From: Syntrophaceae bacterium | Lineage (GTDB): Bacteria > Desulfobacterota > Syntrophia > Syntrophales > Smithellaceae | Direction of reading: 5' to 3' | Length of the DNA: 64,000 nucleotides | Assembly: GCA_018056765.1 (NCBI GenBank) | Contig: JAGPFA010000004.1 | Span: 21,040 to 85,039 of the forward strand | Part shown: positions 1-64,000 of the stretch, piece by piece | How positions within the stretch are numbered: the stretch's first letter is position 1 | Layout of the letters: each line of letters begins with the position of its first letter | Made by a program: the position numbers and the translations under genes | The notes under the pieces: model-generated | Databases searched by the model: none | Seen by the model: the letters and a program-made list of their open reading frames with translations, nothing else | Told to the model about the DNA's origin: nothing

Positions 1-1016
1 GTCAAACCCAAAGAAATGGTCACGCCGAAGGATTTCCCCGCTATGTGAAACCGTTTCTGTTCAACCGCTTTGCGGATACGTTCGGCACACACTATCGCTC
101 CTTCAATGTTTGTTTGCGTCATGACAATGAGAAATTCCTCTCCGCCGAAGCGACCGTAAAAATCTGCCCCGCGGAGGTTTTTGCAGATAACGGCGGACGT
201 TTCCCTGAGAACGACATCTCCGGCAAAGTGGCCCAGTGTATCATTGACATCCTTAAAATGATCGATATCCAGCATGACGATGGAGAAGGTTGCGCCCCCC
301 CGGGACACTCGCTCCCGCTCATTCTCCAGCAGTTCCATGATGTGGCGCCGGTTATAGGCTCCGGTGAGTTCGTCACGGATGGAAAGCTCCAGATTCACGC
401 ACATAGCTTTGTGAAGTTTTTTGCGCAGAATGCTTATGTAGCTGCCAATAACGGAAAGGGCAACCAGCATCAGGGCAAAAAGCAGCATATGGAGAAACTC
501 CATCTTGAAATTGACGTCCTGAAAACGAAAACGATAAAGAAGGAAAAGATTAAGTCCATAGCTTGCAATCATAAACAGACTGACAAACAAAAAACCGCTG
601 AGGACCAGCCTGAATATGCCGAACATAAGGATGATAACATAAACAAGCAACAGCACAGGCCGTGATTCATTCGCAAAATACATTCCGTAGGTCAGCGCCA
701 CAACCGCTGCGCACATCTGGATGGTCGTCAGACTGGGATCCGAGGCCCTGAGGTTCAGGCCTGTCCTGAAAGCGACGTAGAAAACGATGTTGTTAAAAGA
801 GCAAATGAGCAGAAGGCCGATCAAACCACGCCATTCCATGATACCGGCCAGATAGGACAGATAAGCCAAAATGCAGCAAAGAGTATAGGAGGCAAAAGCC
901 ATCATGAAACGCTGCATACGGATGGTTTGATCTTTATCTTCTTTGGGAATGATCGAAAAACTGAGAATTCTCTTTAGGAGAGTTTGCCGGCTTGATTGTT
1001 CATTGACTGTAACCAT
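1..1016 (-). CDS. Membrane-bound GGDEF diguanylate cyclase, C-terminus cut by window edge
   Basis: Predicted diguanylate cyclase making cyclic di-GMP from GTP at the inner membrane. About 338 residues are visible, starting at ATG 1016 (MVTVNEQSSRQ). Residues ~30-185 form about six hydrophobic segments with short loops, a MASE-like sensor module. The GGDEF domain follows: a DELTGAYNRRHIME entry motif, the metal-binding segment LDIDHFKDVND, and the signature RFGGEEF. An RGAD sequence lies five residues before GGEEF, matching the RxxD product-inhibition I-site, so both activity and feedback control look intact. It is divergent from the PAS-LuxR gene. The last part of the domain lies beyond base 1. 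The membrane ligand is unknown. Confidence 0.93.
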   Translation of the reverse strand, partial: MVTVNEQSSRQTLLKRILSFSIIPKEDKDQTIRMQRFMMAFASYTLCCILAYLSYLAGIMEWRGLIGLLLICSFNNIVFYVAFRTGLNLRASDPSLTTIQMCAAVVALTYGMYFANESRPVLLLVYVIILMFGIFRLVLSGFLFVSLFMIASYGLNLFLLYRFRFQDVNFKMEFLHMLLFALMLVALSVIGSYISILRKKLHKAMCVNLELSIRDELTGAYNRRHIMELLENERERVSRGGATFSIVMLDIDHFKDVNDTLGHFAGDVVLRETSAVICKNLRGADFYGRFGGEEFLIVMTQTNIEGAIVCAERIRKAVEQKRFHIAGKSFGVTISLGL

Positions 1017-1326
1017 GTTTTATCACGCAGATGAAACACAAATAAACGAAGCCGAAGCGGTTAGTCACCATGCAACAGATAAGGGAAAGGAGTCATCGTG
1101 CGACGAGACCGCTTCCTGACAGCCCGATTGATCCGTCAATGGTAAATTGTAAAACAACTCGTTACATGATGAGCATAGGTAAGGGGAGCTTTTCTGTCAA
1201 GCAAATACTGACAGGCCATTGGTAACCGGACACCGGAAGAAGCGGGCAAAGCTTCTTGAAATCAGTAACTCCTTTTGGTAGTCTTGTTTACCAGCGAGCC
1301 CCGGCGCGGCACTTTGCCAAAGAGCC
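1017..1326. other. Intergenic region between divergent signalling genes
   Basis: About 310 bases between the diguanylate cyclase (minus) and the PAS-LuxR gene (plus). It must hold both promoters, but I could not pick out a convincing -35/-10 pair, a terminator or a small gene in it. Confidence 0.5.
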
Positions 1327-3084
1327 GTGGGAGCGCGCCCGATGATCGTGAAAATGACAAGAAATATGAAAGAACAACAACTTCCCGCGCAATCAATAAA
1401 GATGCATGAGAGCCCTGCCCGCAAATGCCACACAGGCCAACGGAAGCAGGACCAGGATTTGTTAAAGGAGAGTGAGGCGCGCTATCGCGCCGTGATTGAA
1501 ACCTTCTTAGAGCCCTACGCCGAGCACGACCTTGCCGGCAATTTAACTTATTTCAATGATGCATACAGACGGGAAATCGGTTACAGCCGCCAGGAGATGC
1601 CGGGACGAAGCTACCGGCAAGATGTGGATCAGAAAAATGCAGATTCCATTTTCCAAATCTATAACGGCGTCTACAAGACCGGCGTATCCGCCAGAAATCT
1701 GGAGCTTGAATCCATAAATAAAGAAGGAAAGATCAATCGCTATGAATGCACGATCAGCCTCATCCGCGATCTGCAGGGCAACCCCGCGGGATTTCGAACT
1801 TTCTATCACAACATCACGGAACGCACAAAGGGTGAAGAAGCAGTCCGCTCGATCCAGGAAAGGCTGGAAATGGTTCTGGACGGCGCGGAGCTGGGCCTTT
1901 ACGATGTAAACTGTAAAACGGGCGAGTCGTATATCGAGGACCTCTACATAGACATGCTCGGATATCAAAAGGAAGATTTTCTGTCTTTCAGGTTTTCCGA
2001 CTGGCTCAACATTATCCACCCCGATGATCTGGCCGGCGTCAAGGAAAGGGCGCGGGAAGTCCTGTCAGGTGACCGCACACTGGTTGATATGGAATACCGC
2101 CTGCGGCATAAATCGGGGGAATGGATCTGGATTCTGGGGCGCGGACGAGTTGTCAAATGGGATGAATCAGGGAAACCACTCAGGTTTACCGGTACGCAAC
2201 TCAACATTACCGGCCGCAAAAAAGCTCAGGAGGCGTTGCGCGCAAGTGAGGAGAGGTTACGTTTAGTCACAGACAACATGAAGGATATCGTGGCCTTAAC
2301 CGATCAAAACTTCAATATTATTTATATCAGCCCCTCTGTTTACAGCGTCATGGGATACCAGGCCAAAGACAGGGAAGGAAAATCTCTCTTGGATTTTATC
2401 CATCCCGAGGACCTGCCCGCGATCAAAAAAGGCCTGGAATCCTCGCTGGCGACTTTATCTCCCGGCAAGATGGAATGTCGCTATTTGCATGCCGACGGCG
2501 AATACATCTGGCTTGAAGCGGCAGGCACCTATATGCTCGATGAGCAAAATACTTTTAAGGGGGCTGTTTTCGCCATCCGCGATATCACCGAAAGGAAAAA
2601 AGCCGAAGATGCTCTGCAAAAGAGTTTAGATGAGCTCGAGGGCCGCGTGGAGCAGCGAACATCTGAATTGTCCGAAATCAATACAGCACTGCGCGTCCTT
2701 TTGAAAAAAAGAGAGGAAGATCAGAAAAACCTTCATGAAGCCCTGCAGGCAAATATTGAACAGCTTGTGACGCCTTTCATCCACAAACTGCGCACCACAC
2801 ACACAACCAACCAGAAGCTCGAATATCTCAATATACTTGAAAACAACCTCAGAGACATCACATCACCTTTCATCAATAAGCTTTCCATCGCCTTCAAAAA
2901 TTTATCTCCCCGAGAGCTTCAGGTCGCGGCGCTCATCAAACAAGGGAAAAGATCCAAAGATATCGCGCAAATCCTTAATCTTTCCATAGGAACCGTCAAT
3001 TCCTACAGAAACAGTATTCGTGAAAAAATGAATCTGGTTTCTTCTGCAACAAATCTGAGATCTTACCTGCTGTCTCTGTCCTGA
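1327..3084 (+). CDS. Triple-PAS transcriptional regulator with LuxR-type HTH
   Basis: Cytoplasmic one-component regulator of 585 residues: three PAS domains (~50-165, 175-298, 308-425; the second and third end in ITGRKKAQEAL- and ITERKKAEDAL-type linkers), a coiled coil (~425-475) and a C-terminal LuxR/NarL helix-turn-helix (~525-585) containing LSPRELQVAALIKQGKRSK and IAQILNLSIGTVNSYR. There are no transmembrane segments and no kinase domain, so PAS ligand sensing is probably coupled directly to DNA binding. The start is uncertain: GTG 1327 gives the longest form, and ATG 1342 or 1357 are alternatives. It lies upstream of an acyl-CoA synthetase on the same strand, with an inverted repeat between them. 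Regulation of that gene is inference. Confidence 0.9.
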   Translation: MGARPMIVKMTRNMKEQQLPAQSIKMHESPARKCHTGQRKQDQDLLKESEARYRAVIETFLEPYAEHDLAGNLTYFNDAYRREIGYSRQEMPGRSYRQDVDQKNADSIFQIYNGVYKTGVSARNLELESINKEGKINRYECTISLIRDLQGNPAGFRTFYHNITERTKGEEAVRSIQERLEMVLDGAELGLYDVNCKTGESYIEDLYIDMLGYQKEDFLSFRFSDWLNIIHPDDLAGVKERAREVLSGDRTLVDMEYRLRHKSGEWIWILGRGRVVKWDESGKPLRFTGTQLNITGRKKAQEALRASEERLRLVTDNMKDIVALTDQNFNIIYISPSVYSVMGYQAKDREGKSLLDFIHPEDLPAIKKGLESSLATLSPGKMECRYLHADGEYIWLEAAGTYMLDEQNTFKGAVFAIRDITERKKAEDALQKSLDELEGRVEQRTSELSEINTALRVLLKKREEDQKNLHEALQANIEQLVTPFIHKLRTTHTTNQKLEYLNILENNLRDITSPFINKLSIAFKNLSPRELQVAALIKQGKRSKDIAQILNLSIGTVNSYRNSIREKMNLVSSATNLRSYLLSLS

Positions 3085-3114
3085 AATTCCCCTCCTTCGC
3101 CAGTCGATATAATG

Positions 3115-3140
3115 TAGGAATATATACCACATTATTCCTA
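3115..3140. promoter_or_regulatory. 8-bp perfect inverted repeat, candidate operator
   Basis: TAGGAATA (3115-3122) and TATTCCTA (3133-3140) are exact reverse complements separated by 10 bases in AT-rich sequence, about 110 bases before the acyl-CoA synthetase start. Its size and symmetry suit a dimeric regulator such as the adjacent LuxR-type protein. No T-run follows, so it is not a typical terminator. Confidence 0.5.
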
Positions 3141-3250
3141 TATATTATATACATTGACCATTCTTTCAGATCTGTTAAATCACGTTGCCAAATGTGATAG
3201 CTTTTGGTCGTGTACCAAAGGTGATATCCATCAAGTTGCAGGAGGTAAAG

Positions 3251-5044
3251 ATGTATAAGTTGGTACAGCCGGATAACGTTGTTGAGATACTGGAGAAAAG
3301 CGTCGCGAAATATCCTGAGAGGCTTTTCCTCGGAACAAAAAACAAACAGACCAAACAATACGAATGGATCAATTATGAGGATTTCGGGAGGCGCGTTGAC
3401 CATTTGAGAGGAGGTCTGAACCAACTGGGCATACAAAACGATGATGCGGTAGGAATCATCTGTAATAATACCACCGAATGGGCGATCTGCTTTTTTGCAA
3501 CCTGTGGGCTGGGGGCGCGGTTTGTCCCCATGTATGAAGCTGAACTCGTTCAGGTTTGGAAGTACATTATAAACGATGCCGCAGTAAAAGTTCTCTTCAT
3601 CAGTAAAAAATCCATCTATGACAAAATAAAAGACGATCTCAAAGCCATCCCCACTTTACAGAAAGTCATTATTCTGGAAGGCAACGGACCAGGCACGATG
3701 GCCGATCTGGAAGCGATAGGAAAGACAAAGCCGGTAAAAAGCATCTATCCGGATTATCGGCATGTCTGTGTGCTGATTTACACCTCGGGAACCACAGGTG
3801 ATCCGAAAGGCGTATTGCTCTCCCATGGAAATATCACCTCCAACGCGCACGCGGTGTCGCAATGTTTTCCGGACGTCAATCATAATGACTGCTCTTTGTC
3901 CATTCTTCCGTGGGCACATGTGTTCGGACTGGGCGAGCTGGTAGTTTACTGCCTGTTGGGCGGCTCTATGGGTCTTGCAGAAAGCGCGGCGACGATTGGA
4001 GAAGACATCATGCTGATCAAACCGACCTTTATGACTGCGGTGCCGCGGGTCTTCAATAAAATCTACGACGGCCTGTGGACCAAAATGAACGATGAAGGCG
4101 GACTGGCTAAAAAGCTGTTTGTCATGGGGGTGGAAAGCGCCAAGAAGAGATATGAGCTGGCGCAACAGGGAAAGTCAAGTTTTATGACGAACCTGAAATT
4201 CAAGATCGCCGATGCGGTGGTCTTTGAAAAAGTCAGGCAAAAGCTGGGCGGGCGTCTCAAGGGCGTGATGACCGGCAGTGCGGCGATGAACCCGGAAATA
4301 TCCCGTTTTTTCTGGGATATGGGCATACCGCTTTATGACGCTTACGGCCTGACGGAAACATCTCCCGGCGCAACGATGAACCGCCCGTCAAAATACCGAA
4401 TCGGCAGCGTCGGCCCCTTCATGGGCATGGCCTCCGTCGTTATTGACAAGTCAGTAGTCGGTCCGGATTCAGAAGATGGCGAAATCATCATTTACGGTCC
4501 CAATGTCATGCTGGGGTATCACAACAAACCGGAGGCCACTAAAGAAGTGATGACACCCGACGGCGGGTTCCGGTCAGGCGACCGCGGCAGGCTCGACAAA
4601 GACGGATTTTTGTATATTACCGGACGCCTCAAGGAACAGTTCAAGCTCGAAAACGGCAAATATGTGTTTCCGGCGGCAATTGAAGAAGACATCAAGCTCA
4701 ATCATTACGTGGAAAATGCCATGATCTATGGGGAAGGACGTGAATTCAACGTCTGTATTGTCATTCCCAATTTCACAGCTTTGGCAAAATGGGCGGAAAA
4801 AAACAATTTACCGGGGGATTCCAAGGAGCTGATCAAGAAACCGGAGACAAAAAAATTCCTCGAAAACGAAATTGTCAATCAATTAAAGGATGCCTTCGGC
4901 AGCTACGAAATCCCGAAAAAGTTTATCTTTATCGAGGAACCCTTCTCGCTGGAAAACGGAATGCTGACGCAAACCATGAAACTCAAGCGGCGCGCCGTTT
5001 TTGACAGGTATAAAGGCCTGATTGAAGCATCCTATAGTAAATAG
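3251..5044 (+). CDS. Long-chain-type acyl-CoA synthetase (AMP-forming)
   Basis: Activates a fatty or other carboxylic acid to its acyl-CoA via an acyl-adenylate (ANL superfamily). The 597-residue protein has the P-loop YTSGTTGDPKG, the GLTETSPGATMNRPSK adenylate-binding segment (A5 region) and the hinge RSGDRGRLDKDGFLYITGR followed by LKEQFKLENGKYV, typical of eukaryotic-like long-chain ligases. Start ATG 3251 is chosen because GGAGG lies at 3241-3245, 5 bases before it; an in-frame start at 3185 would bury that ribosome site. It stands alone, with no terminator found downstream. The chain-length preference cannot be read from the sequence. Confidence 0.94.
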   Translation: MYKLVQPDNVVEILEKSVAKYPERLFLGTKNKQTKQYEWINYEDFGRRVDHLRGGLNQLGIQNDDAVGIICNNTTEWAICFFATCGLGARFVPMYEAELVQVWKYIINDAAVKVLFISKKSIYDKIKDDLKAIPTLQKVIILEGNGPGTMADLEAIGKTKPVKSIYPDYRHVCVLIYTSGTTGDPKGVLLSHGNITSNAHAVSQCFPDVNHNDCSLSILPWAHVFGLGELVVYCLLGGSMGLAESAATIGEDIMLIKPTFMTAVPRVFNKIYDGLWTKMNDEGGLAKKLFVMGVESAKKRYELAQQGKSSFMTNLKFKIADAVVFEKVRQKLGGRLKGVMTGSAAMNPEISRFFWDMGIPLYDAYGLTETSPGATMNRPSKYRIGSVGPFMGMASVVIDKSVVGPDSEDGEIIIYGPNVMLGYHNKPEATKEVMTPDGGFRSGDRGRLDKDGFLYITGRLKEQFKLENGKYVFPAAIEEDIKLNHYVENAMIYGEGREFNVCIVIPNFTALAKWAEKNNLPGDSKELIKKPETKKFLENEIVNQLKDAFGSYEIPKKFIFIEEPFSLENGMLTQTMKLKRRAVFDRYKGLIEASYSK

Positions 5045-5520
5045 GGCCAAGTATAATATTGTGCCCTGTTGATATTGCCTTTTGGTCAATTCACTAGCCC
5101 GGGCATCAGCCGGCAGGTCATCGTCAAGAAGGGGAGGCAGGGCAAACAAGTTCTTTAAACAAAAACATCATTAGCCGGCGCTCTCGGCAGGGGGGGGGTC
5201 GCCCGGCCTCAGGCAGGCACATTTTGCCTCCTGAGCTTTAACCGCCGGCTGTTTTGGCCGGCGTGGCGGGAGACGGGGTGACGTGTGCTTTTACCGACTG
5301 TTTGTGCGAACGCGGGAAAGCACACGTCACTACCGACCCGGCTGTTTCCCCGTCCTTATTACGTGTGGCGGATGATGAGGGTACCGCCGACCGGCCGTTC
5401 ACGAACCGGCAGTACCTGTGTGACTCTCGTCGTGGCGATTGCTTCTTTTTACGGGATTTTTCCTGTTATTCTTACAATATTCAGCCAAAAGACCCCATCT
5501 TGGCCGGTGTTGCGTCTTCA
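5045..5520. other. Gene-free region with tandem GC-rich hairpins
   Basis: This 476-base stretch between two converging genes holds no credible coding sequence. It contains a run of nine G (5190-5198) and three consecutive inverted repeats: 5208-5235 (10 bp with one bulged C), 5243-5263 (7 bp perfect) and 5278-5330 (14 bp perfect, 25-base loop). A fourth imperfect repeat pairs GGTACCGCCG with CGGCAGTACC around 5380-5420. None is followed by a T-run, so plain termination does not explain them. Confidence 0.55.
5278..5330. repeat. 14-bp perfect inverted repeat
   Basis: GTGACGTGTGCTTT at 5278-5291 is the exact reverse complement of AAAGCACACGTCAC at 5317-5330, with a 25-base loop. It is the strongest of three adjacent hairpins between two converging genes. 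Confidence 0.7.
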
Positions 5521-8301
5521 TCAGGAATTGCGGTCCAGTTCGTCGCGAATCGCCACCCCGATGGTTTCCATAGCATAGGGCTTTTTGACGTAGGCGCCGG
5601 CCCCAAGCCTCTGGGCTTCCCGGACACGGTGAGTTTCGGAAAAACCGCTCACCAGGATCGCTCTTTGGCCTGGACGGATTTCTAAAATTCTTTGATAGGT
5701 CTCCAGCCCGTCTATCCCCGGCGCCATGATCATGTCCAAAACCAGAAGATCCACCCGATGATCACGCAGGTAAGCCACCGCCTCCCTTCCGCCGGAAACT
5801 GCATGAACCTTGTAGCCCAAACGCTCCAGCAAGCCGGTAGCCACCTCGCGCTGCTCGGCAATATCATCCACCACCAGAATGGTCTCCCCCCGCCCCAGGT
5901 AACGCTCGAGGGGAATCTTCTGCCCGGGCATGGCCGGTCCCTCTCGTGTCACCGGAAAATACAGCGTAAAATCAGTACCTTTCCCCTCCCGGGAAGTCAC
6001 TTCAATATGGCCGTGATGATCCTTGACTGTCCCCCAGACAATCGCCAGCCCCAGGCCGGTGCCTCTTTTGCCCGTACCCTTGTTCGTGTAAAACGGCTCA
6101 AAGATCTTGTTGAGGTTCTCGGCGGGAATCCCCATTCCCGTATCGGATACGCTCAAAACAACGTACTCGCCCTCCTCGATCCGGTCGTGACCCTGGATAT
6201 CGCGGTCGAGGTAAATATTGTCCGTCCGGACAAACACCTCGCCGCTGCCGATAATAGCTTCAGCGGCGTTCCCCAGCAGATTCATCAGCATCTTTTCGAT
6301 ATGAACAGGAGAAGCCTTGATATTTAACAGGTCTCTTCTGCAGTCCGTCCGGAAGGTCACCCCCTGGTTTTGTGCCTTAATCCTCTCAAACTCCATCGTC
6401 TTGAGAAATCCTTCAATGACCGTGTTCAAATTGACAACTTCCGTATCCGTAACCCCACGCCTGGCCATAGTAAGCAGGTCTTGAATGATTGCCGCCCCTT
6501 TTTGCGTGGATTGCATCATTTTTTGGGCAATAGTCCTCGACTGGTGGCCGCCGGCAAGCTGGATGAGAAGCAGCTCCGAATATCCGGTCAACGCCCCCAG
6601 AACATTGTTCAGGTCATGGGCTACCTTACCGGCGATCCTTCCCAGTATTTCCATCTTCTCCGCCCGTTGCAGACGCTCCTGCATATTTTTCTGCTGCGCT
6701 TCAGCCAGCTTTTGCTCGGTGATGTCGTTGTAGAGAACCTGAAACCGCCTGGCGCCGCTCCACATTATTTCCTTTCGAAAAACGCGCAGATGACGGACGC
6801 TCCCGTCCCTTCTTACAATACTGACCTCGTATTCGGAAGGCACATGAGAGTTGTTCTTTCTTTTCTCTTTCCGCTTCTCGTGTTCGGCAAAACTCTCAGG
6901 CGTATAGCGCTCCCGGGCAGGAATCGCGTCCAGCTCTTCCATGCTCTGACACCCGTAGATATCCAGCAGTGTCCTGTTGGCGTAAATCATTTTACCTGTC
7001 TCATAGATAATGCGTACTCCGAGTGGAGAATCTTCGAGAGAACGCCGGAAATTTTCTTCGGCCTGCCGGAGCGCTTCTTCCATTTGTTTGCGCTCGGTGA
7101 TTTCCAAAACGGAGATAATCCCGGCAGGACTCCCGTTATACATGATGGTCTCCCCGGAAAGGTCAACCCATTTGACGGTCTTGTCCTTTGAAACAATACG
7201 GAATTCATATCGTTTGGTGACAGGTATACCCTGCTGGCGCTTCAGGCCGCGCTCCCTGACCGATTGTCTGTCTTCCGGGTGGACGATATCCCAGAAATTC
7301 ATGGAGACGAGTTCCTGGCGGGAAAAACCGGTGATCTGCGTCGCGGCCTGATTGGCATAAATCCATTTATCGTTTTGGAACAACAAAATGGCGGTTGGAG
7401 AAGATTCCGTGAGAATGCGAAATCTTTCTTCGCTTTCCCGCAGGGCTTCTTCCGCCTTTTTACGCCGGGTGATGTTTCGGCCGACACACACAACACCGGC
7501 AATTTTCCCATCATGTATAAAGGGAGCACCGCTGACCTCGGCCAAAACCAGAGTTCCGTCTTTAGCGATAAATTCATAAATCGAAGGTGGAAAAATTGAA
7601 CCTTTGAGTATCTGGCTGAGATGATCGACGGCCTGCTCCATAGATTGCGGCGACAAAATGGCTCCCAATTCAAAAAGGGGACGCCCGGTGAAATCCTGCG
7701 GTTTATAGCCCAGGACATTCTCCACGCTCGGAGACATGCTCAAAATGATGAGATTGATATCGAAGACAAAAATAACGTCTGAAATGTATTCAAAATTCAG
7801 GTGATACTTTTTCTCCAGTTCCCTGAACTCACGGGCCGCCTCCTCCAGGTCCGGTCTTATCTTTAAGTCTTCCCCGGACAATCCGATTCCCTCATCGGGA
7901 GGTTTTGCCATGACAAGATTCTTTTTTTTCTTTTCAGCGAGCAGATTGTTCAGAGTCTCGATCAGGGTTGGCAGCTCCTCCTGTTTGCTCACAAACAGGT
8001 CGGCCCCGAGCGTCAACGCGGTTTTTTCGAACAGAGGGTCGGTGCAGGCAGTCGCAAAAAAAACAAATGGAATGTTTTTAAGTTTTTCGTCCGCTTTACA
8101 ATTACGGCAGAAGGTATATCCGTCCATGACGGGCATCGGAACATCGGAAATAATGAGATCGGGGGGCTCAGAAGACGACATTTCCAGGGCGGCGCGGCCG
8201 TCCCGCGCTTCACGAACATTCCACCCCTGCTTCTCCATGACTCTCTGGAGCGCGGTCAGACTCCCTGCATTATCACCAGCAACGACAACATTTATTTTCA
8301 T
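5521..8301 (-). CDS. Hybrid histidine kinase: REC-PAS-PAS-PAS-HisKA-HATPase-REC
   Basis: Cytoplasmic hybrid sensor kinase of 926 residues. Order: N-terminal receiver (~1-125; phosphoacceptor Asp in LIISDVPMPVMDG, but one residue of the usual acidic pair is replaced in VVAGDN), three PAS domains (~165-285, 285-410, 415-540), HisKA with phosphoacceptor His562 in VAHDLNNVLGALTG, HATPase with an N-box (LLGNAAEAI) and G-boxes (DTGMGIP, GTGLGLAI), and a C-terminal receiver with Asp in LVLDMIMAPGIDG and Lys in VKKPY. The phosphorelay set is complete apart from the weak first receiver. Start ATG 8301 is preferred over ATG 8319 because AAGGA precedes it. No output domain or partner regulator is adjacent. 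Confidence 0.92.
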   Translation of the reverse strand: MKINVVVAGDNAGSLTALQRVMEKQGWNVREARDGRAALEMSSSEPPDLIISDVPMPVMDGYTFCRNCKADEKLKNIPFVFFATACTDPLFEKTALTLGADLFVSKQEELPTLIETLNNLLAEKKKKNLVMAKPPDEGIGLSGEDLKIRPDLEEAAREFRELEKKYHLNFEYISDVIFVFDINLIILSMSPSVENVLGYKPQDFTGRPLFELGAILSPQSMEQAVDHLSQILKGSIFPPSIYEFIAKDGTLVLAEVSGAPFIHDGKIAGVVCVGRNITRRKKAEEALRESEERFRILTESSPTAILLFQNDKWIYANQAATQITGFSRQELVSMNFWDIVHPEDRQSVRERGLKRQQGIPVTKRYEFRIVSKDKTVKWVDLSGETIMYNGSPAGIISVLEITERKQMEEALRQAEENFRRSLEDSPLGVRIIYETGKMIYANRTLLDIYGCQSMEELDAIPARERYTPESFAEHEKRKEKRKNNSHVPSEYEVSIVRRDGSVRHLRVFRKEIMWSGARRFQVLYNDITEQKLAEAQQKNMQERLQRAEKMEILGRIAGKVAHDLNNVLGALTGYSELLLIQLAGGHQSRTIAQKMMQSTQKGAAIIQDLLTMARRGVTDTEVVNLNTVIEGFLKTMEFERIKAQNQGVTFRTDCRRDLLNIKASPVHIEKMLMNLLGNAAEAIIGSGEVFVRTDNIYLDRDIQGHDRIEEGEYVVLSVSDTGMGIPAENLNKIFEPFYTNKGTGKRGTGLGLAIVWGTVKDHHGHIEVTSREGKGTDFTLYFPVTREGPAMPGQKIPLERYLGRGETILVVDDIAEQREVATGLLERLGYKVHAVSGGREAVAYLRDHRVDLLVLDMIMAPGIDGLETYQRILEIRPGQRAILVSGFSETHRVREAQRLGAGAYVKKPYAMETIGVAIRDELDRNS

Positions 8302-8806
8302 ATGATCCTTATGAAACAAGATGATTCTGAAACGCCAGCTTGAACCATAACCACTTCATTACGGTAAAACGTACCCTTCTCAATTACCGATGGGGGAAAC
8401 CCTTTAGAGAAGTCATTTTGGCTTGCCCTGCCAGAAAGTCAAGAAAAAAATACTTATCGGCGTGAACAGGCAGTTCCCCGGCGAATAATATCTATGGTTG
8501 CTGTCACACTTTGGGACATGGGCAAAGGCTGAACCGGCGGGCATACACCAACTTTTCTTTTTTCTTTTGTCGCCCCTCGCGTGATACGGCTCCCCGATAA
8601 CTTGCCGAAGACACATGTCCTTTGCTGCGTACAATTCCCGCTTAAATAATTGACAAAAAACGATATGAAACATTATAATTCTGGCAGGACAGCGGTTTAC
8701 GTGCCAGACTGTCCAAAAGAAGTTGCGCCGGTAACAATACTGGTTTCCCGCAATGTGAACATGTCCGGGAACCACAAAGAGCAAATCTTTATAGGAGTAA
8801 ATAATC
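8302..8806. other. Intergenic region between divergent genes
   Basis: About 505 bases. It holds a consensus promoter for the downstream zinc-ribbon gene (8650-8679) and, after it, two inverted repeats in the presumed leader: CTGGCA/TGCCAG near 8681-8706 and GGTTTCCCG/CGGGAACC near 8742-8774. I see no credible gene in 8302-8640. Confidence 0.5.
8650..8679 (+). promoter_or_regulatory. Consensus sigma-70 promoter for the zinc-ribbon gene
   Basis: TTGACA at 8650-8655 and TATAAT at 8674-8679 with an 18-base spacer, both perfect hexamers. Transcription would begin near 8686, leaving a leader of about 120 bases before ATG 8807. Confidence 0.75.
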
Positions 8807-9451
8807 ATGAAGCCAGACGAGCAGTGCCCTTCCTGTGGAAAAATGGTGCAGGCCGATGCTGTTTTCTGCCCTGCCTGTGGAACCCGCCTGTCTGATACAA
8901 AAACGCCAGACAAGAAATGCCCCGCCTGCGGGGCGACCATGGATGCCGATTCCGTTTTTTGCGCTAAATGCGGAAGCCGCTTTGCGGAAAAAACGGTGCA
9001 CAGACCGCTGCCGTCACGGTTGGGGTTCGCATCCAGTCCACGACGGCTGATCATCTTATTAACGGCGGCGCTTGTCGTGTTGCTGTTTTGTCTTGCGACC
9101 ATCGCCTATCTCTTCTCAACAAAAACCAACAGGACTTCCCCCGCTTCCGTAAGCAGTCAGGAAGTCAGGAAAATCGTCAAAACAGAAAAAAGCACATACA
9201 GATCCGGAGAAAAAATCTACGTGCATTATTACGGTGCTCCCGGACTGAGAGGAGACTGGATATGTATTGCACCGGCCGGCTCACCGGATAACACATACGG
9301 CTCTTATCAATACATCCCGCACAGCGGAAGTGGAACTTTGTCGTTTGAGACACCTGAGCCGGGAAGATACGAGGTCAGGGCATTTTACCGGTACAATCCC
9401 GGGCATTACAGAGTAACGGGCCGCCACCGGTTTACCGTTGCGGATTGGTAA
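8807..9451 (+). CDS. Double zinc-ribbon membrane protein with C-terminal beta domain
   Basis: Function unknown; 214 residues. Two tandem zinc ribbons occupy the N-terminus (CPSCG...FCPACG at ~7-25, CPACG...FCAKCG at ~38-56), each with two CxxC knuckles. A single transmembrane helix follows (~80-103). The C-terminal ~110 residues probably face the periplasm and look like a small beta-sandwich (YRSGEKIYVHYYG, GRYEVRAFYRYNPG). Proteins pairing a cytoplasmic zinc ribbon with an outer sensing domain are common, but no partner gene is visible. AGGAG precedes ATG 8807. The gene has its own consensus promoter. Confidence 0.85.
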   Translation: MKPDEQCPSCGKMVQADAVFCPACGTRLSDTKTPDKKCPACGATMDADSVFCAKCGSRFAEKTVHRPLPSRLGFASSPRRLIILLTAALVVLLFCLATIAYLFSTKTNRTSPASVSSQEVRKIVKTEKSTYRSGEKIYVHYYGAPGLRGDWICIAPAGSPDNTYGSYQYIPHSGSGTLSFETPEPGRYEVRAFYRYNPGHYRVTGRHRFTVADW

Positions 9452-9591
9452 GCGCGAACGGACAAAATCAGCATCGGCATTATGAGTCTTACGCCTTCTT
9501 TGCCGGCGCCTGGCGATGGCCAGGCACGCGGTCTCAGTACACGATATAGAAAAGTTACGGTATTCCAGCATCAGAAGGGGGGGTTCAAACC

Positions 9592-10350
9592 ATGAAAGAA
9601 AAAACAAATATGACCGTTATCGCGGCGGCACTAATTGTCGGGTTATGCATTTTATCAGGTTTTTCGGCGGCGGGATACTTTATCGGCAAGGGAGGTACCC
9701 GTTTTAAATCCGAATCACGAACCGTCACTGTAAAAGGGCTCGTGGAACAAATCGTCAAGGCGGATCAGTCCGTTTGGGATTTGCGTTTCCGCCGGGCGGG
9801 CGAAGATATAGGCGCGATTCACGCAAAAATCAGCACTGACAGGGAGGCAGTGATCTCTTTCCTGAAAGAACAGGGCTTCAAGGACGAAGAGATCAGTCTC
9901 CAGCCGATTCACACCATTGACAAATGGGCACGTGAATATGACCAGAATCAGACAGAGCGTTATCGCTACCTGGTAACCGGCTCCGTGGTCGTCACCAGCA
10001 CTGATGTAGACCAGGTGGCCAAAGCGCTGGGAGAAACAGAAAAACTGCTCAAATCCGGTGTTGTTCTGGGCGGTCAGTATGAAGGCAGCGCCAATCCCCG
10101 TTATACGATCACTAAATTCAATGAGCTCAGGCCGCAACTGCTGGCCGAAGCGACCAAGAACGCACGTCTGACGGCTCAGCAGTTTGCCGCAGACTCAGGA
10201 GTGCGCGTCGGCAGAATACGCAGTGCCAATCAGGGAAACATTCAGATTTTCGGCACTGACGGCAATGACGAATCCGCCCCGTACAGCCCCACAAGCACAC
10301 CAGTAAAAAAGATTCGCCTCGTCAGCACATTTGAATTTGAACTCGAATAA
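9592..10350 (+). CDS. SIMPL-domain (DUF541) membrane-anchored protein
   Basis: A 252-residue protein of the SIMPL/DUF541 family, periplasmic proteins of poorly defined role, some linked to oxidative stress. One N-terminal hydrophobic segment (~8-28) acts as signal anchor. The SIMPL domain fills the rest: SRTVTVKGLVEQIVKADQS at the start, a central FKDEEISLQPIHTI segment, and the typical YTITKFNELRPQLLAEATKN helix near the end. The length is normal for the family. It lies 140 bases after the zinc-ribbon gene on the same strand, with a GCCTGG/CCAGGC hairpin between them but no T-run, so co-transcription is possible. Start ATG 9592 follows a GGGGGG tract. Confidence 0.9.
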   Translation: MKEKTNMTVIAAALIVGLCILSGFSAAGYFIGKGGTRFKSESRTVTVKGLVEQIVKADQSVWDLRFRRAGEDIGAIHAKISTDREAVISFLKEQGFKDEEISLQPIHTIDKWAREYDQNQTERYRYLVTGSVVVTSTDVDQVAKALGETEKLLKSGVVLGGQYEGSANPRYTITKFNELRPQLLAEATKNARLTAQQFAADSGVRVGRIRSANQGNIQIFGTDGNDESAPYSPTSTPVKKIRLVSTFEFELE

Positions 10351-10457
10351 ATCTGCCCGGCACGGGGAAGGCGGCCCATAATAGAGGGTGAATAGCCGCG
10401 GACGGGGCATTTAGCCTCCAAAACAACGAAGGAGGTTCTACTCTCATGTGAGCGGCT

Positions 10458-11423
10458 TCAACGAAAGCGCCACATGCACTTTTGCAGCTGCAACAAAAGG
10501 GGATGGGGGTTGAGGCACACCTGCTGCCTGAGATATTCACAGTCATATTTTTCGGCATAGCGTCGTGCAAGAGCAAGGCATGCATACAGGGGCTTCAGGC
10601 CCTGCCGGCAGTCAGCAGACATCCGGGCCAGTGTTTCATTTTCTGCAGCGCTTGCGCGTTTTTTGAGACAAACACGTATCTTATGCAGCACCAGGGCATT
10701 TTTGGCCGGAGTGGTTTTCAGTTGCAGTGCTTTAAAAAGCAGCTTTTCATATTGTTTAAGAAGGACTTCAACAGTCTTGTCCTTTGTTGTCAGCACGGCT
10801 AAAAGCCTGTCCATCCTGGAGCCAAGCTCCCGGCTGTGCGCCAGCAGCAGCAGATGGTGATGCCGGTGGAACTCCCGCCAGGCGTCTGTGAGACGACTGC
10901 AACTTCGTGTCTCGCGCCAGCGCTGCAGCGTAAGCACAGTTTCGATATAATTTTCCATCCGGCGCACATTGCCCAGGCGCAGCTCATCCGTTACCGGCAG
11001 CAGGGGGTGACGACTTGTAAAAGCGCGGGTAAAAATTCCCATGCCACTTTTTACAGGAGCTCCTTTGTCGGCGTAAACCTTTACCTTCTCCAGGCCGCAG
11101 GAAGGGGAGCCGCTTTTAAAAATAAAGCCGCAAAGGTTTTCTGCGGCCAGCCGCTCTACCTCTTTTTCAGCCCAATTTTTCAACAGGCCGGTTTTGTCTG
11201 TCCGGCTGTTGTGTGTGATCAGCCGCGGCGCCGTGATTTTCCCTTCAAGATTCATCGGCTCCCGCGGGATGCCCATGCCGGAAAGAACCTCCGGACAAAT
11301 CGGCACAAATTCAACATACCGCTCCAGACGGCCACGCAGCCCTGGCTGGAGTTTATGCCTTCCGTCGTAGCGCACGGGGTGGCCCAGCAGGCATGAGCTG
11401 ATGCCTATTTTGATTTTTTGCAT
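10458..11423 (-). CDS. DUF523-DUF1722 protein (YbgA-like)
   Basis: A 321-residue cytoplasmic protein of unknown biochemical role joining DUF523 (~1-150; IGISSCLLGHPVRYDG, VPICPEVLSGMGIPREP and FKSGSPSCGL with conserved Cys) to DUF1722 (~190-310; WREFHRHHHLLLLAHS). In Enterobacteria the DUF1722 module (YbgA) lies beside photolyase genes, but no photolyase is near here. The conserved cysteines suggest a metal or Fe-S site; that is inference. Start ATG 11423 is chosen because AGGAGG precedes it. It converges with the SIMPL gene and has no operon partner. Confidence 0.9.
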   Translation of the reverse strand: MQKIKIGISSCLLGHPVRYDGRHKLQPGLRGRLERYVEFVPICPEVLSGMGIPREPMNLEGKITAPRLITHNSRTDKTGLLKNWAEKEVERLAAENLCGFIFKSGSPSCGLEKVKVYADKGAPVKSGMGIFTRAFTSRHPLLPVTDELRLGNVRRMENYIETVLTLQRWRETRSCSRLTDAWREFHRHHHLLLLAHSRELGSRMDRLLAVLTTKDKTVEVLLKQYEKLLFKALQLKTTPAKNALVLHKIRVCLKKRASAAENETLARMSADCRQGLKPLYACLALARRYAEKYDCEYLRQQVCLNPHPLLLQLQKCMWRFR

Positions 11424-11853
11424 GGTTCCTCCTGCGTTGGGCACTTTAACAGAAGGAGATTATTTGTGTCAATCGAAGGGCGGGCGTGTGGCCGGGAGCG
11501 GGCGATAATGGCCGTACCGCGAAGGATGGCGGCTAAAGATAAAGTGCATTTCAAGGGGGAGACACGACGTGAAAAGAAAGCTGCCGGCATCTGACCGGAC
11601 ATCCTGGCCGTCAAAAAATATTTTCGTCCCTGACGGTCGGCAGCCTGAAGTGAACCGCTTATTTCAGACAACAAAAAACCAACCCATACATGCAGCCAAA
11701 ACTTAAAACCGGGTCCGTTTCGATAAAAGCTTCACAAAAGTGAGCACATCATGTAACATCCGGAAAAATTTCAGGCATGGCATCCCGGCTCGGGCAATTG
11801 GCGGTTCCCGGCAGCGCCTCACAAAATCAGCAGGGTACTTGACGTAAAACATT
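11424..11853. other. Intergenic region, no feature recognised
   Basis: About 430 bases between divergent genes. Possible reading frames on either strand lack a ribosome site and family resemblance. No convincing promoter pair, hairpin or RNA motif was seen. Confidence 0.45.
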
Positions 11854-13086
11854 ATGGCCGGACAAACACTGAGCATTTATTATTATATAACCCTGTTTGC
11901 GTTTTATGGTTTCCTGGGGTGGGTCCTCGAAGTGGCGTATCGCTCCTTCACGCAGCGAAAGCCGGTCAACGCGGGATTCCTGCACGGACCCTTCGTTCCC
12001 ATTTACGGGTTCGCGGCTTTTCTCACTGTGGCTTTGCAGCAGGCCTTCCGGAGCTGGCATTTTGTGCCCGTGTATGTTTTATGCGGCCTGGCCATCACCG
12101 CCATGGAATATCTGGTGGGATTACTCACGGAAAAAATTTTCAAAATGAGACTGTGGGATTATTCCGAACGACGTTTCAACCTTCATGGATACGTTTGCCT
12201 GGAGTTTTCTGCTCTATGGACATTGCTGGTGCTGGTATTTGTTAAATTCATGCATCCGTTGGTGTTGCAACAAGCGGCCTTGTTCAATGAGCTTACGGTC
12301 AAGATAGCCGCCATCGTTTTCATGTTTTACTTCCTGGTTGATTTTTCTTTCTCCGTCATGTCCCTGGCAGCCTTCCGCCGGAGCGTTGCCTATCTATATG
12401 AACATTACTTCAATTTAAGCGGCGCGGAGATTCACGACAATATAAAATCATTCAGGCGCCTGCTGAGCGCTTTTCCCCACCTAAATAAGTATATTTTTCA
12501 AAGCATCAATAAAAGAGTCAAAATCAGGCTCAATTCCTTTTTAAAACAACTCAGGGATAAAATGATTCTGTCCATGGCGGGAAGAAAGCCTCTGGAAAAG
12601 GAATACTACGATATCGCCCGGGACATCATTGAGCACGATGAATTTTTGAGGCTCAGAGAGTACTTTCATCATAACTCCTCCATTTACGACCATGCCCTGA
12701 GCGTTGCCTATTTATCCTACAGTATTTGTAAATACTTAAAGCTGGATTTCCGCTCCGCCACCCGCGGCGCGCTGCTGCATGATTTTTTTCTCTATGACTG
12801 GCGCAACCACGACATTCCCGACCTGCCGCGTAACAAATTTCACGGGTTGGCGCATCCTTCCATCGCTCTGGCCAATGCCAGAAAGCTTTTTCCGCTAAAT
12901 GAGATTGAGGAGGATATCATCATTAAACACATGTGGCCGCTGACCCTTGTTCCGCCGAAATATAAGGAATCTTATATCGTTTCTTTTGCCGACAAATACC
13001 TGTCGTCCAAGGAATTTCTGATCGAATACAAAAAGAAAGTCGCCAGGCATAAGGTGAATAAAACCGGAAGGAAAAAAAATGTATGA
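11854..13086 (+). CDS. CmpB-type membrane domain fused to an HD phosphohydrolase-like domain
   Basis: A 410-residue fusion. Residues ~1-175 form 4-5 membrane helices of the 'putative ABC-transporter type IV' (PF06541/CmpB) family, recognisable from FYGFLGWVLEVAYRS and VNAGFLHGPFVPIYGF. Residues ~250-400 are an HD-superfamily domain with its metal ligands visible: YDHALSVA, LLHDFFLYD, GLAHPSIA, IIKHMWPL and SFADKYLS. HD proteins hydrolyse phosphoesters or nucleotides; the substrate here is unknown. The start has an in-frame stop just upstream and no clear Shine-Dalgarno. Its TGA overlaps the ATG of the next gene (ATGA), so translation is probably coupled to the acyl-CoA synthetase. Confidence 0.85.
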   Translation: MAGQTLSIYYYITLFAFYGFLGWVLEVAYRSFTQRKPVNAGFLHGPFVPIYGFAAFLTVALQQAFRSWHFVPVYVLCGLAITAMEYLVGLLTEKIFKMRLWDYSERRFNLHGYVCLEFSALWTLLVLVFVKFMHPLVLQQAALFNELTVKIAAIVFMFYFLVDFSFSVMSLAAFRRSVAYLYEHYFNLSGAEIHDNIKSFRRLLSAFPHLNKYIFQSINKRVKIRLNSFLKQLRDKMILSMAGRKPLEKEYYDIARDIIEHDEFLRLREYFHHNSSIYDHALSVAYLSYSICKYLKLDFRSATRGALLHDFFLYDWRNHDIPDLPRNKFHGLAHPSIALANARKLFPLNEIEEDIIIKHMWPLTLVPPKYKESYIVSFADKYLSSKEFLIEYKKKVARHKVNKTGRKKNV

Positions 13087-14690
13087 TCGACAAAAGCAAA
13101 CGTTTCATGCGCAAGTACGTCCCTTTGGAGGACCAGGAGACACTGAAGGGAAAAAGATTGGATTTTGACAGCGTTGCGGCAATGTTCCTCGACCGGGCGG
13201 GGATCACCCCCGATCGCCCGCTGGTTTATTATTATGATGACACAATAAGCTATGCCCGCGTCAACGACCGTGCCAATGCGGTCGCCGCTTTCCTTGAGGG
13301 AAAAGGAGTGAAAAAAGGAGACGTCGTCTCCATCATGATTTTAAATTCGCCCGAGATCTACTACACGATGTTCGGCGCGCAGAAGCTGGGCTGTGTTACC
13401 GGCTCCATCAATTACATGCTCAAAGGACCGGAGATCGCCTATGTACTTGAAGACTCCAGGCCGAAAGTGGTTTTCGTCGGGTCAGACTACATGGAGGAGT
13501 TTGCCAAGGGCTTTAACATGTCCGGGCACAAGCCGCTGGTCGTGGAAGCTCTGACGGATGTTGCTCATTCAGAAAAAATATCCGGGATTACACTTGGCGA
13601 GATTATTGAGACCTATCCCACCCGAGAGCGTCTGGTGAAACAGTCGCCCGATGACCCGACATTGCTTTTATATTCGTCCGGCACAACCGGCATGCCCAAA
13701 GGCATTTTACTTTCCAACCGCAACGAGCTTTGCATCTGCAAGGGCACGGCGGCATTCGGGACCTCCAGGCCCGATGATGTCTTTATGATCATTTTGCCGA
13801 TGTTTCATGTCAACCCTATTTGCGTCTGGACCTATCCGTGCATCTACCAGAATCTGAGCATCTGCATCCGCAGGACATTTTCACCGGCCGAATTCTGGCC
13901 CGCGCTCACCCGCTACGGGGTGACTACAGTGCAGGGGGTACCGGCCATCTATGCCTATGTTTACAGCAAGGCCGATCCGGCAACGATTGAATTCGACAAG
14001 CTCAGACTCAGGATGGCCTTTACCGGCGCGGCCCCGATGCCGGTGGAGCTGATTCACGGATTCAAGGACAAATATGGTGTCGAGGTCGTGGACGGCTACG
14101 GTCTTACCGAGGCCACAGGGGTATCCACAACCTCTACGGCCATCCCCCAGAATATCGGCTCCATCGGCATGGCTTTCCCCGGCCTGGAGGTGGAAATCAT
14201 GGATGAAGAAAACAACATTCTGCCCTACGGCGAGCGAGGCGAAATCTGCGTCAAGGGCGACGCGGTGATGCTCGGTTACCTGAACAAGCCCGAGGCGACG
14301 GCTGAAGCTATCAAAGACGGCTGGCTTCACACAGGTGACATGGGGCACATGGACGAGACAGGCTATGTGTACATCTCCGGCCGGAAAAAAGAAATGATCA
14401 ACCGGGGCGGAGAAAATATTTATCCACGCGAAATCGAGATGCCTCTGGAGAAGCACCCGAAAATTGCCGAAGTAGCGGTCATCGGCGCCCCTGATTCGCA
14501 GCTCGGGGAAAGAGTGCGCGCCTGTATCATTCTCAACGAGGGCTGCACGATGAGCGCAGACGAGGTCAAAGAATATCTGGCGGATAAAATTGCCAAATTC
14601 AAACTGCCGGAGCTGGTTGAGTTCATGACTGATTTTCCGCGTAACCCGACCGGCAAGATTTTGAAGCAGGAACTCAAAAAGAAATTCTGA
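13083..14690 (+). CDS. Acyl-CoA synthetase / fatty-acid-CoA ligase (AMP-forming)
   Basis: Class I adenylate-forming CoA ligase of 535 residues. Visible motifs: P-loop LLYSSGTTGMPKGILLSN, GYGLTEATGVSTT (A5), LHTGDMGHMDETGYVYISGR (A7), KKEMINRGGENIYPREIE (A8) and the catalytic-lysine end NPTGKILKQELKK (A10). The shape resembles medium/long-chain or crotonobetaine-type ligases (FadD/CaiC-like); the substrate is not readable. It overlaps the CmpB-HD gene by four bases. Directly downstream lies the decayed remnant of another synthetase, suggesting a former multi-ligase cluster. Confidence 0.94.
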   Translation: MIDKSKRFMRKYVPLEDQETLKGKRLDFDSVAAMFLDRAGITPDRPLVYYYDDTISYARVNDRANAVAAFLEGKGVKKGDVVSIMILNSPEIYYTMFGAQKLGCVTGSINYMLKGPEIAYVLEDSRPKVVFVGSDYMEEFAKGFNMSGHKPLVVEALTDVAHSEKISGITLGEIIETYPTRERLVKQSPDDPTLLLYSSGTTGMPKGILLSNRNELCICKGTAAFGTSRPDDVFMIILPMFHVNPICVWTYPCIYQNLSICIRRTFSPAEFWPALTRYGVTTVQGVPAIYAYVYSKADPATIEFDKLRLRMAFTGAAPMPVELIHGFKDKYGVEVVDGYGLTEATGVSTTSTAIPQNIGSIGMAFPGLEVEIMDEENNILPYGERGEICVKGDAVMLGYLNKPEATAEAIKDGWLHTGDMGHMDETGYVYISGRKKEMINRGGENIYPREIEMPLEKHPKIAEVAVIGAPDSQLGERVRACIILNEGCTMSADEVKEYLADKIAKFKLPELVEFMTDFPRNPTGKILKQELKKKF

Positions 14691-14773
14691 GAAGGGCCAG
14701 GTGGCCGCCCATGTCATGAGGGGCGACCAACGGAAATAAATAAGGACAGAGTCGTATTTCAAGGAGGATCAAA

Positions 14774-15682
14774 ATGTATGAGCAAAAACCATAGCTGAAA
14801 TCTTACGGTGAAGTGCCTGCATCTCTTAACTACCCCCGGATGACCATGTATGAGGCGCTCATCCGATCTGTGGAGCAAACCGCGGACACTATCGCCTATG
14901 ATTACCTGGACTATCAGTCCACCTGCGCAACATTTTCCCGCGATATAGACCGTTGTGCCAAGGCATTGGCCGCCCACGGCCTCAAGTCGGGCATGATGAT
15001 GACCATCGCTTGGCCGACAATCCCGCAGGGGATTATCCGCAGAAAGAAACCAACCGCCATCTCCGGCGTTCCCACCCTATATGACGCTTTGAGCCGCAGC
15101 CCCATTCTCGAAGATGCGGACCTGAGTTGCCTTTTGAGCGCGTCGGTCGGAGCCGACACTTTGCCGAGCACCGTCAAGGAACGATTCGAAGACGTCGTCC
15201 GCCGCTGCGGCGGAAGTGTTCAGCTGGTGGAAGGTTACGGCCTTGCCGAGGCGGTGACCGGCATCATGCTCACCCCCGCCGCTTCGTACCGCGAAGGCAG
15301 TGTCGGCATCCCCTGCCCGGACATGGAAGCAAATATCGTCGCTCCCTGCACTCAGGACACAGTGCCGGTTGGGGACGAAAGAGAGCTCTGCCTGAGCGGG
15401 CCTGCCGTAATGCTGGGCTATCTGGAAGCGCCGGAAGAAACCGCTCAAACCCTTCAACGGCACGCCGACGGCAAAATATGGCTGCACGCGGGTGACATTT
15501 TCTCCATGAGTGAGGAGGGGTTTTTCTATTTCAAACTGCGCCTCAAGCGAATAATAAATTCATCCGGCATGAATGTTTACCCGGCACAGGTGGAGGCGGT
15601 CCTCTACCGTCACCCGGCTGTGCACAACGCGTGCGTGATCGGCGTGCCGGATGAGGCACGGGCAATAGCTGAGGCCGCGTAA
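14774..15682 (+). pseudogene. Decayed AMP-forming acyl-CoA synthetase
   Basis: Remnant of a CoA ligase. A strong AAGGAGG and ATG at 14774 begin MYEQKP, then TAG at 14792-14794 interrupts the frame; reading through gives LKSYGEVPASLNYPRMTMYEAL, as if a TGG Trp codon had mutated to TAG. After about 60 residues the frame jumps from the N-terminal domain (KALAAHGLKSG) straight into the second half (SGVPTLYDAL, EGYGLAEAVTG), so the P-loop region (~190 residues) is deleted. The C-terminus stops at VIGVPDEARAIAEAA, losing the last lobe with the catalytic Lys. Three independent lesions make it non-functional as a ligase. Confidence 0.88.
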
Positions 15683-15756
15683 AGAGCAATTATACCAATG
15701 TCATGATGTGAAAGCCCTGGCGGTGCTACCTCGCCCGAAACGTTACAGTCAAAAAA

Positions 15757-16386
15757 TCATATGATAAGGCGAATACCACTGACGGCAGTTACCGATTTTT
15801 CCGGAATCAAAAGGAAGCGTTCGCTGAGGGAAACACCGATGTCGCCCATCCGGAGCTTATCATAGATTAGTTTTTGATTTTCCAGCGCAAAGTCTCCATA
15901 ACCGGCGGAAAAGCGACGCTCAAGCAGACTTTTTCCTTCCCGGCGTATCTGGCGGTTGATGAACCCGGTAATCCAGTCGAGCGCCGCGTCGGCCATTTCA
16001 CTGGCCGTCGCGTCATAAACGACCGCCGCGGTCATCTCCTGGCGGAGTGTTTTTTCGCCGATGGCATCCATGATGGCGTTGCCGGCGGTCGCCCCCATGA
16101 GCACCGCCTCACGGCACCCGCCGAGAAATGAGGCTAATTTCGCCGAGTGAAAGGACACATCACCTGCCAGGACGATATTTTGTCCGTCATTGCTCAAAAC
16201 AGCAAGCCGCAGATAAAGCCCGCTCAGCGTAATCAGTGAGCTGGCCTCTTCAATATGGCGGTCTGTTTCCCGCCGTGCCGCATCGCTTATCTGTGTGGCT
16301 TTTTTCCTGAAACCCAGCCGCTGATAGATGGCTCTTGCCGGAGGGGTGATGATGATCCGATCCAATATTTTTACTGATTCGTGCAT
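15757..16386 (-). CDS. Stand-alone MetH reactivation-domain-like protein
   Basis: A 209-residue protein resembling the activation domain of cobalamin-dependent methionine synthase (PF02965), which re-methylates inactive cob(II)alamin using S-adenosylmethionine. The recognisable end is RRFSAGYGDFALENQKLIYD...IGVSLSERFLLIPEKSVTAVSG, matching the GYP...IGVxLTExxxxxPxxSVSG pattern. No methionine synthase lies in the window. Free-standing versions in anaerobes often serve truncated MetH or other corrinoid proteins. ATG 16386 is preferred to an upstream start at 16455, with only a weak GGAG before it. It lies on the same strand as the leu genes, about 190 bases after the receiver gene. Confidence 0.75.
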   Translation of the reverse strand: MHESVKILDRIIITPPARAIYQRLGFRKKATQISDAARRETDRHIEEASSLITLSGLYLRLAVLSNDGQNIVLAGDVSFHSAKLASFLGGCREAVLMGATAGNAIMDAIGEKTLRQEMTAAVVYDATASEMADAALDWITGFINRQIRREGKSLLERRFSAGYGDFALENQKLIYDKLRMGDIGVSLSERFLLIPEKSVTAVSGIRLII

Positions 16387-16577
16387 GACGGCTCCGCGAA
16401 AAAACCCGGATGCTGCGCTTGAGCATCTCTTGTTTAATGAGATTTTTAACGGCACCTTGCCGCATTTATGTCAGGAAATACAAACGGTCGCCGGATAGGG
16501 CACTCCTTGAGTGCCAGTACGGGCGGACGAAACAGGCCCGGGCACCGGGGAGAATCAAACCTGAATGATCTCCCATT

Positions 16578-16988
16578 TCAGGCCTGAATGTCGTTGTAGC
16601 GCCTTTTCCAGCGGGCAAGCTTTTTGAAAGCCTCTTCTACAATGACGAGCATGGCGTCCATATCGAGGGGTTTTTCAAAATAGTCGTCAAAACCGGCCTC
16701 ACGGCATTCCTCAATTTCAAACAGAGGACCCCATCCGGTGATTGCAAAAATTATCGACACTGGTTTTGTCTTGCGTATCTGGCGGCACAAATCAATGCCG
16801 TTCATGCCGAAGAGCTTCAAATCGAGAAAGATGACATCGATATTGTCATTCCGGAGAATATCCAGCGCCTGGTTACCGCCCTCGGCGGTAATGACTTCAT
16901 AGCCCTCTTTGCCGAACACACCGGAAAACAATTCCCGGGCGGATGCCTCGTCGTCAACGATCAGTATTTTTCCTTTCAAGGTCGCCAC
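16578..16988 (-). CDS. Single-domain response regulator (receiver)
   Basis: A 136-residue CheY-like receiver without output domain. The phosphorylation set is complete: acidic pair in ILIVDDE, phosphoacceptor Asp in IFLDLKLFGMNG, Thr in FAITGWG and Lys in FEKPLD. It would relay phosphate or act through protein contact. The start is uncertain: GTG 16988 sits only one base after AGGAG, so TTG 16979 (LKGKILIVDD) may be the true start. It begins about 20 bases after leuB on the same strand, so it is probably co-transcribed with the leucine genes or reads through from them. No cognate kinase is adjacent. Confidence 0.88.
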   Translation of the reverse strand: MATLKGKILIVDDEASARELFSGVFGKEGYEVITAEGGNQALDILRNDNIDVIFLDLKLFGMNGIDLCRQIRKTKPVSIIFAITGWGPLFEIEECREAGFDDYFEKPLDMDAMLVIVEEAFKKLARWKRRYNDIQA

Positions 16989-17010
16989 ACTCCTGTTCGT
17001 GTAAACTGGT

Positions 17011-18096
17011 TCAGGGCTGAAGCTTCCGGACGACCGCCTCTCCCATCTCTTTTGTCCCGGCAGGTTTCCCTCCCGCCGACTGGATATCGCGGGTTCTCAG
17101 CCCGTCTTGCAAGACGCCGGCCACCGCTCTTTCCACAGCAAGCGCCGCGTCCGGAGAATCAAGTGAGTGGCGCAGCATCATGGCCAGCGACAAAATCATG
17201 GCCAGCGGGTTGGCAATATTTTTCCCGGCGATGTCCGGTGCTGAGCCATGAATCGGCTCGTACAGGGCACGGCCCCTGCCCAGGCTGGCCGACGGCAGCA
17301 TACCGATGGAGCCGGTGATCATCGCCGCCTCATCACTCAATATGTCGCCGAACAGATTTGTCGTCACAATCACGTCAAATTGCGACGGATTACGCACAAG
17401 TTGCATGGCACAGTTGTCCACGTACATGTGACCGAGTTCCACGTCGGGATAACCTTTGCCTGTCTCTGTGACTACGTCCCGCCACAGCTCTGTCGTTTCC
17501 AGCACATTGGCCTTGTCCACCGACATGAGCTTTTTTTTCCTCGTGCGCGCCAGTTCAAATGCCGCAAGGGCAATCCGGCGAATTTCTTCCTCCGTATAGA
17601 TCATGGTGTTGACGCCGGTACGGCGGTTCTGCTCATCACGCGTCACACCGCGGGGACGGCCGAAATATACATCGCCGGTCAGCTCCCGCACAATCATGAT
17701 ATCAACACCCTTCACCAGTTCCTTTTTCAGCGGCGAAGCATCGAGCAACTCGTCAAAGACCAGTACCGGCCGTAAATTAGCAAAAAGACCGAGTTTTTCT
17801 CTGAGTCCCAAAAGGGCGCGCTCCGGCCGGACACTATAGTCGAGCCCCTCCCATTTCGGGCCGCCCACCGCCCCCAGAAGCACAGCGTCACCGGCCAGTG
17901 CCAGCTTGAGGCTTTCCTCCGGCAGGGGCGTTCCGCAGGCGTCATATGCACTGCCGCCGATAAGTCCCGTCGTCCATTTGACGTCAATATGGTATTTATC
18001 GGAGACAACTTCCAAAACCTTTAGGGCTTCATTCATAATTTCCGGCCCGACTCCGTCTCCGGAAAAAATCGCAATTTGAAACTGTTTTTTGGTCAT
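17011..18096 (-). CDS. leuB: 3-isopropylmalate dehydrogenase
   Basis: Oxidatively decarboxylates 3-isopropylmalate with NAD+ to 2-oxoisocaproate, the third step of leucine synthesis. The 361-residue length is normal. Diagnostic motifs: [10 protein letters not shown] at the N-terminus, GLRKLGLF-type arginine region, [26 protein letters not shown] with the catalytic Lys, the metal-site segment [17 protein letters not shown], and [18 protein letters not shown] near the C-terminus. It is the last of the four leu genes, seven bases after leuD, so it is transcribed from the leuA promoter and falls under the attenuator upstream of leuA. Confidence 0.97.
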
Positions 18097-18103
18097 GTTT
18101 TTC

Positions 18104-18589
18104 TCACTTCCGGGCCAGATGCTTCATGAGGCCGCCATCGGCAATCAGTTTTTCCATGAAAGGCGGAATCGGGCTGATGGCAAAAACTTCCCCGGAGCCG
18201 CAAACAGTAATCGCCCCTTTGACACTGTCGATTTCGATTTCATCTCCCTGGGAGATCGCATCCACCAACAGGCGCGACTCAAAAATCGGCAGGCCCATAT
18301 TGAACGAATTACGGTAAAAAATGCGCGCGAAGCTTTTGGCCGCAACACAGGAAATGCCCGCCGCCTTAATGGCAATAGGTGCATGTTCGCGCGATGAGCC
18401 GCAACCGAAATTTTCCCCTCCGATAATGATGTCGCCGGGCTTCATTTTACTCATAAATGCCGGATCAGCATCTTCCATGCAGTGTTTGGCCAGCTCGGCC
18501 GGATCCGATGTGTTTAAATAGCGGGCCGGTATGATGGCGTCGGTATCGATGTTGTCTCCGAATTTCCAGACTTTTCCTCTAAAGATCAT
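18104..18589 (-). CDS. leuD: 3-isopropylmalate dehydratase small subunit
   Basis: Swivel-domain subunit of isopropylmalate isomerase, which with LeuC converts 2- to 3-isopropylmalate. The 161 residues are typical of the short archaeal/HacB-like type. Motifs: [19 protein letters not shown] at the start and [19 protein letters not shown], the substrate-binding loop. ATG 18589 follows a purine-rich AAGAGGATG stretch. It sits 17 bases after leuC in the leu operon. The small size pairs well with the 419-residue LeuC of the same subtype. Confidence 0.96.
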
Positions 18590-18606
18590 TTTCGCATCCT
18601 CTTGTC

Positions 18607-19866
18607 TTATAATTCGTCCGGTGAGGCCAGACGGCCCAGCACGGCGGACGCGGCAGCCACGGCGGGGCTTGCCAGGTAGACCTCACTTTGGGGATGTCCC
18701 ATGCGTCCCACGAAGTTGCGGTTGGTCGTGGCCACCGCCCGCTCGCCTTCGGCCAGAATGCCCAGATGGCCGCCGAGGCAGGCGCCGCACGACGGAGGGC
18801 TGATAATTGCCTGAGCCTCCATGAAGATATCCAGAAGTCCTTCTTCCAGGGCCTGCCTGTATATCAAAGGCGTAGCCGGTACCACGATCAGACGTACATG
18901 GGGCGCAGCCTTGCGGTTTTTGAGTATCTGCGCAGCCACACGCAGATCTTCAATGCGGCCATTGGTGCAGGAGCCGATAAGCGACTGGTCGATCCTCACC
19001 TGTCCGACGTCGCTGATACCTCTGACGTTGGAGGGCAGATGCGGAAAAGCGACCTGCGGCTCGAGCTTTGACGCGTCGATTTCCATGACCTCGGCATAAA
19101 CCGCGTCCGGGTCGGACGAGTAGAATTTGCAGGGCCTTTTTGCCCTGGGCTTTACATATTCCGCGGTAATCTCATCCGGCGGGAAAATACCGTTTTTGGC
19201 GCCCGCCTCGATGGCCATGTTGGCCATGGACAGGCGGTCGGCCATAGGCAGGCTGCTGATTGTTTCACCGGTAAATTCCATGGCCTGATACAGTGCGCCG
19301 TCGACTCCGATGCGCCCGATAATATGCAAAATCAGGTCTTTGCCCGAAACCCATTTTTGCAGTTTCCCGAAGATAATAAATTTTATAGACGCCGGCACCT
19401 TGAACCACAGCTCGCCTTCCAGCATCGCGGCAGCCAGGTCTGTACTGCCCACGCCGGTGGCAAAAGCACCCAGAGCGCCATAGGTACAGGTGTGACTGTC
19501 CGCGCCGATCACCAGATCTCCGGGAAGGACGATGCCTTTTTCCGGCAGAAGTGCGTGCTCCACTCCCACCTGGCCCCCCTCATAAAAATGCACAATGCCC
19601 TGTTCAACGGCGAATTCACGAACAGCTTTGCACTGCTGGGCCGAGCTGATGTCTTTGTTGGGTGTGAAATGATCCAGAACCAGAGCAATCTTTTCACGGT
19701 TAAAAACCTTTTGACCGCCGGCGGCGCAAAATTCCCGGATGGCGATGGGCGCAGTGATATCATTTCCCAGCGCGATATCGACCCGGGCGTTGATCAGTTG
19801 TCCCGGTGCAATATCCTTGAGGTCTGTGTGAGCCAGCAAAATTTTTTCGGTTATGGTGTATCCCAC
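18607..19866 (-). CDS. leuC: 3-isopropylmalate dehydratase large subunit
   Basis: Aconitase-family [4Fe-4S] subunit of isopropylmalate isomerase, 419 residues, the shorter HacA-like subtype. Cluster ligands appear in [14 protein letters not shown] and [28 protein letters not shown] and [12 protein letters not shown] are further family motifs. It starts at GTG 19866, preceded by AAAGGAG at good spacing. It lies 70 bases after leuA and is followed closely by leuD, forming a leuA-C-D-B operon. Paralogues in this group can act on homocitrate or citramalate-derived substrates, but the operon supports leucine synthesis. Confidence 0.96.
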
Positions 19867-19936
19867 TTTATAAACTCCTTTACGAAAAAGACACTTTCCT
19901 GAACGGGAAAAAAGACTCGTCCCATTACCCTATTTT

Positions 19937-21487
19937 TCAGCTTAATTCAACTTTAACCTTCTTAACATTGCTCTTCAAGAACTCCAGGCGGTTGAGCGCA
20001 TTGATATAGGCTTTGGCCGAGGCGACAATAACATCCGGGTGGGCGCCGCGCCCGATTACAGAGTGCCCGTTGTGCTTTAACTGGACCATTGTCTCGCCCT
20101 GCGCGTCCGAGCCGCCGGTGATCGCATTGACTGCGTATTTCAAAAGCGGATAGTTGGTTTTGGTGATGTTGCGGATCGCCGCGAAGGTGGCGTCCACCGG
20201 CCCGTTGCCGAAGCCTGTGTCACGGATGATCTCCTTGCCCACACGCATTTCCATCGTCGCCGTGGGAATGGCCACATTGCCGCTCACCACGTTCAGGTAC
20301 TGAAGATCGTATTTTTCCTCGCCCCGGTAAATTTCCTCGTAAACAATGGCTTCCAGGTCCTCATCATAGATGTCCTTCTTGATGTCGGCCAGCGCCTTGA
20401 CCTTTGCGGCCACCTCGGTGAGCTGCTTTTCCGTGAGTTCATGTCCCATTCTTTTCAGATGGTGGGCGATGGCGGCCCGCCCGGAATGTTTGCCCAGAAC
20501 AATATGCGTATCCGAAATGCCGACGGATTTCGGCGTCATGATCTCGTAGGTGATCTTCTCCTTGATCAGCCCGTCCTGATGGATGCCGGACTCGTGTGCG
20601 AAGGCGTTGGCGCCGACAATGGCTTTATTGGGCTGCACGGGGATACCGGTAATCTGTGTGAGCAGGCGCGATGTTTTGTAGATCTGATTGGTCTTGATAT
20701 TCGTGCGCAGGCCGTAAAAGTCCTTGCGGGTGGCCAGCGCCATGACGATTTCTTCCATCGCCGTGTTACCGGCGCGCTCGCCGATGCCGTTTATTGTACA
20801 TTCCACCTGCCGGGCGCCGTTACGGATCGCCGCAAGCGAATTGGCCACCGCCAGCCCCAGGTCGTTGTGGCAATGGACGGAGATGACCGTATCACCCATG
20901 TTTTTGACATTGTCGAAAATATAGGCAATGAGATTACCGAACTCCTCCGGAATCGCATAGCCGACCGTATCCGGAATGTTGACGGTGAGCGCACCCGCAT
21001 CGATGACGGCGGAAATCATTTCCACCAGATAGTCCTTATCGGAACGGGTGGCGTCCATTGGTGAAAATTCAACTTCGGGAGTATAGGAGCGGGCCAGCCT
21101 GACGGCCTCGACCGCTTCGCGCAGTACCTGGGCGCGGCTTTTCTTGAGCTGATATTTCAGGTGAATATCGGAAGAAGAAATAAAAGTATGGAGCCGGGGC
21201 CGCGCCGCATGCTTTATCGCCTGCCAGGCGCGGTCGATGTCGGTCTTGTTGGCGCGGGCCAGCCCGGCAACCTGCGATTTTTTGATGACCCGCGCAATTT
21301 GACGTACCGCGTCAAAGTCTCCGTCGGAAGCGATAGGGAACCCCGCCTCGATAATATCCACGCCCAGCTTTTCGAGCTGCCTGGCCAAAAGCAGTTTTTC
21401 TTCAGTGTTCATGCTGTTACCGGGCGACTGCTCGCCGTCTCTGAGCGACGTGTCAAAAATATAGACGCGATTTTTATCCCTCTTCAT
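19937..21487 (-). CDS. leuA: 2-isopropylmalate synthase
   Basis: Condenses acetyl-CoA with 2-oxoisovalerate, the first committed step of leucine synthesis. At 516 residues it has the DRE-TIM barrel (FDTSLRDGEQSPGNSMNTEE, metal-binding HCHNDLGLAVANS, GERAGNTAMEE) and the C-terminal allosteric LeuA domain (~380-510; GGSDAQGETMVQLKHNGHS), so leucine feedback inhibition is expected. ATG 21487 follows AAGGAG. A leucine-rich leader peptide and a terminator lie immediately upstream, adding transcriptional control by leucyl-tRNA. Citramalate synthases are related, but length and motifs favour LeuA. Confidence 0.97.
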   Translation of the reverse strand: MKRDKNRVYIFDTSLRDGEQSPGNSMNTEEKLLLARQLEKLGVDIIEAGFPIASDGDFDAVRQIARVIKKSQVAGLARANKTDIDRAWQAIKHAARPRLHTFISSSDIHLKYQLKKSRAQVLREAVEAVRLARSYTPEVEFSPMDATRSDKDYLVEMISAVIDAGALTVNIPDTVGYAIPEEFGNLIAYIFDNVKNMGDTVISVHCHNDLGLAVANSLAAIRNGARQVECTINGIGERAGNTAMEEIVMALATRKDFYGLRTNIKTNQIYKTSRLLTQITGIPVQPNKAIVGANAFAHESGIHQDGLIKEKITYEIMTPKSVGISDTHIVLGKHSGRAAIAHHLKRMGHELTEKQLTEVAAKVKALADIKKDIYDEDLEAIVYEEIYRGEEKYDLQYLNVVSGNVAIPTATMEMRVGKEIIRDTGFGNGPVDATFAAIRNITKTNYPLLKYAVNAITGGSDAQGETMVQLKHNGHSVIGRGAHPDVIVASAKAYINALNRLEFLKSNVKKVKVELS

Positions 21488-21534
21488 AATGATCTCCTTT
21501 CATGGCGACAGACCTGCAAAGTTGTTTTTCCCAA

Positions 21535-21567
21535 CAAAAAAGGCTGCGGGTTTTTCCGTCCGCAGCC
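21535..21567 (-). terminator. Leucine-operon attenuator terminator
   Basis: On the minus strand GGCTGCGG and CCGCAGCC (21560-21567 and 21542-21549) form an 8-bp perfect stem with a 10-base loop, followed by T6. It lies between the leader peptide and leuA. The leader's end contains CCGCCCGC, complementary to the terminator's 5' arm at seven of eight positions, a plausible antiterminator. Confidence 0.85.
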
Positions 21568-21594
21568 TTTTAGGTATTTTGTCGGGTGATAAGT

Positions 21595-21714
21595 TCAGAG
21601 GCGACCTAAAAACGGCGGGCGGGCGGCCATAAGTAACAGGCACAGAAGGGCCAGGCCCGGAAGCAGGGTAAGGAGCGCGTATGCCGTTGTTGTCTTAGCC
21701 TTTGGACTGAACAT
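21595..21714 (-). CDS. leuL: Leucine-rich leader peptide of the leu operon
   Basis: A 39-residue reading frame beginning MFSPKAKTTTAYALLT and containing 12 leucines, including LL, LALL and LLL clusters. ATG 21714 is preceded by GGAGGGATAG. It starts about 35 bases after a predicted transcription start and ends about 28 bases before a terminator that precedes leuA. This is the classic arrangement of attenuation: stalling at Leu codons when charged leucyl-tRNA is short would favour an antiterminator. The peptide also looks like a membrane segment, so a small membrane protein is the alternative, but placement argues for a leader. Confidence 0.8.
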   Translation of the reverse strand: MFSPKAKTTTAYALLTLLPGLALLCLLLMAARPPFLGRL

Positions 21715-21755
21715 TTATTCTATCCCTCCGGAAGCATTTACCGGATGTGTCAGGT

Positions 21756-21784
21756 GTTTTAATGCAAAAATTAAATATTGTCAA
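21756..21784 (-). promoter_or_regulatory. Promoter of the leu operon
   Basis: On the minus strand TTGACA (21784-21779), a 17-base spacer and TAAAAC (21761-21756). Predicted start near 21749, about 35 bases before the leader peptide ATG. Confidence 0.7.
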
Positions 21785-21944
21785 AAGTTTTTTTATCCGC
21801 TGCCGGGCCGCCGTTTTGGGTCATATTTTCCGCGACAAGCATACTTTTCGCAGTGTGTTTATTTGATTGGATAAATTCAGACAAAAATTGTAAAGCTTGA
21901 TGTATCGGAAACTAATTTGCCGGCGAAAAGGCAGTTACGGAAAA

Positions 21945-23096
21945 ATGATTTACTTTGACAATGCCGCCACTTCATGGCCCAAGCCACCCCAGGTCGGTAA
22001 GGCCATGCAAAAATATTTAAAAGAAACAGGCGCCAGCCCGGGTCGCTCGGGGCATCGTTTGTCCGTGCAGGCGGCGCGGCTCGTTTATGACACGCGGGAA
22101 AAACTGACACGATTATTCAACGCTTCCGATCCTCTGGGCATCGTATTTACGAAAAACGCAACCGAGGCGATCAACATCGCCGTCTTCGGTTTACTGAAAA
22201 GGGGCGATCATGTCATCACCTCTTCGATGGAGCACAATTCGGTCACAAGGCCGCTTACCGCCATGAAAGACAAGGGCGTGTCCGTAACGGTCGTCGCCTG
22301 TGACCGTGAGGGCGTGATCGAGCCTGCCCTGGTGGCCGCCGCCATCAGGAAAAACACCAAAGCGATATTCCTGACCCATGCTTCAAACGTGACCGGGGCG
22401 GTCATGCCCGTTTATGACATCGGCGTTATCGCCAGAAAGCACTCACTGATTTTTTGTGTGGACGCAGCCCAGACAGCAGGCTGCCTGCCGATAGACGTTA
22501 GGGGAATGAATATCGATCTTATGGCATTTACCGGTCACAAATCACTTTTCGGGCCGCCGGGAACCGGTGGTTTGTATATTCGCGAAGGGCTGGAAAAAAA
22601 GATAGCCCCGCTTTTGGCAGGCGGCACGGGCAGCAGCTCGGAGATGGAAAAGCAACCGGAGTTCATGCCCGACCGCTACGAAGCGGGCACACCCAACACG
22701 GTCGGCATTGCCGGTCTGCAGGCTGGCGTTGACTTCGTCCTGGGCGAGGGGGTAAAGCGGATCGAAGCCCGGGAAAGCGAACTTACAGAAATGTTTATCG
22801 AAAGCATAAGTGATTTGCCGGGAATCACGGTTTACACGCAAAAAAGAAGCCGCCCGCGATTACCGGTGGTTTCCTTCAACCTCACGGACATGGATCCGGC
22901 CCGGGCAGCGATGCTGCTCGACGAGCGCTACGGAATCATGTGCCGCTCCGGGCTTCATTGCGCGCCGGCCGCCCATAAAACAATCGGCACTTATCCTGCC
23001 GGAACGCTACGTTTCAGCTTCAGCTGCCTCAACACTCAAAAAGAGGTCGAAAAAGCAGTAGCGGCAATAAGAAAAATCAGCGGGAGAAAAAAATAA
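21945..23096 (+). CDS. Cysteine-desulfurase-family aminotransferase (class V)
   Basis: PLP enzyme of 383 residues in the IscS/SufS-like 'cysteine desulfurase family' subgroup often found beside YedF. It would take sulfur (or selenium) from cysteine (selenocysteine) onto an active-site Cys. Motifs: MIYFDNAATSWPKP at the start, HNSVTRP, the internal-aldimine Lys in FTGHKSLFGPPGTGG, and the persulfide Cys in RSGLHCAPAAHKTIGT. ATG 21945 is preferred because homology begins there; the upstream ATG at 21897 adds 16 unrelated residues. It is followed one base later by a YedF-like gene and then DUF3343. Confidence 0.92.
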   Translation: MIYFDNAATSWPKPPQVGKAMQKYLKETGASPGRSGHRLSVQAARLVYDTREKLTRLFNASDPLGIVFTKNATEAINIAVFGLLKRGDHVITSSMEHNSVTRPLTAMKDKGVSVTVVACDREGVIEPALVAAAIRKNTKAIFLTHASNVTGAVMPVYDIGVIARKHSLIFCVDAAQTAGCLPIDVRGMNIDLMAFTGHKSLFGPPGTGGLYIREGLEKKIAPLLAGGTGSSSEMEKQPEFMPDRYEAGTPNTVGIAGLQAGVDFVLGEGVKRIEARESELTEMFIESISDLPGITVYTQKRSRPRLPVVSFNLTDMDPARAAMLLDERYGIMCRSGLHCAPAAHKTIGTYPAGTLRFSFSCLNTQKEVEKAVAAIRKISGRKK

Positions 23097-23097
23097 T

Positions 23098-23454
23098 ATG
23101 AAAGAAGCAATCAATGCCGGCCCTTTTGTGCTGGTCTTGTCGTCAGACACGCTGGGAAGGGGAAATGAAGAACTCGGAAACGTTTTGATGAGATCTTTCC
23201 TGCACACTCTCGCCGTAAGCAGCCGGAAACCAGAGGTGATCATTTTCTACAACACGGCAGTGAAACTCGCCATCAGCGGCTCCGCTGTTCTGGAAGATTT
23301 GAAACAGCTCGAAAACGAAGGGGTAAGGCTTCTCCTTTGCGGGACCTGCGTTAATTACCTGGAAATCAGCCATGAGCTCGGTGCGGGAACCGTCTCCAAT
23401 ATGTATGACATCGTCAATATCATGTCCGGAGCGGGAAGATTGCTCACACCATGA
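23098..23454 (+). CDS. YedF-like DsrE-fold protein lacking the TusA domain
   Basis: A 118-residue protein matching the C-terminal half of the selenium-metabolism protein YedF: VLVLSSDTLGRGNEELGNVLMRSFLHTL, a DsrE-like core, and a CGTC motif in LLLCGTCVNYLEI. The usual N-terminal TusA/SirA domain (with its CPxP cysteine) is absent and is not present upstream. It lies one base after the desulfurase and overlaps the next gene by four bases, so the three are probably made together. Role in carrying persulfide or selenide is inferred from family and context. Confidence 0.85.
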   Translation: MKEAINAGPFVLVLSSDTLGRGNEELGNVLMRSFLHTLAVSSRKPEVIIFYNTAVKLAISGSAVLEDLKQLENEGVRLLLCGTCVNYLEISHELGAGTVSNMYDIVNIMSGAGRLLTP

Positions 23455-23684
23455 AAAACAAAAAATCATACGACGTTGTTCTATTCAAGGCGGTAAGCCA
23501 TACAATCAAAGCGGAAAAAATTCTCAGGCAGAAGGGATTACCGTACAAATTGATTCCTACGCCCAAACAGATCAGCACGGATTGCGGCGTCTGCCTGATG
23601 ATTGACCATGATCTCAAAGATGAAGTTGTGGCCGTCTTACAGGACGCGGTCGATATTGAGAACGTGTGTCCCCTCGGCAACTGA
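23451..23684 (+). CDS. DUF3343 putative Se/S carrier protein
   Basis: A 77-residue small protein of the DUF3343 family, described as putative Se/S-carrier-like. It starts YDVVLFKAVSHTIKAEKILR and carries CGVC in TDCGVCLMI, the likely sulfur- or selenium-binding cysteines. Start ATG 23451 overlaps the previous stop (ATGA). It closes a three-gene set with a cysteine-desulfurase-like enzyme and a YedF-like protein, giving a plausible chain: desulfurase, DsrE-type acceptor, small carrier. The final acceptor is not in the window. Confidence 0.88.
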   Translation: MKNKKSYDVVLFKAVSHTIKAEKILRQKGLPYKLIPTPKQISTDCGVCLMIDHDLKDEVVAVLQDAVDIENVCPLGN

Positions 23685-23901
23685 AATCAACCACGCAGGT
23701 CCGGGGAAGCTAAAACCCTGTCGAAGAAAGAGAGTTGCCCTGATGAGTAAATTAAAAGCTCCCAAGCCTGTAAATACTGCCATCCATTTGTGACTGCCGA
23801 CACAAAGCCGGTTAAACTTAATTGCAATAATTGCCGAAATATATGTAAATACGGGTACAATGGTGTTTATTTGACGACAATGGAAACTAGGGGCAAAGAT
23901 C

Positions 23902-26900
23902 ATGGCTGAAAAGAGCATTCGACAATATCAGGAAGAAATAAAAACAATGCGGCGGCAACTGGTCACTGCCGACCAGTTAAAGGCTGAAAACCTGCGGACT
24001 ATCGAGGAGCTCAGGGAAAGCCAAAAACTCTACACTGCTTTGGTCGACAACAACCCGGATTGGGTCTTCTGGCTCGACGCAGATGACCGTCTGATCTATG
24101 TCTCCCAGGCAAGCCTGCGTCTGACCGGCTATGAGCCGGAGGAATTCCAAAAAGACGCGAAGCTGCTTTTCAAAATCATCCATCCCGACGACCGGGAAAC
24201 CTTCGACGAACACCTGCGTTTTGTAAACAAGTCAAAAGCTCACGCCGAAGAAGAGTTCCGCATCATCCGCAAGGACCGGAAAACCCGCTGGATCAGCCAT
24301 ATCTGCCAGCCTGTTTATGATATTGAGGGCCGGTATGCGGGAGCCATCTCCAGTAATCGCGACATTACCGAAGTGAGAACGGCTGAGCCAATATCTCCGG
24401 AAGGAACAAAATTCTATCGCCTGATCGCAGAAAACATGGGTGACGTCGTCTGGACGGCAAATCTTGACCTGCAAATGACCTATGTCAGCCCCTCAGTTTC
24501 TCTTCTGCGCGGCTATCCGGCCGGCGAGGCCGTCATGCAGAATCTCAGCGACGCCCTGACCGAAGATTCGATGAAGCAGTTCAATAAGGTATGGTCCGAA
24601 GAAATGGCTCAGGAAACTCCCGGCAAAGTCTTTTATAATCGGTCGCTTATCCTGCCGCTGGAGTTTCTGTGCAAGGACGGCTCGACCATCTGGACGGAAA
24701 CCAGAATCACTCCTGTGCGCGACGAAGACGATGAGATTACCGAAATTCTGGGCGTCAGCCGGGACATTACGGAACTGAGACTGGCGCAGGCAAAACTCAC
24801 TGCCGAAGAAAGCAAGCTCCGCCAAAGTGAAAACCAGCTCAAGGCACTGCTCAACGCCGCAACCGAAAGTATTTACCTTATGGACACTGAAGGACGCGTC
24901 CTGTTCGCCAATGAGAAAACTGCCCAGTATCTGGGCACAAAACTGGAAACTTTACTGGCAGAAGGTGACATGGAAAAATTCATGCAACCGGACGCGGCGG
25001 CCAGACTCAGTGACAACATCAAGCAGGTACTCAAAAGTGCCTCACCGCTGCACTTTCAGGAGGAAACACGCAATCAAACCATCTCCTCTTCCATTTATCC
25101 CGCAATTGGCGAAGACGGCAAGATATCGGCGCTGGCTGTTTTCAGTCTCGACATCACGGAGCGGAAAAACGCCAATGCTGCGCTTGCCAGAAACGCAAAG
25201 CTGCTGGAGGAAGCCAAAAGCGAATCAAGCCGCCTGGAAAAAAGCTTGCGCAAGACGGAAATCGAAATGGGTGAAATCCAAAATTTGCTCCAGGAGGCGG
25301 AAAACATATCCAGACAATTTGAAAATAAATTGAAACAGACAGAAATCCGTCTGCTTGAAAATCAAAAGCTTCTTGGTGAATCGGAAAAAAAATCAGTTCA
25401 ATTGGAAAGCCAGCTTCGCGACATACAAACCAGGCTGAGCAAAAACCGGAATCTGCTGGACGCGAGCGAGACCAAATTAACCAGAAGCGAACTCAATCTC
25501 AAACAAATAGAAAACCAGCTGCGCGAAAGTCAGGATGAGCTTGTCCAAACTCAGGAAAGAGTCCGCAAACTGGAGAATCAACTTGCCGAAGCACAAAAGA
25601 GGCTAAGTGAATCAGGGAATCAGCTCGGCGTGACCAGCGGTAAATTGGCGCACAGCGAAGAGCGGCTCACACAGATGGAAAACCGCCTGCTGGCCCTGCT
25701 CAACGGGGCGCCGGAAGCAGTTTTCATCATGGGTGCAGACGGCCTGGTCCTTCAGGCCAATGAGGCGGCTGCGGCGCAGCTTGGCACGGATCTCGCGTCG
25801 CTTGAGTCAGAACAGAATATTTTTGATCTGATGCCTCAGGAAACGGCCGAAAAACACAAAAAATACGCAGCTGAAGTTCTGCGCACGGGAATGCCACTGC
25901 AGTACGAAGATGAGCACAACGGCAAAATGTTTGTTCGCTGTCTTTATCCTGTCGCCGGCAAGGATGGCCCGGCCGGGCAGTTGGCGGTTTATACAGTGGA
26001 TGTCAGCGAAAGAAAAATGGCCGGCCGAAAAATTGAAGAAAATATTCGTATGGCGTCCGCAATCGAAGATCTGGCGCAAAAAGAAGCGCGCTACCGCAGC
26101 TTGTTTGAAAACAACAATATGCCGTTGGTGCTGATAGATCCGCTCAATGGTTCGATCGTCGAAGCCAATGAGGCGGCCGCCCGCACAAGCGGGCTGAGCA
26201 GGCAGGAGCTGACCGCCAGAAAATTATCGGAGATCACCGGCCTTTCGCCGCGTGAAACAGCCCGACAGATAAACAAGGTTCTTTCCGGAAGGAGCGAATA
26301 TATCAATTTGAAATATCAACAGGCCGACGGCTCTGGACGGGAGGCCAGACTGTTCGGAACCAGGGTCGGCCCGGACGGAAAAACCCTGCTTTACGGCACG
26401 ATCGGTCCCGTCAGCAGCCGTGGAGCGGACGAACATGGCGCACAGCAACAAAACAAGTCCGAGATACTGGAAATACTCGCCGAAGATATCGCCCGCGAAT
26501 TCAGCAATCTGATGACCGTGGTGCAGGGCAATATCGATGTCGCCCTTTTCGCGCTTCCCGAAGGTGATGCCGCCCTGCAAAACCTGCAAGACGCGCAAAA
26601 CGCCATAGAACAGACCACAGTGCTGACCGGCAGGCTCGTTGCACTATCGGCGGACAGGCAGATGGACCAAAAGCCACAGTGGCTCGGCAATCTCCTGTCT
26701 GACGCGGCGGAAAAAGTGACCGGCGAAGAAAAAGCACAATTAATTCTCGATCTTCCTTTGGATCTCTGGCCTGTCACGGTTGAGCCCAACATGATCAGAC
26801 AATGCTTTGACCATCTCGTCACCAATGCGCTGGAAGCCATGCCGGACGGCGGAACTTTAATTATCCGTGCGACAAATGAGGACATAACGGAAGATACCGC

Positions 26901-27561
26901 ACTGCCGCTTGCCGAAGGACCTTATCTGAAGATCAGCTTTGAGGATACGGGCACAGGCATACCGGCCGAATATATCAGCAAAATATTCGACCCGTACTTC
27001 TGCGCCGGACGAACCGGTGAAAACAGGGGGCTGGGGCTGGCGATTTGTCATGCGATCGTAAAAAAACACGGCGGATACATTACGGCAAGCTCCAGGGAAG
27101 GACGCGGCGCAACTTTTATTGTATATCTTCCGGCCAGCCCCGGTGCGGAGGTGGAAGAAGCACCCGACACAGAAGAAGATCCGCAAAAACCCAAAAGAGT
27201 CCTGGTAATGGATGATCATGAAGACATCCTGAAAATACTGTCTGCTTACCTCCAAAAACTAGGCTTTGCCCCCACAAGTGTGAGTGACGGGCTCACGGCG
27301 CTTGAAACATATCAGGAGGCGCTCGAAGAAGGAGATGCGTTCAGTGCCGTACTGATGGAGATGTCCGTCAAGCAGGGACTGGGCGGGAAGGCAACTCTGG
27401 ATAGACTCAAAAAAATCGATCCTGACGTGAAAGCCGTGGCGATCATCGCCAGCGACGCAAATCCCGGAGCGGGAGAGTATCTAGATTTCGGCTTTAAAGG
27501 AGTTTTAGGAAAACCCTTCCGGATGGAAGACATGAAAAAAACTTTAAGTGAAGTCATATAA
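23902..27561 (+). CDS. Multi-PAS hybrid sensor with degenerate kinase and receiver
   Basis: A 1219-residue cytoplasmic protein. Domains: PAS (~35-160), PAS (~170-295), PAS (~300-420), a long Leu/Gln/Glu-rich coiled coil (~425-590), PAS (~590-700), PAS (~725-840), DHp-like helix pair (~850-925), HATPase (~940-1075) and receiver (~1095-1215). The HATPase keeps its N-box (HLVTNALEAM) and G-boxes (DTGTGIP, RGLGLAI). The DHp reads DIAREFSNLM where family members read (G)IAHDFNNLL, so the phosphoacceptor is Arg865. The receiver has its acidic pair (VLVMDDHED) and Lys1204 but Glu1153 instead of Asp in VLMEMSVKQGLGGK. It can probably bind ATP but not perform the standard phosphorelay. AGGGG precedes ATG 23902. 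Confidence 0.93.
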   Translation: MAEKSIRQYQEEIKTMRRQLVTADQLKAENLRTIEELRESQKLYTALVDNNPDWVFWLDADDRLIYVSQASLRLTGYEPEEFQKDAKLLFKIIHPDDRETFDEHLRFVNKSKAHAEEEFRIIRKDRKTRWISHICQPVYDIEGRYAGAISSNRDITEVRTAEPISPEGTKFYRLIAENMGDVVWTANLDLQMTYVSPSVSLLRGYPAGEAVMQNLSDALTEDSMKQFNKVWSEEMAQETPGKVFYNRSLILPLEFLCKDGSTIWTETRITPVRDEDDEITEILGVSRDITELRLAQAKLTAEESKLRQSENQLKALLNAATESIYLMDTEGRVLFANEKTAQYLGTKLETLLAEGDMEKFMQPDAAARLSDNIKQVLKSASPLHFQEETRNQTISSSIYPAIGEDGKISALAVFSLDITERKNANAALARNAKLLEEAKSESSRLEKSLRKTEIEMGEIQNLLQEAENISRQFENKLKQTEIRLLENQKLLGESEKKSVQLESQLRDIQTRLSKNRNLLDASETKLTRSELNLKQIENQLRESQDELVQTQERVRKLENQLAEAQKRLSESGNQLGVTSGKLAHSEERLTQMENRLLALLNGAPEAVFIMGADGLVLQANEAAAAQLGTDLASLESEQNIFDLMPQETAEKHKKYAAEVLRTGMPLQYEDEHNGKMFVRCLYPVAGKDGPAGQLAVYTVDVSERKMAGRKIEENIRMASAIEDLAQKEARYRSLFENNNMPLVLIDPLNGSIVEANEAAARTSGLSRQELTARKLSEITGLSPRETARQINKVLSGRSEYINLKYQQADGSGREARLFGTRVGPDGKTLLYGTIGPVSSRGADEHGAQQQNKSEILEILAEDIAREFSNLMTVVQGNIDVALFALPEGDAALQNLQDAQNAIEQTTVLTGRLVALSADRQMDQKPQWLGNLLSDAAEKVTGEEKAQLILDLPLDLWPVTVEPNMIRQCFDHLVTNALEAMPDGGTLIIRATNEDITEDTALPLAEGPYLKISFEDTGTGIPAEYISKIFDPYFCAGRTGENRGLGLAICHAIVKKHGGYITASSREGRGATFIVYLPASPGAEVEEAPDTEEDPQKPKRVLVMDDHEDILKILSAYLQKLGFAPTSVSDGLTALETYQEALEEGDAFSAVLMEMSVKQGLGGKATLDRLKKIDPDVKAVAIIASDANPGAGEYLDFGFKGVLGKPFRMEDMKKTLSEVI

Positions 27562-27780
27562 TATTTACGGCGGCCGGACAAAGGCATTTTTGTGATGCCC
27601 GCTTTCAGGATTGGTAAAACCAACTTACTCAGTACCAGCGGTTGGGGCAATTACTATTGTTCAGGAAAACCTGTTTGCCGGCATGACGTATTGATGTCTT
27701 CTTTACGATTACGACACACTCTCCTGGTGATGAGTACCGGCAAAGTGTGGGAAAACGGCTCGCCGCAGGCATGAACATGA

Positions 27781-27817
27781 AGAGAGGACGGCTGTGCAGC
27801 CGTCCTCTCTTTTTTTG
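27781..27817 (+). terminator. Rho-independent terminator
   Basis: AGAGAGGACGGCTG (27781-27794) pairs perfectly with CAGCCGTCCTCTCT (27797-27810) across a 2-base loop, followed by a run of T. It lies about 220 bases after the multi-PAS sensor and 21 bases beyond the 3' end of the opposing binding-protein gene. Orientation of the T-run favours the plus-strand transcript. Confidence 0.85.
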
Positions 27818-27837
27818 TCCAATCGCTGAAAATCGGA

Positions 27838-29196
27838 TTATTTTCTCAGTTCCGCCGGTGTTCTATAACGCTTCGGGTCTGCCCATTTGGCGGCAAAAGC
27901 CTCGTTTTCAGGGCAGGAGTCATGCAGAAAAACAACCTTGCCCCCCTGCTGGAACTGAACAATCGGCTGGTAAAAGTAGCCCGGATAGCTCTTGTAGGGA
28001 GCATTGGGGTCAACTCTCCTGCGGGAATGGAAGAAAGGTTTGACCTTCTGGGTTTCGTACTTCACTTTGCCCAGAGAGTAGCTGGTTTCCACATCTTCCA
28101 TCGCTTTGATCAAAGCTTTGATATCGTTTGTCCCTTTAGCTTTTTCAACAACCGCCTTGAAAAAATAAATGTCAGCGTAGGCTATATGCACGTGAATCTG
28201 CATGGGTATGTTGCGTGCATGAGCTTTTTTCACAAGGTTGACCGTTTTCCCCGGAACAAGATCCAGATCATCGAGATCCGTGTAGGAGGAAATGACCCCC
28301 AGAGCCTTCCCGCCGGTCATGCGCCAGTAATCTTTGGTCTGAGCCACACCGCCGTAGAGGTTAACCTGAATGTCGCGTGCCGCCGAATCAGCCCACTGTT
28401 TCGCGAAAGATTCAGTATCGGTGAACCAGGAACTGAAATAGAAAATGGTGTCCGCCTTACTTTGGGCAATTTCCTGCAGTATAGGCAGATACATCGTGCC
28501 GCGTGGTTTCACAGCTTTACTGTAGACGACCTCCAGACCGCACTCTTTGGCGAGCTCTTCCCAGGTGGGCAGGTTGATATAGCTGATGCCTCTGCGCCAT
28601 TCGGTTGTCCAGGCCAGGTCTTCCCAGAGAAACGCCAACTTCTTGGTTTTCTGGAACTGGGGGAGAGTCTTGCAAAAGAAGTATTTCTGCTGAGCGTAGT
28701 GGGCGGGTTCCGGGTCCCAATCACGGAAGCAGTGATCGTATTTCGGGGCCTCATCAATGACGCGGGCGGTCAATTCCGACCCCATCGGTCCGTTGAATAC
28801 CAGAATGTGAGGATATTCTCTGGCCAGCATGCCGGAGGCTTCCTGCACCGCCAGAGAAATTTCGGAGCGGCCTTCCACGGAGACGAACTTTGCCTTATCT
28901 TCAATCACCAGTTTGCGCAATGCATCGACGGAAAGCGATGTATCGCCTCTATTGTCCATCACGATATACTTGATTGGACGGCCCATGACGCCGCCTGTGG
29001 CGTTGATCTCTTCTACAGCCATTTTCTGGATATCCATGCACGGACGCGTGCCGGGTGACGCCACCATGCCGATATAGCCGATGACAATCGGCTCTCCTTT
29101 CTGCTGCGCCGGGCAGACGGATGGCATCCCCACAGCCATGACACCCAGCAGCAGCATCGCCAAAACGAAAATCATCGGACCCTTTGATCGCTTCAT
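27838..29196 (-). CDS. Branched-chain-type ABC transporter substrate-binding protein
   Basis: Periplasmic-binding-protein type I (Peripla_BP_6/LivJ-like), 452 residues. The N-terminus has a signal peptide (MKRSKGPMIFVLAMLLLGVM...CPAQQKGEP) and the mature start EPIVIGYIGMVASPGT. MAVEEINATGGVMGRPIKY is the family's first signature. Conserved hydrophobic strands continue (FVSVEGRSEISLAVQEA, ADTIFYFSSW). AAGGAGG precedes ATG 29196. It is the last gene of the liv/CoA-transferase run, 68 bases after the second transferase. The ligand is likely a carboxylate later handled as CoA ester rather than an amino acid; that is inference from the neighbours. Confidence 0.93.
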   Translation of the reverse strand: MKRSKGPMIFVLAMLLLGVMAVGMPSVCPAQQKGEPIVIGYIGMVASPGTRPCMDIQKMAVEEINATGGVMGRPIKYIVMDNRGDTSLSVDALRKLVIEDKAKFVSVEGRSEISLAVQEASGMLAREYPHILVFNGPMGSELTARVIDEAPKYDHCFRDWDPEPAHYAQQKYFFCKTLPQFQKTKKLAFLWEDLAWTTEWRRGISYINLPTWEELAKECGLEVVYSKAVKPRGTMYLPILQEIAQSKADTIFYFSSWFTDTESFAKQWADSAARDIQVNLYGGVAQTKDYWRMTGGKALGVISSYTDLDDLDLVPGKTVNLVKKAHARNIPMQIHVHIAYADIYFFKAVVEKAKGTNDIKALIKAMEDVETSYSLGKVKYETQKVKPFFHSRRRVDPNAPYKSYPGYFYQPIVQFQQGGKVVFLHDSCPENEAFAAKWADPKRYRTPAELRK

Positions 29197-29264
29197 GATT
29201 AACCCCTCCTTCTTAAAAAGCGGTTTAACGTTTCGATCAAATCTCGCTCGAGTGTTTGACCCTT

Positions 29265-30587
29265 CTAATCACTCAAATACTTATTTCTGATGTAGTCGTT
29301 GTCTTTGCCGATTTCGCTCGCCACCCATTTGACACGAGGCGGCGTTTCGGACATTTTCACGAAATTGGCACTGATCGTGTATTTACCGAGCTTTTCATCT
29401 TCCACTTCCTGAAATGCTTTACGAATATGCCACTGTTTGTTTCCCATCGCTTCTTCCGGCGTCATGAGTTTCATGACAATCGGCACACCGCCGCCGCGCC
29501 ATTTCGACCGCGCCGATTTTCTGCTGTAACTGAGCGCCATCCTCACCAGCTCATCGGCTGTGTATTGCAGCGTCTTCTCCTCGATGATTCGGTGCAGATG
29601 AAGTGCCTGTTCGAGTATGTCCGGGATACGGTCCGATGAGTAGCGCCAGTCGTCTTCCTGCTCCCACAGCCCCAAAATCTTCAGCAGGGCGCGAAAATCG
29701 TGGTCCCGCGGTGCGGCAATCGCCACAAACCCATCTTTGCATTTCCAGTGCCCATAGGGATATAAGATAAAATCCAGAACTCCGATGCGCGGGCGAGCTT
29801 TTTCCCAGGTAAAACCGATTGTGGCCGGCATGCCGACCATAGAGGAATAGGCGTCCATCCCCGCAACGTCAACCATCTGACCCTCGCCGGTGTTCTGGCG
29901 GTGAATCAGGGCAACAGTACCACCAACAGCGGCGGAGAGTCCGGAGATATACCACCCGGCCCACATGCCGCCGCGCAGCGGCCAGCTGAAAGGTTCCGGG
30001 TCTTCTTCCGGCGCGCCCATCTGGGCGGGAAGGCCGGAACCGGCCTGCGAGGTGATATCCGTATCCGGCACCCGGGCGGCATCGCGGGCCTTGTCCGTAT
30101 ACTGGCCATAAGCGGAGAGCGCGATATAAATCAAGCCGGGATTGACCTGGCTCAACTGCCGGTAACCAATTCCCCAGTTGTCCATTTCTCCCGGCGTGAA
30201 ACTTTCAATCACCACCGCGGCCTTTTTCGCCAAGGCGGCAAATGTCTTTCTGTCTTCGGCACTGTTTTTAATATCGAGCGTCATATACCGCTTGTTGCGT
30301 CCTTCGAACATGAACGGAATGCCGACACCCTGCACCGTCACACCGAAGGGCGTTATCAGACGGGCTTCATCTCCCTCGGGCGGTTCAATCTTCACCACCT
30401 CTGCACCGAACTCGGCCAGGAAGCTGGCGCAGATAATGCCCGCGAAATTTGCGTAACTCGCGTCAAGAACGAGGATGTCGTCGAGAACTTCCGCTTTCCC
30501 CTCCGCGTTCATCATTTCGGCAAGTATTTTCCCACGATCGCCGCCTTTGCCTCCATGCCGGGTGTAGATTTCTTCCCTGCTGCTCAT
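29265..30587 (-). CDS. CaiB/BaiF family CoA-transferase (second of pair)
   Basis: Class III CoA-transferase of 440 residues, which moves CoA between carboxylates through an aspartyl-CoA thioester. Motifs: ILVLDASYANFAGIICASFL, GAEVVKIEPPEGDEAR, NKRYMTLDIKN and ESFTPGEMDNWGIGY. The catalytic Asp is probably the one in DTDITSQAGSG, aligned with the family's DLxxQAxSG. It starts at ATG 30587, overlapping the preceding transferase by four bases. Two unlike transferases in tandem often form a heteromer, as in benzylsuccinate or carnitine-type systems; here both keep an Asp, so this is open. Confidence 0.93.
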   Translation of the reverse strand: MSSREEIYTRHGGKGGDRGKILAEMMNAEGKAEVLDDILVLDASYANFAGIICASFLAEFGAEVVKIEPPEGDEARLITPFGVTVQGVGIPFMFEGRNKRYMTLDIKNSAEDRKTFAALAKKAAVVIESFTPGEMDNWGIGYRQLSQVNPGLIYIALSAYGQYTDKARDAARVPDTDITSQAGSGLPAQMGAPEEDPEPFSWPLRGGMWAGWYISGLSAAVGGTVALIHRQNTGEGQMVDVAGMDAYSSMVGMPATIGFTWEKARPRIGVLDFILYPYGHWKCKDGFVAIAAPRDHDFRALLKILGLWEQEDDWRYSSDRIPDILEQALHLHRIIEEKTLQYTADELVRMALSYSRKSARSKWRGGGVPIVMKLMTPEEAMGNKQWHIRKAFQEVEDEKLGKYTISANFVKMSETPPRVKWVASEIGKDNDYIRNKYLSD

Positions 30588-31945
30588 GAGTTTACCTCTT
30601 TTCCGTAGTTATAGATGGGGTCCTCAGCCAAATTGTAATAAACTGGCGGTTTCAGCCCCGGCCTGTCGTCGAAAGTTCCGATGACTTTTTTCTTCTCCAG
30701 TTCTTTGACTTCTTCTTCCGACAATCCGAGAAACTTTTTGAGCACGACGCGATTATGGTATCCCAGCGGCCGCGCCAGCCACTTGGTGCGTGACGGAGTG
30801 CCGGAAAGCTGCGCCGACGGCCCGGCGATTACCAAATCACCGTATACGTCGTCTTTGAACAAAACTACGCTGCCCCGCTTGCGACGCCACTCGTCATTAG
30901 CGATGGTGAAATCGTCTGCCACCACCGCCGCCGGAAAACCAGCCTCGTCGGCCAACCGGATGATTTCCTCTCCGGCTTTTGTCCTGACCCAATCGGCCGT
31001 AATTGCCGTGAGGGCTTTCGCGTTTTCCTGTTTCAGACGCTCCAATGTTTCGGAAAAACGCGGATCGGTGGCAAGTTCGGGCCGGCCTATTGCGGTGGCG
31101 AATTTTTGAAACTGTCCAGCAGTGGCGCAGGCTATTGCCAGATATTTGTCATCGGCCGTTTTGAAAATCGACGCGGGCATCATCGTCGGATCCGTATTAC
31201 CGGTACGGCCGATCGGCTCTTTGGTGACCGAATAGTAAGTGTAATGAAACAATGTGCGCATAAGTCCTTCGGTCTGCGCCATGTCTATGTATTGCCCCTT
31301 GCCGGTTTTCCGGCGGTGGTAAAGGGCCATGAGTACCGCCAGCGCGGCAAAGTTTCCAGGAACAAAGTCACCCACGTAATCAGGTAATTTGTAGAAAACA
31401 TCCGTATCTGGGTAGCCGTTTAAGGTCAGAACACCGCTTGCCGCCTGAGCCAGAAGGTCCCAGCCGGGAAAGTAGCGCATCGGGCCGAACTGCCCGTAAG
31501 TCGAGCAGGACAGAAAAATGATATTGGGATTGACCTCAGAAATTTTTTCATAACCGATCTGCCAGGCATCGGCCGTGCCGGGCGCGAAGTTTTCAATGAC
31601 GACATCCGACGTTTCCGCCATTTTGTAAATCAGTTCCTTCGACTGCCGAAGCGCCAGATTGACGGAGAGAAAATACTTGTTTTTGGTGATGTTGTGCCAG
31701 ATCGGGTTGGAGTGCTTCCAGTATTTCCCCCAGTAAGTGGCGGGACGCCACAGATCCCCGTAAAAAGGAAGCTCCAGCTTGATCACCTCCGCTCCGTAAT
31801 CAGCCAGCAGGCGTGCCGCGACGGGTCCGAAAATAACATGGGAAAAATCCATGACCCGGATGCCTTTTAGTGCCTCTGGTTTTTGGTGGGCGTCGCCGGG
31901 ATGGAAAAGTTCAGCCGTATAAGAAAAATAGTCTGCCATGGTCAT
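30584..31945 (-). CDS. CaiB/BaiF family CoA-transferase (first of pair)
   Basis: Class III CoA-transferase, 453 residues. Motifs: GIRVMDFSHVIFGPVAARLLADYGAEVIKLE, NKYFLSVNLALRQSKELI, IENFAPGTADAWQIGYEKI and the catalytic-Asp segment GWDLLAQAASG. GKGQYIDMAQTEGLM marks the central domain. It overlaps livF upstream (ATGA) and the second transferase downstream (ATGA), so it is translationally coupled within the transporter operon. The substrate is unknown; close linkage with an ABC importer suggests that imported acid is activated by CoA transfer on arrival. Confidence 0.94.
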   Translation of the reverse strand: MTMADYFSYTAELFHPGDAHQKPEALKGIRVMDFSHVIFGPVAARLLADYGAEVIKLELPFYGDLWRPATYWGKYWKHSNPIWHNITKNKYFLSVNLALRQSKELIYKMAETSDVVIENFAPGTADAWQIGYEKISEVNPNIIFLSCSTYGQFGPMRYFPGWDLLAQAASGVLTLNGYPDTDVFYKLPDYVGDFVPGNFAALAVLMALYHRRKTGKGQYIDMAQTEGLMRTLFHYTYYSVTKEPIGRTGNTDPTMMPASIFKTADDKYLAIACATAGQFQKFATAIGRPELATDPRFSETLERLKQENAKALTAITADWVRTKAGEEIIRLADEAGFPAAVVADDFTIANDEWRRKRGSVVLFKDDVYGDLVIAGPSAQLSGTPSRTKWLARPLGYHNRVVLKKFLGLSEEEVKELEKKKVIGTFDDRPGLKPPVYYNLAEDPIYNYGKEVNS

Positions 31946-32646
31946 CTCCCCAAATATGCCTTTTTCACAAGATCGTTTTTCATCAGTTCCGCCGATCTGC
32001 CCTCCAGGACTATCCGACCCTCCTGAATGATATACCCACGGTCGGCCAGCTGCAGGGCGCGAAGCGCATTTTGCTCTGTGAGCAAAATAGTCAGTCCTGT
32101 TTCTCTGAGCTTCGCCAGTGTTTCATATACACTGTCCACGATGCGCGGCGCCAAACCGATCGAAGGCTCGTCCACCATGAGCAGCTGAGGCGTGGCCATC
32201 AGACCCCTGCCAATTTTCAGCATCTGCTGCTCGCCGCCGGAAAGCAGACGAGCCGCCATGTTGGAACGCTCCTTTAAAATGGGGAAAAGGCTGTAGACAT
32301 ATTCGAGTGTTTGCTTCCTCTTCGACCAGGAAGCGCGTCGGTATGCACCCAGGATCAGGTTTTCTTTCACCGTCATGAACGGAAAGCTTTTCATCCCCTC
32401 CGGCACCTGTACAATCCCTCTGGCGACCACTTTGTGCGAGGGCAATCCATGAATCGCCTCGTCACGGAAAAGTATTCTCCCGCCGCTTCCGGGCATCATA
32501 CCCTGGATAACATTAAGAATAGTGCTCTTACCTGTACCGTTGGAACCCAGAATGGTGACAATCTCCGAGGTCCGGATATCGAAACTGACTCCATTGAGCG
32601 CGGGTATAACGCCGTAAGAGGCATGCAAATCACTAACTTCAAGCAT
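31942..32646 (-). CDS. livF: Branched-chain-type ABC transporter ATPase (LivF-like)
   Basis: Cytoplasmic ATP-binding subunit of 234 residues. Walker A GSNGTGKST, Q-loop region PEGMKSFPFMTVKENL, canonical signature LLSGGEQQMLKIGRGL, Walker B LLMVDEPSIGLAP and H-loop ILLTEQN are all present. It pairs with the LivG-like subunit, whose signature motif is unusual. It overlaps livG by eight bases and the first CoA-transferase by four. By position it energises import of the operon's organic-acid substrate. Confidence 0.95.
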   Translation of the reverse strand: MLEVSDLHASYGVIPALNGVSFDIRTSEIVTILGSNGTGKSTILNVIQGMMPGSGGRILFRDEAIHGLPSHKVVARGIVQVPEGMKSFPFMTVKENLILGAYRRASWSKRKQTLEYVYSLFPILKERSNMAARLLSGGEQQMLKIGRGLMATPQLLMVDEPSIGLAPRIVDSVYETLAKLRETGLTILLTEQNALRALQLADRGYIIQEGRIVLEGRSAELMKNDLVKKAYLGR

Positions 32647-33385
32647 ATTCCCTCCAACCTCTGCCTAAATACGCCTCGATCACATCGTCGTTATTGACTA
32701 CTTCATCGGGTGTACCTTCCGCCAGCTTGGCACCATAGTTGATAGCGACGATCCGGTCGGCCGCCTCCATCAGAACAGCCATCACATGCTCGATCCAGAA
32801 GACAGTGATGCCGAATTCTTCTTTCGCTCTGCGGATCATCCGGATTGCGCTTTTCGCTTCTCCGGGATTGAGGCCGGCCATCACTTCGTCGATAAATATC
32901 AGTTGAGGCGTGGTCGCCAGGGCGCGCGCCAGCTCCAGCATTCTGAGTTCATAAAATGTCAGATCGCGCGCCAGAATATTGCGTTTGCTGAACAGGCCGA
33001 CAAATTCCAGGTAATGGGTTGCATCGTACATCGCATCCTGAAAGCTCTGGTTTATTCTTTTTTTACCCGAGATGGAGCTCGCCAGCACACTGGTGAGAGC
33101 CGTCAGCTCGGGAAAGGGACGCGGTATTTGATAGGTGCGGGCCAGACCCATATGCGCCCGCTCGTGCGGCTTCATGTGCGAGATGTCAACTCCGTTCATT
33201 TCGACTTTGCCCGCGGAGGCAGGCAGGTAGCCGGTCAGGCAGTTGACGACGGTGGACTTACCCGCCCCGTTGGGGCCGATGAAGCCCAGCGTTTCCCCTT
33301 TGTAAATTTCAAAGGAAACATCGTTGACCGCCACGATTCCCCCGAAGCGTTTCACCAGGTTCGTGACTTTAAGTAGTGGCGCCAT
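32639..33385 (-). CDS. livG: Branched-chain-type ABC transporter ATPase (LivG-like) with atypical signature
   Basis: ATP-binding subunit of 248 residues. Walker A GPNGAGKST, Q-loop ARTYQIPRPFPELTA, Walker B LIFIDEVMAGLNPGE and H-loop FWIEHVM are normal. The ABC signature, usually LSxGQ, reads DLTFYELRMLELARAL, lacking the Ser-Gly-Gly/Gln core. In a LivF/LivG heterodimer one composite ATP site would therefore be degenerate. It lies six bases after livM and overlaps livF. The reading frame is otherwise intact and in line with neighbours. Confidence 0.95.
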   Translation of the reverse strand: MAPLLKVTNLVKRFGGIVAVNDVSFEIYKGETLGFIGPNGAGKSTVVNCLTGYLPASAGKVEMNGVDISHMKPHERAHMGLARTYQIPRPFPELTALTSVLASSISGKKRINQSFQDAMYDATHYLEFVGLFSKRNILARDLTFYELRMLELARALATTPQLIFIDEVMAGLNPGEAKSAIRMIRRAKEEFGITVFWIEHVMAVLMEAADRIVAINYGAKLAEGTPDEVVNNDDVIEAYLGRGWREYA

Positions 33386-33391
33386 AAATGC

Positions 33392-34432
33392 TTACCTCCG
33401 CACATGAATGGTTGGCAGATATTCACGATAACGGCGTTTCCGGTACAGACCAAACAATCCCTCTGGTAAAACAAATAAAAGTATCAGCAGAATAATCGGG
33501 AAGAGCACCGGCTGAATCGGACCCATGAACCGGATCATCAGCATCTCCAGAAAAGCGACAAAATAACCGCCTACCACGCAGCCGAAAACCTGGGCGCGTC
33601 CGCCAATCATCAGCACCAGGAGAATTTTCAGCATAAAGGTAAGGGGAAGGTAGGTGATACCGGCAAAGGAACTGAAATAGTGCGCGTAAAACCAGCCGAT
33701 GATACCGATCATCGTACAGGCACAAACGAAGGCAATGATTTTAATCTTATTAATGTTGATGCCGATGGAGTGGGCGACATCCTCATCATCGTTGATCGCC
33801 GCCATCAAAAGGCCGTAGCGTGATTTGAGTACCTTGTTGATGATCCACAGATAGGCGAACATGATGGCCGTAGAAATATAGCCGATATAAAGAAAATTTG
33901 TTCTTGCATTACCTGTGTCCAGCAGAGGGACGATGCCGAAAAGCCCTGTATCCCCTTTGAAAATATCCGGATAAATGAAGGTTATCTCAAGAAAAACCAA
34001 CGGCAGAAGAAGGGTGAGCAGCACATAGTACAGCCCCCGCGCCATCAGGACAAGCGGACTGAAGATGAGAGCGGCGACAATGCACATCAGAATCGCAAAT
34101 GGCAGGGTAAGCAAAGGCCCCCAACCGTAGGTGATACTCAACAGAGCGGCTGTGTAACCTCCCACGCCAATGTAAAACTGCGGGCCGAAATTCATCCGCC
34201 CCGTCCCAATCGTCAAAAGCGCCAGCGGCATCGCGATGGCGGCGTAAATATTGGCCGAAATCATCGTATTGATCAGCCCGGGGCTGAAAAAATACGAAGC
34301 CGTCGGGAAAAGAAACAAAATGACCGCCCAGATCAGCGTGTTGCGCCAGTAGCGCGGCTCGAGCACCCACTCCCATTTTTTCGTTCCCAACCGGATGACA
34401 ATGCGGTCCCGCTTTAATTCCGTTTCTACCAT
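33392..34432 (-). CDS. livM: Branched-chain-type ABC transporter permease (LivM-like)
   Basis: Inner-membrane permease of 346 residues with about nine to ten hydrophobic segments. The N-terminal cytoplasmic stretch (KKWEWVLEPRYWRNTL) precedes the first helix. Family landmarks are IAMPLALLTIGTGRMNFGPQFYIGVGGYTAALL and SRYGLLMAAINDDEDVAHSIGININKIKIIAF, the coupling region that contacts the ATPases. ATG 34432 overlaps livH by seven bases. The ATPase gene livG follows after six bases. Confidence 0.94.
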   Translation of the reverse strand: MVETELKRDRIVIRLGTKKWEWVLEPRYWRNTLIWAVILFLFPTASYFFSPGLINTMISANIYAAIAMPLALLTIGTGRMNFGPQFYIGVGGYTAALLSITYGWGPLLTLPFAILMCIVAALIFSPLVLMARGLYYVLLTLLLPLVFLEITFIYPDIFKGDTGLFGIVPLLDTGNARTNFLYIGYISTAIMFAYLWIINKVLKSRYGLLMAAINDDEDVAHSIGININKIKIIAFVCACTMIGIIGWFYAHYFSSFAGITYLPLTFMLKILLVLMIGGRAQVFGCVVGGYFVAFLEMLMIRFMGPIQPVLFPIILLILLFVLPEGLFGLYRKRRYREYLPTIHVRR

Positions 34433-35301
34433 AAAGATTCACTCCTTGCTAATCCCTGAGGTCGGATAATCAAAAATATCATGACAACGATGAGCGCCGA
34501 TAAATTCATAAAGCGAGGCTCACTGATCACAAAACAGGATACGGCATGCGCAAAGCCGATCAGATAGCTTGCCATGATCGTGCCTTTGATGTTACCCAAT
34601 CCGCCCAGCACCGCAATGAGAATCGCCGTTATCATGTACAGCCAGCCCATCTGCGGCTCGAGCGCCCAGACCGGCGCAACAATGAGCGTTCCGATAATGA
34701 CCGGCACAAGCACGATCATCATGGTGAACACATACAGTGTCTCCACATTGATGCCGACTATTTTAGATGAATAGATGTCCTGCGACAGGGCGCGGATCGC
34801 CATGCCGGTTTTGGTCTTGACAAAAAAGATGACAAAGGCGCCGGTCATGGCCAACGCGATTCCCGATCCCACAACGAGCTGTTTGGGCACAACGACGCCC
34901 CCCAATTGGAACACCCCGGACATCAGCGTCGTTTCCAGGAATACCCCCGCCTGTATCGGATAGAAGTAGCTTACCGCCTGTTCGACAATCAGAGCGATCA
35001 AAAGCAAGGCCGTCAAAAGAACATCTTCGGAGTTGAGATATTTTTTTATTATCCCCTTGTAGATAAGCGCCGCAACGATAAACTGAATCACGATCATTCC
35101 CAAAATTGACGGTACCAGCGGCCACTCCAGCTTATCCATCAGCATCCAGGTGCCATAGACGGTAAGCGGGAAAATGTAGGCATAACCTAGGTGAAAAATC
35201 CGCAAAACCCCGCAGATCAAGGAAAAGCCCAAGGCAATGAGGAGGTAAATCGAGCCCATCAAAAAAGTATAAACCACAACGTTCTCAATGTAAGTCAACA
35301 T
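34426..35301 (-). CDS. livH: Branched-chain-type ABC transporter permease (LivH-like)
   Basis: Inner-membrane permease of 291 residues with about eight hydrophobic segments. Landmarks: GSIYLLIALGFSLICGVLRIFHLGYAY near the N-terminus and GMAIRALSQDIYSSKIVGINVETLY, the EAA-like coupling loop; GGLGNIKGTIMASYLIG lies near the end. It is the first gene of the operon. GAGGGTG lies before ATG 35301. A strong promoter candidate is found about 500 bases upstream, so the mRNA may have a long leader. Confidence 0.94.
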   Translation of the reverse strand: MLTYIENVVVYTFLMGSIYLLIALGFSLICGVLRIFHLGYAYIFPLTVYGTWMLMDKLEWPLVPSILGMIVIQFIVAALIYKGIIKKYLNSEDVLLTALLLIALIVEQAVSYFYPIQAGVFLETTLMSGVFQLGGVVVPKQLVVGSGIALAMTGAFVIFFVKTKTGMAIRALSQDIYSSKIVGINVETLYVFTMMIVLVPVIIGTLIVAPVWALEPQMGWLYMITAILIAVLGGLGNIKGTIMASYLIGFAHAVSCFVISEPRFMNLSALIVVMIFLIIRPQGLARSESLW

Positions 35302-35771
35302 GCTTTTTCACCCTCTATATTTTTGTTTGCTCCCCGAACACCGCCGGACCTTCCCTGTGAAAAGGGACACTTTCTGAAATTAAGCCGGCGCCGATAACTT
35401 TAAATCCGGTTCGCCGGGTTAAAAAGAGCAAAGCCGTCCCTGGCCTCGCCTCTGCGACAACAGCGTGTGCCACAGGCATGGGGAAAAGTTTGTTTGACCT
35501 TGTTACAAGTTTGCAACGATTGAAATACTGCGATGGTTTTACTGGCCGGCGCCGTCCGTGAAGGGAACAGGCGCGGAACGATCTGAATCAGCGCACAAGC
35601 GATAAATTGCCCGGCAACAAATAGACCGGCGGTAAATATGGAAGGTGCTGTGACCACGTGGCCCCCAAAATTTGCGGAAGTGGGACGGTTCTGACTGCTT
35701 TGCCTTTTTTGATTCCCGGCGTTGCTACAAAGAACCCAAAATCCTCACATGCCCTGCGGCTTGTTGCACAA

Positions 35772-35832
35772 CATGTGCGTTCCTGAAAAAAGAACACATG
35801 AGTATTTTAAAGCAGGTCACCTTTTTTGTCAA
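35772..35832 (-). promoter_or_regulatory. Promoter with overlapping inverted repeat, facing the liv operon
   Basis: On the minus strand TTGACA (35832-35827), a 17-base spacer and TAAAAT (35809-35804). The inverted repeat CATGTG(CG)TTC / GAACACATG at 35772-35800 covers the expected start site near 35797, a good position for a repressor. Confidence 0.65.
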
Positions 35833-36123
35833 TTAATTATTATTTGTCTTCATGACTGATCACAAAACTTTTGTCTGCGGCCGGCGTGTCCCGTATGCCG
35901 GGACTATTGGTGCCCGATGATGCCGGCACGGACGAAACCAGACCAAAGAAGAAACGCAGCTTACGGCGCGGATGTCCTCCGGCGGAGCCCGGAAACGGTG
36001 GTACATCTTTGCGATTATTGTACCGGGCTGGAAAAGTTAACTCCTTGTTATGAAAAAAATCCATGATCCTCGCGCTCCATGAGCACCTGCCGAAACACTC
36101 ACGCAAGCCATCTGAAAAAGATC

Positions 36124-36152
36124 TTGACAAAACGAACCTTCCCGCCTAAAGG
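36124..36152 (+). promoter_or_regulatory. Candidate promoter of the flavoprotein gene
   Basis: TTGACA at 36124-36129 with TAAAGG at 36147-36152 (17-base spacer); the -10 match is moderate. A palindrome shared with the 38.3-kb promoter begins nine bases later. The start codon is ~170 bases downstream. Confidence 0.5.
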
Positions 36153-36158
36153 ATTAAA

Positions 36159-36173
36159 ACCAACGTACGTTGT
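36159..36173. promoter_or_regulatory. TetR-type operator candidate, copy 1
   Basis: ACCAACGTACGTTGT contains the perfect palindrome CAACGTACGTTG (36161-36172). It differs only in the central two bases from a site at 38265-38276 before the 3-hydroxyacyl-CoA dehydrogenase gene. A TetR-family gene lies between the two target genes. Confidence 0.7.
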
Positions 36174-36346
36174 GATTGGAGAGCAGGTGAAATCGAGAAA
36201 ATCAAATGAACCCGGACAGGCGCGGGCCCAAAGACACTGCCCTGTGGTCGCGGCCGATTTTTTTCTTCCGAATGAGAACATCATACAAAAAGCAGATCCG
36301 ACACCGCCATTATGACTGAAAAACTTATTATAAAAGGAGATACATT

Positions 36347-37462
36347 ATGATCAAGACAAGACTCACCGAAAAGCTGGGGATTAAGTATCCCATTATTCAG
36401 GCGGGCATGGGGCCGTTTTCCAACAACAATCTCTGCGTGGCCGCGGCCAACGCAGGCGTTTTGGGATTGCTCTCCACCAGCGGCCTTTTCAACAAGCATG
36501 ACCAGCCCTGGGTTTACAATTCCTTCTGTGATACCGGAGAGGCCAATCGTGATGACGACATGGACGTAGTGCTCGAAACAGTTCTGAAGCGGACCCACCG
36601 CCTGGTAAAAGACAAGGGCGGTGTCTTCGGCCCCAATGTGATGGTTTCGGCCGAGCTTAAAGATAAAGCAAACGTCATGATTGAAACTGCCATCAAAGCA
36701 CGGGAAGAAAACCCGGAAATGAAAAAAACCCTTAAAGTAATGTACACCTCCGCCGGTGATCCGATGGGGTGGGGTGAAAAAATTAAAGGTGCCGGCTTTG
36801 TCTGGATTCACATCATCCCCTCCGTGCGGGCCGCAATGCGCTGCAAAAAAGCGGGAGTGGATATTATCGTAGCTTCCGGCCATGAAGGAGGCTTCCACAC
36901 TCACTGGGAGCCGTTGCACTCTATGGTTCTTTTTCCCGCCGTAGTAGAAGCCGTATCTGATGAAAACACCCTCGTCGTCGGCGGCGGCGGAGTTTCCGAC
37001 GGCAAAACCCTGGCCGCGTCGCTGGCCATGGGTCTGGATGGAGTTTTGATGGGAACCAGATTTCTGGCAACCCAGGAAAGCGATTTCCCGCCCCTATGGA
37101 AACAATCGGTTGTCGAGTCGCAGGACCGCGCCACACTGGTCGCCCGCGGCTACGTCGGACCGGCCCGCTGGCTGAAGAACCCCCGCAGCGAAGAGCACGC
37201 GCTGAACACGATGAAAAAATCCCCCGGCGTGTATCTGGGAACTCCGGACAGCTATATGGACATGGAAGATATGTCTCTTATCGAGTATGAGAACGAATCC
37301 ATTAAAGCCGTGTTTGAAGGTGACAAAGAAAAGGCTATGATGGCCGCCGGCGAGTGCGCACAGCGCATCAACGACATGCCGAAGGTGGAGGATCTCGTTA
37401 AATCAATCGCCAGTGAAGCCGAAGAAATTATCGGTGGTATGGCCAAAAAATTTCTGAGCTGA
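36347..37462 (+). CDS. Nitronate monooxygenase / 2-nitropropane dioxygenase-like flavoprotein
   Basis: FMN-dependent TIM-barrel protein of 371 residues in the NMO/FabK family. Motifs: YPIIQAGMGPFSNNNLCVAAANAGVLG, IVASGHEGGFHTHW and GGGGVSDGKTLAASLAMG followed by DGVLMGTRFLATQES, the phosphate-binding loop. Members oxidise nitroalkanes or reduce enoyl thioesters. Sharing an operator with a 3-hydroxyacyl-CoA dehydrogenase suggests a role in acyl-CoA or enoyl metabolism rather than nitroalkane detoxification; that is inference. AAGGAGAT precedes ATG 36347. A bidirectional terminator follows. Confidence 0.9.
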   Translation: MIKTRLTEKLGIKYPIIQAGMGPFSNNNLCVAAANAGVLGLLSTSGLFNKHDQPWVYNSFCDTGEANRDDDMDVVLETVLKRTHRLVKDKGGVFGPNVMVSAELKDKANVMIETAIKAREENPEMKKTLKVMYTSAGDPMGWGEKIKGAGFVWIHIIPSVRAAMRCKKAGVDIIVASGHEGGFHTHWEPLHSMVLFPAVVEAVSDENTLVVGGGGVSDGKTLAASLAMGLDGVLMGTRFLATQESDFPPLWKQSVVESQDRATLVARGYVGPARWLKNPRSEEHALNTMKKSPGVYLGTPDSYMDMEDMSLIEYENESIKAVFEGDKEKAMMAAGECAQRINDMPKVEDLVKSIASEAEEIIGGMAKKFLS

Positions 37463-37480
37463 GCGGCATAGGAAACCGAT

Positions 37481-37505
37481 AAAAAGCCGGTGACACCGGC
37501 TTTTT
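37481..37505. terminator. Bidirectional terminator
   Basis: AAAAAGCCGGTG and CACCGGCTTTTT pair with a one-base-centre loop and give T-runs on both strands. It serves the flavoprotein gene (plus) and the converging TetR gene (minus). Confidence 0.85.
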
Positions 37506-37525
37506 ATCGGTGGTTATCCCGCCAA

Positions 37526-38161
37526 TCAGGGCAGTACTGTTTTCATGACATTCTTTTCAATCAAATCGATCAACTCCTGCCTGGAATACTTTTTCATATT
37601 CCAGTGGCGCAGCGGGTAGATGGAAAGCTGATAGAGAATCATGTTGGCGGTAAAAGAAGTGTCCTGGATAAGAAAAACTTTCCTTTCAACACCTTTTTTG
37701 AGAATTTCTTCAATTCTCTCAAAAACCTGATGCTCACTTTCCAAGATAACTTTCAGCAGGCGCTTCGAAAGCGATTTCGATTCCCTGTACATCAGCAAAA
37801 TCTCATCGCTGTAATCGTAGCCGCTGTTGATCATCTCCCGAACGGCGGTTCTCAGCTGCTGTGCAGGATCATCAATATTTAAAATTTCGTCTTTTTTGAA
37901 ATTTCCGTAAACCGGGTTGTGCAGCATTTCAAAAACCAAAAACAGAATCTGCTCTTTGCTTTTGATAAAATAATACAAATTGCGGATGTCGATACCAGTC
38001 GCCGCGGCAATTTCCCTCATCGTGGTCTGTGCGTAGCCTTTCTTTATGAAAAGCCTGGTCGCTTTTTTGAGGATGTGCAACTGTCTTTTTTTATAAAGCG
38101 GACTGTCTTTGCGCCCGCCGGGGCCGTTGACGGCGTCTTTTTTTTCTCTGTTGGTCTTCAT
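37526..38161 (-). CDS. TetR-family transcriptional repressor
   Basis: A 211-residue TetR regulator. The N-terminal HTH (~30-75) reads ATRLFIKKGYAQTTMREIAAATGIDIRNLYYFIKSKEQI; the rest is a helical ligand-binding domain like those of fatty-acyl-CoA-responsive members. It is divergent from the 3-hydroxyacyl-CoA dehydrogenase gene and converges with the flavoprotein gene; near-identical palindromes lie at both target promoters. A possible own promoter is TTGACA (38215-38210) with TAGGGT (38191-38186). The likely inducer is an acyl-CoA, by analogy with FadR/PsrA-type TetR proteins. Confidence 0.93.
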   Translation of the reverse strand: MKTNREKKDAVNGPGGRKDSPLYKKRQLHILKKATRLFIKKGYAQTTMREIAAATGIDIRNLYYFIKSKEQILFLVFEMLHNPVYGNFKKDEILNIDDPAQQLRTAVREMINSGYDYSDEILLMYRESKSLSKRLLKVILESEHQVFERIEEILKKGVERKVFLIQDTSFTANMILYQLSIYPLRHWNMKKYSRQELIDLIEKNVMKTVLP

Positions 38162-38232
38162 GGTTCATTCTCCAAAACGGCATTAACCCTATCTTAAATC
38201 CGCTTCGCCTGTCAAGGAAATCGAAAAAAAGC

Positions 38233-38261
38233 TTGACAAAACTGTTTAACAATCATTATAC
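38233..38261 (+). promoter_or_regulatory. Promoter of the 3-hydroxyacyl-CoA dehydrogenase gene
   Basis: TTGACA at 38233-38238, a 17-base spacer and TTATAC at 38256-38261. A palindrome begins four bases after the -10, so a bound repressor would block start-site access. Confidence 0.75.
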
Positions 38262-38262
38262 A

Positions 38263-38277
38263 ACCAACGCTCGTTGT
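38263..38277. promoter_or_regulatory. TetR-type operator candidate, copy 2
   Basis: ACCAACGCTCGTTGT, with CAACG/CGTTG half-sites at 38265-38269 and 38272-38276. It matches the 36159-36173 site except for the central dinucleotide and overlaps the expected start site of the downstream gene. Confidence 0.75.
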
Positions 38278-38347
38278 ATGTCTGCTTCTGCAGAAGCTGT
38301 CAAAAGAAGTACAAATTATCAAAGAAAGAAGAAGGCGAGGAATAAAT

Positions 38348-39217
38348 ATGAAAATTGACGATGTGAAAAACGTATGTGTGGTCGGTGCCGGTAATATGGG
38401 GCATCAGATTGCGCTTCAATGTGCCCTCAGCGGTTTTAAAACGATCAGCACGGACGTCGTGCCGGCAGTGCTGGAAAAGGCGCAAAAGTTTGTCGACAAT
38501 TATCTGCCCGGGCGTGTACAGAAAGGCAAGATGACCGAGGAAGAGGCCAGCGCGGTGCGCTCAAGAATTTCCTTCACCACCGATCTGAGTGACGCGGCTA
38601 AAGATGCAGATGTGGTCATCGAGGCTGTGTTGGAAAGAATCGACCTCAAACGCAAAATTTTTGCCGATCTGGACAAAATTGCTCCGGAGGGCGCCATACT
38701 GGCCACCAACAGTTCCTTCATCGTCAGCTCACGCATCGCCGACGCAACCCGGCGACCGGACCGTGTCTGCAACCTGCACTTTTTCAATCCTGCATTGGTT
38801 ATGAAACTGGTGGAAGTGGTTCAGGGGCCGCACGTGTCGGATGAGACGGCGAAGTGTATGATGGACTTTTGCCTGAAAATCGACAAAATCCCCGTGCATG
38901 TCAAAAAAGAAGTTGACGGCTTCATTCTCAACCGCATTTTCAGCGCCATTCACAAGGAGGCTTTCTGGATGCTCGAAATGGGCGTGGCCTCATACGAAGA
39001 CATCGACAAGGCATGTGTTTACGGCGCCGGCCATCCGATGGGGCCCTTCCGTCTGCTGGATCTCACCGGTATCGATCTGGCCTATGATATCGGCATGAGC
39101 CACTTCTACGAGTCAGGTGATCCCGCCGATCTGCCGGTTCCGACCATCGTGAAGAAATACACGGAAGGCAAGTTCGGCCAGAAAACGGGTGAGGGCTTCT
39201 ACAGCTATAAGAAATAA
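38348..39217 (+). CDS. 3-hydroxyacyl-CoA dehydrogenase (3-hydroxybutyryl-CoA dehydrogenase type)
   Basis: NAD(P)-dependent oxidation of 3-hydroxyacyl-CoA to 3-oxoacyl-CoA, or the reverse in butyrate-type pathways. The 289-residue length fits single-function bacterial enzymes. Rossmann motif VVGAGNMGHQIALQCALSGF (~11-30), TNSSFIVSSRIADATRRP, and catalytic His in NLHFFNPALVMKLVEVV with the partner Glu; the C-terminal domain carries DGFILNRIFSAIHKEAF. The promoter has a TetR-type palindrome. A terminator follows, so it is monocistronic. In a syntroph it would serve beta-oxidation of short acyl-CoAs. Confidence 0.95.
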   Translation: MKIDDVKNVCVVGAGNMGHQIALQCALSGFKTISTDVVPAVLEKAQKFVDNYLPGRVQKGKMTEEEASAVRSRISFTTDLSDAAKDADVVIEAVLERIDLKRKIFADLDKIAPEGAILATNSSFIVSSRIADATRRPDRVCNLHFFNPALVMKLVEVVQGPHVSDETAKCMMDFCLKIDKIPVHVKKEVDGFILNRIFSAIHKEAFWMLEMGVASYEDIDKACVYGAGHPMGPFRLLDLTGIDLAYDIGMSHFYESGDPADLPVPTIVKKYTEGKFGQKTGEGFYSYKK

Positions 39218-39261
39218 GGGCCTCTGCCACAGGTTTTGCCCAAAACGGCAAAAGATAAAAG

Positions 39262-39296
39262 AAGGCGTCCCGAAAGGGGTGGGACGCCTTTTTTAT
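39262..39296 (+). terminator. Rho-independent terminator
   Basis: AAGGCGTCCC (39262-39271) pairs with GGGACGCCTT (39281-39290), followed by six T. It ends the dehydrogenase transcript, just before the 3' end of the opposing flavoprotein gene. Confidence 0.9.
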
Positions 39297-39308
39297 TTTA
39301 GTAATTTT

Positions 39309-40667
39309 TCATGCCAGAAGATCAACGAATATCTCAGACAGTGTCGGGTGGGCGATCACCCATGATTGGAGCTGTTTCCTGGTGAGCCGGCAACTGACCG
39401 CCAGCCCCAGCGGCGCGATCAGGTCGGCAGCATTGTCTCCGGCAATCACGGCACCGATGATCGTGTCCTCATAAAAAAGAGCCTTCGCAAATCCCTGTCC
39501 CAGCAGTTCCGAACGGGCAATGATGTTGGCGCTGTAGCTGCACCTGGCAATTTCTACTTTCATCCCCTCGGCCAGGGCCCGCGTTTGTGTGTAGCCGACC
39601 CGGGCGATCTGGGGATGGCTGTAAACAACGGAGGGAATATTGTTTTCATTGTATGAATAACTGCCGCCGCCGAACATGCTTTGCACCGCCACCTGCGCCT
39701 GGCGCGTGGCACGGTGCGCCAGCATCATGCCGCCGGTGACATCGCCTGCCGCATAGATGCCGTCCACACTGGTCATCATAGATTCATCAACTTTAATTCC
39801 TTTTGCGTCGTAGGCGATTCCCGCCGCCGCGAGCTGTTTGTCGTATAGAACCGGTTTCCGGCCGGTGCAAAGAAGGGCGCAATCCGCCTGCAATTCGGCT
39901 GTTTCCTCCTTCAGGCCAACTTCCATGACGACGCCTGCCGGAGTTTCGGCCAGTCCAGCCGGCGCGGCTCCGGTGTGCACGTCAACGCCCAGGCGAACAA
40001 GTTCCTGGCGCAGGAATTGTGCCGCTTCTTCATCTTCCTGCGGTAAAATCCGCTCCAGGAGCTCCATCAGAATCACTTTGACTCCCAGCTGCGCGAAAAA
40101 CACAGCGTATTCCACGCCAATAAAACTGGCGCCGACGATAATTATGCTTGCCGGCAGATCATCGATAGCGCCGATGCCGTCAGAGGTCATAATCCGCTCC
40201 GAAAGTGAAATGCCCCGCGGCACAACCGCTTCAGAGCCCCAGGCAATGAGCAGATGGTCCGCTGTCACAGTCCGGCTTTCCCCTGCGGGATTCGTGCAGA
40301 TGATTTCGCGGGGGGAGATGATTTCTCCGGTTCCCTCCGCGATTTCGACGCCGGCATCCGCAAGAAGCTTGCGCGCCCCCAGAGCCGCTATTTTCACCAT
40401 CTGTTGCTGGTGCCTTCTCATCGCGGCATAATCAATCGTTGCCTCTCCAGTGCCTATCCCTACGCGCCTGAGCTTTTTGAGACCCGAGTAGGAACGGCTG
40501 CAGGCAAGGAGAGCTTTTGTAGGGATGCAGCCGCGGTGCGTGCAGGTACCTCCCCAGCCGTCTTTTTCCATGATAAGAATCCTTTTCCCCGCAGCGGACG
40601 CGGCCTGCGCTGCTGCGAGGCCCGCCGGGCCGCCGCCGACGATAATCAGGTCATACCGATCCGACAT
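39309..40667 (-). CDS. Dihydrolipoamide-dehydrogenase-like flavoprotein disulfide reductase
   Basis: Class I pyridine-nucleotide disulfide oxidoreductase, 452 residues. FAD-binding LIIVGGGPAGLAAAQAASAAG, redox-active disulfide in WGGTCTHRGCIPT (Cys42/Cys47), NAD-binding SIIIVGASFIGVEYAVFFAQLG, FAD segment DGIYAAGDVTGG and the C-terminal catalytic His-Glu pair in AHPTLSEIF. This is the complete lipoamide-dehydrogenase set. ATG 40667 has AGGAG upstream; a longer frame to 40868 has no support and would run into the divergent xseA start region. No 2-oxoacid dehydrogenase or glycine-cleavage gene is adjacent, so its partner is unknown. Confidence 0.93.
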   Translation of the reverse strand: MSDRYDLIIVGGGPAGLAAAQAASAAGKRILIMEKDGWGGTCTHRGCIPTKALLACSRSYSGLKKLRRVGIGTGEATIDYAAMRRHQQQMVKIAALGARKLLADAGVEIAEGTGEIISPREIICTNPAGESRTVTADHLLIAWGSEAVVPRGISLSERIMTSDGIGAIDDLPASIIIVGASFIGVEYAVFFAQLGVKVILMELLERILPQEDEEAAQFLRQELVRLGVDVHTGAAPAGLAETPAGVVMEVGLKEETAELQADCALLCTGRKPVLYDKQLAAAGIAYDAKGIKVDESMMTSVDGIYAAGDVTGGMMLAHRATRQAQVAVQSMFGGGSYSYNENNIPSVVYSHPQIARVGYTQTRALAEGMKVEIARCSYSANIIARSELLGQGFAKALFYEDTIIGAVIAGDNAADLIAPLGLAVSCRLTRKQLQSWVIAHPTLSEIFVDLLA

Positions 40668-40830
40668 AATGAAATTCTCCTGGTACATTGTGATAAAGTC
40701 GGTCATTGACTTGCACGATATGTCGTCTCTTGTCAATAGCGACCAAACGCGGTGTGCGGCTTCCCGGATAGCGCCTTTGCCGGATAATTGAATCTTGTCT
40801 TGCCGGGCGATATCTGGTAGTTGTCGGCGG

Positions 40831-42162
40831 ATGAAAGAGATTCTTACCGTTTCGCAGCTCAATGACAATATTAAAACTCTTCTGGAAGAAGCCTTCGGCC
40901 AGCTTTATGTTGAAGGCGAGGTTTCCAATTTGCGCCGCCCCCAGTCCGGTCATACTTATTTCACTCTTAAGGACGACAAAAGCCAGATCCGCTGCGTTTT
41001 TTTCCGACCCTACGGCATCCGGGCCGTGAGGTTTGAGCTGGAGGACGGAATGAAAATCCTGTGTCGCGCCCGCTTAAGTGCTTATTTGCCGCGGGGCGAG
41101 TATCAGCTCATCGTGGAGTCTCTCGAGCCGCAGGGCACGGGAGCGCTGCAAAAAGCCTTTGAACAGCTCAAAGCCAGACTCGCCGCGGAAGGGCTGTTTG
41201 ATGCGGCCGCGAAGAAACCACTGCCGTTTCTTCCCGCACGCATCGGTGTGGTGACCTCTCCCACCGGTGCGGTGATCAGGGACATTTTAAATATCACCCG
41301 CCGACGGTTTCCATCCATTGACATTCTGATTGCACCCGCGCGTGTGCAGGGTGAGGGAGCGGCGGCAGAAATTATTGCATCTTTGCGAAACCTCCAGCTA
41401 AGCGGTCTGGTAGACATAATCATTATTGCCCGCGGTGGAGGATCGCTTGAGGACCTCGCCGCCTTCAATGATGAAGAGCTGGCCAGGGAAATTTTCCGTT
41501 CGTCCATTCCCGTTGTCTCTGCCGTCGGCCATGAGACAGATTTCACCATCTGCGATTTTGTCGCCGACCTGCGCGCACCGACACCTTCTGCTGCCGCGGA
41601 ACTGGTCGTCCCCAGCCGTAGCGATCTGCTCGACACTATCTATAGCCTCAGGCAACGCCTGATCACCGCACAACGGCGCTTTTTCGACGATCAGAAAAAT
41701 GCTCTCGATACGGTGCGCGGCCGTTTCAGGGATCCGCGGGTGTTTCTGGCCGACTATTCCATCAGGCTCGATGACCTGCACGACAAATTGAGAAATTATT
41801 TTACACATCACACACAGGCACTCGGCCACGAACTGCGGCAGCTTGAGCTCAGGCTGCAAAACCGCAGTCCACGACGGCTGATAGATGAAAAACGGTTTCT
41901 TCTGGACACTATACATAAAGATCTCCTCGGGGGATGGAAACATTATCATGATGGTTATACGCGGAGGCTCAACAATGATGCCGCCCTGCTGGCGTCACTG
42001 AACCCGCTGGCGGTACTCCAAAGAGGCTATAGTATCACCCGCAGGGAATCAGGCGGCGACATTGTCCGTGACGCTTGCCGCTTGACTTTGGGAGAAAGAG
42101 TACGTATTCAACTGGCGCAGGGAAGCTTCCGGGCAAACGTGGAGAAAATACTCGGGGAGTGA
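40831..42162 (+). CDS. xseA: Exodeoxyribonuclease VII large subunit
   Basis: Catalytic subunit of exonuclease VII, degrading single-stranded DNA, 443 residues. N-terminal OB-fold (LTVSQLNDNIKTLLEEAFGQLYVEGEVSN), middle nuclease domain with GVVTSPTGAVIRDIL, ARGGGSLEDLAAFNDE and SAVGHETDFTICDFVADLRAPTPSAAAE, then a coiled-coil tail. ATG 40831 is chosen from the family's N-terminus; an upstream ATG at 40795 adds 12 unlikely residues. It heads a plus-strand run through ispH/ubiA and is followed four bases later by xseB. Confidence 0.96.
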   Translation: MKEILTVSQLNDNIKTLLEEAFGQLYVEGEVSNLRRPQSGHTYFTLKDDKSQIRCVFFRPYGIRAVRFELEDGMKILCRARLSAYLPRGEYQLIVESLEPQGTGALQKAFEQLKARLAAEGLFDAAAKKPLPFLPARIGVVTSPTGAVIRDILNITRRRFPSIDILIAPARVQGEGAAAEIIASLRNLQLSGLVDIIIIARGGGSLEDLAAFNDEELAREIFRSSIPVVSAVGHETDFTICDFVADLRAPTPSAAAELVVPSRSDLLDTIYSLRQRLITAQRRFFDDQKNALDTVRGRFRDPRVFLADYSIRLDDLHDKLRNYFTHHTQALGHELRQLELRLQNRSPRRLIDEKRFLLDTIHKDLLGGWKHYHDGYTRRLNNDAALLASLNPLAVLQRGYSITRRESGGDIVRDACRLTLGERVRIQLAQGSFRANVEKILGE

Positions 42163-42166
42163 GGCG

Positions 42167-42403
42167 ATGGCTAAAGAGAACTTTGAGGCGGCATTGGAAA
42201 AACTCGAAAATATCGTAAAAGAAATGGAAGCGGGAGAAATGCCGCTGGACACGGCTCTCAAATCTTTTGAAGAAGGCATCCGCCTGATCCGTTTCTGTTC
42301 GGGAAAACTTGAAGCAGCCGGGCGCCGTGTGGAAATGCTTCTGGAAAAGGAAGCTTCGCTAGAGATAAAAACATTCCAGGACGAAGACAGCGATGGACAA
42401 TGA
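42167..42403 (+). CDS. xseB: Exodeoxyribonuclease VII small subunit
   Basis: A 78-residue helical subunit that joins XseA to form exonuclease VII. FEAALEKLENIVKEMEAGEMPLDTALKSFEEGIRL is the family core. GAGG precedes ATG 42167. It lies four bases after xseA and overlaps ispA by 11 bases, so the three are translationally linked. The xseA-xseB-ispA-dxs order is widely conserved in bacteria. Confidence 0.96.
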   Translation: MAKENFEAALEKLENIVKEMEAGEMPLDTALKSFEEGIRLIRFCSGKLEAAGRRVEMLLEKEASLEIKTFQDEDSDGQ

Positions 42404-43292
42404 CGATTTTCTCGAAGCGTATTTAAAAGACCGGCGCGAAATCGTGGAGGAAGCCCTCCAGCGGTATCTGCCGGACGAAGACAGTATGCCTCAGGAGCTG
42501 CATACGGCTATTCATTACAGTGTTTTTTCCGGCGGCAAAAGGATGCGGCCGATTCTCTGTCTTGCGGCACTCGAGGCCTGTGGAGGCGATATTGCAACCG
42601 CGATGCCGACTGCCTGCGCCCTGGAGCTGATTCACACTTATTCGCTGATTCATGACGATCTTCCGGCAATGGACAATGATGATTTCCGCCGGGGCAAACC
42701 GACCTGTCACAAAGTCTTTAGCGAAGCAATGGCAATTCTCGCCGGCGACGCCCTTTTAACGGAGGCTTTCGTTCTTTTGTCGCGGGCGGAAAAAGTCCGT
42801 CTGCCGGCGGAGCGGCGGCTGGCGGTAATTCAGGAAATAGCACACGCTGCGGGCATGGCCGGCATGGTCGGGGGACAGGCGCTGGATATGCTGGCCGAAA
42901 CCGCCGAACCGGATTTAGACGCCCTGGAACAGATCCATCGCCGTAAAACCGGTGCGCTCATTGAGGCGGCCGTCAAAACCGGAGCCATCCTCGCCGGTGC
43001 CGGTGAAGAAAAGATCAAGGCAGTGGAACGCTACGGAGCAAGCATCGGTCTGGCGTTTCAAATCGCCGACGATATTCTCAATGTGGAAGGGGACAGCGCC
43101 GTCATGGGTAAAAGTACCGGCAGTGACGCTGCGCGCGGCAAAGTCACCTATCCTTCCCTATTGGGCATGGATCGGGCAAAAGCCCTGCTGGCCAAGTCCG
43201 TCGATGAGGCCATGGACAGCATCGCCCTGTTTGATGCGCGCGCCCTGCCCTTAAGGGTGATCGCCCGCTATGTTATGGAAAGAAATTCCTGA
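42393..43292 (+). CDS. ispA: Polyprenyl (farnesyl/geranyl) diphosphate synthase
   Basis: Condenses isopentenyl diphosphate with allylic diphosphates, 299 residues. First Asp-rich motif HDDLPAMDNDDFRRGKPTCH and second IADDILNVEGD are complete; GGKRMRPILCLAALEACGG is the family start region. The two residues between Asp pairs in the first motif (DDLPAMDNDD) mark the short-chain bacterial type. It overlaps xseB and precedes dxs by 16 bases. It supplies isoprenoid chains for quinone and undecaprenyl synthesis. Confidence 0.96.
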   Translation: MDNDDFLEAYLKDRREIVEEALQRYLPDEDSMPQELHTAIHYSVFSGGKRMRPILCLAALEACGGDIATAMPTACALELIHTYSLIHDDLPAMDNDDFRRGKPTCHKVFSEAMAILAGDALLTEAFVLLSRAEKVRLPAERRLAVIQEIAHAAGMAGMVGGQALDMLAETAEPDLDALEQIHRRKTGALIEAAVKTGAILAGAGEEKIKAVERYGASIGLAFQIADDILNVEGDSAVMGKSTGSDAARGKVTYPSLLGMDRAKALLAKSVDEAMDSIALFDARALPLRVIARYVMERNS

Positions 43293-43308
43293 AACCTGAT
43301 AAAAGACA

Positions 43309-45228
43309 ATGAAGCATCTGGAAACCACTAAAGACGCCCTCCTGGCGGGCATCGACTCCCCTGAAGATCTGCGCAGGCTGAGCGTCGCTGAACTCAACAC
43401 CCTGGCCGATGAGATAAGAAATCTTATCGTCAACACGGTTGCCGTCACGGGCGGACACCTGGCTTCGTCACTGGGTGCGGTCGAGTTGACACTTGCTCTG
43501 CACTATGTTTTCAGCACTCCCGGAGACAAACTCGTCTGGGACGTCGGCCATCAGTGCTACGCACACAAGATTATCACGGGGCGAAAAAACAGTTTTTCCA
43601 CGCTGCGCCGGAGGGGCGGATTAAGCGGCTTCCCCAAGAGAGAGGAAAGCATCTACGACACCTTCAACGTCGGCCACAGCGGCACGTCCATCGCGGCGGC
43701 CGCCGCTTTTGCCGAAGCAAACTGTCTCAGAGGCGACAAATCCAGGACAATTGCGGTGATCGGGGACGGTTCCATGACCACCGGCATGGCATTTGAAGGT
43801 CTCAACTGGGCCGGTGACCGCAAAAAACGGGTCATTATCGTCTTGAATGATAATGAGATGTCCATCTCGCCCAATGTCGGCGCCCTTTCCTCTTATTTAA
43901 ACAGGGTCATGACCGGCGGGCGTGTCACCCGGCTAAGGGGCGAGCTGAAAAATTTTCTCAAAAAAATACCGAATATCGGTGAGCAGGTAATCAGGTTTTC
44001 CCGGCAGGTTGAAGAATCGGTCAAAACATTCGTTGTCCCCGGCGCCTTATTTGAGGAGCTGGGCTTTACCTATGTCGGCCCACTGGAGGGGCACCGACTT
44101 GACTATCTGATTAAAAATTTTGAAAACATCAAAAACCTGGAGGGCCCGGTACTCGTCCATGTCATCACGCAAAAAGGACGCGGCTATAAATTTGCCGAAG
44201 AAAATTCCCCCGGCTACCATGGCATCGCACCCTTTGATGTCGCCTCGGGAATGACGATCCCTTCGGCCAATCCGGCCCCATCCTATACAGAAATCTTCGG
44301 AAACACCCTGGTTAAGCTGGCCGCCGCCGATGAGCGCATCGTCGCCGTCACCGCCGCGATGTGCGAGGGAACGGGACTGGACAAATTCAGACAAATCTTC
44401 CCCGCGCGCCTGTACGACGTCGGGATAGCAGAGCAGCTGGCGGTGACTTTCGCCGCCGGTATGGCGGTCGGCGGGTTTTTGCCCGTCGTCGCGATTTATT
44501 CAACCTTTTTGCAAAGAGCCTATGATCAGATTCTCCACGATGTTTGTCTGCAAAAACTGCCGGTCGTTTTTGCCGTGGACCGGGCCGGCATCGTCGGAGA
44601 AGACGGCCCTACTCATCAGGGGCTTTTCGATTTTTCCTATCTGCGCAACATTCCGGGCATGATCGTGATGGCGCCGAAAGATGAAAACGAACTTCAGCAC
44701 ATGCTCAAAACTGCCGTCAATTGCGGCGCTCCCGCCGCCGTGCGTTACCCGCGGGGCAAGGGACTGGGAGTTACACTGGACGAACAAATCATTACTTTGC
44801 CTATCGGCCGCGGCGAGCTCATCAGCGAAGGCTCGGAGCTGGCCATTGTTGCAGTCGGCTCAACAGTGCATCCATCCCTGGCGGCAGCCGAAAGGCTGAA
44901 GGCGGAAGGGTTTTCCGTCGGTGTCCTCAATGCACGGTTTGTCAAACCTCTGGACGCAGACCTGATTTGCAAGGCGGCAGCCGGCACGGGAAAACTTTTG
45001 ACGGTAGAGGAAAACGTTCTCCATGGAGGCTTCGGAAGCGCCGTGCTGGAACTTTTCGCCGCCAGAGGAATCACCGGTGTGAAGGTAAAATGCCTGGGCA
45101 TACAAGACGAGTTCGTAGAGCAGGGAACGCAGGCGGAACTGCGACGCGCTCACGGCATCGATGAAGAAGCAATAATTGACGCGGCCAGGCAGATGCTCAC
45201 CGTAAAGGACGCGAACGGACGCAGATGA
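43309..45228 (+). CDS. dxs: 1-deoxy-D-xylulose-5-phosphate synthase
   Basis: Thiamine-diphosphate enzyme making DXP from pyruvate and glyceraldehyde-3-phosphate, the first step of the MEP isoprenoid route. At 639 residues it is full length. Motifs: DVGHQCYAHKIITGR, the ThDP-binding IAVIGDGSMTTGMAFEGLN...NDNEMSIS, catalytic RLYDVGIAEQLAVTFAAGMA, and transketolase-C domain at the end. ATG 43309 has only a weak ribosome site, suggesting coupling to ispA. Its TGA overlaps the tlyA ATG. Confidence 0.97.
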   Translation: MKHLETTKDALLAGIDSPEDLRRLSVAELNTLADEIRNLIVNTVAVTGGHLASSLGAVELTLALHYVFSTPGDKLVWDVGHQCYAHKIITGRKNSFSTLRRRGGLSGFPKREESIYDTFNVGHSGTSIAAAAAFAEANCLRGDKSRTIAVIGDGSMTTGMAFEGLNWAGDRKKRVIIVLNDNEMSISPNVGALSSYLNRVMTGGRVTRLRGELKNFLKKIPNIGEQVIRFSRQVEESVKTFVVPGALFEELGFTYVGPLEGHRLDYLIKNFENIKNLEGPVLVHVITQKGRGYKFAEENSPGYHGIAPFDVASGMTIPSANPAPSYTEIFGNTLVKLAAADERIVAVTAAMCEGTGLDKFRQIFPARLYDVGIAEQLAVTFAAGMAVGGFLPVVAIYSTFLQRAYDQILHDVCLQKLPVVFAVDRAGIVGEDGPTHQGLFDFSYLRNIPGMIVMAPKDENELQHMLKTAVNCGAPAAVRYPRGKGLGVTLDEQIITLPIGRGELISEGSELAIVAVGSTVHPSLAAAERLKAEGFSVGVLNARFVKPLDADLICKAAAGTGKLLTVEENVLHGGFGSAVLELFAARGITGVKVKCLGIQDEFVEQGTQAELRRAHGIDEEAIIDAARQMLTVKDANGRR

Positions 45229-45974
45229 GCAGACAGGTTAAAAAAACCCGTCTTGATCTTTTGCTTGTAGAGCGGGGCCTCGCTTCCAGTGTCGAAAAAG
45301 CCCGCGCCATGATTATGGCGGGAAGCGTCTCCATTGATGCACGTACGGTGGATAAGCCCGGCCATAATGTGCCCATGGACGCGGAAGTGTCGGTCACCAC
45401 AGAGGACCATCCCTTTGTCGGCCGCGGCGGCGTCAAGCTCAGGGGAGCGCTGGAGCATTTCGTACTGGATGTGCGGGGCATGGCCGTGCTCGATGTCGGA
45501 GCTTCCACCGGCGGCTTTACCGACTGTCTGCTTCAGGCAGGGGCAGGCAAAGTTTTTGCGGTGGATGTCGGCTACGGTCAGCTGGCCTGGAAACTACGTG
45601 AAGACCCGCGCGTCGTGGTCATCGAACGCACCAACATCCGTTATTATGACGGGAAACATCTAGATGAAAAACCGGCACTGGCCGTCATCGACGTATCTTT
45701 TATTTCGCTAAAGACGGTTATCCCCGCGGTGCTCGGTCTTGTACGGGACGACGCCTGGGTGCTGGCGCTGATTAAGCCGCAGTTCGAGGCACGCCGGGAA
45801 GAGGTCGGGAAAAACGGTGTGGTCACGGATGCTGCGGTACACGACCGGGTCGTGGAAGAAATCCGCCTGTTTTGCTTATCCCAAAACATGGAGGTGACCG
45901 GCACATGCCTCTCGCCTCTGGTGGGACCTGCCGGCAACAGAGAATACTTTATTTTGGCCCGAAAGAAGCTTTAA
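45225..45974 (+). CDS. tlyA: TlyA-family rRNA (cytidine-2'-O)-methyltransferase
   Basis: A 249-residue protein with an N-terminal S4 RNA-binding domain (RLDLLLVERGLASSVEKARAMIMAGSV) and an FtsJ-like SAM-dependent methyltransferase domain (VLDVGASTGGFTDCLLQAGAGKVFAVDVGYGQL; KPQFEARREEVGKNGVV). TlyA methylates 2'-O of specific cytidines in 16S/23S rRNA. It overlaps dxs by four bases and abuts ispH with no gap. Linkage of tlyA with dxs is common in many phyla. Confidence 0.95.
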   Translation: MSRQVKKTRLDLLLVERGLASSVEKARAMIMAGSVSIDARTVDKPGHNVPMDAEVSVTTEDHPFVGRGGVKLRGALEHFVLDVRGMAVLDVGASTGGFTDCLLQAGAGKVFAVDVGYGQLAWKLREDPRVVVIERTNIRYYDGKHLDEKPALAVIDVSFISLKTVIPAVLGLVRDDAWVLALIKPQFEARREEVGKNGVVTDAAVHDRVVEEIRLFCLSQNMEVTGTCLSPLVGPAGNREYFILARKKL

Positions 45975-47705
45975 ATGGAGATCAAACTGGCACAAACAGC
46001 AGGATTCTGCATGGGCGTGCGCCGCGCGGTGGACGCGGTGCTGGACATCGCCCAGCGTGCCAAAGGCAGGCGCATTTATACTTACGGGCCGCTCATCCAC
46101 AACCCTCAAACCATTGAGCTCTTGAAAAGCCGCGGCATAACGGCGGTGGAAAGCGTCGAAGAGATCACTGATCCCCAAAATTCTTATCTCATTGTCCGGG
46201 CGCACGGCATCGCGCCTGAGGAAAGAAAAAAAATCAGGGAAAGCGGTGTCAAGATCATCGACGCCACCTGCCCGAAGGTCGGTTATGTCCAGGCGATCAT
46301 TAAAAAGCACACGGCGCTCAATTACACGGTTGTGATCGCCGGGGACCGCAAGCATCCGGAAGTAGACGGTCTTTGGGGTTACACCCAGGGCAGGGGGATC
46401 ATCATCGCCACTGTGGAAGAAGCAAAGGAACTGCCACCCATGGATAGGGTCTGCATTGTCGCCCAGACCACGCAGAACACTGAATATTACGAACTCATAG
46501 TAGAAGAAATTAAGAAAAAAAGTCCTGAGGCGGTTGTCTTTCACACCATCTGCTCCTCCACGGAAAAAAGGCAGGGAGAAATAATCAAACTGGCCCGCGA
46601 AATGGACGCCATTTTCGTCGTCGGAGGTAAAAACAGCGCCAATACCTGCCGGCTGGTTGATCTGGCCCAAAAAGAGAACAAGCCGGCCTTTCACATCGAA
46701 ACGGCGGAGGAGATAAAAAACCGTGATCTTTCCTCATACGGCAAAATCGGCATTTCCGCAGGTGCATCCACCCCGAACTGGATTATTGACCAGGTCATCG
46801 ACACAATAGAGGCACAATACATGGTTCCCCGCAAAAAAGCGGGACTGTTGCTCAAGGCATGGCTGTGGTTGGTCAGAATGGATATTTATTCCGCTTTGGG
46901 TGCTGCTTGTCTGACACTGGCCGCCGTTAAGCTGCAGGGAATCCCTCTGCGACCGTCATCAGTTGCCGTGGCAGCATTATTTGTTTATGCCATGCACGTG
47001 CTGAACCGCCTCAACAGAAACAGGGAGGCCGGCCTGATCGGTTCCTTCCGCGAGTCATCTTACCGTGAACACGCCGGTCTGCACCTGGCGGCAGCCACCG
47101 GCTCACTTTTGGGGGCCATGGCTTTGAGTCTGTACAACGGACTGTTTTCTTTTATTGTTTTATCGTTTGTCGCACTGGCAGGCGTCTTATACAATATGAA
47201 AATTCTGCCGGGTACTTACCGTTTCCGCAGGCTGAGCGACCTGCCTGGCTCAAAAAATATTTCCACCGCAATTGCCTGGGGCATCGCAACGGCAATCTTG
47301 CCTGCTTTGCACACTCAGGCGGGCTTTTCTGCAGCGATGGCGGTGGCCTTCCTTTTCACCGGCGGTCTTGTCTTTATCCGCTCGGCGATGCCGGATATCA
47401 TGGATATGCAAAGCGATAAGTTGCTGGGCCGCGAAACAATCCCCGTGGTGATCGGTAAAGAGAAAACGCAGATTATCCTGAAAATCATTACATTGATATT
47501 AGTAGTTATTTTATTCATTTCTCATCCCGCCGGGTGCACACCCACGCTGAGTTATTTCCTCATTTTGTGCCCATTATATGTATGGATTTGTTTAAGGCTT
47601 TGTGATAGAAGGGCTGGGTTTTCAGGGGCCTTTCTGGAAGGGATTCTGCAAACCAGCTATATTATTGCCGGTTTTGCGGTTATCGGCTGGTATTTCCTGA
47701 ATTGA
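45975..47705 (+). CDS. ispH: IspH fused to a UbiA-like membrane prenyltransferase domain
   Basis: A 576-residue fusion. Residues 1-~285 are HMB-PP reductase, the last MEP step, with three [4Fe-4S] ligands Cys12 (GFCMGVRRA), Cys99 (DATCPKVG) and Cys193 (HTICSSTEKRQ) and HxxHPE-like EDRKHPEVDG region. Residues ~295-576 hold about eight membrane helices resembling UbiA prenyltransferases: the second Asp motif reads DIMDMQSDKLLGRETIPVVIG, but the first, normally NxxxDxxxD, is degenerate (LNRLNRNREAG). The fusion puts isoprenoid precursor synthesis on the membrane; activity of the UbiA part is uncertain. Its stop overlaps no gene, and a lipoprotein follows. Confidence 0.93.
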   Translation: MEIKLAQTAGFCMGVRRAVDAVLDIAQRAKGRRIYTYGPLIHNPQTIELLKSRGITAVESVEEITDPQNSYLIVRAHGIAPEERKKIRESGVKIIDATCPKVGYVQAIIKKHTALNYTVVIAGDRKHPEVDGLWGYTQGRGIIIATVEEAKELPPMDRVCIVAQTTQNTEYYELIVEEIKKKSPEAVVFHTICSSTEKRQGEIIKLAREMDAIFVVGGKNSANTCRLVDLAQKENKPAFHIETAEEIKNRDLSSYGKIGISAGASTPNWIIDQVIDTIEAQYMVPRKKAGLLLKAWLWLVRMDIYSALGAACLTLAAVKLQGIPLRPSSVAVAALFVYAMHVLNRLNRNREAGLIGSFRESSYREHAGLHLAAATGSLLGAMALSLYNGLFSFIVLSFVALAGVLYNMKILPGTYRFRRLSDLPGSKNISTAIAWGIATAILPALHTQAGFSAAMAVAFLFTGGLVFIRSAMPDIMDMQSDKLLGRETIPVVIGKEKTQIILKIITLILVVILFISHPAGCTPTLSYFLILCPLYVWICLRLCDRRAGFSGAFLEGILQTSYIIAGFAVIGWYFLN

Positions 47706-47740
47706 CGGCGCAAAATTTTTATAGGAGCGGCGCATCAAAA

Positions 47741-48328
47741 ATGAAGGGTGTATTTGCCCGATCAGTTGTGCTCTTTGCCGTATTGGCAATTATCGCGTGC
47801 GGCGGACTGCGCTATTCACAGCTCGACCCGGCGGCGGGAAACTATCATCCCGGACGGATCGCCGTATTTCCGGCCGATGTCGGCCCTCATCAGGAGGCGA
47901 GTCCGGCTGTGGAGCAGATTGCCGCAGATATACTGGTGCAAAAAAAATGGTTCAAAGGCGTTCTTGACGCCGCCTCGCTCGCCGAATTAAGCGCTGCGGA
48001 CAATGAACTGGGCAAAGCAATGACGGATTATCTGTCCAAATTACAGACGCTTAGCTATTCTGATCCAGTACTTAGTCAAAAAATCGGCGAGCTTGCCAAA
48101 ACAGACGCTTTTTTACTTATTTCGGTTGATTACTGGAATTATTATCTTAAAAAAGACAAAAATTCGGGGAAGGTAAGCCTTGGATTGCGTTTGGTTGACG
48201 CACCGACCGGCAGGATAATGTGGAAGGCGGGGCATGACAAGGAAGAAGCCTATTCTTTTTTCCAACCAAAGCTGGACGGTATCGCGCGGTCGGTTTTAAA
48301 AACGATGTTCAACGAAATGCCCCACTGA
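47741..48328 (+). CDS. Lipoprotein of unknown function
   Basis: A 195-residue predicted lipoprotein. After MKGVFARSVVLFAVLAIIACGG a lipobox-like LAIIAC places the modified Cys near residue 20. The mature part reads RIAVFPADVGPHQEASPAVEQIAAD and ends LRLVDAPTGRIMWKAGHDKEE, a pattern resembling DUF799/CsgG-related lipoproteins that build pores or multimers; the resemblance is weak. ATG 47741 is chosen for the signal peptide; the frame is open to 47702. TAGGAG lies 12 bases before it. It follows ispH/ubiA directly. Confidence 0.8.
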   Translation: MKGVFARSVVLFAVLAIIACGGLRYSQLDPAAGNYHPGRIAVFPADVGPHQEASPAVEQIAADILVQKKWFKGVLDAASLAELSAADNELGKAMTDYLSKLQTLSYSDPVLSQKIGELAKTDAFLLISVDYWNYYLKKDKNSGKVSLGLRLVDAPTGRIMWKAGHDKEEAYSFFQPKLDGIARSVLKTMFNEMPH

Positions 48329-48374
48329 CCGTAAAGGCACGAACTGAGCTTATTTTACGAAAATGGAGATAAAA

Positions 48375-48831
<457 letters not shown>

Positions 48832-48858
48832 AAAACAAATCTTCAAGGTTTTTTTGCC

Positions 48859-48903
48859 GGGGAAGAGTCCGTGCCCAGCGGCGGATTTTTCCCCTGCTTT
48901 TTT
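48859..48903 (+). terminator. Rho-independent terminator after the ferredoxin
   Basis: GGGGAA (48859-48864) pairs with TTCCCC (48889-48894), with an inner TCCG/CGGA stem and then T6 at 48898-48903. It separates the ferredoxin from tmk. Confidence 0.65.
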
Positions 48904-48974
48904 GTTGTTGCAGCCGATTTAAGATGAAATATTTCTTTGGGAACCTTCTCTTCCATGCCGCGGAGGAAACATGA

Positions 48975-49634
48975 ATGGTTAAATTCATCACTTTTGAAGG
49001 GATTGAAGGCTCCGGCAAATCCACTCACATGAAATTGCTGGCGGAATATCTCCGTGATGAAAAAATACCGGCAATTGTCACACGGGAACCTGCGGGGACG
49101 GAAATAGGGCACAAAATCGGCGACATTCTTTTTAACCGCCGGCACCAGGAGATGTTTGCGGAAACGGAACTTTTCCTGTTTTGTGCCGCCCGTGCGCAGC
49201 ACGTGCGGGAAGTAATTTTGCCGGCGCTTAAACAGGGAAAGCATGTTCTGTGCGACAGGTTCTCTGATGCGACTTTTGCCTACCAGTCCGCCGGCCGGGG
49301 CCTCGATGATGCTTTCATCAAAACGGTGAACAATTACTGCACGGCGGGGCTTAAGCCCGATCTGACACTACTTTTTGATTTGCCCGTCGAAGCAGGGTTG
49401 CAAAGAGCGGCCGGGCGCGACGCAAAGCTTCAAGATCCTGCCTCGGCCGACCGGTTTGAAAAAGAAAAGATCGATTTCCACCTGCGCGTGCGCGACGGCT
49501 ACGCAAACCTGAGGCGGCAAGAACCGGAACGCTTCCGCATTATCGACACATCACGGACGGTGGAAATGGTCGCAAAGGATGTAAGGCGCCTGGTGATGGA
49601 TTTCATCAAAAACGGACACGCGCCCGGCAGGTAG
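48975..49634 (+). CDS. tmk: Thymidylate kinase
   Basis: Phosphorylates dTMP to dTDP, 219 residues. P-loop FEGIEGSGKST, DRFSDATFAYQSAGRGLD (DRx/substrate region) and the LID-type KLQDPASADRFEKEK segment are visible. ATG 48975 has GGAGG about eight bases upstream; a closer ATG at 48971 gives only a three-codon frame. It begins a tmk-holB-ricT-metG cluster, a widely conserved replication/translation neighbourhood. Confidence 0.96.
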   Translation: MVKFITFEGIEGSGKSTHMKLLAEYLRDEKIPAIVTREPAGTEIGHKIGDILFNRRHQEMFAETELFLFCAARAQHVREVILPALKQGKHVLCDRFSDATFAYQSAGRGLDDAFIKTVNNYCTAGLKPDLTLLFDLPVEAGLQRAAGRDAKLQDPASADRFEKEKIDFHLRVRDGYANLRRQEPERFRIIDTSRTVEMVAKDVRRLVMDFIKNGHAPGR

Positions 49635-49644
49635 TTTTACGTTT

Positions 49645-50625
49645 ATGTCTTTTCAGGAAATATACGGTCATGCCATCCAGACAGGCATGTTGCAAAAGGC
49701 GATTGCTTCGCGGCGTCTCGGGCAGGCCTATCTCTTCAGCGGCATCGATGGTATCGGGAAAAAAGCTGTGGCGCTCGCCTTTGCTTCGGCACTGAACTGC
49801 GAAGCCCCGGCGGCCACGGGCGATGCGTGCGGGAAATGCGCCTCTTGCCTCAAGGTGAGCCGCGGCAACCACCCGGACATTCACATCGTGGCGTCGGACA
49901 CGCAATTTATCAGAATTGACGCAATCCGGCACATCGAGCAGCAGATGACCTTCAAGCCTCTGGAAGGAAAGAAACGCGTCTTCATCGTCGAGGATGCAGA
50001 CAAAATGAACGAGCAGGCGGCCAACGCTCTTTTGAAAACCCTGGAAGAACCGGCGGCGAATAATTTAATCATCCTTCTGACCGCCCGCCCCCAGTCGCTG
50101 CCCCTGACCATCCTTTCCCGCTGCCAGCAGGTGCGTTTCCAACCAATACCAGCCGCCGACGTCGCACGCTGGCTTGTAGAGAAAGGCGACAAAGATCCCG
50201 ACACGGCAGGCTTGCTTGCCGGTCTTTCCGGTGGCTCCATAAGGCAGGCACTGGAGCTCGACGAAGAAGACATGATTAACTTTCGCGCCGAAGTCGGCCG
50301 CCTGTTGTGCCGGGCAAGCTTAAGCGAGCCGATGAGCCTGCTGGCGCTGGCGGCTTTCCTGGGACAGGACAAAAAAAAGGTGCGGCAGAGTCTGAAAATC
50401 GTCAACACGTATTTTCGCGACGCTCTTGTTTACAAAGAAACAAACCGTGCCGCCATGGTCGTCAACACTCATGATCTGCCAGGCATCTCCTCACTGGCAC
50501 AGCGATTGACCGGCGGGCAGATACTGGGCAACATCTCACTTGTCGAGCAGGCGGCGGCACTTCTGGAAATGAACGTGAACAAATCATTGACATTGGAAAC
50601 AATGGCATTTAAGCTTTCATTATAA
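49645..50625 (+). CDS. holB: DNA polymerase III delta' subunit
   Basis: Clamp-loader ATPase-like subunit, 326 residues. Walker A-like SGIDGIGKKAVALAFA, zinc-binding cysteines in CEAPAATGDACGKCASC, sensor region VFIVEDADKMNEQAANALLKTLEEP and LLTARPQSLPLTILSRCQ. It lies 10 bases after tmk. Ricts and holB are linked in many bacteria (the Bacillus tmk-yaaT region). Confidence 0.95.
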   Translation: MSFQEIYGHAIQTGMLQKAIASRRLGQAYLFSGIDGIGKKAVALAFASALNCEAPAATGDACGKCASCLKVSRGNHPDIHIVASDTQFIRIDAIRHIEQQMTFKPLEGKKRVFIVEDADKMNEQAANALLKTLEEPAANNLIILLTARPQSLPLTILSRCQQVRFQPIPAADVARWLVEKGDKDPDTAGLLAGLSGGSIRQALELDEEDMINFRAEVGRLLCRASLSEPMSLLALAAFLGQDKKKVRQSLKIVNTYFRDALVYKETNRAAMVVNTHDLPGISSLAQRLTGGQILGNISLVEQAAALLEMNVNKSLTLETMAFKLSL

Positions 50626-50648
50626 AAACCTGGAACGGAACCGCAAAA

Positions 50649-51413
50649 GTGCTGACCAATATTATAAGTGTAAAATTTAAAAAGGAAGGTAAAGTCTACA
50701 GTTTTGACGCCTGCGACCATATCCTGTATAAAAACGACCAGGTGTTGGTCAGTACGGACAACGGCGTCGCGCTGGGTGTGGTCGTCTCTGACGTGTCACG
50801 TTGCGCTCCGGATCAGTTGCCTCACAACCTGAAAAAGGTGCTGCGTAAAGCCACAGCGGAAGACCTCAGCGTCCTTGAAGAGCGGGAATTACTGGAAAAA
50901 GACGCAAAAGAATACTGCATCGAAAAAATCCGGGAAAAAAACCTCGCCATGAAGCTGATCACGGTAGAGTCTTTTTTTGACCGCAGTAAAATGATCTTTT
51001 ATTTCACCGCCGACGCACGTGTCGATTTTCGTGAACTGGTCAAGGACCTGGTCGCGAAATTTAAAACAAGAATTGAACTCAAACAAATCGGCGCCCGGCA
51101 GGAAACAAGAATAGTCAAAGGACTGGCTGTGTGTGGCAGGCCCGTATGCTGCGCCGGTGTTTTGCAAAACCTTGACCGCGTCACGGTAAAAATGGCCAAG
51201 GATCAGAGCATGTCTCTCAACCCGGAAAAAATATCCGGTCTTTGCGGGCGGCTGATGTGCTGCCTTTCCTTTGAACATGAAGTTTATGCCGAGGCGAAAA
51301 AGACCACAAGGGAAATCAAGGCCGCACCACCCGGCGAGGCAGTCCCCAGGCCCGGACAGCAAAAAACAGCCGGGGGGGCAAAAAAAAGCGCCACGCCACC
51401 GAAGGAGCAGTAA
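50649..51413 (+). CDS. ricT: PSP1-domain protein RicT-like
   Basis: A 254-residue protein of the PSP1/RicT (YaaT) family, implicated with RicA/RicF in RNA processing control in Bacillus. The core has CGRPVCCAGVL and SGLCGRLMCCLSFEHEVY, the cysteines that bind Fe-S in Bacillus, and a Lys/Pro-rich tail. The start is GTG 50649. It lies 23 bases after holB and six before metG. The partners RicA and RicF are not in the window. Confidence 0.92.
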   Translation: MLTNIISVKFKKEGKVYSFDACDHILYKNDQVLVSTDNGVALGVVVSDVSRCAPDQLPHNLKKVLRKATAEDLSVLEERELLEKDAKEYCIEKIREKNLAMKLITVESFFDRSKMIFYFTADARVDFRELVKDLVAKFKTRIELKQIGARQETRIVKGLAVCGRPVCCAGVLQNLDRVTVKMAKDQSMSLNPEKISGLCGRLMCCLSFEHEVYAEAKKTTREIKAAPPGEAVPRPGQQKTAGGAKKSATPPKEQ

Positions 51414-51419
51414 ATAATC

Positions 51420-53315
51420 ATGACCACCCCATATTACATTACCACCCCTATTTATTACGTAAACGCGTCGCCGCATATCGGACACGCCTATACTACGATT
51501 GTCGCCGACGCCTTGGCGCGCTTTGCGCGGATGACAGGGCGGGAAACTTTTTTTGTGACCGGCACAGACGAACACGGCGATAAAATAGCCGAAGCGGCCC
51601 GGCAGGCGCAAATCACCCCCAAAGCCTACGCAGACCGGATCAGCTCGCAGTTTAGGCAGCTATGGCCTGAACTGGCAATCACCAATGATTACTTCATCCG
51701 CACCACCGACAAGGATCACACCGAAACCGTCCGCTATATCCTGCAAAAGGTTTACGACGCAGGTGATATTTATTTCGGCTCCTATGAAGGTTTTTACTGT
51801 GTAGGCTGCGAGCGGTTTTACACGGAAAAAGAGCTGGTAGAGGGCAAGTGTCCCGATCATCAGACCCTCCCGGAGTACCGTAAGGAGAGTAACTACTTTT
51901 TCCGCATGAGCAGGTATCAGGACTGGCTCATCGACTACATTCAGAAAAATCCGGAATTTATCCGTCCGGAGCGCTATCGTAACGAAGTGCTGGGCTTTTT
52001 GCGCGAGCCGCTCGAGGATCTGTGTATCTCGCGTCCCAAGACGAGACTGGAATGGGGGATCACGCTGCCGTTTGATGAGAATTACGTCACTTATGTCTGG
52101 TTTGACGCTCTTATCAATTATGTGACGGCCATCGGTTATCCCGACGGCGAAAAATTTAAAAAATTCTGGCCCCAGGCCCAGCATCTGATTGCCAAGGATA
52201 TACTTAAACCGCACGGCATCTATTGGCCGACCATGCTCCGGGCCGCCGGTATCGCACCATATCAGCATCTGAACGTTCACGGTTACTGGAACATGGACCA
52301 GGGGAAAATGTCCAAAAGCCTCGGCAACGTCGTCGGCCCCCTGGATTTGAAAGACAAATACGGCCTGGACGCGTTTCGTTACTTTCTGCTGCGTGATATG
52401 GTTTTCGGCCGGGACTCTTCCTTTTCTGAAGAAGCGCTGGTGGCAAGGCTCAACTCCGATCTGGCCAACGACCTGGGCAATCTGGTGAGCCGCACAGTTA
52501 CAATGGCCATTAAATACTGTGACGGGAAAATACCGTCGCCGCCTGCCCCGGACGCCGAAAACATACTGCCGCAGCTGGCGCAAAAAACGGTGGCCGAAGT
52601 GGAAACCTGCTTTGCCGAAATGTCGTTACATAAAGCGCTGGCCGCGACCTGGGAATTGATCGGCGCCGCCAATAAATACATTGTAGAGAACGAACCCTGG
52701 GCACTGGCCAGGGATCCGGCCAATAAGGACAGACTCGTCGCCATTATGTACCGGCTTCTGGAGGCACTCAGATGCGTGGCTATTTTGGTTTCTCCTTTCA
52801 TGCCGCATGCCGCGGAAAAAATCCTTCAGACAATCGGACTGGATACAAGCGTCAAATTCAGCCTGGAGACCATCCGGGAAGCCGAGCCGCTTCCCGCCGG
52901 AGCCGAACTGAAACGCCCGGAGGCGCTTTTCCCGCGTGTCGCACTAAAAAAGGAAACCCCGCAGGAACAAGCAAAGCCATCCGCGGACATCAAACCGGAA
53001 ATCAGCTACGATGAATTTACGAAAATAGATCTGCGTGTGGCAAAAATTATCGCCGCCGAACGGGTGCCCAAATCCAACAAGTTGATTAAGCTTGAGATAG
53101 ATATCGGCCAGCGGCGCACCATCGTGGCCGGCATCGGCCAGGACTACCAGCCCGAAGAGCTGGTAGGGAAGTCCATTGTTATTGTGGCCAACCTGAAGCC
53201 GGCCAAACTGATGGGAATCGAGTCCCACGGGATGCTTTTGGCGACTGACAGCAGTGACGGCCTTGCACTCATCGGCTTTGACCGCGCGCCCCTGCCCGGC
53301 GCCAAAGTCCGCTAG
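51420..53315 (+). CDS. metG: Methionyl-tRNA synthetase
   Basis: Charges tRNA-Met, 631 residues. HIGH motif YYVNASPHIGHAY, KMSKS loop QGKMSKSLGNVVGP, and a zinc-knuckle region GCERFYTEKELVEGKCPDH, with CxxC followed by CxxH as in Aquifex-type enzymes. The C-terminal ~110 residues form the dimerising tRNA-binding OB domain (TKIDLRVAKIIAAERVPKSNKLIKL). It ends the tmk-holB-ricT-metG cluster and is followed by a bidirectional terminator. Confidence 0.97.
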   Translation: MTTPYYITTPIYYVNASPHIGHAYTTIVADALARFARMTGRETFFVTGTDEHGDKIAEAARQAQITPKAYADRISSQFRQLWPELAITNDYFIRTTDKDHTETVRYILQKVYDAGDIYFGSYEGFYCVGCERFYTEKELVEGKCPDHQTLPEYRKESNYFFRMSRYQDWLIDYIQKNPEFIRPERYRNEVLGFLREPLEDLCISRPKTRLEWGITLPFDENYVTYVWFDALINYVTAIGYPDGEKFKKFWPQAQHLIAKDILKPHGIYWPTMLRAAGIAPYQHLNVHGYWNMDQGKMSKSLGNVVGPLDLKDKYGLDAFRYFLLRDMVFGRDSSFSEEALVARLNSDLANDLGNLVSRTVTMAIKYCDGKIPSPPAPDAENILPQLAQKTVAEVETCFAEMSLHKALAATWELIGAANKYIVENEPWALARDPANKDRLVAIMYRLLEALRCVAILVSPFMPHAAEKILQTIGLDTSVKFSLETIREAEPLPAGAELKRPEALFPRVALKKETPQEQAKPSADIKPEISYDEFTKIDLRVAKIIAAERVPKSNKLIKLEIDIGQRRTIVAGIGQDYQPEELVGKSIVIVANLKPAKLMGIESHGMLLATDSSDGLALIGFDRAPLPGAKVR

Positions 53316-53350
53316 TCCCATAAAGTAAACATCCGGCGTCGGCCGGCGCA

Positions 53351-53384
53351 AAAAAACCGCCCCTTTTAGTGAGGGGCGGTTTTG
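53351..53384. terminator. Bidirectional terminator
   Basis: CCGCCCC (53357-53363) pairs with GGGGCGG (53373-53379), with flanking A and T runs giving U-tracts on both strands. It ends metG (plus) and the DsbC-like gene (minus). Confidence 0.85.
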
Positions 53385-54080
53385 TTATTGCGCCAGAAGT
53401 TGCTCCAGCGCCCGCTGATCAAAGCCGGGCACCACCTGTCCTTTAATGTAAAACAGAGGTGTTGCCCGCACCTTAGCGCGGGCGCTTGCCTGCTGATGAG
53501 CCTGCTCGATCTCGTCCGCCTCTTTGTCATCGCATAAATTAAATTCCTCGTTCGTGTCCAGCTTGCCGCTCAACACATCTTCATAGGCCAAAGCGCGGTC
53601 TTTTGAACAAATGATGTGACGAATCTTTTTTGCCGAGTTTTCAGAAAGAGGATAGAAAAAAACGTACATCGTGACATCATTCTTCCTTTGCTGAAAGAAA
53701 TTAAAAGACAGGCGGCAGTAGTAACAGTTCGGGTCGATAAATTCCACCACCTGAGTTTTGCCGCTGCCGATTTTTATCGCCTTATCCAGCGGCAGATTTT
53801 TCAGACCGGCGGCCATTTTTTTGCCCTCGCTTTCGCGGGTGAGGTTCCGTTTGTCTTTGGAGATCATGTTTCCCAGGATGATTACATCACCGTCCGGCAG
53901 ATAATAATACACGCGGTGTCCGTCATATACCTCATAGACGCCTTTTACAGCTGTTTCGTCAAACGATTCGAACTTGTTTTCAGGAAAGCTCTTTTTGAAT
54001 TGCTCTTCGGGCGCAGTTTTTTGCATCGACGAACAGGCGCACAAAAGTAATGTCAGGGTAAATAATATGGTCTTTTGCAC
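53385..54080 (-). CDS. DsbC/DsbG-like thiol:disulfide isomerase lipoprotein
   Basis: Periplasmic thioredoxin-fold protein of 231 residues. A lipoprotein signal (TILFTLTLLLCACSS) is followed by a DsbC-type N-terminal region and a thioredoxin domain whose active site is VVEFIDPNCYYCR (CYYC). A second CxxxC is not evident, but Cys residues occur in HIICSKD and NLCDDKE. GTG 54080 is chosen because AAGGAG lies just upstream; a longer frame from 54116 would place that ribosome site inside the gene. Ends at a bidirectional terminator. Its redox partner is not adjacent. Confidence 0.87.
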   Translation of the reverse strand: MQKTILFTLTLLLCACSSMQKTAPEEQFKKSFPENKFESFDETAVKGVYEVYDGHRVYYYLPDGDVIILGNMISKDKRNLTRESEGKKMAAGLKNLPLDKAIKIGSGKTQVVEFIDPNCYYCRLSFNFFQQRKNDVTMYVFFYPLSENSAKKIRHIICSKDRALAYEDVLSGKLDTNEEFNLCDDKEADEIEQAHQQASARAKVRATPLFYIKGQVVPGFDQRALEQLLAQ

Positions 54081-54322
54081 AGGGCGGCTCCTTTTTTGAA
54101 ATCGACAAAAACACACGACAACGCTATCTACGATGGAGGCGCATTATCAAAATTCATGGCTTAAAGCAAAATTATTTTTTAAGCACCCGGAGGCGTCCGG
54201 GCCGGGCGCGGCGACAGATTTTTAACCAGGCAATTATCGGCAAAGAACTAAATCCGGTGTCCGCCTGTGCCGGATCACAAAGTGGAAGTAAATCGACAAA
54301 TGAAGAAGGCGCCGCCGGCTGA

Positions 54323-55426
54323 TCAGGCACGAGGCGCATGGTCATTTCTTTCATGCCGGCGATAAAATTCCAGAATGAAAGAGGCAAGGATACGGCCTGC
54401 ATCGAAAAATATTTCGGCCGTCGCTTCGTCCAGAGGGGCAAGCGAGAATGAATCGCCGTGACTGAAGATAATTTTAGCCGCCTGTGCCGAACATTCATTT
54501 ATTTGTTTGGAGACGTCCGTTTCGCCGTTTTGGTCGATATGGCCGAATACCCCGATCAGCTCCTGGCCAAACTTTTCGATAATAAAATTAAAAATTGCAT
54601 TGAGCCTCTTTCTCGCACGCTGCAGATACGCCCTTAACTGCAACTCCGGGCCTGTCCCGTCCGACAAATAAGCTTGCGCGCCTGCCCGCAACGCCTCGTG
54701 GAAAAGGGGGAACTCTTCACGAAAACGCCGCTCAACATAAATTTCGTAGCCCTGATGGGCGGCGGAAATGATCCTGAACAATTCAGTGAAGGACAGAAAT
54801 TTCCTCAGACGCAAAGCCAGAGGGGCTGTTTTGACATGAAAGGGATTCCCCGCGTCCGCCAGATAATGTGTAGCTCGCGAAAGGTAGCGCCAGCCCCAGT
54901 AATCATTTCCCTGCGCAAAGGCCGCCCGGGCCAGGCGCGTGTTTTCACGCCAGGAATGCACAAGTGAACCAAAGGTAACTCCCGCAACTTTAAATTCCAT
55001 GTGTCGCCAGCCGTGCGACCCGCCGGTGATTTTCTGCCGTCTGTCCAGGGGCAGGTCGCAATCCAGAAGCAGGTCAGGTTCGGTGCTGTAGAGCAGCAGG
55101 ATTTTCCAGGGCTCGATGGACAGATCCAGAGGCGGTGAGGAACTGAATTTGCCGTTTCGCAGCTCGTAATCATAGGATTCAAAAGGGTTGAGCCCGCGGA
55201 CGATTTCAAATGATTCCTTATAAAAATCTATATGGCGCGGACCGGCCGCCCACGGGTCGTCTGCCGCGCGGGGATCCGGCAGCACCGGCACGGGCTTCAG
55301 ATCCATTATCGGGGGCAGCGCGTTTACAACATAATAATTGATGTACTCGTGTGAAAACCACGGCGCCCAGGCCGGGGATAGGCGCGGGTCTGTGTGGGGA
55401 TGGACATTCAATTGGCTTCTCTCCAT
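54323..55426 (-). CDS. Zinc-dependent phospholipase C / P1-nuclease-like protein
   Basis: A 367-residue member of the zinc-dependent phospholipase C superfamily. The zinc-ligand signature HYLADAGNPFH (HxxxDxxxPxH) is visible, plus GGSHGWRHMEF and VHSWRENTRLA. Start ATG 55426 (MERSQLNVHP) is chosen because the frame further upstream lies inside the RuBisCO-like gene. No signal peptide is clear, which is odd for a secreted lipase. It begins 40 bases after the RuBisCO-like gene on the same strand, with a strong hairpin in the gap, so it may belong to that operon. No ribosome site stands out. The substrate is unknown. Confidence 0.8.
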   Translation of the reverse strand: MERSQLNVHPHTDPRLSPAWAPWFSHEYINYYVVNALPPIMDLKPVPVLPDPRAADDPWAAGPRHIDFYKESFEIVRGLNPFESYDYELRNGKFSSSPPLDLSIEPWKILLLYSTEPDLLLDCDLPLDRRQKITGGSHGWRHMEFKVAGVTFGSLVHSWRENTRLARAAFAQGNDYWGWRYLSRATHYLADAGNPFHVKTAPLALRLRKFLSFTELFRIISAAHQGYEIYVERRFREEFPLFHEALRAGAQAYLSDGTGPELQLRAYLQRARKRLNAIFNFIIEKFGQELIGVFGHIDQNGETDVSKQINECSAQAAKIIFSHGDSFSLAPLDEATAEIFFDAGRILASFILEFYRRHERNDHAPRA

Positions 55427-55427
55427 C

Positions 55428-55459
55428 ACGGGCGGCCGCCGGCTAAGACGGCCGCCCGT
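55428..55459. repeat. 11-bp perfect hairpin between the RuBisCO-like and phospholipase-like genes
   Basis: ACGGGCGGCCG (55428-55438) and CGGCCGCCCGT (55449-55459) are exact reverse complements with a 10-base loop. It sits between the stop at 55467 and the ATG at 55426 and would overlap any ribosome site of the downstream gene. No T-run follows on the minus strand. Confidence 0.7.
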
Positions 55460-55466
55460 CTTCAGA

Positions 55467-56810
55467 CTATATTTTGAAATCTGTTTTCTTGCCCCAGACT
55501 CCCAAAACGATGCCCAGCTCCTCATGCTCTTTGGCATATTCCTCCAGGCGGATTCCCTTCATTGCCGCATCAATGGCCTGGCGCAGGGCGCGTGCGCCCG
55601 ACCTGGGGCCTTTGGGATGAGCGTGCACTCCACCTCCGGAGCCGATCATGATGTCTTTGCCCAGCGCATTGACAATGTCCTGCACGTTGTTGGGCGTGAT
55701 GCCACCCGACGGCATGGGCATGCAGGGCTTCAGGGAACCCATCGGGTAGGTCAGGTTCCGCGTGGTCGCCATGAAACGTTCATGCATGTACATGGCCTTG
55801 CCGCCCATCGAAAAAGGCAGGACAATGGAATCCGCCCCGCACAGACGCGCGATTTTTCCAAAAATCAGAGGGGATGAAATACCCTGATTCGGCGACATGT
55901 AATAGGCACCGGCCACGTCCATGTGGGCGAGAATCGGCACATTGATCGCCGGATCGTCGGCAAGAGCGCGCATCGCCTCCGGCCCGACCGCCAGGTAATT
56001 GACCATCAGGGCATTGGCGCCCGCGTCTATACAGCGCCTGGCCAGATCGAACATCCGCGGCAGGCGGTCGGTCACATTGACCGTATAGAGGGTGTGCTCG
56101 CCTGTCTCCTCGTAGACCTCCTTTTCTATCTTCATGTAGGTTTTTACCCTCTTGACCGCATCGTTGTAGCGCATGCTGGCGATCAACTCGTCATCCTTGA
56201 TGACGTCACAGCCGCCCAGGGCCGCCTCACGGAAAAGGGCCGCTCCGACCTCCAGCGGGTAACCGCTGCAGGGCTTGATCATGTTGTTGAGCAAGGGGCG
56301 GCCTTTGCGCAGTCCCAGGGCTTTCCACCAGCCGTCGGTACCGAACTTCGGCCCTTTGTATTCGTTTAATGTCATCTGCGGAAAGCGGATGTCCAAAAGC
56401 TTCAGATTCGGCACCATGGAAATATTGCCCACCAGCGCCGTCAGGATCATCGGAAACTGGTCCTCCACGTTCGCCGCGGGAAAGGCGATCTGGATGATAT
56501 AGGTGCGGCTGGTCGCGTCGGCCGGCACTGCGTATTCATAATAAGGGCACTCATACACACCGATTACCTTCGCCACGTGCCGGGCGCGTATCTCCGGTGT
56601 CTCTCCCGGTACGGGAGTCCACGTTCCGGTCGTCTGTTCGATAGCAATCACCTGCCCCATCACCGACGCATCAAACGCTTTGTCCATCTCCGCCCAGTAG
56701 GTGGCGATCAGATGGCTTTCCATGTCGATGCTTTCCGGTATGGAAATCGGCTTGTCCGCAAATTCATCGAAATCTTTTTTTATGCAAACCCGGGTTTTTG
56801 TCTTTTTCAT
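55467..56810 (-). CDS. RuBisCO-like protein (form IV type)
   Basis: A 447-residue RuBisCO large-subunit homologue. N-terminal landmarks TTGTWTPVPGE and Asn129 are kept. In the barrel, KPCSGYP (179-185) replaces the KPKxGL loop, so the second Lys is Cys181; GGCDVIKDDELI (199-210) keeps the carbamylated Lys205 and metal ligands Asp207/Glu208. The His294 equivalent is Asp298 (AHMDVAGA), the His327 equivalent is Val, while Lys338 (loop 6), SGG (368-370) and GGG (392-394) remain. By manual alignment it can bind Mg and an enolate but lacks residues for carboxylation of RuBP. AAGGAG precedes ATG 56810. Neighbours: class III PLP enzyme and FGGY kinase; no phosphoribulokinase. Confidence 0.93.
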   Translation of the reverse strand: MKKTKTRVCIKKDFDEFADKPISIPESIDMESHLIATYWAEMDKAFDASVMGQVIAIEQTTGTWTPVPGETPEIRARHVAKVIGVYECPYYEYAVPADATSRTYIIQIAFPAANVEDQFPMILTALVGNISMVPNLKLLDIRFPQMTLNEYKGPKFGTDGWWKALGLRKGRPLLNNMIKPCSGYPLEVGAALFREAALGGCDVIKDDELIASMRYNDAVKRVKTYMKIEKEVYEETGEHTLYTVNVTDRLPRMFDLARRCIDAGANALMVNYLAVGPEAMRALADDPAINVPILAHMDVAGAYYMSPNQGISSPLIFGKIARLCGADSIVLPFSMGGKAMYMHERFMATTRNLTYPMGSLKPCMPMPSGGITPNNVQDIVNALGKDIMIGSGGGVHAHPKGPRSGARALRQAIDAAMKGIRLEEYAKEHEELGIVLGVWGKKTDFKI

Positions 56811-56856
56811 GATTATCTCCTTATCTTGTTTAGGAATATGTGCAATTACATGCAGC

Positions 56857-58266
56857 TTAATTTTCGGGAATCAATGAAAGCAGGTATTCCCACACGCCAA
56901 GTGTCCTGTGCAGCGCCTCGTCATCATGCTGCATACAGGTATACATGCGGGTGCCGGCCAGCGAACACAGTCCATGGGCCATCGTCACCAACTGGTAGTC
57001 GTCGGCCACCTGCTTACGCGCCATAAGTTCAGTGAAGGCATCCGGTGCGTTTAGCTCCACAGAGAAAAAGGCGGTCGTAACATAGTGAATAATCGGACCG
57101 TAATTATAGACAAAGAATCCCAGATCCGGTCGTCTGGCAAACAAATCGTTCAGGGCCTTAGTAATTTTCTCGGCAAAAGCCGTTGCTTTGGCCACCGCGT
57201 CGTATTTCTCCATCAGCTTGAGAGCGTAATAGCACGCGGCCGTGGAAATTGGATTGGCGGCCAGCGTTCCGCCCATGAACACTTTGTCACCGAAACTGCC
57301 GGTACAGGCCTGCATCACTTCGCGGCGACCGGCAACCGCCCCGGATGAGGGAAAGCCATGGGTGATGATTTTCCCCAAAACGGTCAGATCCGGCATAATG
57401 TTGAAATATTTCTGCGCGCCGCCCATGCCGAGCCGGAAACCGGTGACCACTTCATCGAAGATGAGCAGCGACTCATAGCGGTCGCAAAGAGAGCGGATGG
57501 TTTTGTTCCACTGAGGATGAGCCGGATGAGTGCCGGACTCGCCTCCGACCGGTTCGACAATAACCGCCGCGATGCCGCCTTTGTCCTGATTGTTCTTAAA
57601 GGCTGCCTCCAGCGCCTCGAAATCATTGGGCGGCACATCGATGATGTGCTGAAAACATTCTTCGGGGATCCCTCTGGCCTCAAAATTATATGAACCGGGA
57701 ATATGTACCGAATACACCATCTGATCGGACCAGCCATGATAGCTGCCGCCTATCTTGATGATCTTTTGTTTTTTGGTAAAGCCGCGGGCGATGCGGATAG
57801 CCGCCATGTCCGCTTCGGTACCGGACTGTAAAAATCTGACCATCTCCACGGCCGGCATGTGTTTGATGATTTCCTCCGAGGCCAGAAGTTCATATTCCGA
57901 GGTCAGCCCCGTGGCCGGCCCTTTATCTCTGATAATTTCTATTATTTTTTCATTGAGCTCGTCAAAACCGTGACCGAGCATGATCGGTGCACCGCACATC
58001 AGGTAGTCCGTGTATTCGTTGCCGTCCGCGTCCCAGACTTTCCACCCCTTGCCTCTGTCCATGGTCAGAGGAAAAGGCTTGTTCTGACTCAGATTATGCT
58101 GTACGCCGCCGGGAATGAGGTTTTTCGCTTTTTCGAAAAGCTCCAGCGACCGTTTGTTACGCTGGTAGAACAGCTTGCGTTCCACCTCCAGTTTTTCGGC
58201 GGGAATCGGCCGCACCGGCCTGGACAGTATCTCTTTCTTCCTGCTTATAATTTCATCAAACTCCAT
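56857..58266 (-). CDS. Class III PLP aminotransferase / aminomutase (GSAM-like)
   Basis: A 469-residue PLP enzyme resembling glutamate-1-semialdehyde aminomutase. Visible: SGTEADMAAIRIAR (148-161), YHGW (176-179), Asp271 in LLIFDEVVTGFR, catalytic Lys299 in LGKIITHGFP, and FMGGTLAANPIS. Similar enzymes transaminate or shift amino groups on small amino-aldehydes, amino acids or amino-polyols. AAAGGAGG stands before ATG 58266. It lies between the kinase (31-base gap) and the RuBisCO-like gene (46-base gap), so it is part of that operon, and no heme-synthesis gene is nearby. The reaction is not identified. Confidence 0.92.
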   Translation of the reverse strand: MEFDEIISRKKEILSRPVRPIPAEKLEVERKLFYQRNKRSLELFEKAKNLIPGGVQHNLSQNKPFPLTMDRGKGWKVWDADGNEYTDYLMCGAPIMLGHGFDELNEKIIEIIRDKGPATGLTSEYELLASEEIIKHMPAVEMVRFLQSGTEADMAAIRIARGFTKKQKIIKIGGSYHGWSDQMVYSVHIPGSYNFEARGIPEECFQHIIDVPPNDFEALEAAFKNNQDKGGIAAVIVEPVGGESGTHPAHPQWNKTIRSLCDRYESLLIFDEVVTGFRLGMGGAQKYFNIMPDLTVLGKIITHGFPSSGAVAGRREVMQACTGSFGDKVFMGGTLAANPISTAACYYALKLMEKYDAVAKATAFAEKITKALNDLFARRPDLGFFVYNYGPIIHYVTTAFFSVELNAPDAFTELMARKQVADDYQLVTMAHGLCSLAGTRMYTCMQHDDEALHRTLGVWEYLLSLIPEN

Positions 58267-58297
58267 CGGAAAACCTCCTTTTTTGTTCGTCAAGCCT

Positions 58298-59908
58298 TCA
58301 GCGCAGAGGTGCGCAGACGCGCTCTGCATTATTTTTGTTGAGCCTGCGGCAGATTTTGTTGTGAACTTTATACAAATTCAGAAACTCGGCAAATATCTCC
58401 CGATAGATGCCGACCGCGGACTGGTTCGGCTGATACTGAGCTTTTACTTCGACAAGGTCAGGTATCTCCTCCTTCCTGATATACCCCAGCGCCACGGACG
58501 CCAGAAACGCGGCTCCGCGGCCGTTGGCGTGCATCGGACCGGCAAGCTGACGTATCGGCACTTCCAGCACATCCGCCAGAATCTGCGACCAGACATCGGA
58601 GTTGGCCCCGCCGCCGATAAAGTTGAGGAAGGAAAACCTGCGCCCCATGAATTTCTCCAGATATTTGAGCAACCACTTCTGATTGAAGGCCACTCCTTCG
58701 AAGATGGCCCTGGCCATATCCTCTCTGGTATTTTCCAAAGACAGGTTGAAAAGTGATGAACGGATATGGCAATCGTCCACCGGCGCCCTTTCTCCATAAA
58801 GCCAGGGGGTGAAAATGACGCGGTTTGCCCCGGGCGGCACACGGGAAACGGTTTTGTCCAGATACTTGAAAATATCCGGGACATTGCCCTCCATCAGCAG
58901 CTCATCCTTGTTATACAGAACATTATCCTTGAGCCAGGTCAGGCATTTCCCTGCACACTCCTGCTCGTTGAGAATCATATACAGGCCGGGCAACGGACTG
59001 GGGAAAGAACCGATACCGTGAAACGGGTCGGTTTTTTTAAACGGCACATGCGCCGAAATCCATGAGGAGGTGCCGATATAAATATGGCCCTCAAAATCCC
59101 TGACCGCTCCCGAGCCGACGCAGGCGGAATGAACATCGGGCGTGCCGCCAATCACCGGCGTGTCCGGATTGAGCCCGAGTGTGTCGGCAACTTCTTTTTT
59201 CAGCGGCCCCAGAATATCGACCGCACGAATCAAATCCGGCAGCTTTTCCCGCTCCAGGCCGGCCAGCTTCAGCAGCTTTTCACTGTAAACCACTTTCGAC
59301 AGGTCGCGATTATCCGTCACCCAATGCAACAAAATGGAATCGCCGGTAGCCGCGATTTTACCGGTCAGCCTTAAATTTATATAATCCTTTGGTTCAAGAA
59401 ACTTGTAAGTTCTTTTATAAATATCGGAGCAGTCTTTTTTCAGCCAGAGGATGTGGGATACGGAATCCTTTCCCGAAAGCGACGGCCCTCCCCCCGAAAT
59501 CTTGAGCCACTTAAGCAATTTGAGAGGAGGATAACCGCCTACCTTGATCGGAGAATTAAAAATATGATCCATCGCGTCATGCCCGCGGCAGTCCATCCAG
59601 ATAATGGCGTTCATCAGAGGATCGCCTGCTTCGTCCACGGCAACCGTGCCGGACCACTGCGTCGTGACACTCACAGCCACGATGTCGTCGGCAGGAACAA
59701 GCTTTTTGGCCAAAAGCTTTTGTGCCGCGCTAATGATGGCATTCCACCAGCCGGCCGGATCCTGCTCCGCCCCTCCGCCAGCATGCAAAATGACCGGCGT
59801 GGGATGAAATTCACTGTCAGCGACCTTTCCATATACGGAAATAAGCGCCACCTTGGGCCCTGACGTGCCCAGATCAATGGTCAGAATGTACTTGTCTGCG
59901 GCAGGCAT
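58298..59908 (-). CDS. FGGY-family carbohydrate kinase
   Basis: A 536-residue ATP-dependent sugar/polyol kinase of the xylulokinase-like group. N-terminal DLGTSG (12-17) phosphate-binding loop, TTQWSG (82-87), catalytic Asp258 in GGTPDVHSACVG, and ATP-site GTSSWISAH (279-287). The C-terminal lobe contains FIGGGANSDVWSQILADVL. AAAGGAG precedes ATG 59908. It heads a minus-strand operon with a class III PLP enzyme and a RuBisCO-like protein and is divergent from an AraC-type gene. It would produce the phosphorylated substrate for the operon; the natural sugar or sugar acid is not known. Confidence 0.93.
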   Translation of the reverse strand: MPAADKYILTIDLGTSGPKVALISVYGKVADSEFHPTPVILHAGGGAEQDPAGWWNAIISAAQKLLAKKLVPADDIVAVSVTTQWSGTVAVDEAGDPLMNAIIWMDCRGHDAMDHIFNSPIKVGGYPPLKLLKWLKISGGGPSLSGKDSVSHILWLKKDCSDIYKRTYKFLEPKDYINLRLTGKIAATGDSILLHWVTDNRDLSKVVYSEKLLKLAGLEREKLPDLIRAVDILGPLKKEVADTLGLNPDTPVIGGTPDVHSACVGSGAVRDFEGHIYIGTSSWISAHVPFKKTDPFHGIGSFPSPLPGLYMILNEQECAGKCLTWLKDNVLYNKDELLMEGNVPDIFKYLDKTVSRVPPGANRVIFTPWLYGERAPVDDCHIRSSLFNLSLENTREDMARAIFEGVAFNQKWLLKYLEKFMGRRFSFLNFIGGGANSDVWSQILADVLEVPIRQLAGPMHANGRGAAFLASVALGYIRKEEIPDLVEVKAQYQPNQSAVGIYREIFAEFLNLYKVHNKICRRLNKNNAERVCAPLR

Positions 59909-59932
59909 TTTCCATACTCCTTTAAGTTTGCT

Positions 59933-60000
59933 ATAGTATGTAACAAAAGAAAAATAAAAAACATTACAGGTGTGGCCAAAAATATGATAAATGTGGTCAA
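59933..60000 (-). promoter_or_regulatory. AraC-type direct-repeat site upstream of the kinase operon
   Basis: TGTGGCCAA (59971-59979) and TGTGGTCAA (59992-60000) are direct repeats 21 bases apart, two helical turns, as typical of AraC-family dimers. A candidate minus-strand -10, TACTAT, lies at 59938-59933 with a poor -35, so activation is plausible. GGCCAAA (59974-59980) and TTTGGCC (60003-60009) also form an inverted repeat. Confidence 0.6.
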
Positions 60001-60038
60001 TGTTTGGCCTCGTATATTATAAAGAGTGATTACTTTTA

Positions 60039-61070
60039 ATGGAAGAGGTTAAATTGAGCGAAAAAAAAATCCCTTCATACAGCGCCAAATGGCTGGTGAG
60101 TCGTCTGGAAGCACAGGGAATCCCGTCTGAACAGATTCTTGCCGGAACGAACCTCTCCAGGGCCTGGCTAAATGACGGCGAGGCCCTCATCTCGCCCGGG
60201 CAGTATCTCACCATCGTCGGCAACGCGCTGGATAAAAGCGGACAGCCGTCACTTGGCCTTCAGATAGGAAGGCAGCACAACCTGGCACAGTTGGGTATCT
60301 GGGGATACGCAATTATCAGCAGCCCCACACTGGACGAGGCCAACCGGGTCGCCATACAATACTGGGAATTAAGCGGTTCGCTCGTCACCCTCTCGTACCG
60401 CAAAGAGAGAAGCTGCTCTTTGTGGGGAATAAAACCGGCCTTCCCCATGAACAATCTTCGCTCGTGGATTTTCGCTGTGGAAGAGCTCCTTTCCACTTTT
60501 TATTCCGGCGCTGTTTTTCTCTCGAAGGAGCATTTTCAAATCGAGAGTATCGACCTGTCCTATCCCAAGCCTGCGCACTGGCGGCTCTACACAGAGATCT
60601 TCGACTGTCCGGTACGCTTCAACCGTCGTGTGGATGAATTTCAAACGACCTTTGATTTCGAACAAAGCCCCACCTCCATGGGGAATCCCGCCCTGGCAGA
60701 AATCTGCCGCGAGCAGTGCCGCCGGTTGATGGCGAAACTGAAATCTTACGACGAATTGATCGAAGCAATACGCAATCTGCTGATTACTTCCGCGGGAAAC
60801 TTCCCGCGCCTGCCGGCCGTTGCCGCACAAATGGCCATGAGTCCGCGGACATTACGCCGGCGTCTGGAGGAGCGCAACACCACCTATCAGAAAATCATGG
60901 ATGAAATCAGGGCAGAGTTGGGAAAAGAGTATATCGTCTCCACAAACCTGAGCGTCGAACAGATGGCCGGACGTCTGGGCTTTTCCGAGGCGGCGGCCCT
61001 GCGCCGGGCGTTCAAAAAATGGACCGGGGTCAATATCGCCCAATTCCGGAGAAATAAATACTCACAATAA
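60039..61070 (+). CDS. AraC-family regulator (arabinose-binding-like N-terminus)
   Basis: A 343-residue AraC regulator. The N-terminal ~200 residues resemble the AraC-type 'arabinose-binding domain' (PF12625) of OruR/ArgR-like proteins. The C-terminal double HTH spans ~245-343: LPAVAAQMAMSPRTLRRRLEE and VEQMAGRLGFSEAAALRRAFKKW. It is divergent from the FGGY kinase/PLP/RuBisCO-like operon and is the likely activator. Start is ATG 60039 without a ribosome site; a TTG at 60054, preceded by AGAGG, is an alternative. Confidence 0.92.
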   Translation: MEEVKLSEKKIPSYSAKWLVSRLEAQGIPSEQILAGTNLSRAWLNDGEALISPGQYLTIVGNALDKSGQPSLGLQIGRQHNLAQLGIWGYAIISSPTLDEANRVAIQYWELSGSLVTLSYRKERSCSLWGIKPAFPMNNLRSWIFAVEELLSTFYSGAVFLSKEHFQIESIDLSYPKPAHWRLYTEIFDCPVRFNRRVDEFQTTFDFEQSPTSMGNPALAEICREQCRRLMAKLKSYDELIEAIRNLLITSAGNFPRLPAVAAQMAMSPRTLRRRLEERNTTYQKIMDEIRAELGKEYIVSTNLSVEQMAGRLGFSEAAALRRAFKKWTGVNIAQFRRNKYSQ

Positions 61071-61366
61071 ATAGGTCAAAAAATTTGTTTCGCTGAAAAA
61101 AACAAGAGTGGAGCGGATCGCGGCAAGCTTTAATATTTGGGCTTAAGCCCCTCTTTTTAAAGAAGGGCGGGGGAGAATTTGTACTTTTGGCGAAACCTCA
61201 CTTGCCAAAATCCCTCTAAGTCTCCCTTTAAAAAAGGGAGACATCAAAGAGGAAGAATCTTCCTGAGAGCACGAGCTGTGAGCCACGAGCCATCAACCAG
61301 CTGCCATTCATCTAACCCTCTAATCCTCTTTTGACAAACTATAGCATCATCCCGGGGCAGCACGTT
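61071..61366. repeat. Intergenic repeat-like region with hairpins
   Basis: Carries TCCCTCT/CCCTTT-AAAGGG-type sequence: GTCTCCCTTT and AAAGGGAGAC form a perfect 10-bp hairpin at 61220-61242, and CCCCTCTTTTT...AAGGGCGGGGG lies at 61148-61174. Such CCCTTTAAAAAAGGG segments are spread through genomes of anaerobic Desulfobacterota. The flank GAGCTGTGAGCCACGAGCC is a second common type. No gene here. Confidence 0.45.
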
Positions 61367-62077
61367 TTATGTATCAAAGTGATGCAGCTCACCGTATAAA
61401 AAAAACAATTCTTTAAAAGCCCGAAGAATCACCAGAGGATTTGCGCCGGTCTGCTTTCCCGTCTTGCGTGAGTAATGGTGTACGCCTACTTCACAAAACC
61501 GATAACCGAGCTTGTTGGCTCGGACCAACAATTCTGTGGAAATCATGGCCCCTTCAGCCTTGAACAAACATTTATCCACCACGCGGCGGTGAAACAACTT
61601 AAATGCGCAGTCAATATCCCGCACCCTGCCATGGAGAGAAAAAAGCGTGCGCACCAGGGTGCCCCAGGCAAATGCATTAACTTTTCGCATGAAAGGGTCT
61701 TGACGATTGATACGGTAACCAACAATCATGTCTGCTGTTTGTGTGGCTGGTATCATGAGTTCCAGTTCGGCCACATCGAACTGACCGTCACCGTCGGTAA
61801 AAAAAATCCAATCCAATTTTGCTTCACGCAAGCCCGTCTTCACGGCACCACCGTAGCCACGGTTCTTATCGTGACGCACATGACGTATACCGGCTATTTT
61901 TTTAGAAAGCGCCTGGGCAATTTCGGGTGTGCGATCACGCGACCCATCATCTACAATGATAATCTCCCACTTTTGGACAAGGCGCTCTAAAGTAGCCACC
62001 GTATGTAACACGAGCGGCTCGATGTTTTTCTCCTCGTTATAGGTTGGGAAAAAAACTGAGATACTGAGTTTGTCCAT
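61367..62077 (-). CDS. Family 2 glycosyltransferase (dolichol-phosphate-mannose-synthase-like)
   Basis: A 236-residue GT-A-fold enzyme using a nucleotide sugar, probably acting on a polyprenyl phosphate. Motifs: SVFFPTYNEEKNI, IIIVDDGSRDRTPEIA, RHDKNRGYGGAVKTGLREA, and DxD in FFTDGDGQFDVAELELM. The C-terminal membrane anchor helices seen in related synthases are absent. GGAAGG precedes ATG 62077. It stands alone, opposite to the AraC gene. Confidence 0.93.
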   Translation of the reverse strand: MDKLSISVFFPTYNEEKNIEPLVLHTVATLERLVQKWEIIIVDDGSRDRTPEIAQALSKKIAGIRHVRHDKNRGYGGAVKTGLREAKLDWIFFTDGDGQFDVAELELMIPATQTADMIVGYRINRQDPFMRKVNAFAWGTLVRTLFSLHGRVRDIDCAFKLFHRRVVDKCLFKAEGAMISTELLVRANKLGYRFCEVGVHHYSRKTGKQTGANPLVILRAFKELFFLYGELHHFDT

Positions 62078-62202
62078 GAGCTTTTATCCTTCCTTGAGAA
62101 CCAAAAAATTTATCTACCAGGAAATTGATCAGCTAATATGAACTTTTTTGTACGGAAAGAGCAACCCGTTTTCCACGCTTTATTCATGTCGGATAAGGAT
62201 AT

Positions 62203-63837
62203 TTATTCACCCGGGTGGGATTCAATTTTTTTCAGCACCGTGCGGTTGCGCCCCTGGTTTTTGGCCTGATACAAGGCGGCGTCGGCGACGCGAAACATCA
62301 GAGCGGGCGTCATGCCCGATGGCGGCGGCGGAAAAACCTCCGTCACGCCCAGACTTAACGTGACATATGGAGCAATGTCCGACGCGTCATGCCCGATGCC
62401 GTAATGCGCGACTGCCTGCCGGATTTTCTCGGCAATATGAAACGCTCCTTCGGCAGGGGTATCGGGCAGCACCACCGCAAACTCCTCGCCGCCGTAGCGC
62501 GCGGGAAAATCTCCCGGTCGCTGGACCACGCCGCGGATAATCTGCGCGACGGCGCGCAGACAGATGTCACCCGCTTCGTGGCCGTAGTGGTCGTTGTATT
62601 TTTTAAAGAAGTCAATGTCGCAAATAATCAGCGACAAAGGCTTTTGGTTGCGCAGCATCCACTTCCATTCCGTGTCCATGCGCTCGTCGTAGGCGCGGCG
62701 GTTGGCGATGCCCGTCAACGCATCTGTAGTCGAAATGCGGTACAGTTCGTCGTTCGCTTTTTGCAGGCGTTCCTCGGTTTCAACAAGTATTTCGTACTTG
62801 CGCGCATTTGCGATCGGCAGTTCGCAGATATCGCTGATCGAAATGGCCAGATTCAGGTATTCATGGATGTATTTGGGAAAAGCGATGTCTTCCACGGCAA
62901 CGATGCCGCGGATTTCACCCCGGCGGACGATCCTGCGCATAAACCCCCTGCCGGATGTGGTAAAGCCGCTTTCTCCGGAAAAATCGGTCAGCGTTTTTTG
63001 CAGCGCGTCGCGCTTCGGATCGTCGGGCGGAAGCTCCGGCCGTGTCCATAGTCTGTCCGGCCGGCCATTTTTAAAGCTCAAATAGCAGAGCTCCTGCGGC
63101 GCGAAGAGAAACGCGTAGACATCCAGCATGGCCTCGACGGCTTCCGATTCCGTTACGATGCGGGCGAGGTTGGAGATGAGATCAAGAGACATGGCGTACT
63201 GCGACAACTGCTGCCGTACATCAGCGATTTCCTCTTTTAAGACCTTCTGTTGCTTTTCGGCCCGCCACGAAAGATAGGGCCGGACCAGGTGCAAACGAAA
63301 CGAGGCAAGTCCGGTGCATAATATTTTGCGGGGTCTGTCCAGATAGTCTGCAAACTCATCGAGCCTTACCGCACTTTGCCCATCCACGCCCGTGTCCAGA
63401 AGGATAATGGTGGAGGTGGTTTCGGCAAACATGCTGCGCGCCTGGCTTTGATTGAACCCCATCTCTTCGATATGCACGGGCCATCGGGCAAGCCAACCGG
63501 GTGTCGTCAGGTACGCGCCTTCATTCAGACAGGCCAAAACACAGGCCGGATCGGCCGCCAGATGAAAGCACTGCTCCAGTTTGTGGAGAATGGTTTTGCA
63601 GCCCGGTCTGTCAATACCGGCAAAGCCCGCCAGGCAGGCCGTGCCGAAAACAACAACCTGTTCGATGTCGCCCTGGGCATCGAGAAGCGCGTTCAGTTCC
63701 GCCGGCTTCAAAGGCGTGCGCCCGCAGCGCGCGTCAAACGTAATAAGGACGGCATCTTCAAGATTTTCAGCCTCAAGCGCCGCCCGGGCCTCCCGTGCAT
63801 AGTGAGCGCAAAACGCAAAAGCAATTCGGCCGGCCAT
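62203..63837 (-). CDS. DUF1638-like and GGDEF fusion protein
   Basis: A 544-residue predicted diguanylate cyclase. The N-terminal ~200 residues resemble DUF1638 (FCAHYAREARAALEAENLEDAV, GAYLTTPGWLARW, LLDTGVDGQSAV), a family usually next to corrinoid methyltransferases. A coiled coil and a GAF-like middle region follow. The C-terminal GGDEF domain reads DALTGIANRRAYDE, CDIDFFKKYNDHYGHEAGD and ARYGGEEF, with RPGD five residues upstream (I-site). ATG 63837 is chosen because GGAG lies nine bases before it; the frame opens further upstream (63870 is another ATG). It follows the URO-D-family gene directly (within five bases of its stop). Confidence 0.88.
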   Translation of the reverse strand: MAGRIAFAFCAHYAREARAALEAENLEDAVLITFDARCGRTPLKPAELNALLDAQGDIEQVVVFGTACLAGFAGIDRPGCKTILHKLEQCFHLAADPACVLACLNEGAYLTTPGWLARWPVHIEEMGFNQSQARSMFAETTSTIILLDTGVDGQSAVRLDEFADYLDRPRKILCTGLASFRLHLVRPYLSWRAEKQQKVLKEEIADVRQQLSQYAMSLDLISNLARIVTESEAVEAMLDVYAFLFAPQELCYLSFKNGRPDRLWTRPELPPDDPKRDALQKTLTDFSGESGFTTSGRGFMRRIVRRGEIRGIVAVEDIAFPKYIHEYLNLAISISDICELPIANARKYEILVETEERLQKANDELYRISTTDALTGIANRRAYDERMDTEWKWMLRNQKPLSLIICDIDFFKKYNDHYGHEAGDICLRAVAQIIRGVVQRPGDFPARYGGEEFAVVLPDTPAEGAFHIAEKIRQAVAHYGIGHDASDIAPYVTLSLGVTEVFPPPPSGMTPALMFRVADAALYQAKNQGRNRTVLKKIESHPGE

Positions 63838-63841
63838 CTGT

Positions 63842-64000
63842 TTATGCTCCGGAAATCGGATATATTCCATGCCGGCGGACGGCTTCGCCAATCGCCAGAA
63901 GCGTCTCGTCGGGTACGGCCCAGGGAATCTCTCCGTGGTTGTCCGACACAATGAAACCGCCGCCCGGCCCCGCCTGTAAAATGGCCTGGCGCACTTTTTC
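63842..64000 (-). CDS. Uroporphyrinogen-decarboxylase-family protein, C-terminus only
   Basis: The last 52 residues, cut by the window edge. AGPGGGFIVSDNHGEIPWAVPDE and EAVRRHGIYPISGA match the end of URO-D/MtaA/CmuA-type proteins (GGGYIL...HEIPxxVPxENV...AxxYGxYP). Members decarboxylate uroporphyrinogen or transfer methyl groups from corrinoid proteins to coenzyme M or tetrahydrofolate-linked acceptors. Proximity to a DUF1638-containing gene favours the methyltransferase type. Identity beyond that cannot be read from 52 residues. Confidence 0.75.
   Translation of the reverse strand, partial: EKVRQAILQAGPGGGFIVSDNHGEIPWAVPDETLLAIGEAVRRHGIYPISGA

Follow-up and report, generated by a model that had tools for sequence, protein, structure and literature searches.

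A minus-strand operon in the window, the 64,000-nucleotide stretch of Syntrophaceae DNA analyzed here, encodes an FGGY-family kinase, a class III PLP enzyme, and a RuBisCO-like protein (RLP), which recur in the same order in 21 distinct loci of Syntrophales, other delta-type lineages, and Spirochaetes. A shared order in 21 loci is far from chance, and the genes are supported as one functional unit. We propose, with evenly balanced confidence, that this unit serves the catabolism of sphingoid long-chain bases from ceramides, with the RLP reaction set out below; a pathway for sphingoid bases or lipid amino-alcohols close to them is somewhat probable. The gene set, its conservation, its residues, and its neighbors are observed, whereas all substrates and reactions are inferred.

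The trio is laid out as the earlier note described it, with gaps of exactly 31 and 46 bases in an ORF check of the window, a phospholipase-C (PLC)-like gene after the RLP gene, and a divergent AraC gene (Table 1). Good Shine-Dalgarno sequences are present at the kinase, PLP, and RLP starts; the PLP-enzyme ORF is open from 58329, upstream of the assigned start at 58266 on the minus strand. Co-conservation in other genomes, which the note had set as a test, is borne out by the 21 loci, and in relatives' loci the PLC-like gene usually comes next after the RLP gene. The AraC gene is divergent here, as claimed, but is not a general control, with TetR at that position in most Smithellaceae relatives; AraC relatives (56-63%) adjoin operons L014 and L139-L142, loci of another lineage. 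Two "unknown" ORFs (L025 13655-15559 and L091 9805-11166) were removed as likely antisense artifacts.

Table 1. Genes and RLP sites of the operon region, in window coordinates
Feature	Position	Strand	Basis
FGGY-family kinase, gene 1	58298..59908	-	FGGY_N/FGGY_C; D258 conserved; S1P-lyase-paired relatives
Class III PLP enzyme, GSAM-like	56857..58266	-	Aminotran_3; start set by Shine-Dalgarno and relatives; K299 invariant
RuBisCO-like protein (RLP), separate form IV clade	55467..56810	-	RuBisCO_large N and C domains; clade support 99/99
RLP K205-D-D207-E208 (KDDE), carbamate/Mg site, equivalent to RuBisCO K201-E204	56187..56198	-	33/33, by alignment
RLP K338, loop 6 (GGK), probable RuBisCO K334 equivalent	55797..55799	-	33/33, by alignment
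RLP H296-M297: RuBisCO H294 retained, R295 to Met	55920..55925	-	H 33/33; M 31, Q 2
Zinc-phospholipase-C-like protein, gene 4	54323..55426 (ATG) or 55411 (TTG)	-	Invariant H/D/E; weak Zn-PLC structural match
AraC-family regulator, divergent, 130-base gap to operon	60039..61070	+	Arabinose_bd and HTH_18 (Pfam)

The RLP clade falls on the MtnW side of the tree. RuBisCO residues E60, N123, K175, K201, D203, E204, and H294 and the loop-6 lysine are present in all 33 clade members, this lysine lying on K334 in a 40-sequence alignment, while a one-residue indel shifts loop 6 in another alignment. The surroundings of the second phosphate (T173, K177, H292, R295, H298, and H327 in RuBisCO) are mostly non-polar across the 33 members, with R295 replaced by Met (31) or Gln (2), H327 by Val or Ala, and K177 by Cys. 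Having lost R295, H327, and K177, the RLP is not a RuBP carboxylase, and a retained first-phosphate site combined with a non-polar second-phosphate side probably indicates a singly phosphorylated substrate with a greasy tail; against a long tail, however, the non-polar distal pocket fits a small one, for example methylthio, as well. Assignment as OiaX was rejected on a score below the NCBIfam cut-off (174 against 700 bits).

The kinase, composed of FGGY_N and FGGY_C domains (Pfam) with D258 as a conserved catalytic-type Asp, scores under every NCBIfam FGGY cut-off. The PLP enzyme matches Aminotran_3 (Pfam, 187 bits), with an invariant PLP lysine, K299, in VLGKIITHG. Its best NCBIfam models, those of glutamate-1-semialdehyde aminomutase (GSAM), leave the C-terminal part unaligned and stay below their cut-offs (312 against 398 and 303 against 527 bits); its AF2 model (pLDDT 44) was left out of the analysis. 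The PLC-like protein has no match in Pfam, NCBIfam, or PDB sequences. Its AF2 model (pLDDT 73, moderate) finds zinc phospholipases C as best structural matches, with E values of at least 0.065 and low TM-scores, and its relatives share invariant H/D/E residues, including HYLADxGxPFH.

Neighboring genes in relatives point to sphingolipids. A sphingosine-1-phosphate (S1P) lyase adjoins kinase relatives in 10 loci from 8 genomes. Compared with StSPL, two of the lyases reach 630 and 660 bits, whereas the lyase-paired kinases are only 36-56% identical to the window kinase; the pairing with S1P lyase predicts a bacterial family of FGGY sphingoid-base kinases. A full-length neutral ceramidase lies in the operon neighborhood of L002 and L003 and adjoins the kinase-aldolase-PLP-MFS genes in L086, an aminoacylase-type amidohydrolase adjoins the set in L005, L010, and L175, and further neighbors include a FadL-type porin and acyl-CoA-ligase-like genes. 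Taken with the non-polar distal pocket, the ceramidase, lyase, amidohydrolase, FadL-type, and acyl-CoA-ligase-like neighbors suggest a lipid amino-diol substrate. The commonest kinase partner is a saccharopine-dehydrogenase-like protein, whose substrate is putative; such a gene stands in place of the PLP gene in RLP loci L050 and L143, as expected if that step removes an amine. A conserved unknown in L002 (11462-12910) reads like an outer-membrane barrel with a signal peptide. An Exo_endo_phos gene in L175, considered as a sphingomyelinase, had no PDB match and was dropped.

These links are seen in relatives: neither ceramidase nor S1P lyase stands beside the window operon itself, and in the window genome no ceramidase was detected and no L005-type amidohydrolase was found. 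The ceramidase adjoins the set in 3 loci only, and a sphingoid substrate is further opposed by a PLP enzyme closer to GSAM than to FumI, by the Cys at RuBisCO K177, and by the position of the RLP clade on the MtnW side. We know of no FGGY kinase with a lipid substrate.

In the proposed pathway, the kinase, a candidate sphingoid-base (long-chain-base) 1-kinase, would phosphorylate the base at C1. The PLP enzyme, a candidate transaminase, would then take off the C2 amine, a step that a saccharopine-dehydrogenase-like enzyme would perform in some other genomes, yielding a 1-phospho-2-keto-3-hydroxyalkane, CH2OP-CO-CHOH-R, which would match C1-C3 of RuBP but carry an alkyl tail. That the kinase and PLP enzyme supply the RLP with a phosphorylated keto compound, as the earlier note had suggested, is plausible; its guess of a keto-acid or keto-polyol is not supported, given the non-polar distal pocket and the relatives' neighbors, which point to a lipid amino-diol. 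With its C1-phosphate and Mg-carbamate sites kept and a non-polar distal pocket, the RLP would enolize this compound at C3, and we place its action on the deaminated phosphate midway between likely and unlikely. Enolization would most likely be followed by carboxylation of C2 and splitting of C2-C3, releasing 3-phosphoglycerate together with a fatty acid, which for C18 sphinganine would be palmitate, or alternatively by isomerization. Carboxylating cleavage as the RLP reaction is a tentative assignment, and the complete claim of a RuBisCO-type carboxylase on a lipid, converting CO2 and a deaminated sphingoid-1-phosphate to 3-phosphoglycerate and a fatty acid, is slightly more doubtful. To our knowledge no RLP pathway of this kind is known, in agreement with the note, which had recognized none with this combination.

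Within the same sphingoid pathway, the RLP may act only as an isomerase or enolase, as do MtnW and the R. rubrum RLP, moving the carbonyl from C2 to C3 for another enzyme to cleave. This alternative is unlikely. RLPs that do not carboxylate are common, both the family model and the tree give an enolase as the closest characterized relative, and K177 and the second-phosphate ligands are gone, as in MtnW; however, E60, N123, and the loop-6 lysine persist in 33/33 members although lost in the compared MtnW, and the set has no conserved thiolase-type enzyme, nor any other that would obviously perform the cleavage. A different substrate, a small amino-polyol or deoxy-amino sugar, is improbable. Here the transaminase and FGGY kinase would produce a ketose-1-phosphate, which the RLP would isomerize and a FucA-like aldolase would split into DHAP and an aldehyde. 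Sugars are the usual substrates of FGGY kinases, an MFS transporter is present, and the aldolase lies near many RLP sets and within kinase-PLP-aldolase operons (L086, L174, and L176), but the S1P lyase and ceramidase partners and the non-polar distal RLP residues argue otherwise, and the aldolase, which occurs also in RLP-free genomes, is not specific to the RLP set. Cleavage of deaminated sphinganine by this aldolase fits phytosphingosine-type bases only: the retro-aldol reaction requires a hydroxyl at C4, and for bases that lack it this route was rejected.

Salvage of methylthioadenosine or 5-deoxyadenosine, with the RLP as a variant methionine-salvage enolase/isomerase on a 5-deoxypentulose-1-phosphate, is very improbable. 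DK-MTP enolase is the best NCBIfam model, the window genome has an MtnA-like isomerase (split across two contigs) and a class II aldolase elsewhere, and a Bacillus-type salvage locus likewise contains a kinase, an aminotransferase, and an RLP. Against this, the RLP scores below both DK-MTP enolase cut-offs (328 against 409 and 280 against 513 bits), the catalytic Lys98 (G. kaustophilus numbering) is Asn in 33/33, the kinase is FGGY rather than MtnK, and none of the examined loci showed recognizable Mtn or salvage genes next to the set. Judged by its catalytic residue, the RLP is not the standard DK-MTP enolase that the earlier note had named as a test of its reading.

A literature search covering few subscription papers yielded no link between RLPs and FGGY, Smithella, or sphingolipid degradation and no description of a role in sphingolipid-backbone breakdown for any RuBisCO relative. 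If the lipid-carboxylase reading is true, a RuBisCO-superfamily enzyme would carboxylate a substrate other than ribulose bisphosphate in anaerobic sphingolipid degradation, starting from an FGGY-family long-chain-base kinase; we know of no bacterial enzyme for that kinase step. An RLP clade without an assigned function would gain a substrate class, along with a reaction that can be tested and lies close to that of RuBisCO. The changes that nature has made in it, with the second-phosphate site lost but not the first, would allow one to ask what carboxylation needs, and anaerobes of digesters and sediments would have a means of using sphingolipids.

Among known systems, the S1P lyase route also acts on a 1-phosphorylated base, and its lyase has the FGGY kinase relative beside it in the 10 loci; the RLP operon differs in having, instead of the lyase, a putative amine-removing enzyme and the RLP. 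The class III transaminase FumI of hydrolyzed-fumonisin degradation strips the C2 amine from a sphinganine analogue (PMC9858248). The window PLP enzyme shares this class but is distant in sequence (6hbs, E 7e-25), nearer GSAM, and would take a phosphorylated base.

For the window RLP, the top family model and the top PDB sequence matches are those of MtnW (form IV-YkrW RLP), which shares the KDDE metal site, first-phosphate glycines, and non-polar distal site, whereas the window RLP has Asn for Lys98, retains E60 and the loop-6 lysine, and is partnered with an FGGY kinase and a class III PLP enzyme without adjoining salvage genes. RuBisCO forms I-III have in common with it E60, T65, W66, N123, K175, K201, D203, E204, H294, the loop-6 lysine, S379-G381, and G403-G404; the RLP lacks K177, H292, R295, H298, and H327 and any phosphoribulokinase-type context. 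A kinase partner and the loop-6 lysine are also shared with OiaX (isoapionate pathway) and further RLPs that adjoin DUF1537 kinases, but these belong to another clade, retain R295, and have a partner kinase from another family.

The operon lies in a genome of 2.5 Mb, related most closely, among named organisms, to Smithella-like Syntrophales. It comprises an FGGY-family kinase, a class III, GSAM-like PLP enzyme, a RuBisCO-like protein (RLP) and a zinc-phospholipase-C-like (PLC-like) gene. An ORF check placed these genes and the divergent AraC gene where the earlier note had them, the 31- and 46-base intergenic gaps agree, and the Pfam and NCBIfam assignments are consistent with its reading. 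The kinase, PLP and RLP genes have good ribosome-binding sites, and the RLP gene is single copy in the genome. The PLC-like protein has zero matches among Pfam, NCBIfam and PDB sequences and no evident signal peptide, and its zinc-PLC-like label is tentative. Split in L004 and missing from L015, L058, L139 and L140 (loci in other genomes, as are all L-numbers), this gene may be dispensable. Elsewhere in the window, ligase-like and CoA-transferase genes suggest organic-acid or fatty-acid catabolism.

Coordinates of the operon genes and of related features in the window and other loci
Locus	Positions	Feature
Window	54323-55426 (-)	PLC-like gene
Window	55467-56810 (-)	RLP; clusters with Smithella L002
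Window	56857-58266 (-)	PLP enzyme
Window	58298-59908 (-)	kinase; clusters with AraC-type loci L139, L140, L014, L141, L142
Window	60039-61070 (+)	AraC regulator
Window	3185-5044, 13083-14690, 29265-31945	two AMP-binding acyl-CoA-ligase-like genes and a class III CoA-transferase pair adjoining a periplasmic-binding-protein gene
L004	5149-6077	PLC-like gene as two overlapping ORFs
L009	1177-4715	GAPDH-PGK-TIM and flavodoxin-like gene immediately upstream of the set
L025	1898-5616	as in L009
L025	5735-7724	PLP enzyme (28%) and SCP2 lipid-carrier-like protein adjoining RLP
L025	10453-13773	remoter FGGY kinase paired with glycerol-3-phosphate-dehydrogenase-like gene
L087	2467-9734	as L025 10453-13773; adjoins radical-SAM activase-like gene and large ORF
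L053	6241-10100	diverged RLP (~61%) between FGGY_C_2-subfamily kinase and histidine-phosphatase gene
L054	162-3958	as in L053
L101	1300-6188	OiaX-side haloarchaeal RLP with FGGY kinase, class II fructose-bisphosphate aldolase gene and oxidoreductase

A genome-contig scan revealed 26 loci with RLP relatives, and relatives of the window's genome supplied further loci. The order kinase-PLP-RLP is identical in 21 loci (L002-L015, L017, L058, L139, L140, L141, L142 and the window), with the PLC-like gene following the RLP in most. The three genes are therefore co-conserved in other genomes; a lack of such conservation would have refuted the earlier note. RLPs of these sets, two Spirochaete genomes included, share 76-87% identity with the window RLP. 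The two Spirochaete RLPs fall inside the Syntrophales RLPs, which suggests transfer of the set between lineages. The window operon looks mosaic, since its kinase and RLP group with different loci. Genes for an MFS transporter and a TetR regulator commonly flank the set, as do those for a FucA-like class II aldolase and a probable outer-membrane barrel. The GAPDH-PGK-TIM genes of two genomes would fit a 3-PGA or DHAP product but may be there by chance. The RLP of L025 lacks the kinase and PLP genes that normally accompany it.

A kinase search across the phylum, combined with reading of the surroundings and the earlier loci, yielded 57 kinases, with PLP+RLP loci entered as a subset (14). The remaining partners are a saccharopine-dehydrogenase-like protein (19), sphingosine-1-phosphate (S1P) lyase (10, in 8 genomes), RLP without PLP (4), PLP and aldolase (3), PLP alone (2), aldolase alone (1), a glycerol-3-phosphate-dehydrogenase-like protein (1) and none (3). 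Kinases paired with a lyase share 36-56% identity with the window kinase; against the solved Symbiobacterium enzyme, two of the partner lyases reach 630 and 660 bits. A crude model gives a chance probability of ~3e-17 for kinase-lyase adjacency. In L012 (Spirochaete), a kinase-lyase pair lies immediately upstream of TetR-kinase-PLP-RLP. S1P lyase requires a 2-amino-1,3-diol phosphorylated at position 1, so making that compound is the simplest role for the adjacent kinase; no FGGY kinase, however, is known to act on a lipid.

The 19 saccharopine-dehydrogenase-like pairs, from the phylum and one Spirochaete (L147-L151, L153-L155, L157-L165, L167, L084), have kinases forming one clade and probably represent a widespread amine-catabolic pair. 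Kinases paired with a glycerol-3-phosphate-dehydrogenase-like gene are remoter (31-35%). The L101 pairing, on a plasmid of Natronococcus sp. CG52, is a second FGGY-RLP pairing unrelated to the window's, and L053 and L054 lack a PLP gene at their RLP loci.

Lipid-related genes also occur near the set. A scan for neutral ceramidase gave hits in 15/155 genomes of the order, and its co-occurrence with RLP exceeds expectation (6/22 vs 9/133, Fisher p 0.009, not corrected for kinship). In L002 and L003 (the latter read again as L178) the ceramidase belongs to the operon neighborhood and has both ceramidase domains; a third ceramidase, in L086, adjoins kinase-aldolase-PLP-MFS with RLP absent. D-aminoacylase-type amidohydrolases adjoin the set in L005, L010 and L175, acyl-CoA-ligase-like genes lie near the kinases of L139 and L159, and a FadL-type porin near L142. 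The scan detected no ceramidase in the window genome, nor was an L005-type amidohydrolase found there, so this organism would rely on free bases or another amidase. Elsewhere the genome carries a remoter S1P-lyase relative and a class II aldolase.

Sphingoid-base catabolism is a coherent, moderately supported assignment for the set. We infer that at the RLP loci an amine-removing enzyme and the RLP stand in for S1P lyase. The class III PLP enzyme would remove the amine; in L050 and L143 this step would fall to a saccharopine-dehydrogenase-like protein, whose nearest solved relatives are saccharopine and carboxyspermidine dehydrogenases. FumI, a class III transaminase, removes the C2 amine from a sphinganine analogue (PMC9858248), and its structure (6hbs) is a distant match to the window PLP enzyme. 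Deamination of the phosphorylated base would give CH2OP-CO-CHOH-R. C3 is R in both natural sphinganine and D-ribulose, so this head group would equal that of RuBP in kind and configuration. The RLP could then perform RuBisCO chemistry, yielding 3-PGA and R-COOH (C16 from C18 sphinganine), or isomerize the compound to a 2-hydroxy-3-ketone.

The RLP clade (support 99/99) lies on the side of the tree of MtnW, the DK-MTP-1-P enolase, separate from forms I-III and from OiaX-type RLPs of the isoapionate pathway. Across 33 distinct members, E60, T65, W66, N123, K175, K201, D203, E204, H294, S379, G380, G381, G403 and G404 (RuBisCO numbering) are invariant or nearly so. The loop-6 lysine (window K338, within GGK) occurs in 33/33 and shares a column with its counterpart in archaeal and OiaX sequences; for forms I/II, loop 6 lines up with it in one alignment and is indel-shifted in another. 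Changed positions are T173 (Met), K177 (Cys), H292 (Leu), R295 (Met/Gln), H298 (mostly Ala) and H327 (Val/Ala). Two of these, R295 and H327, bind the second phosphate of RuBP in RuBisCO. Lys98 is the base of the Geobacillus kaustophilus DK-MTP enolase (2oek) and aligns with Asn in the window RLP, which rules out MtnW, the standard enolase whose identification would have counted against the earlier note. Key substrate-binding residues of RuBisCO are H294, R295, H327 and K334 (PMC8698309). This residue pattern, with Lys98 replaced and the second-phosphate side altered, points most likely to a substrate with a RuBP-like head (C1-phosphate, C2-keto, C3-hydroxy) and a non-polar tail, which may be long or short, since the distal site of MtnW is likewise non-polar. 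Retention of E60, N123, K175 and the loop-6 lysine favors RuBisCO-type cleavage over isomerization, but loss of K177 and placement on the MtnW side counsel caution. The conserved RLP system is real and more interesting than the earlier note stated.
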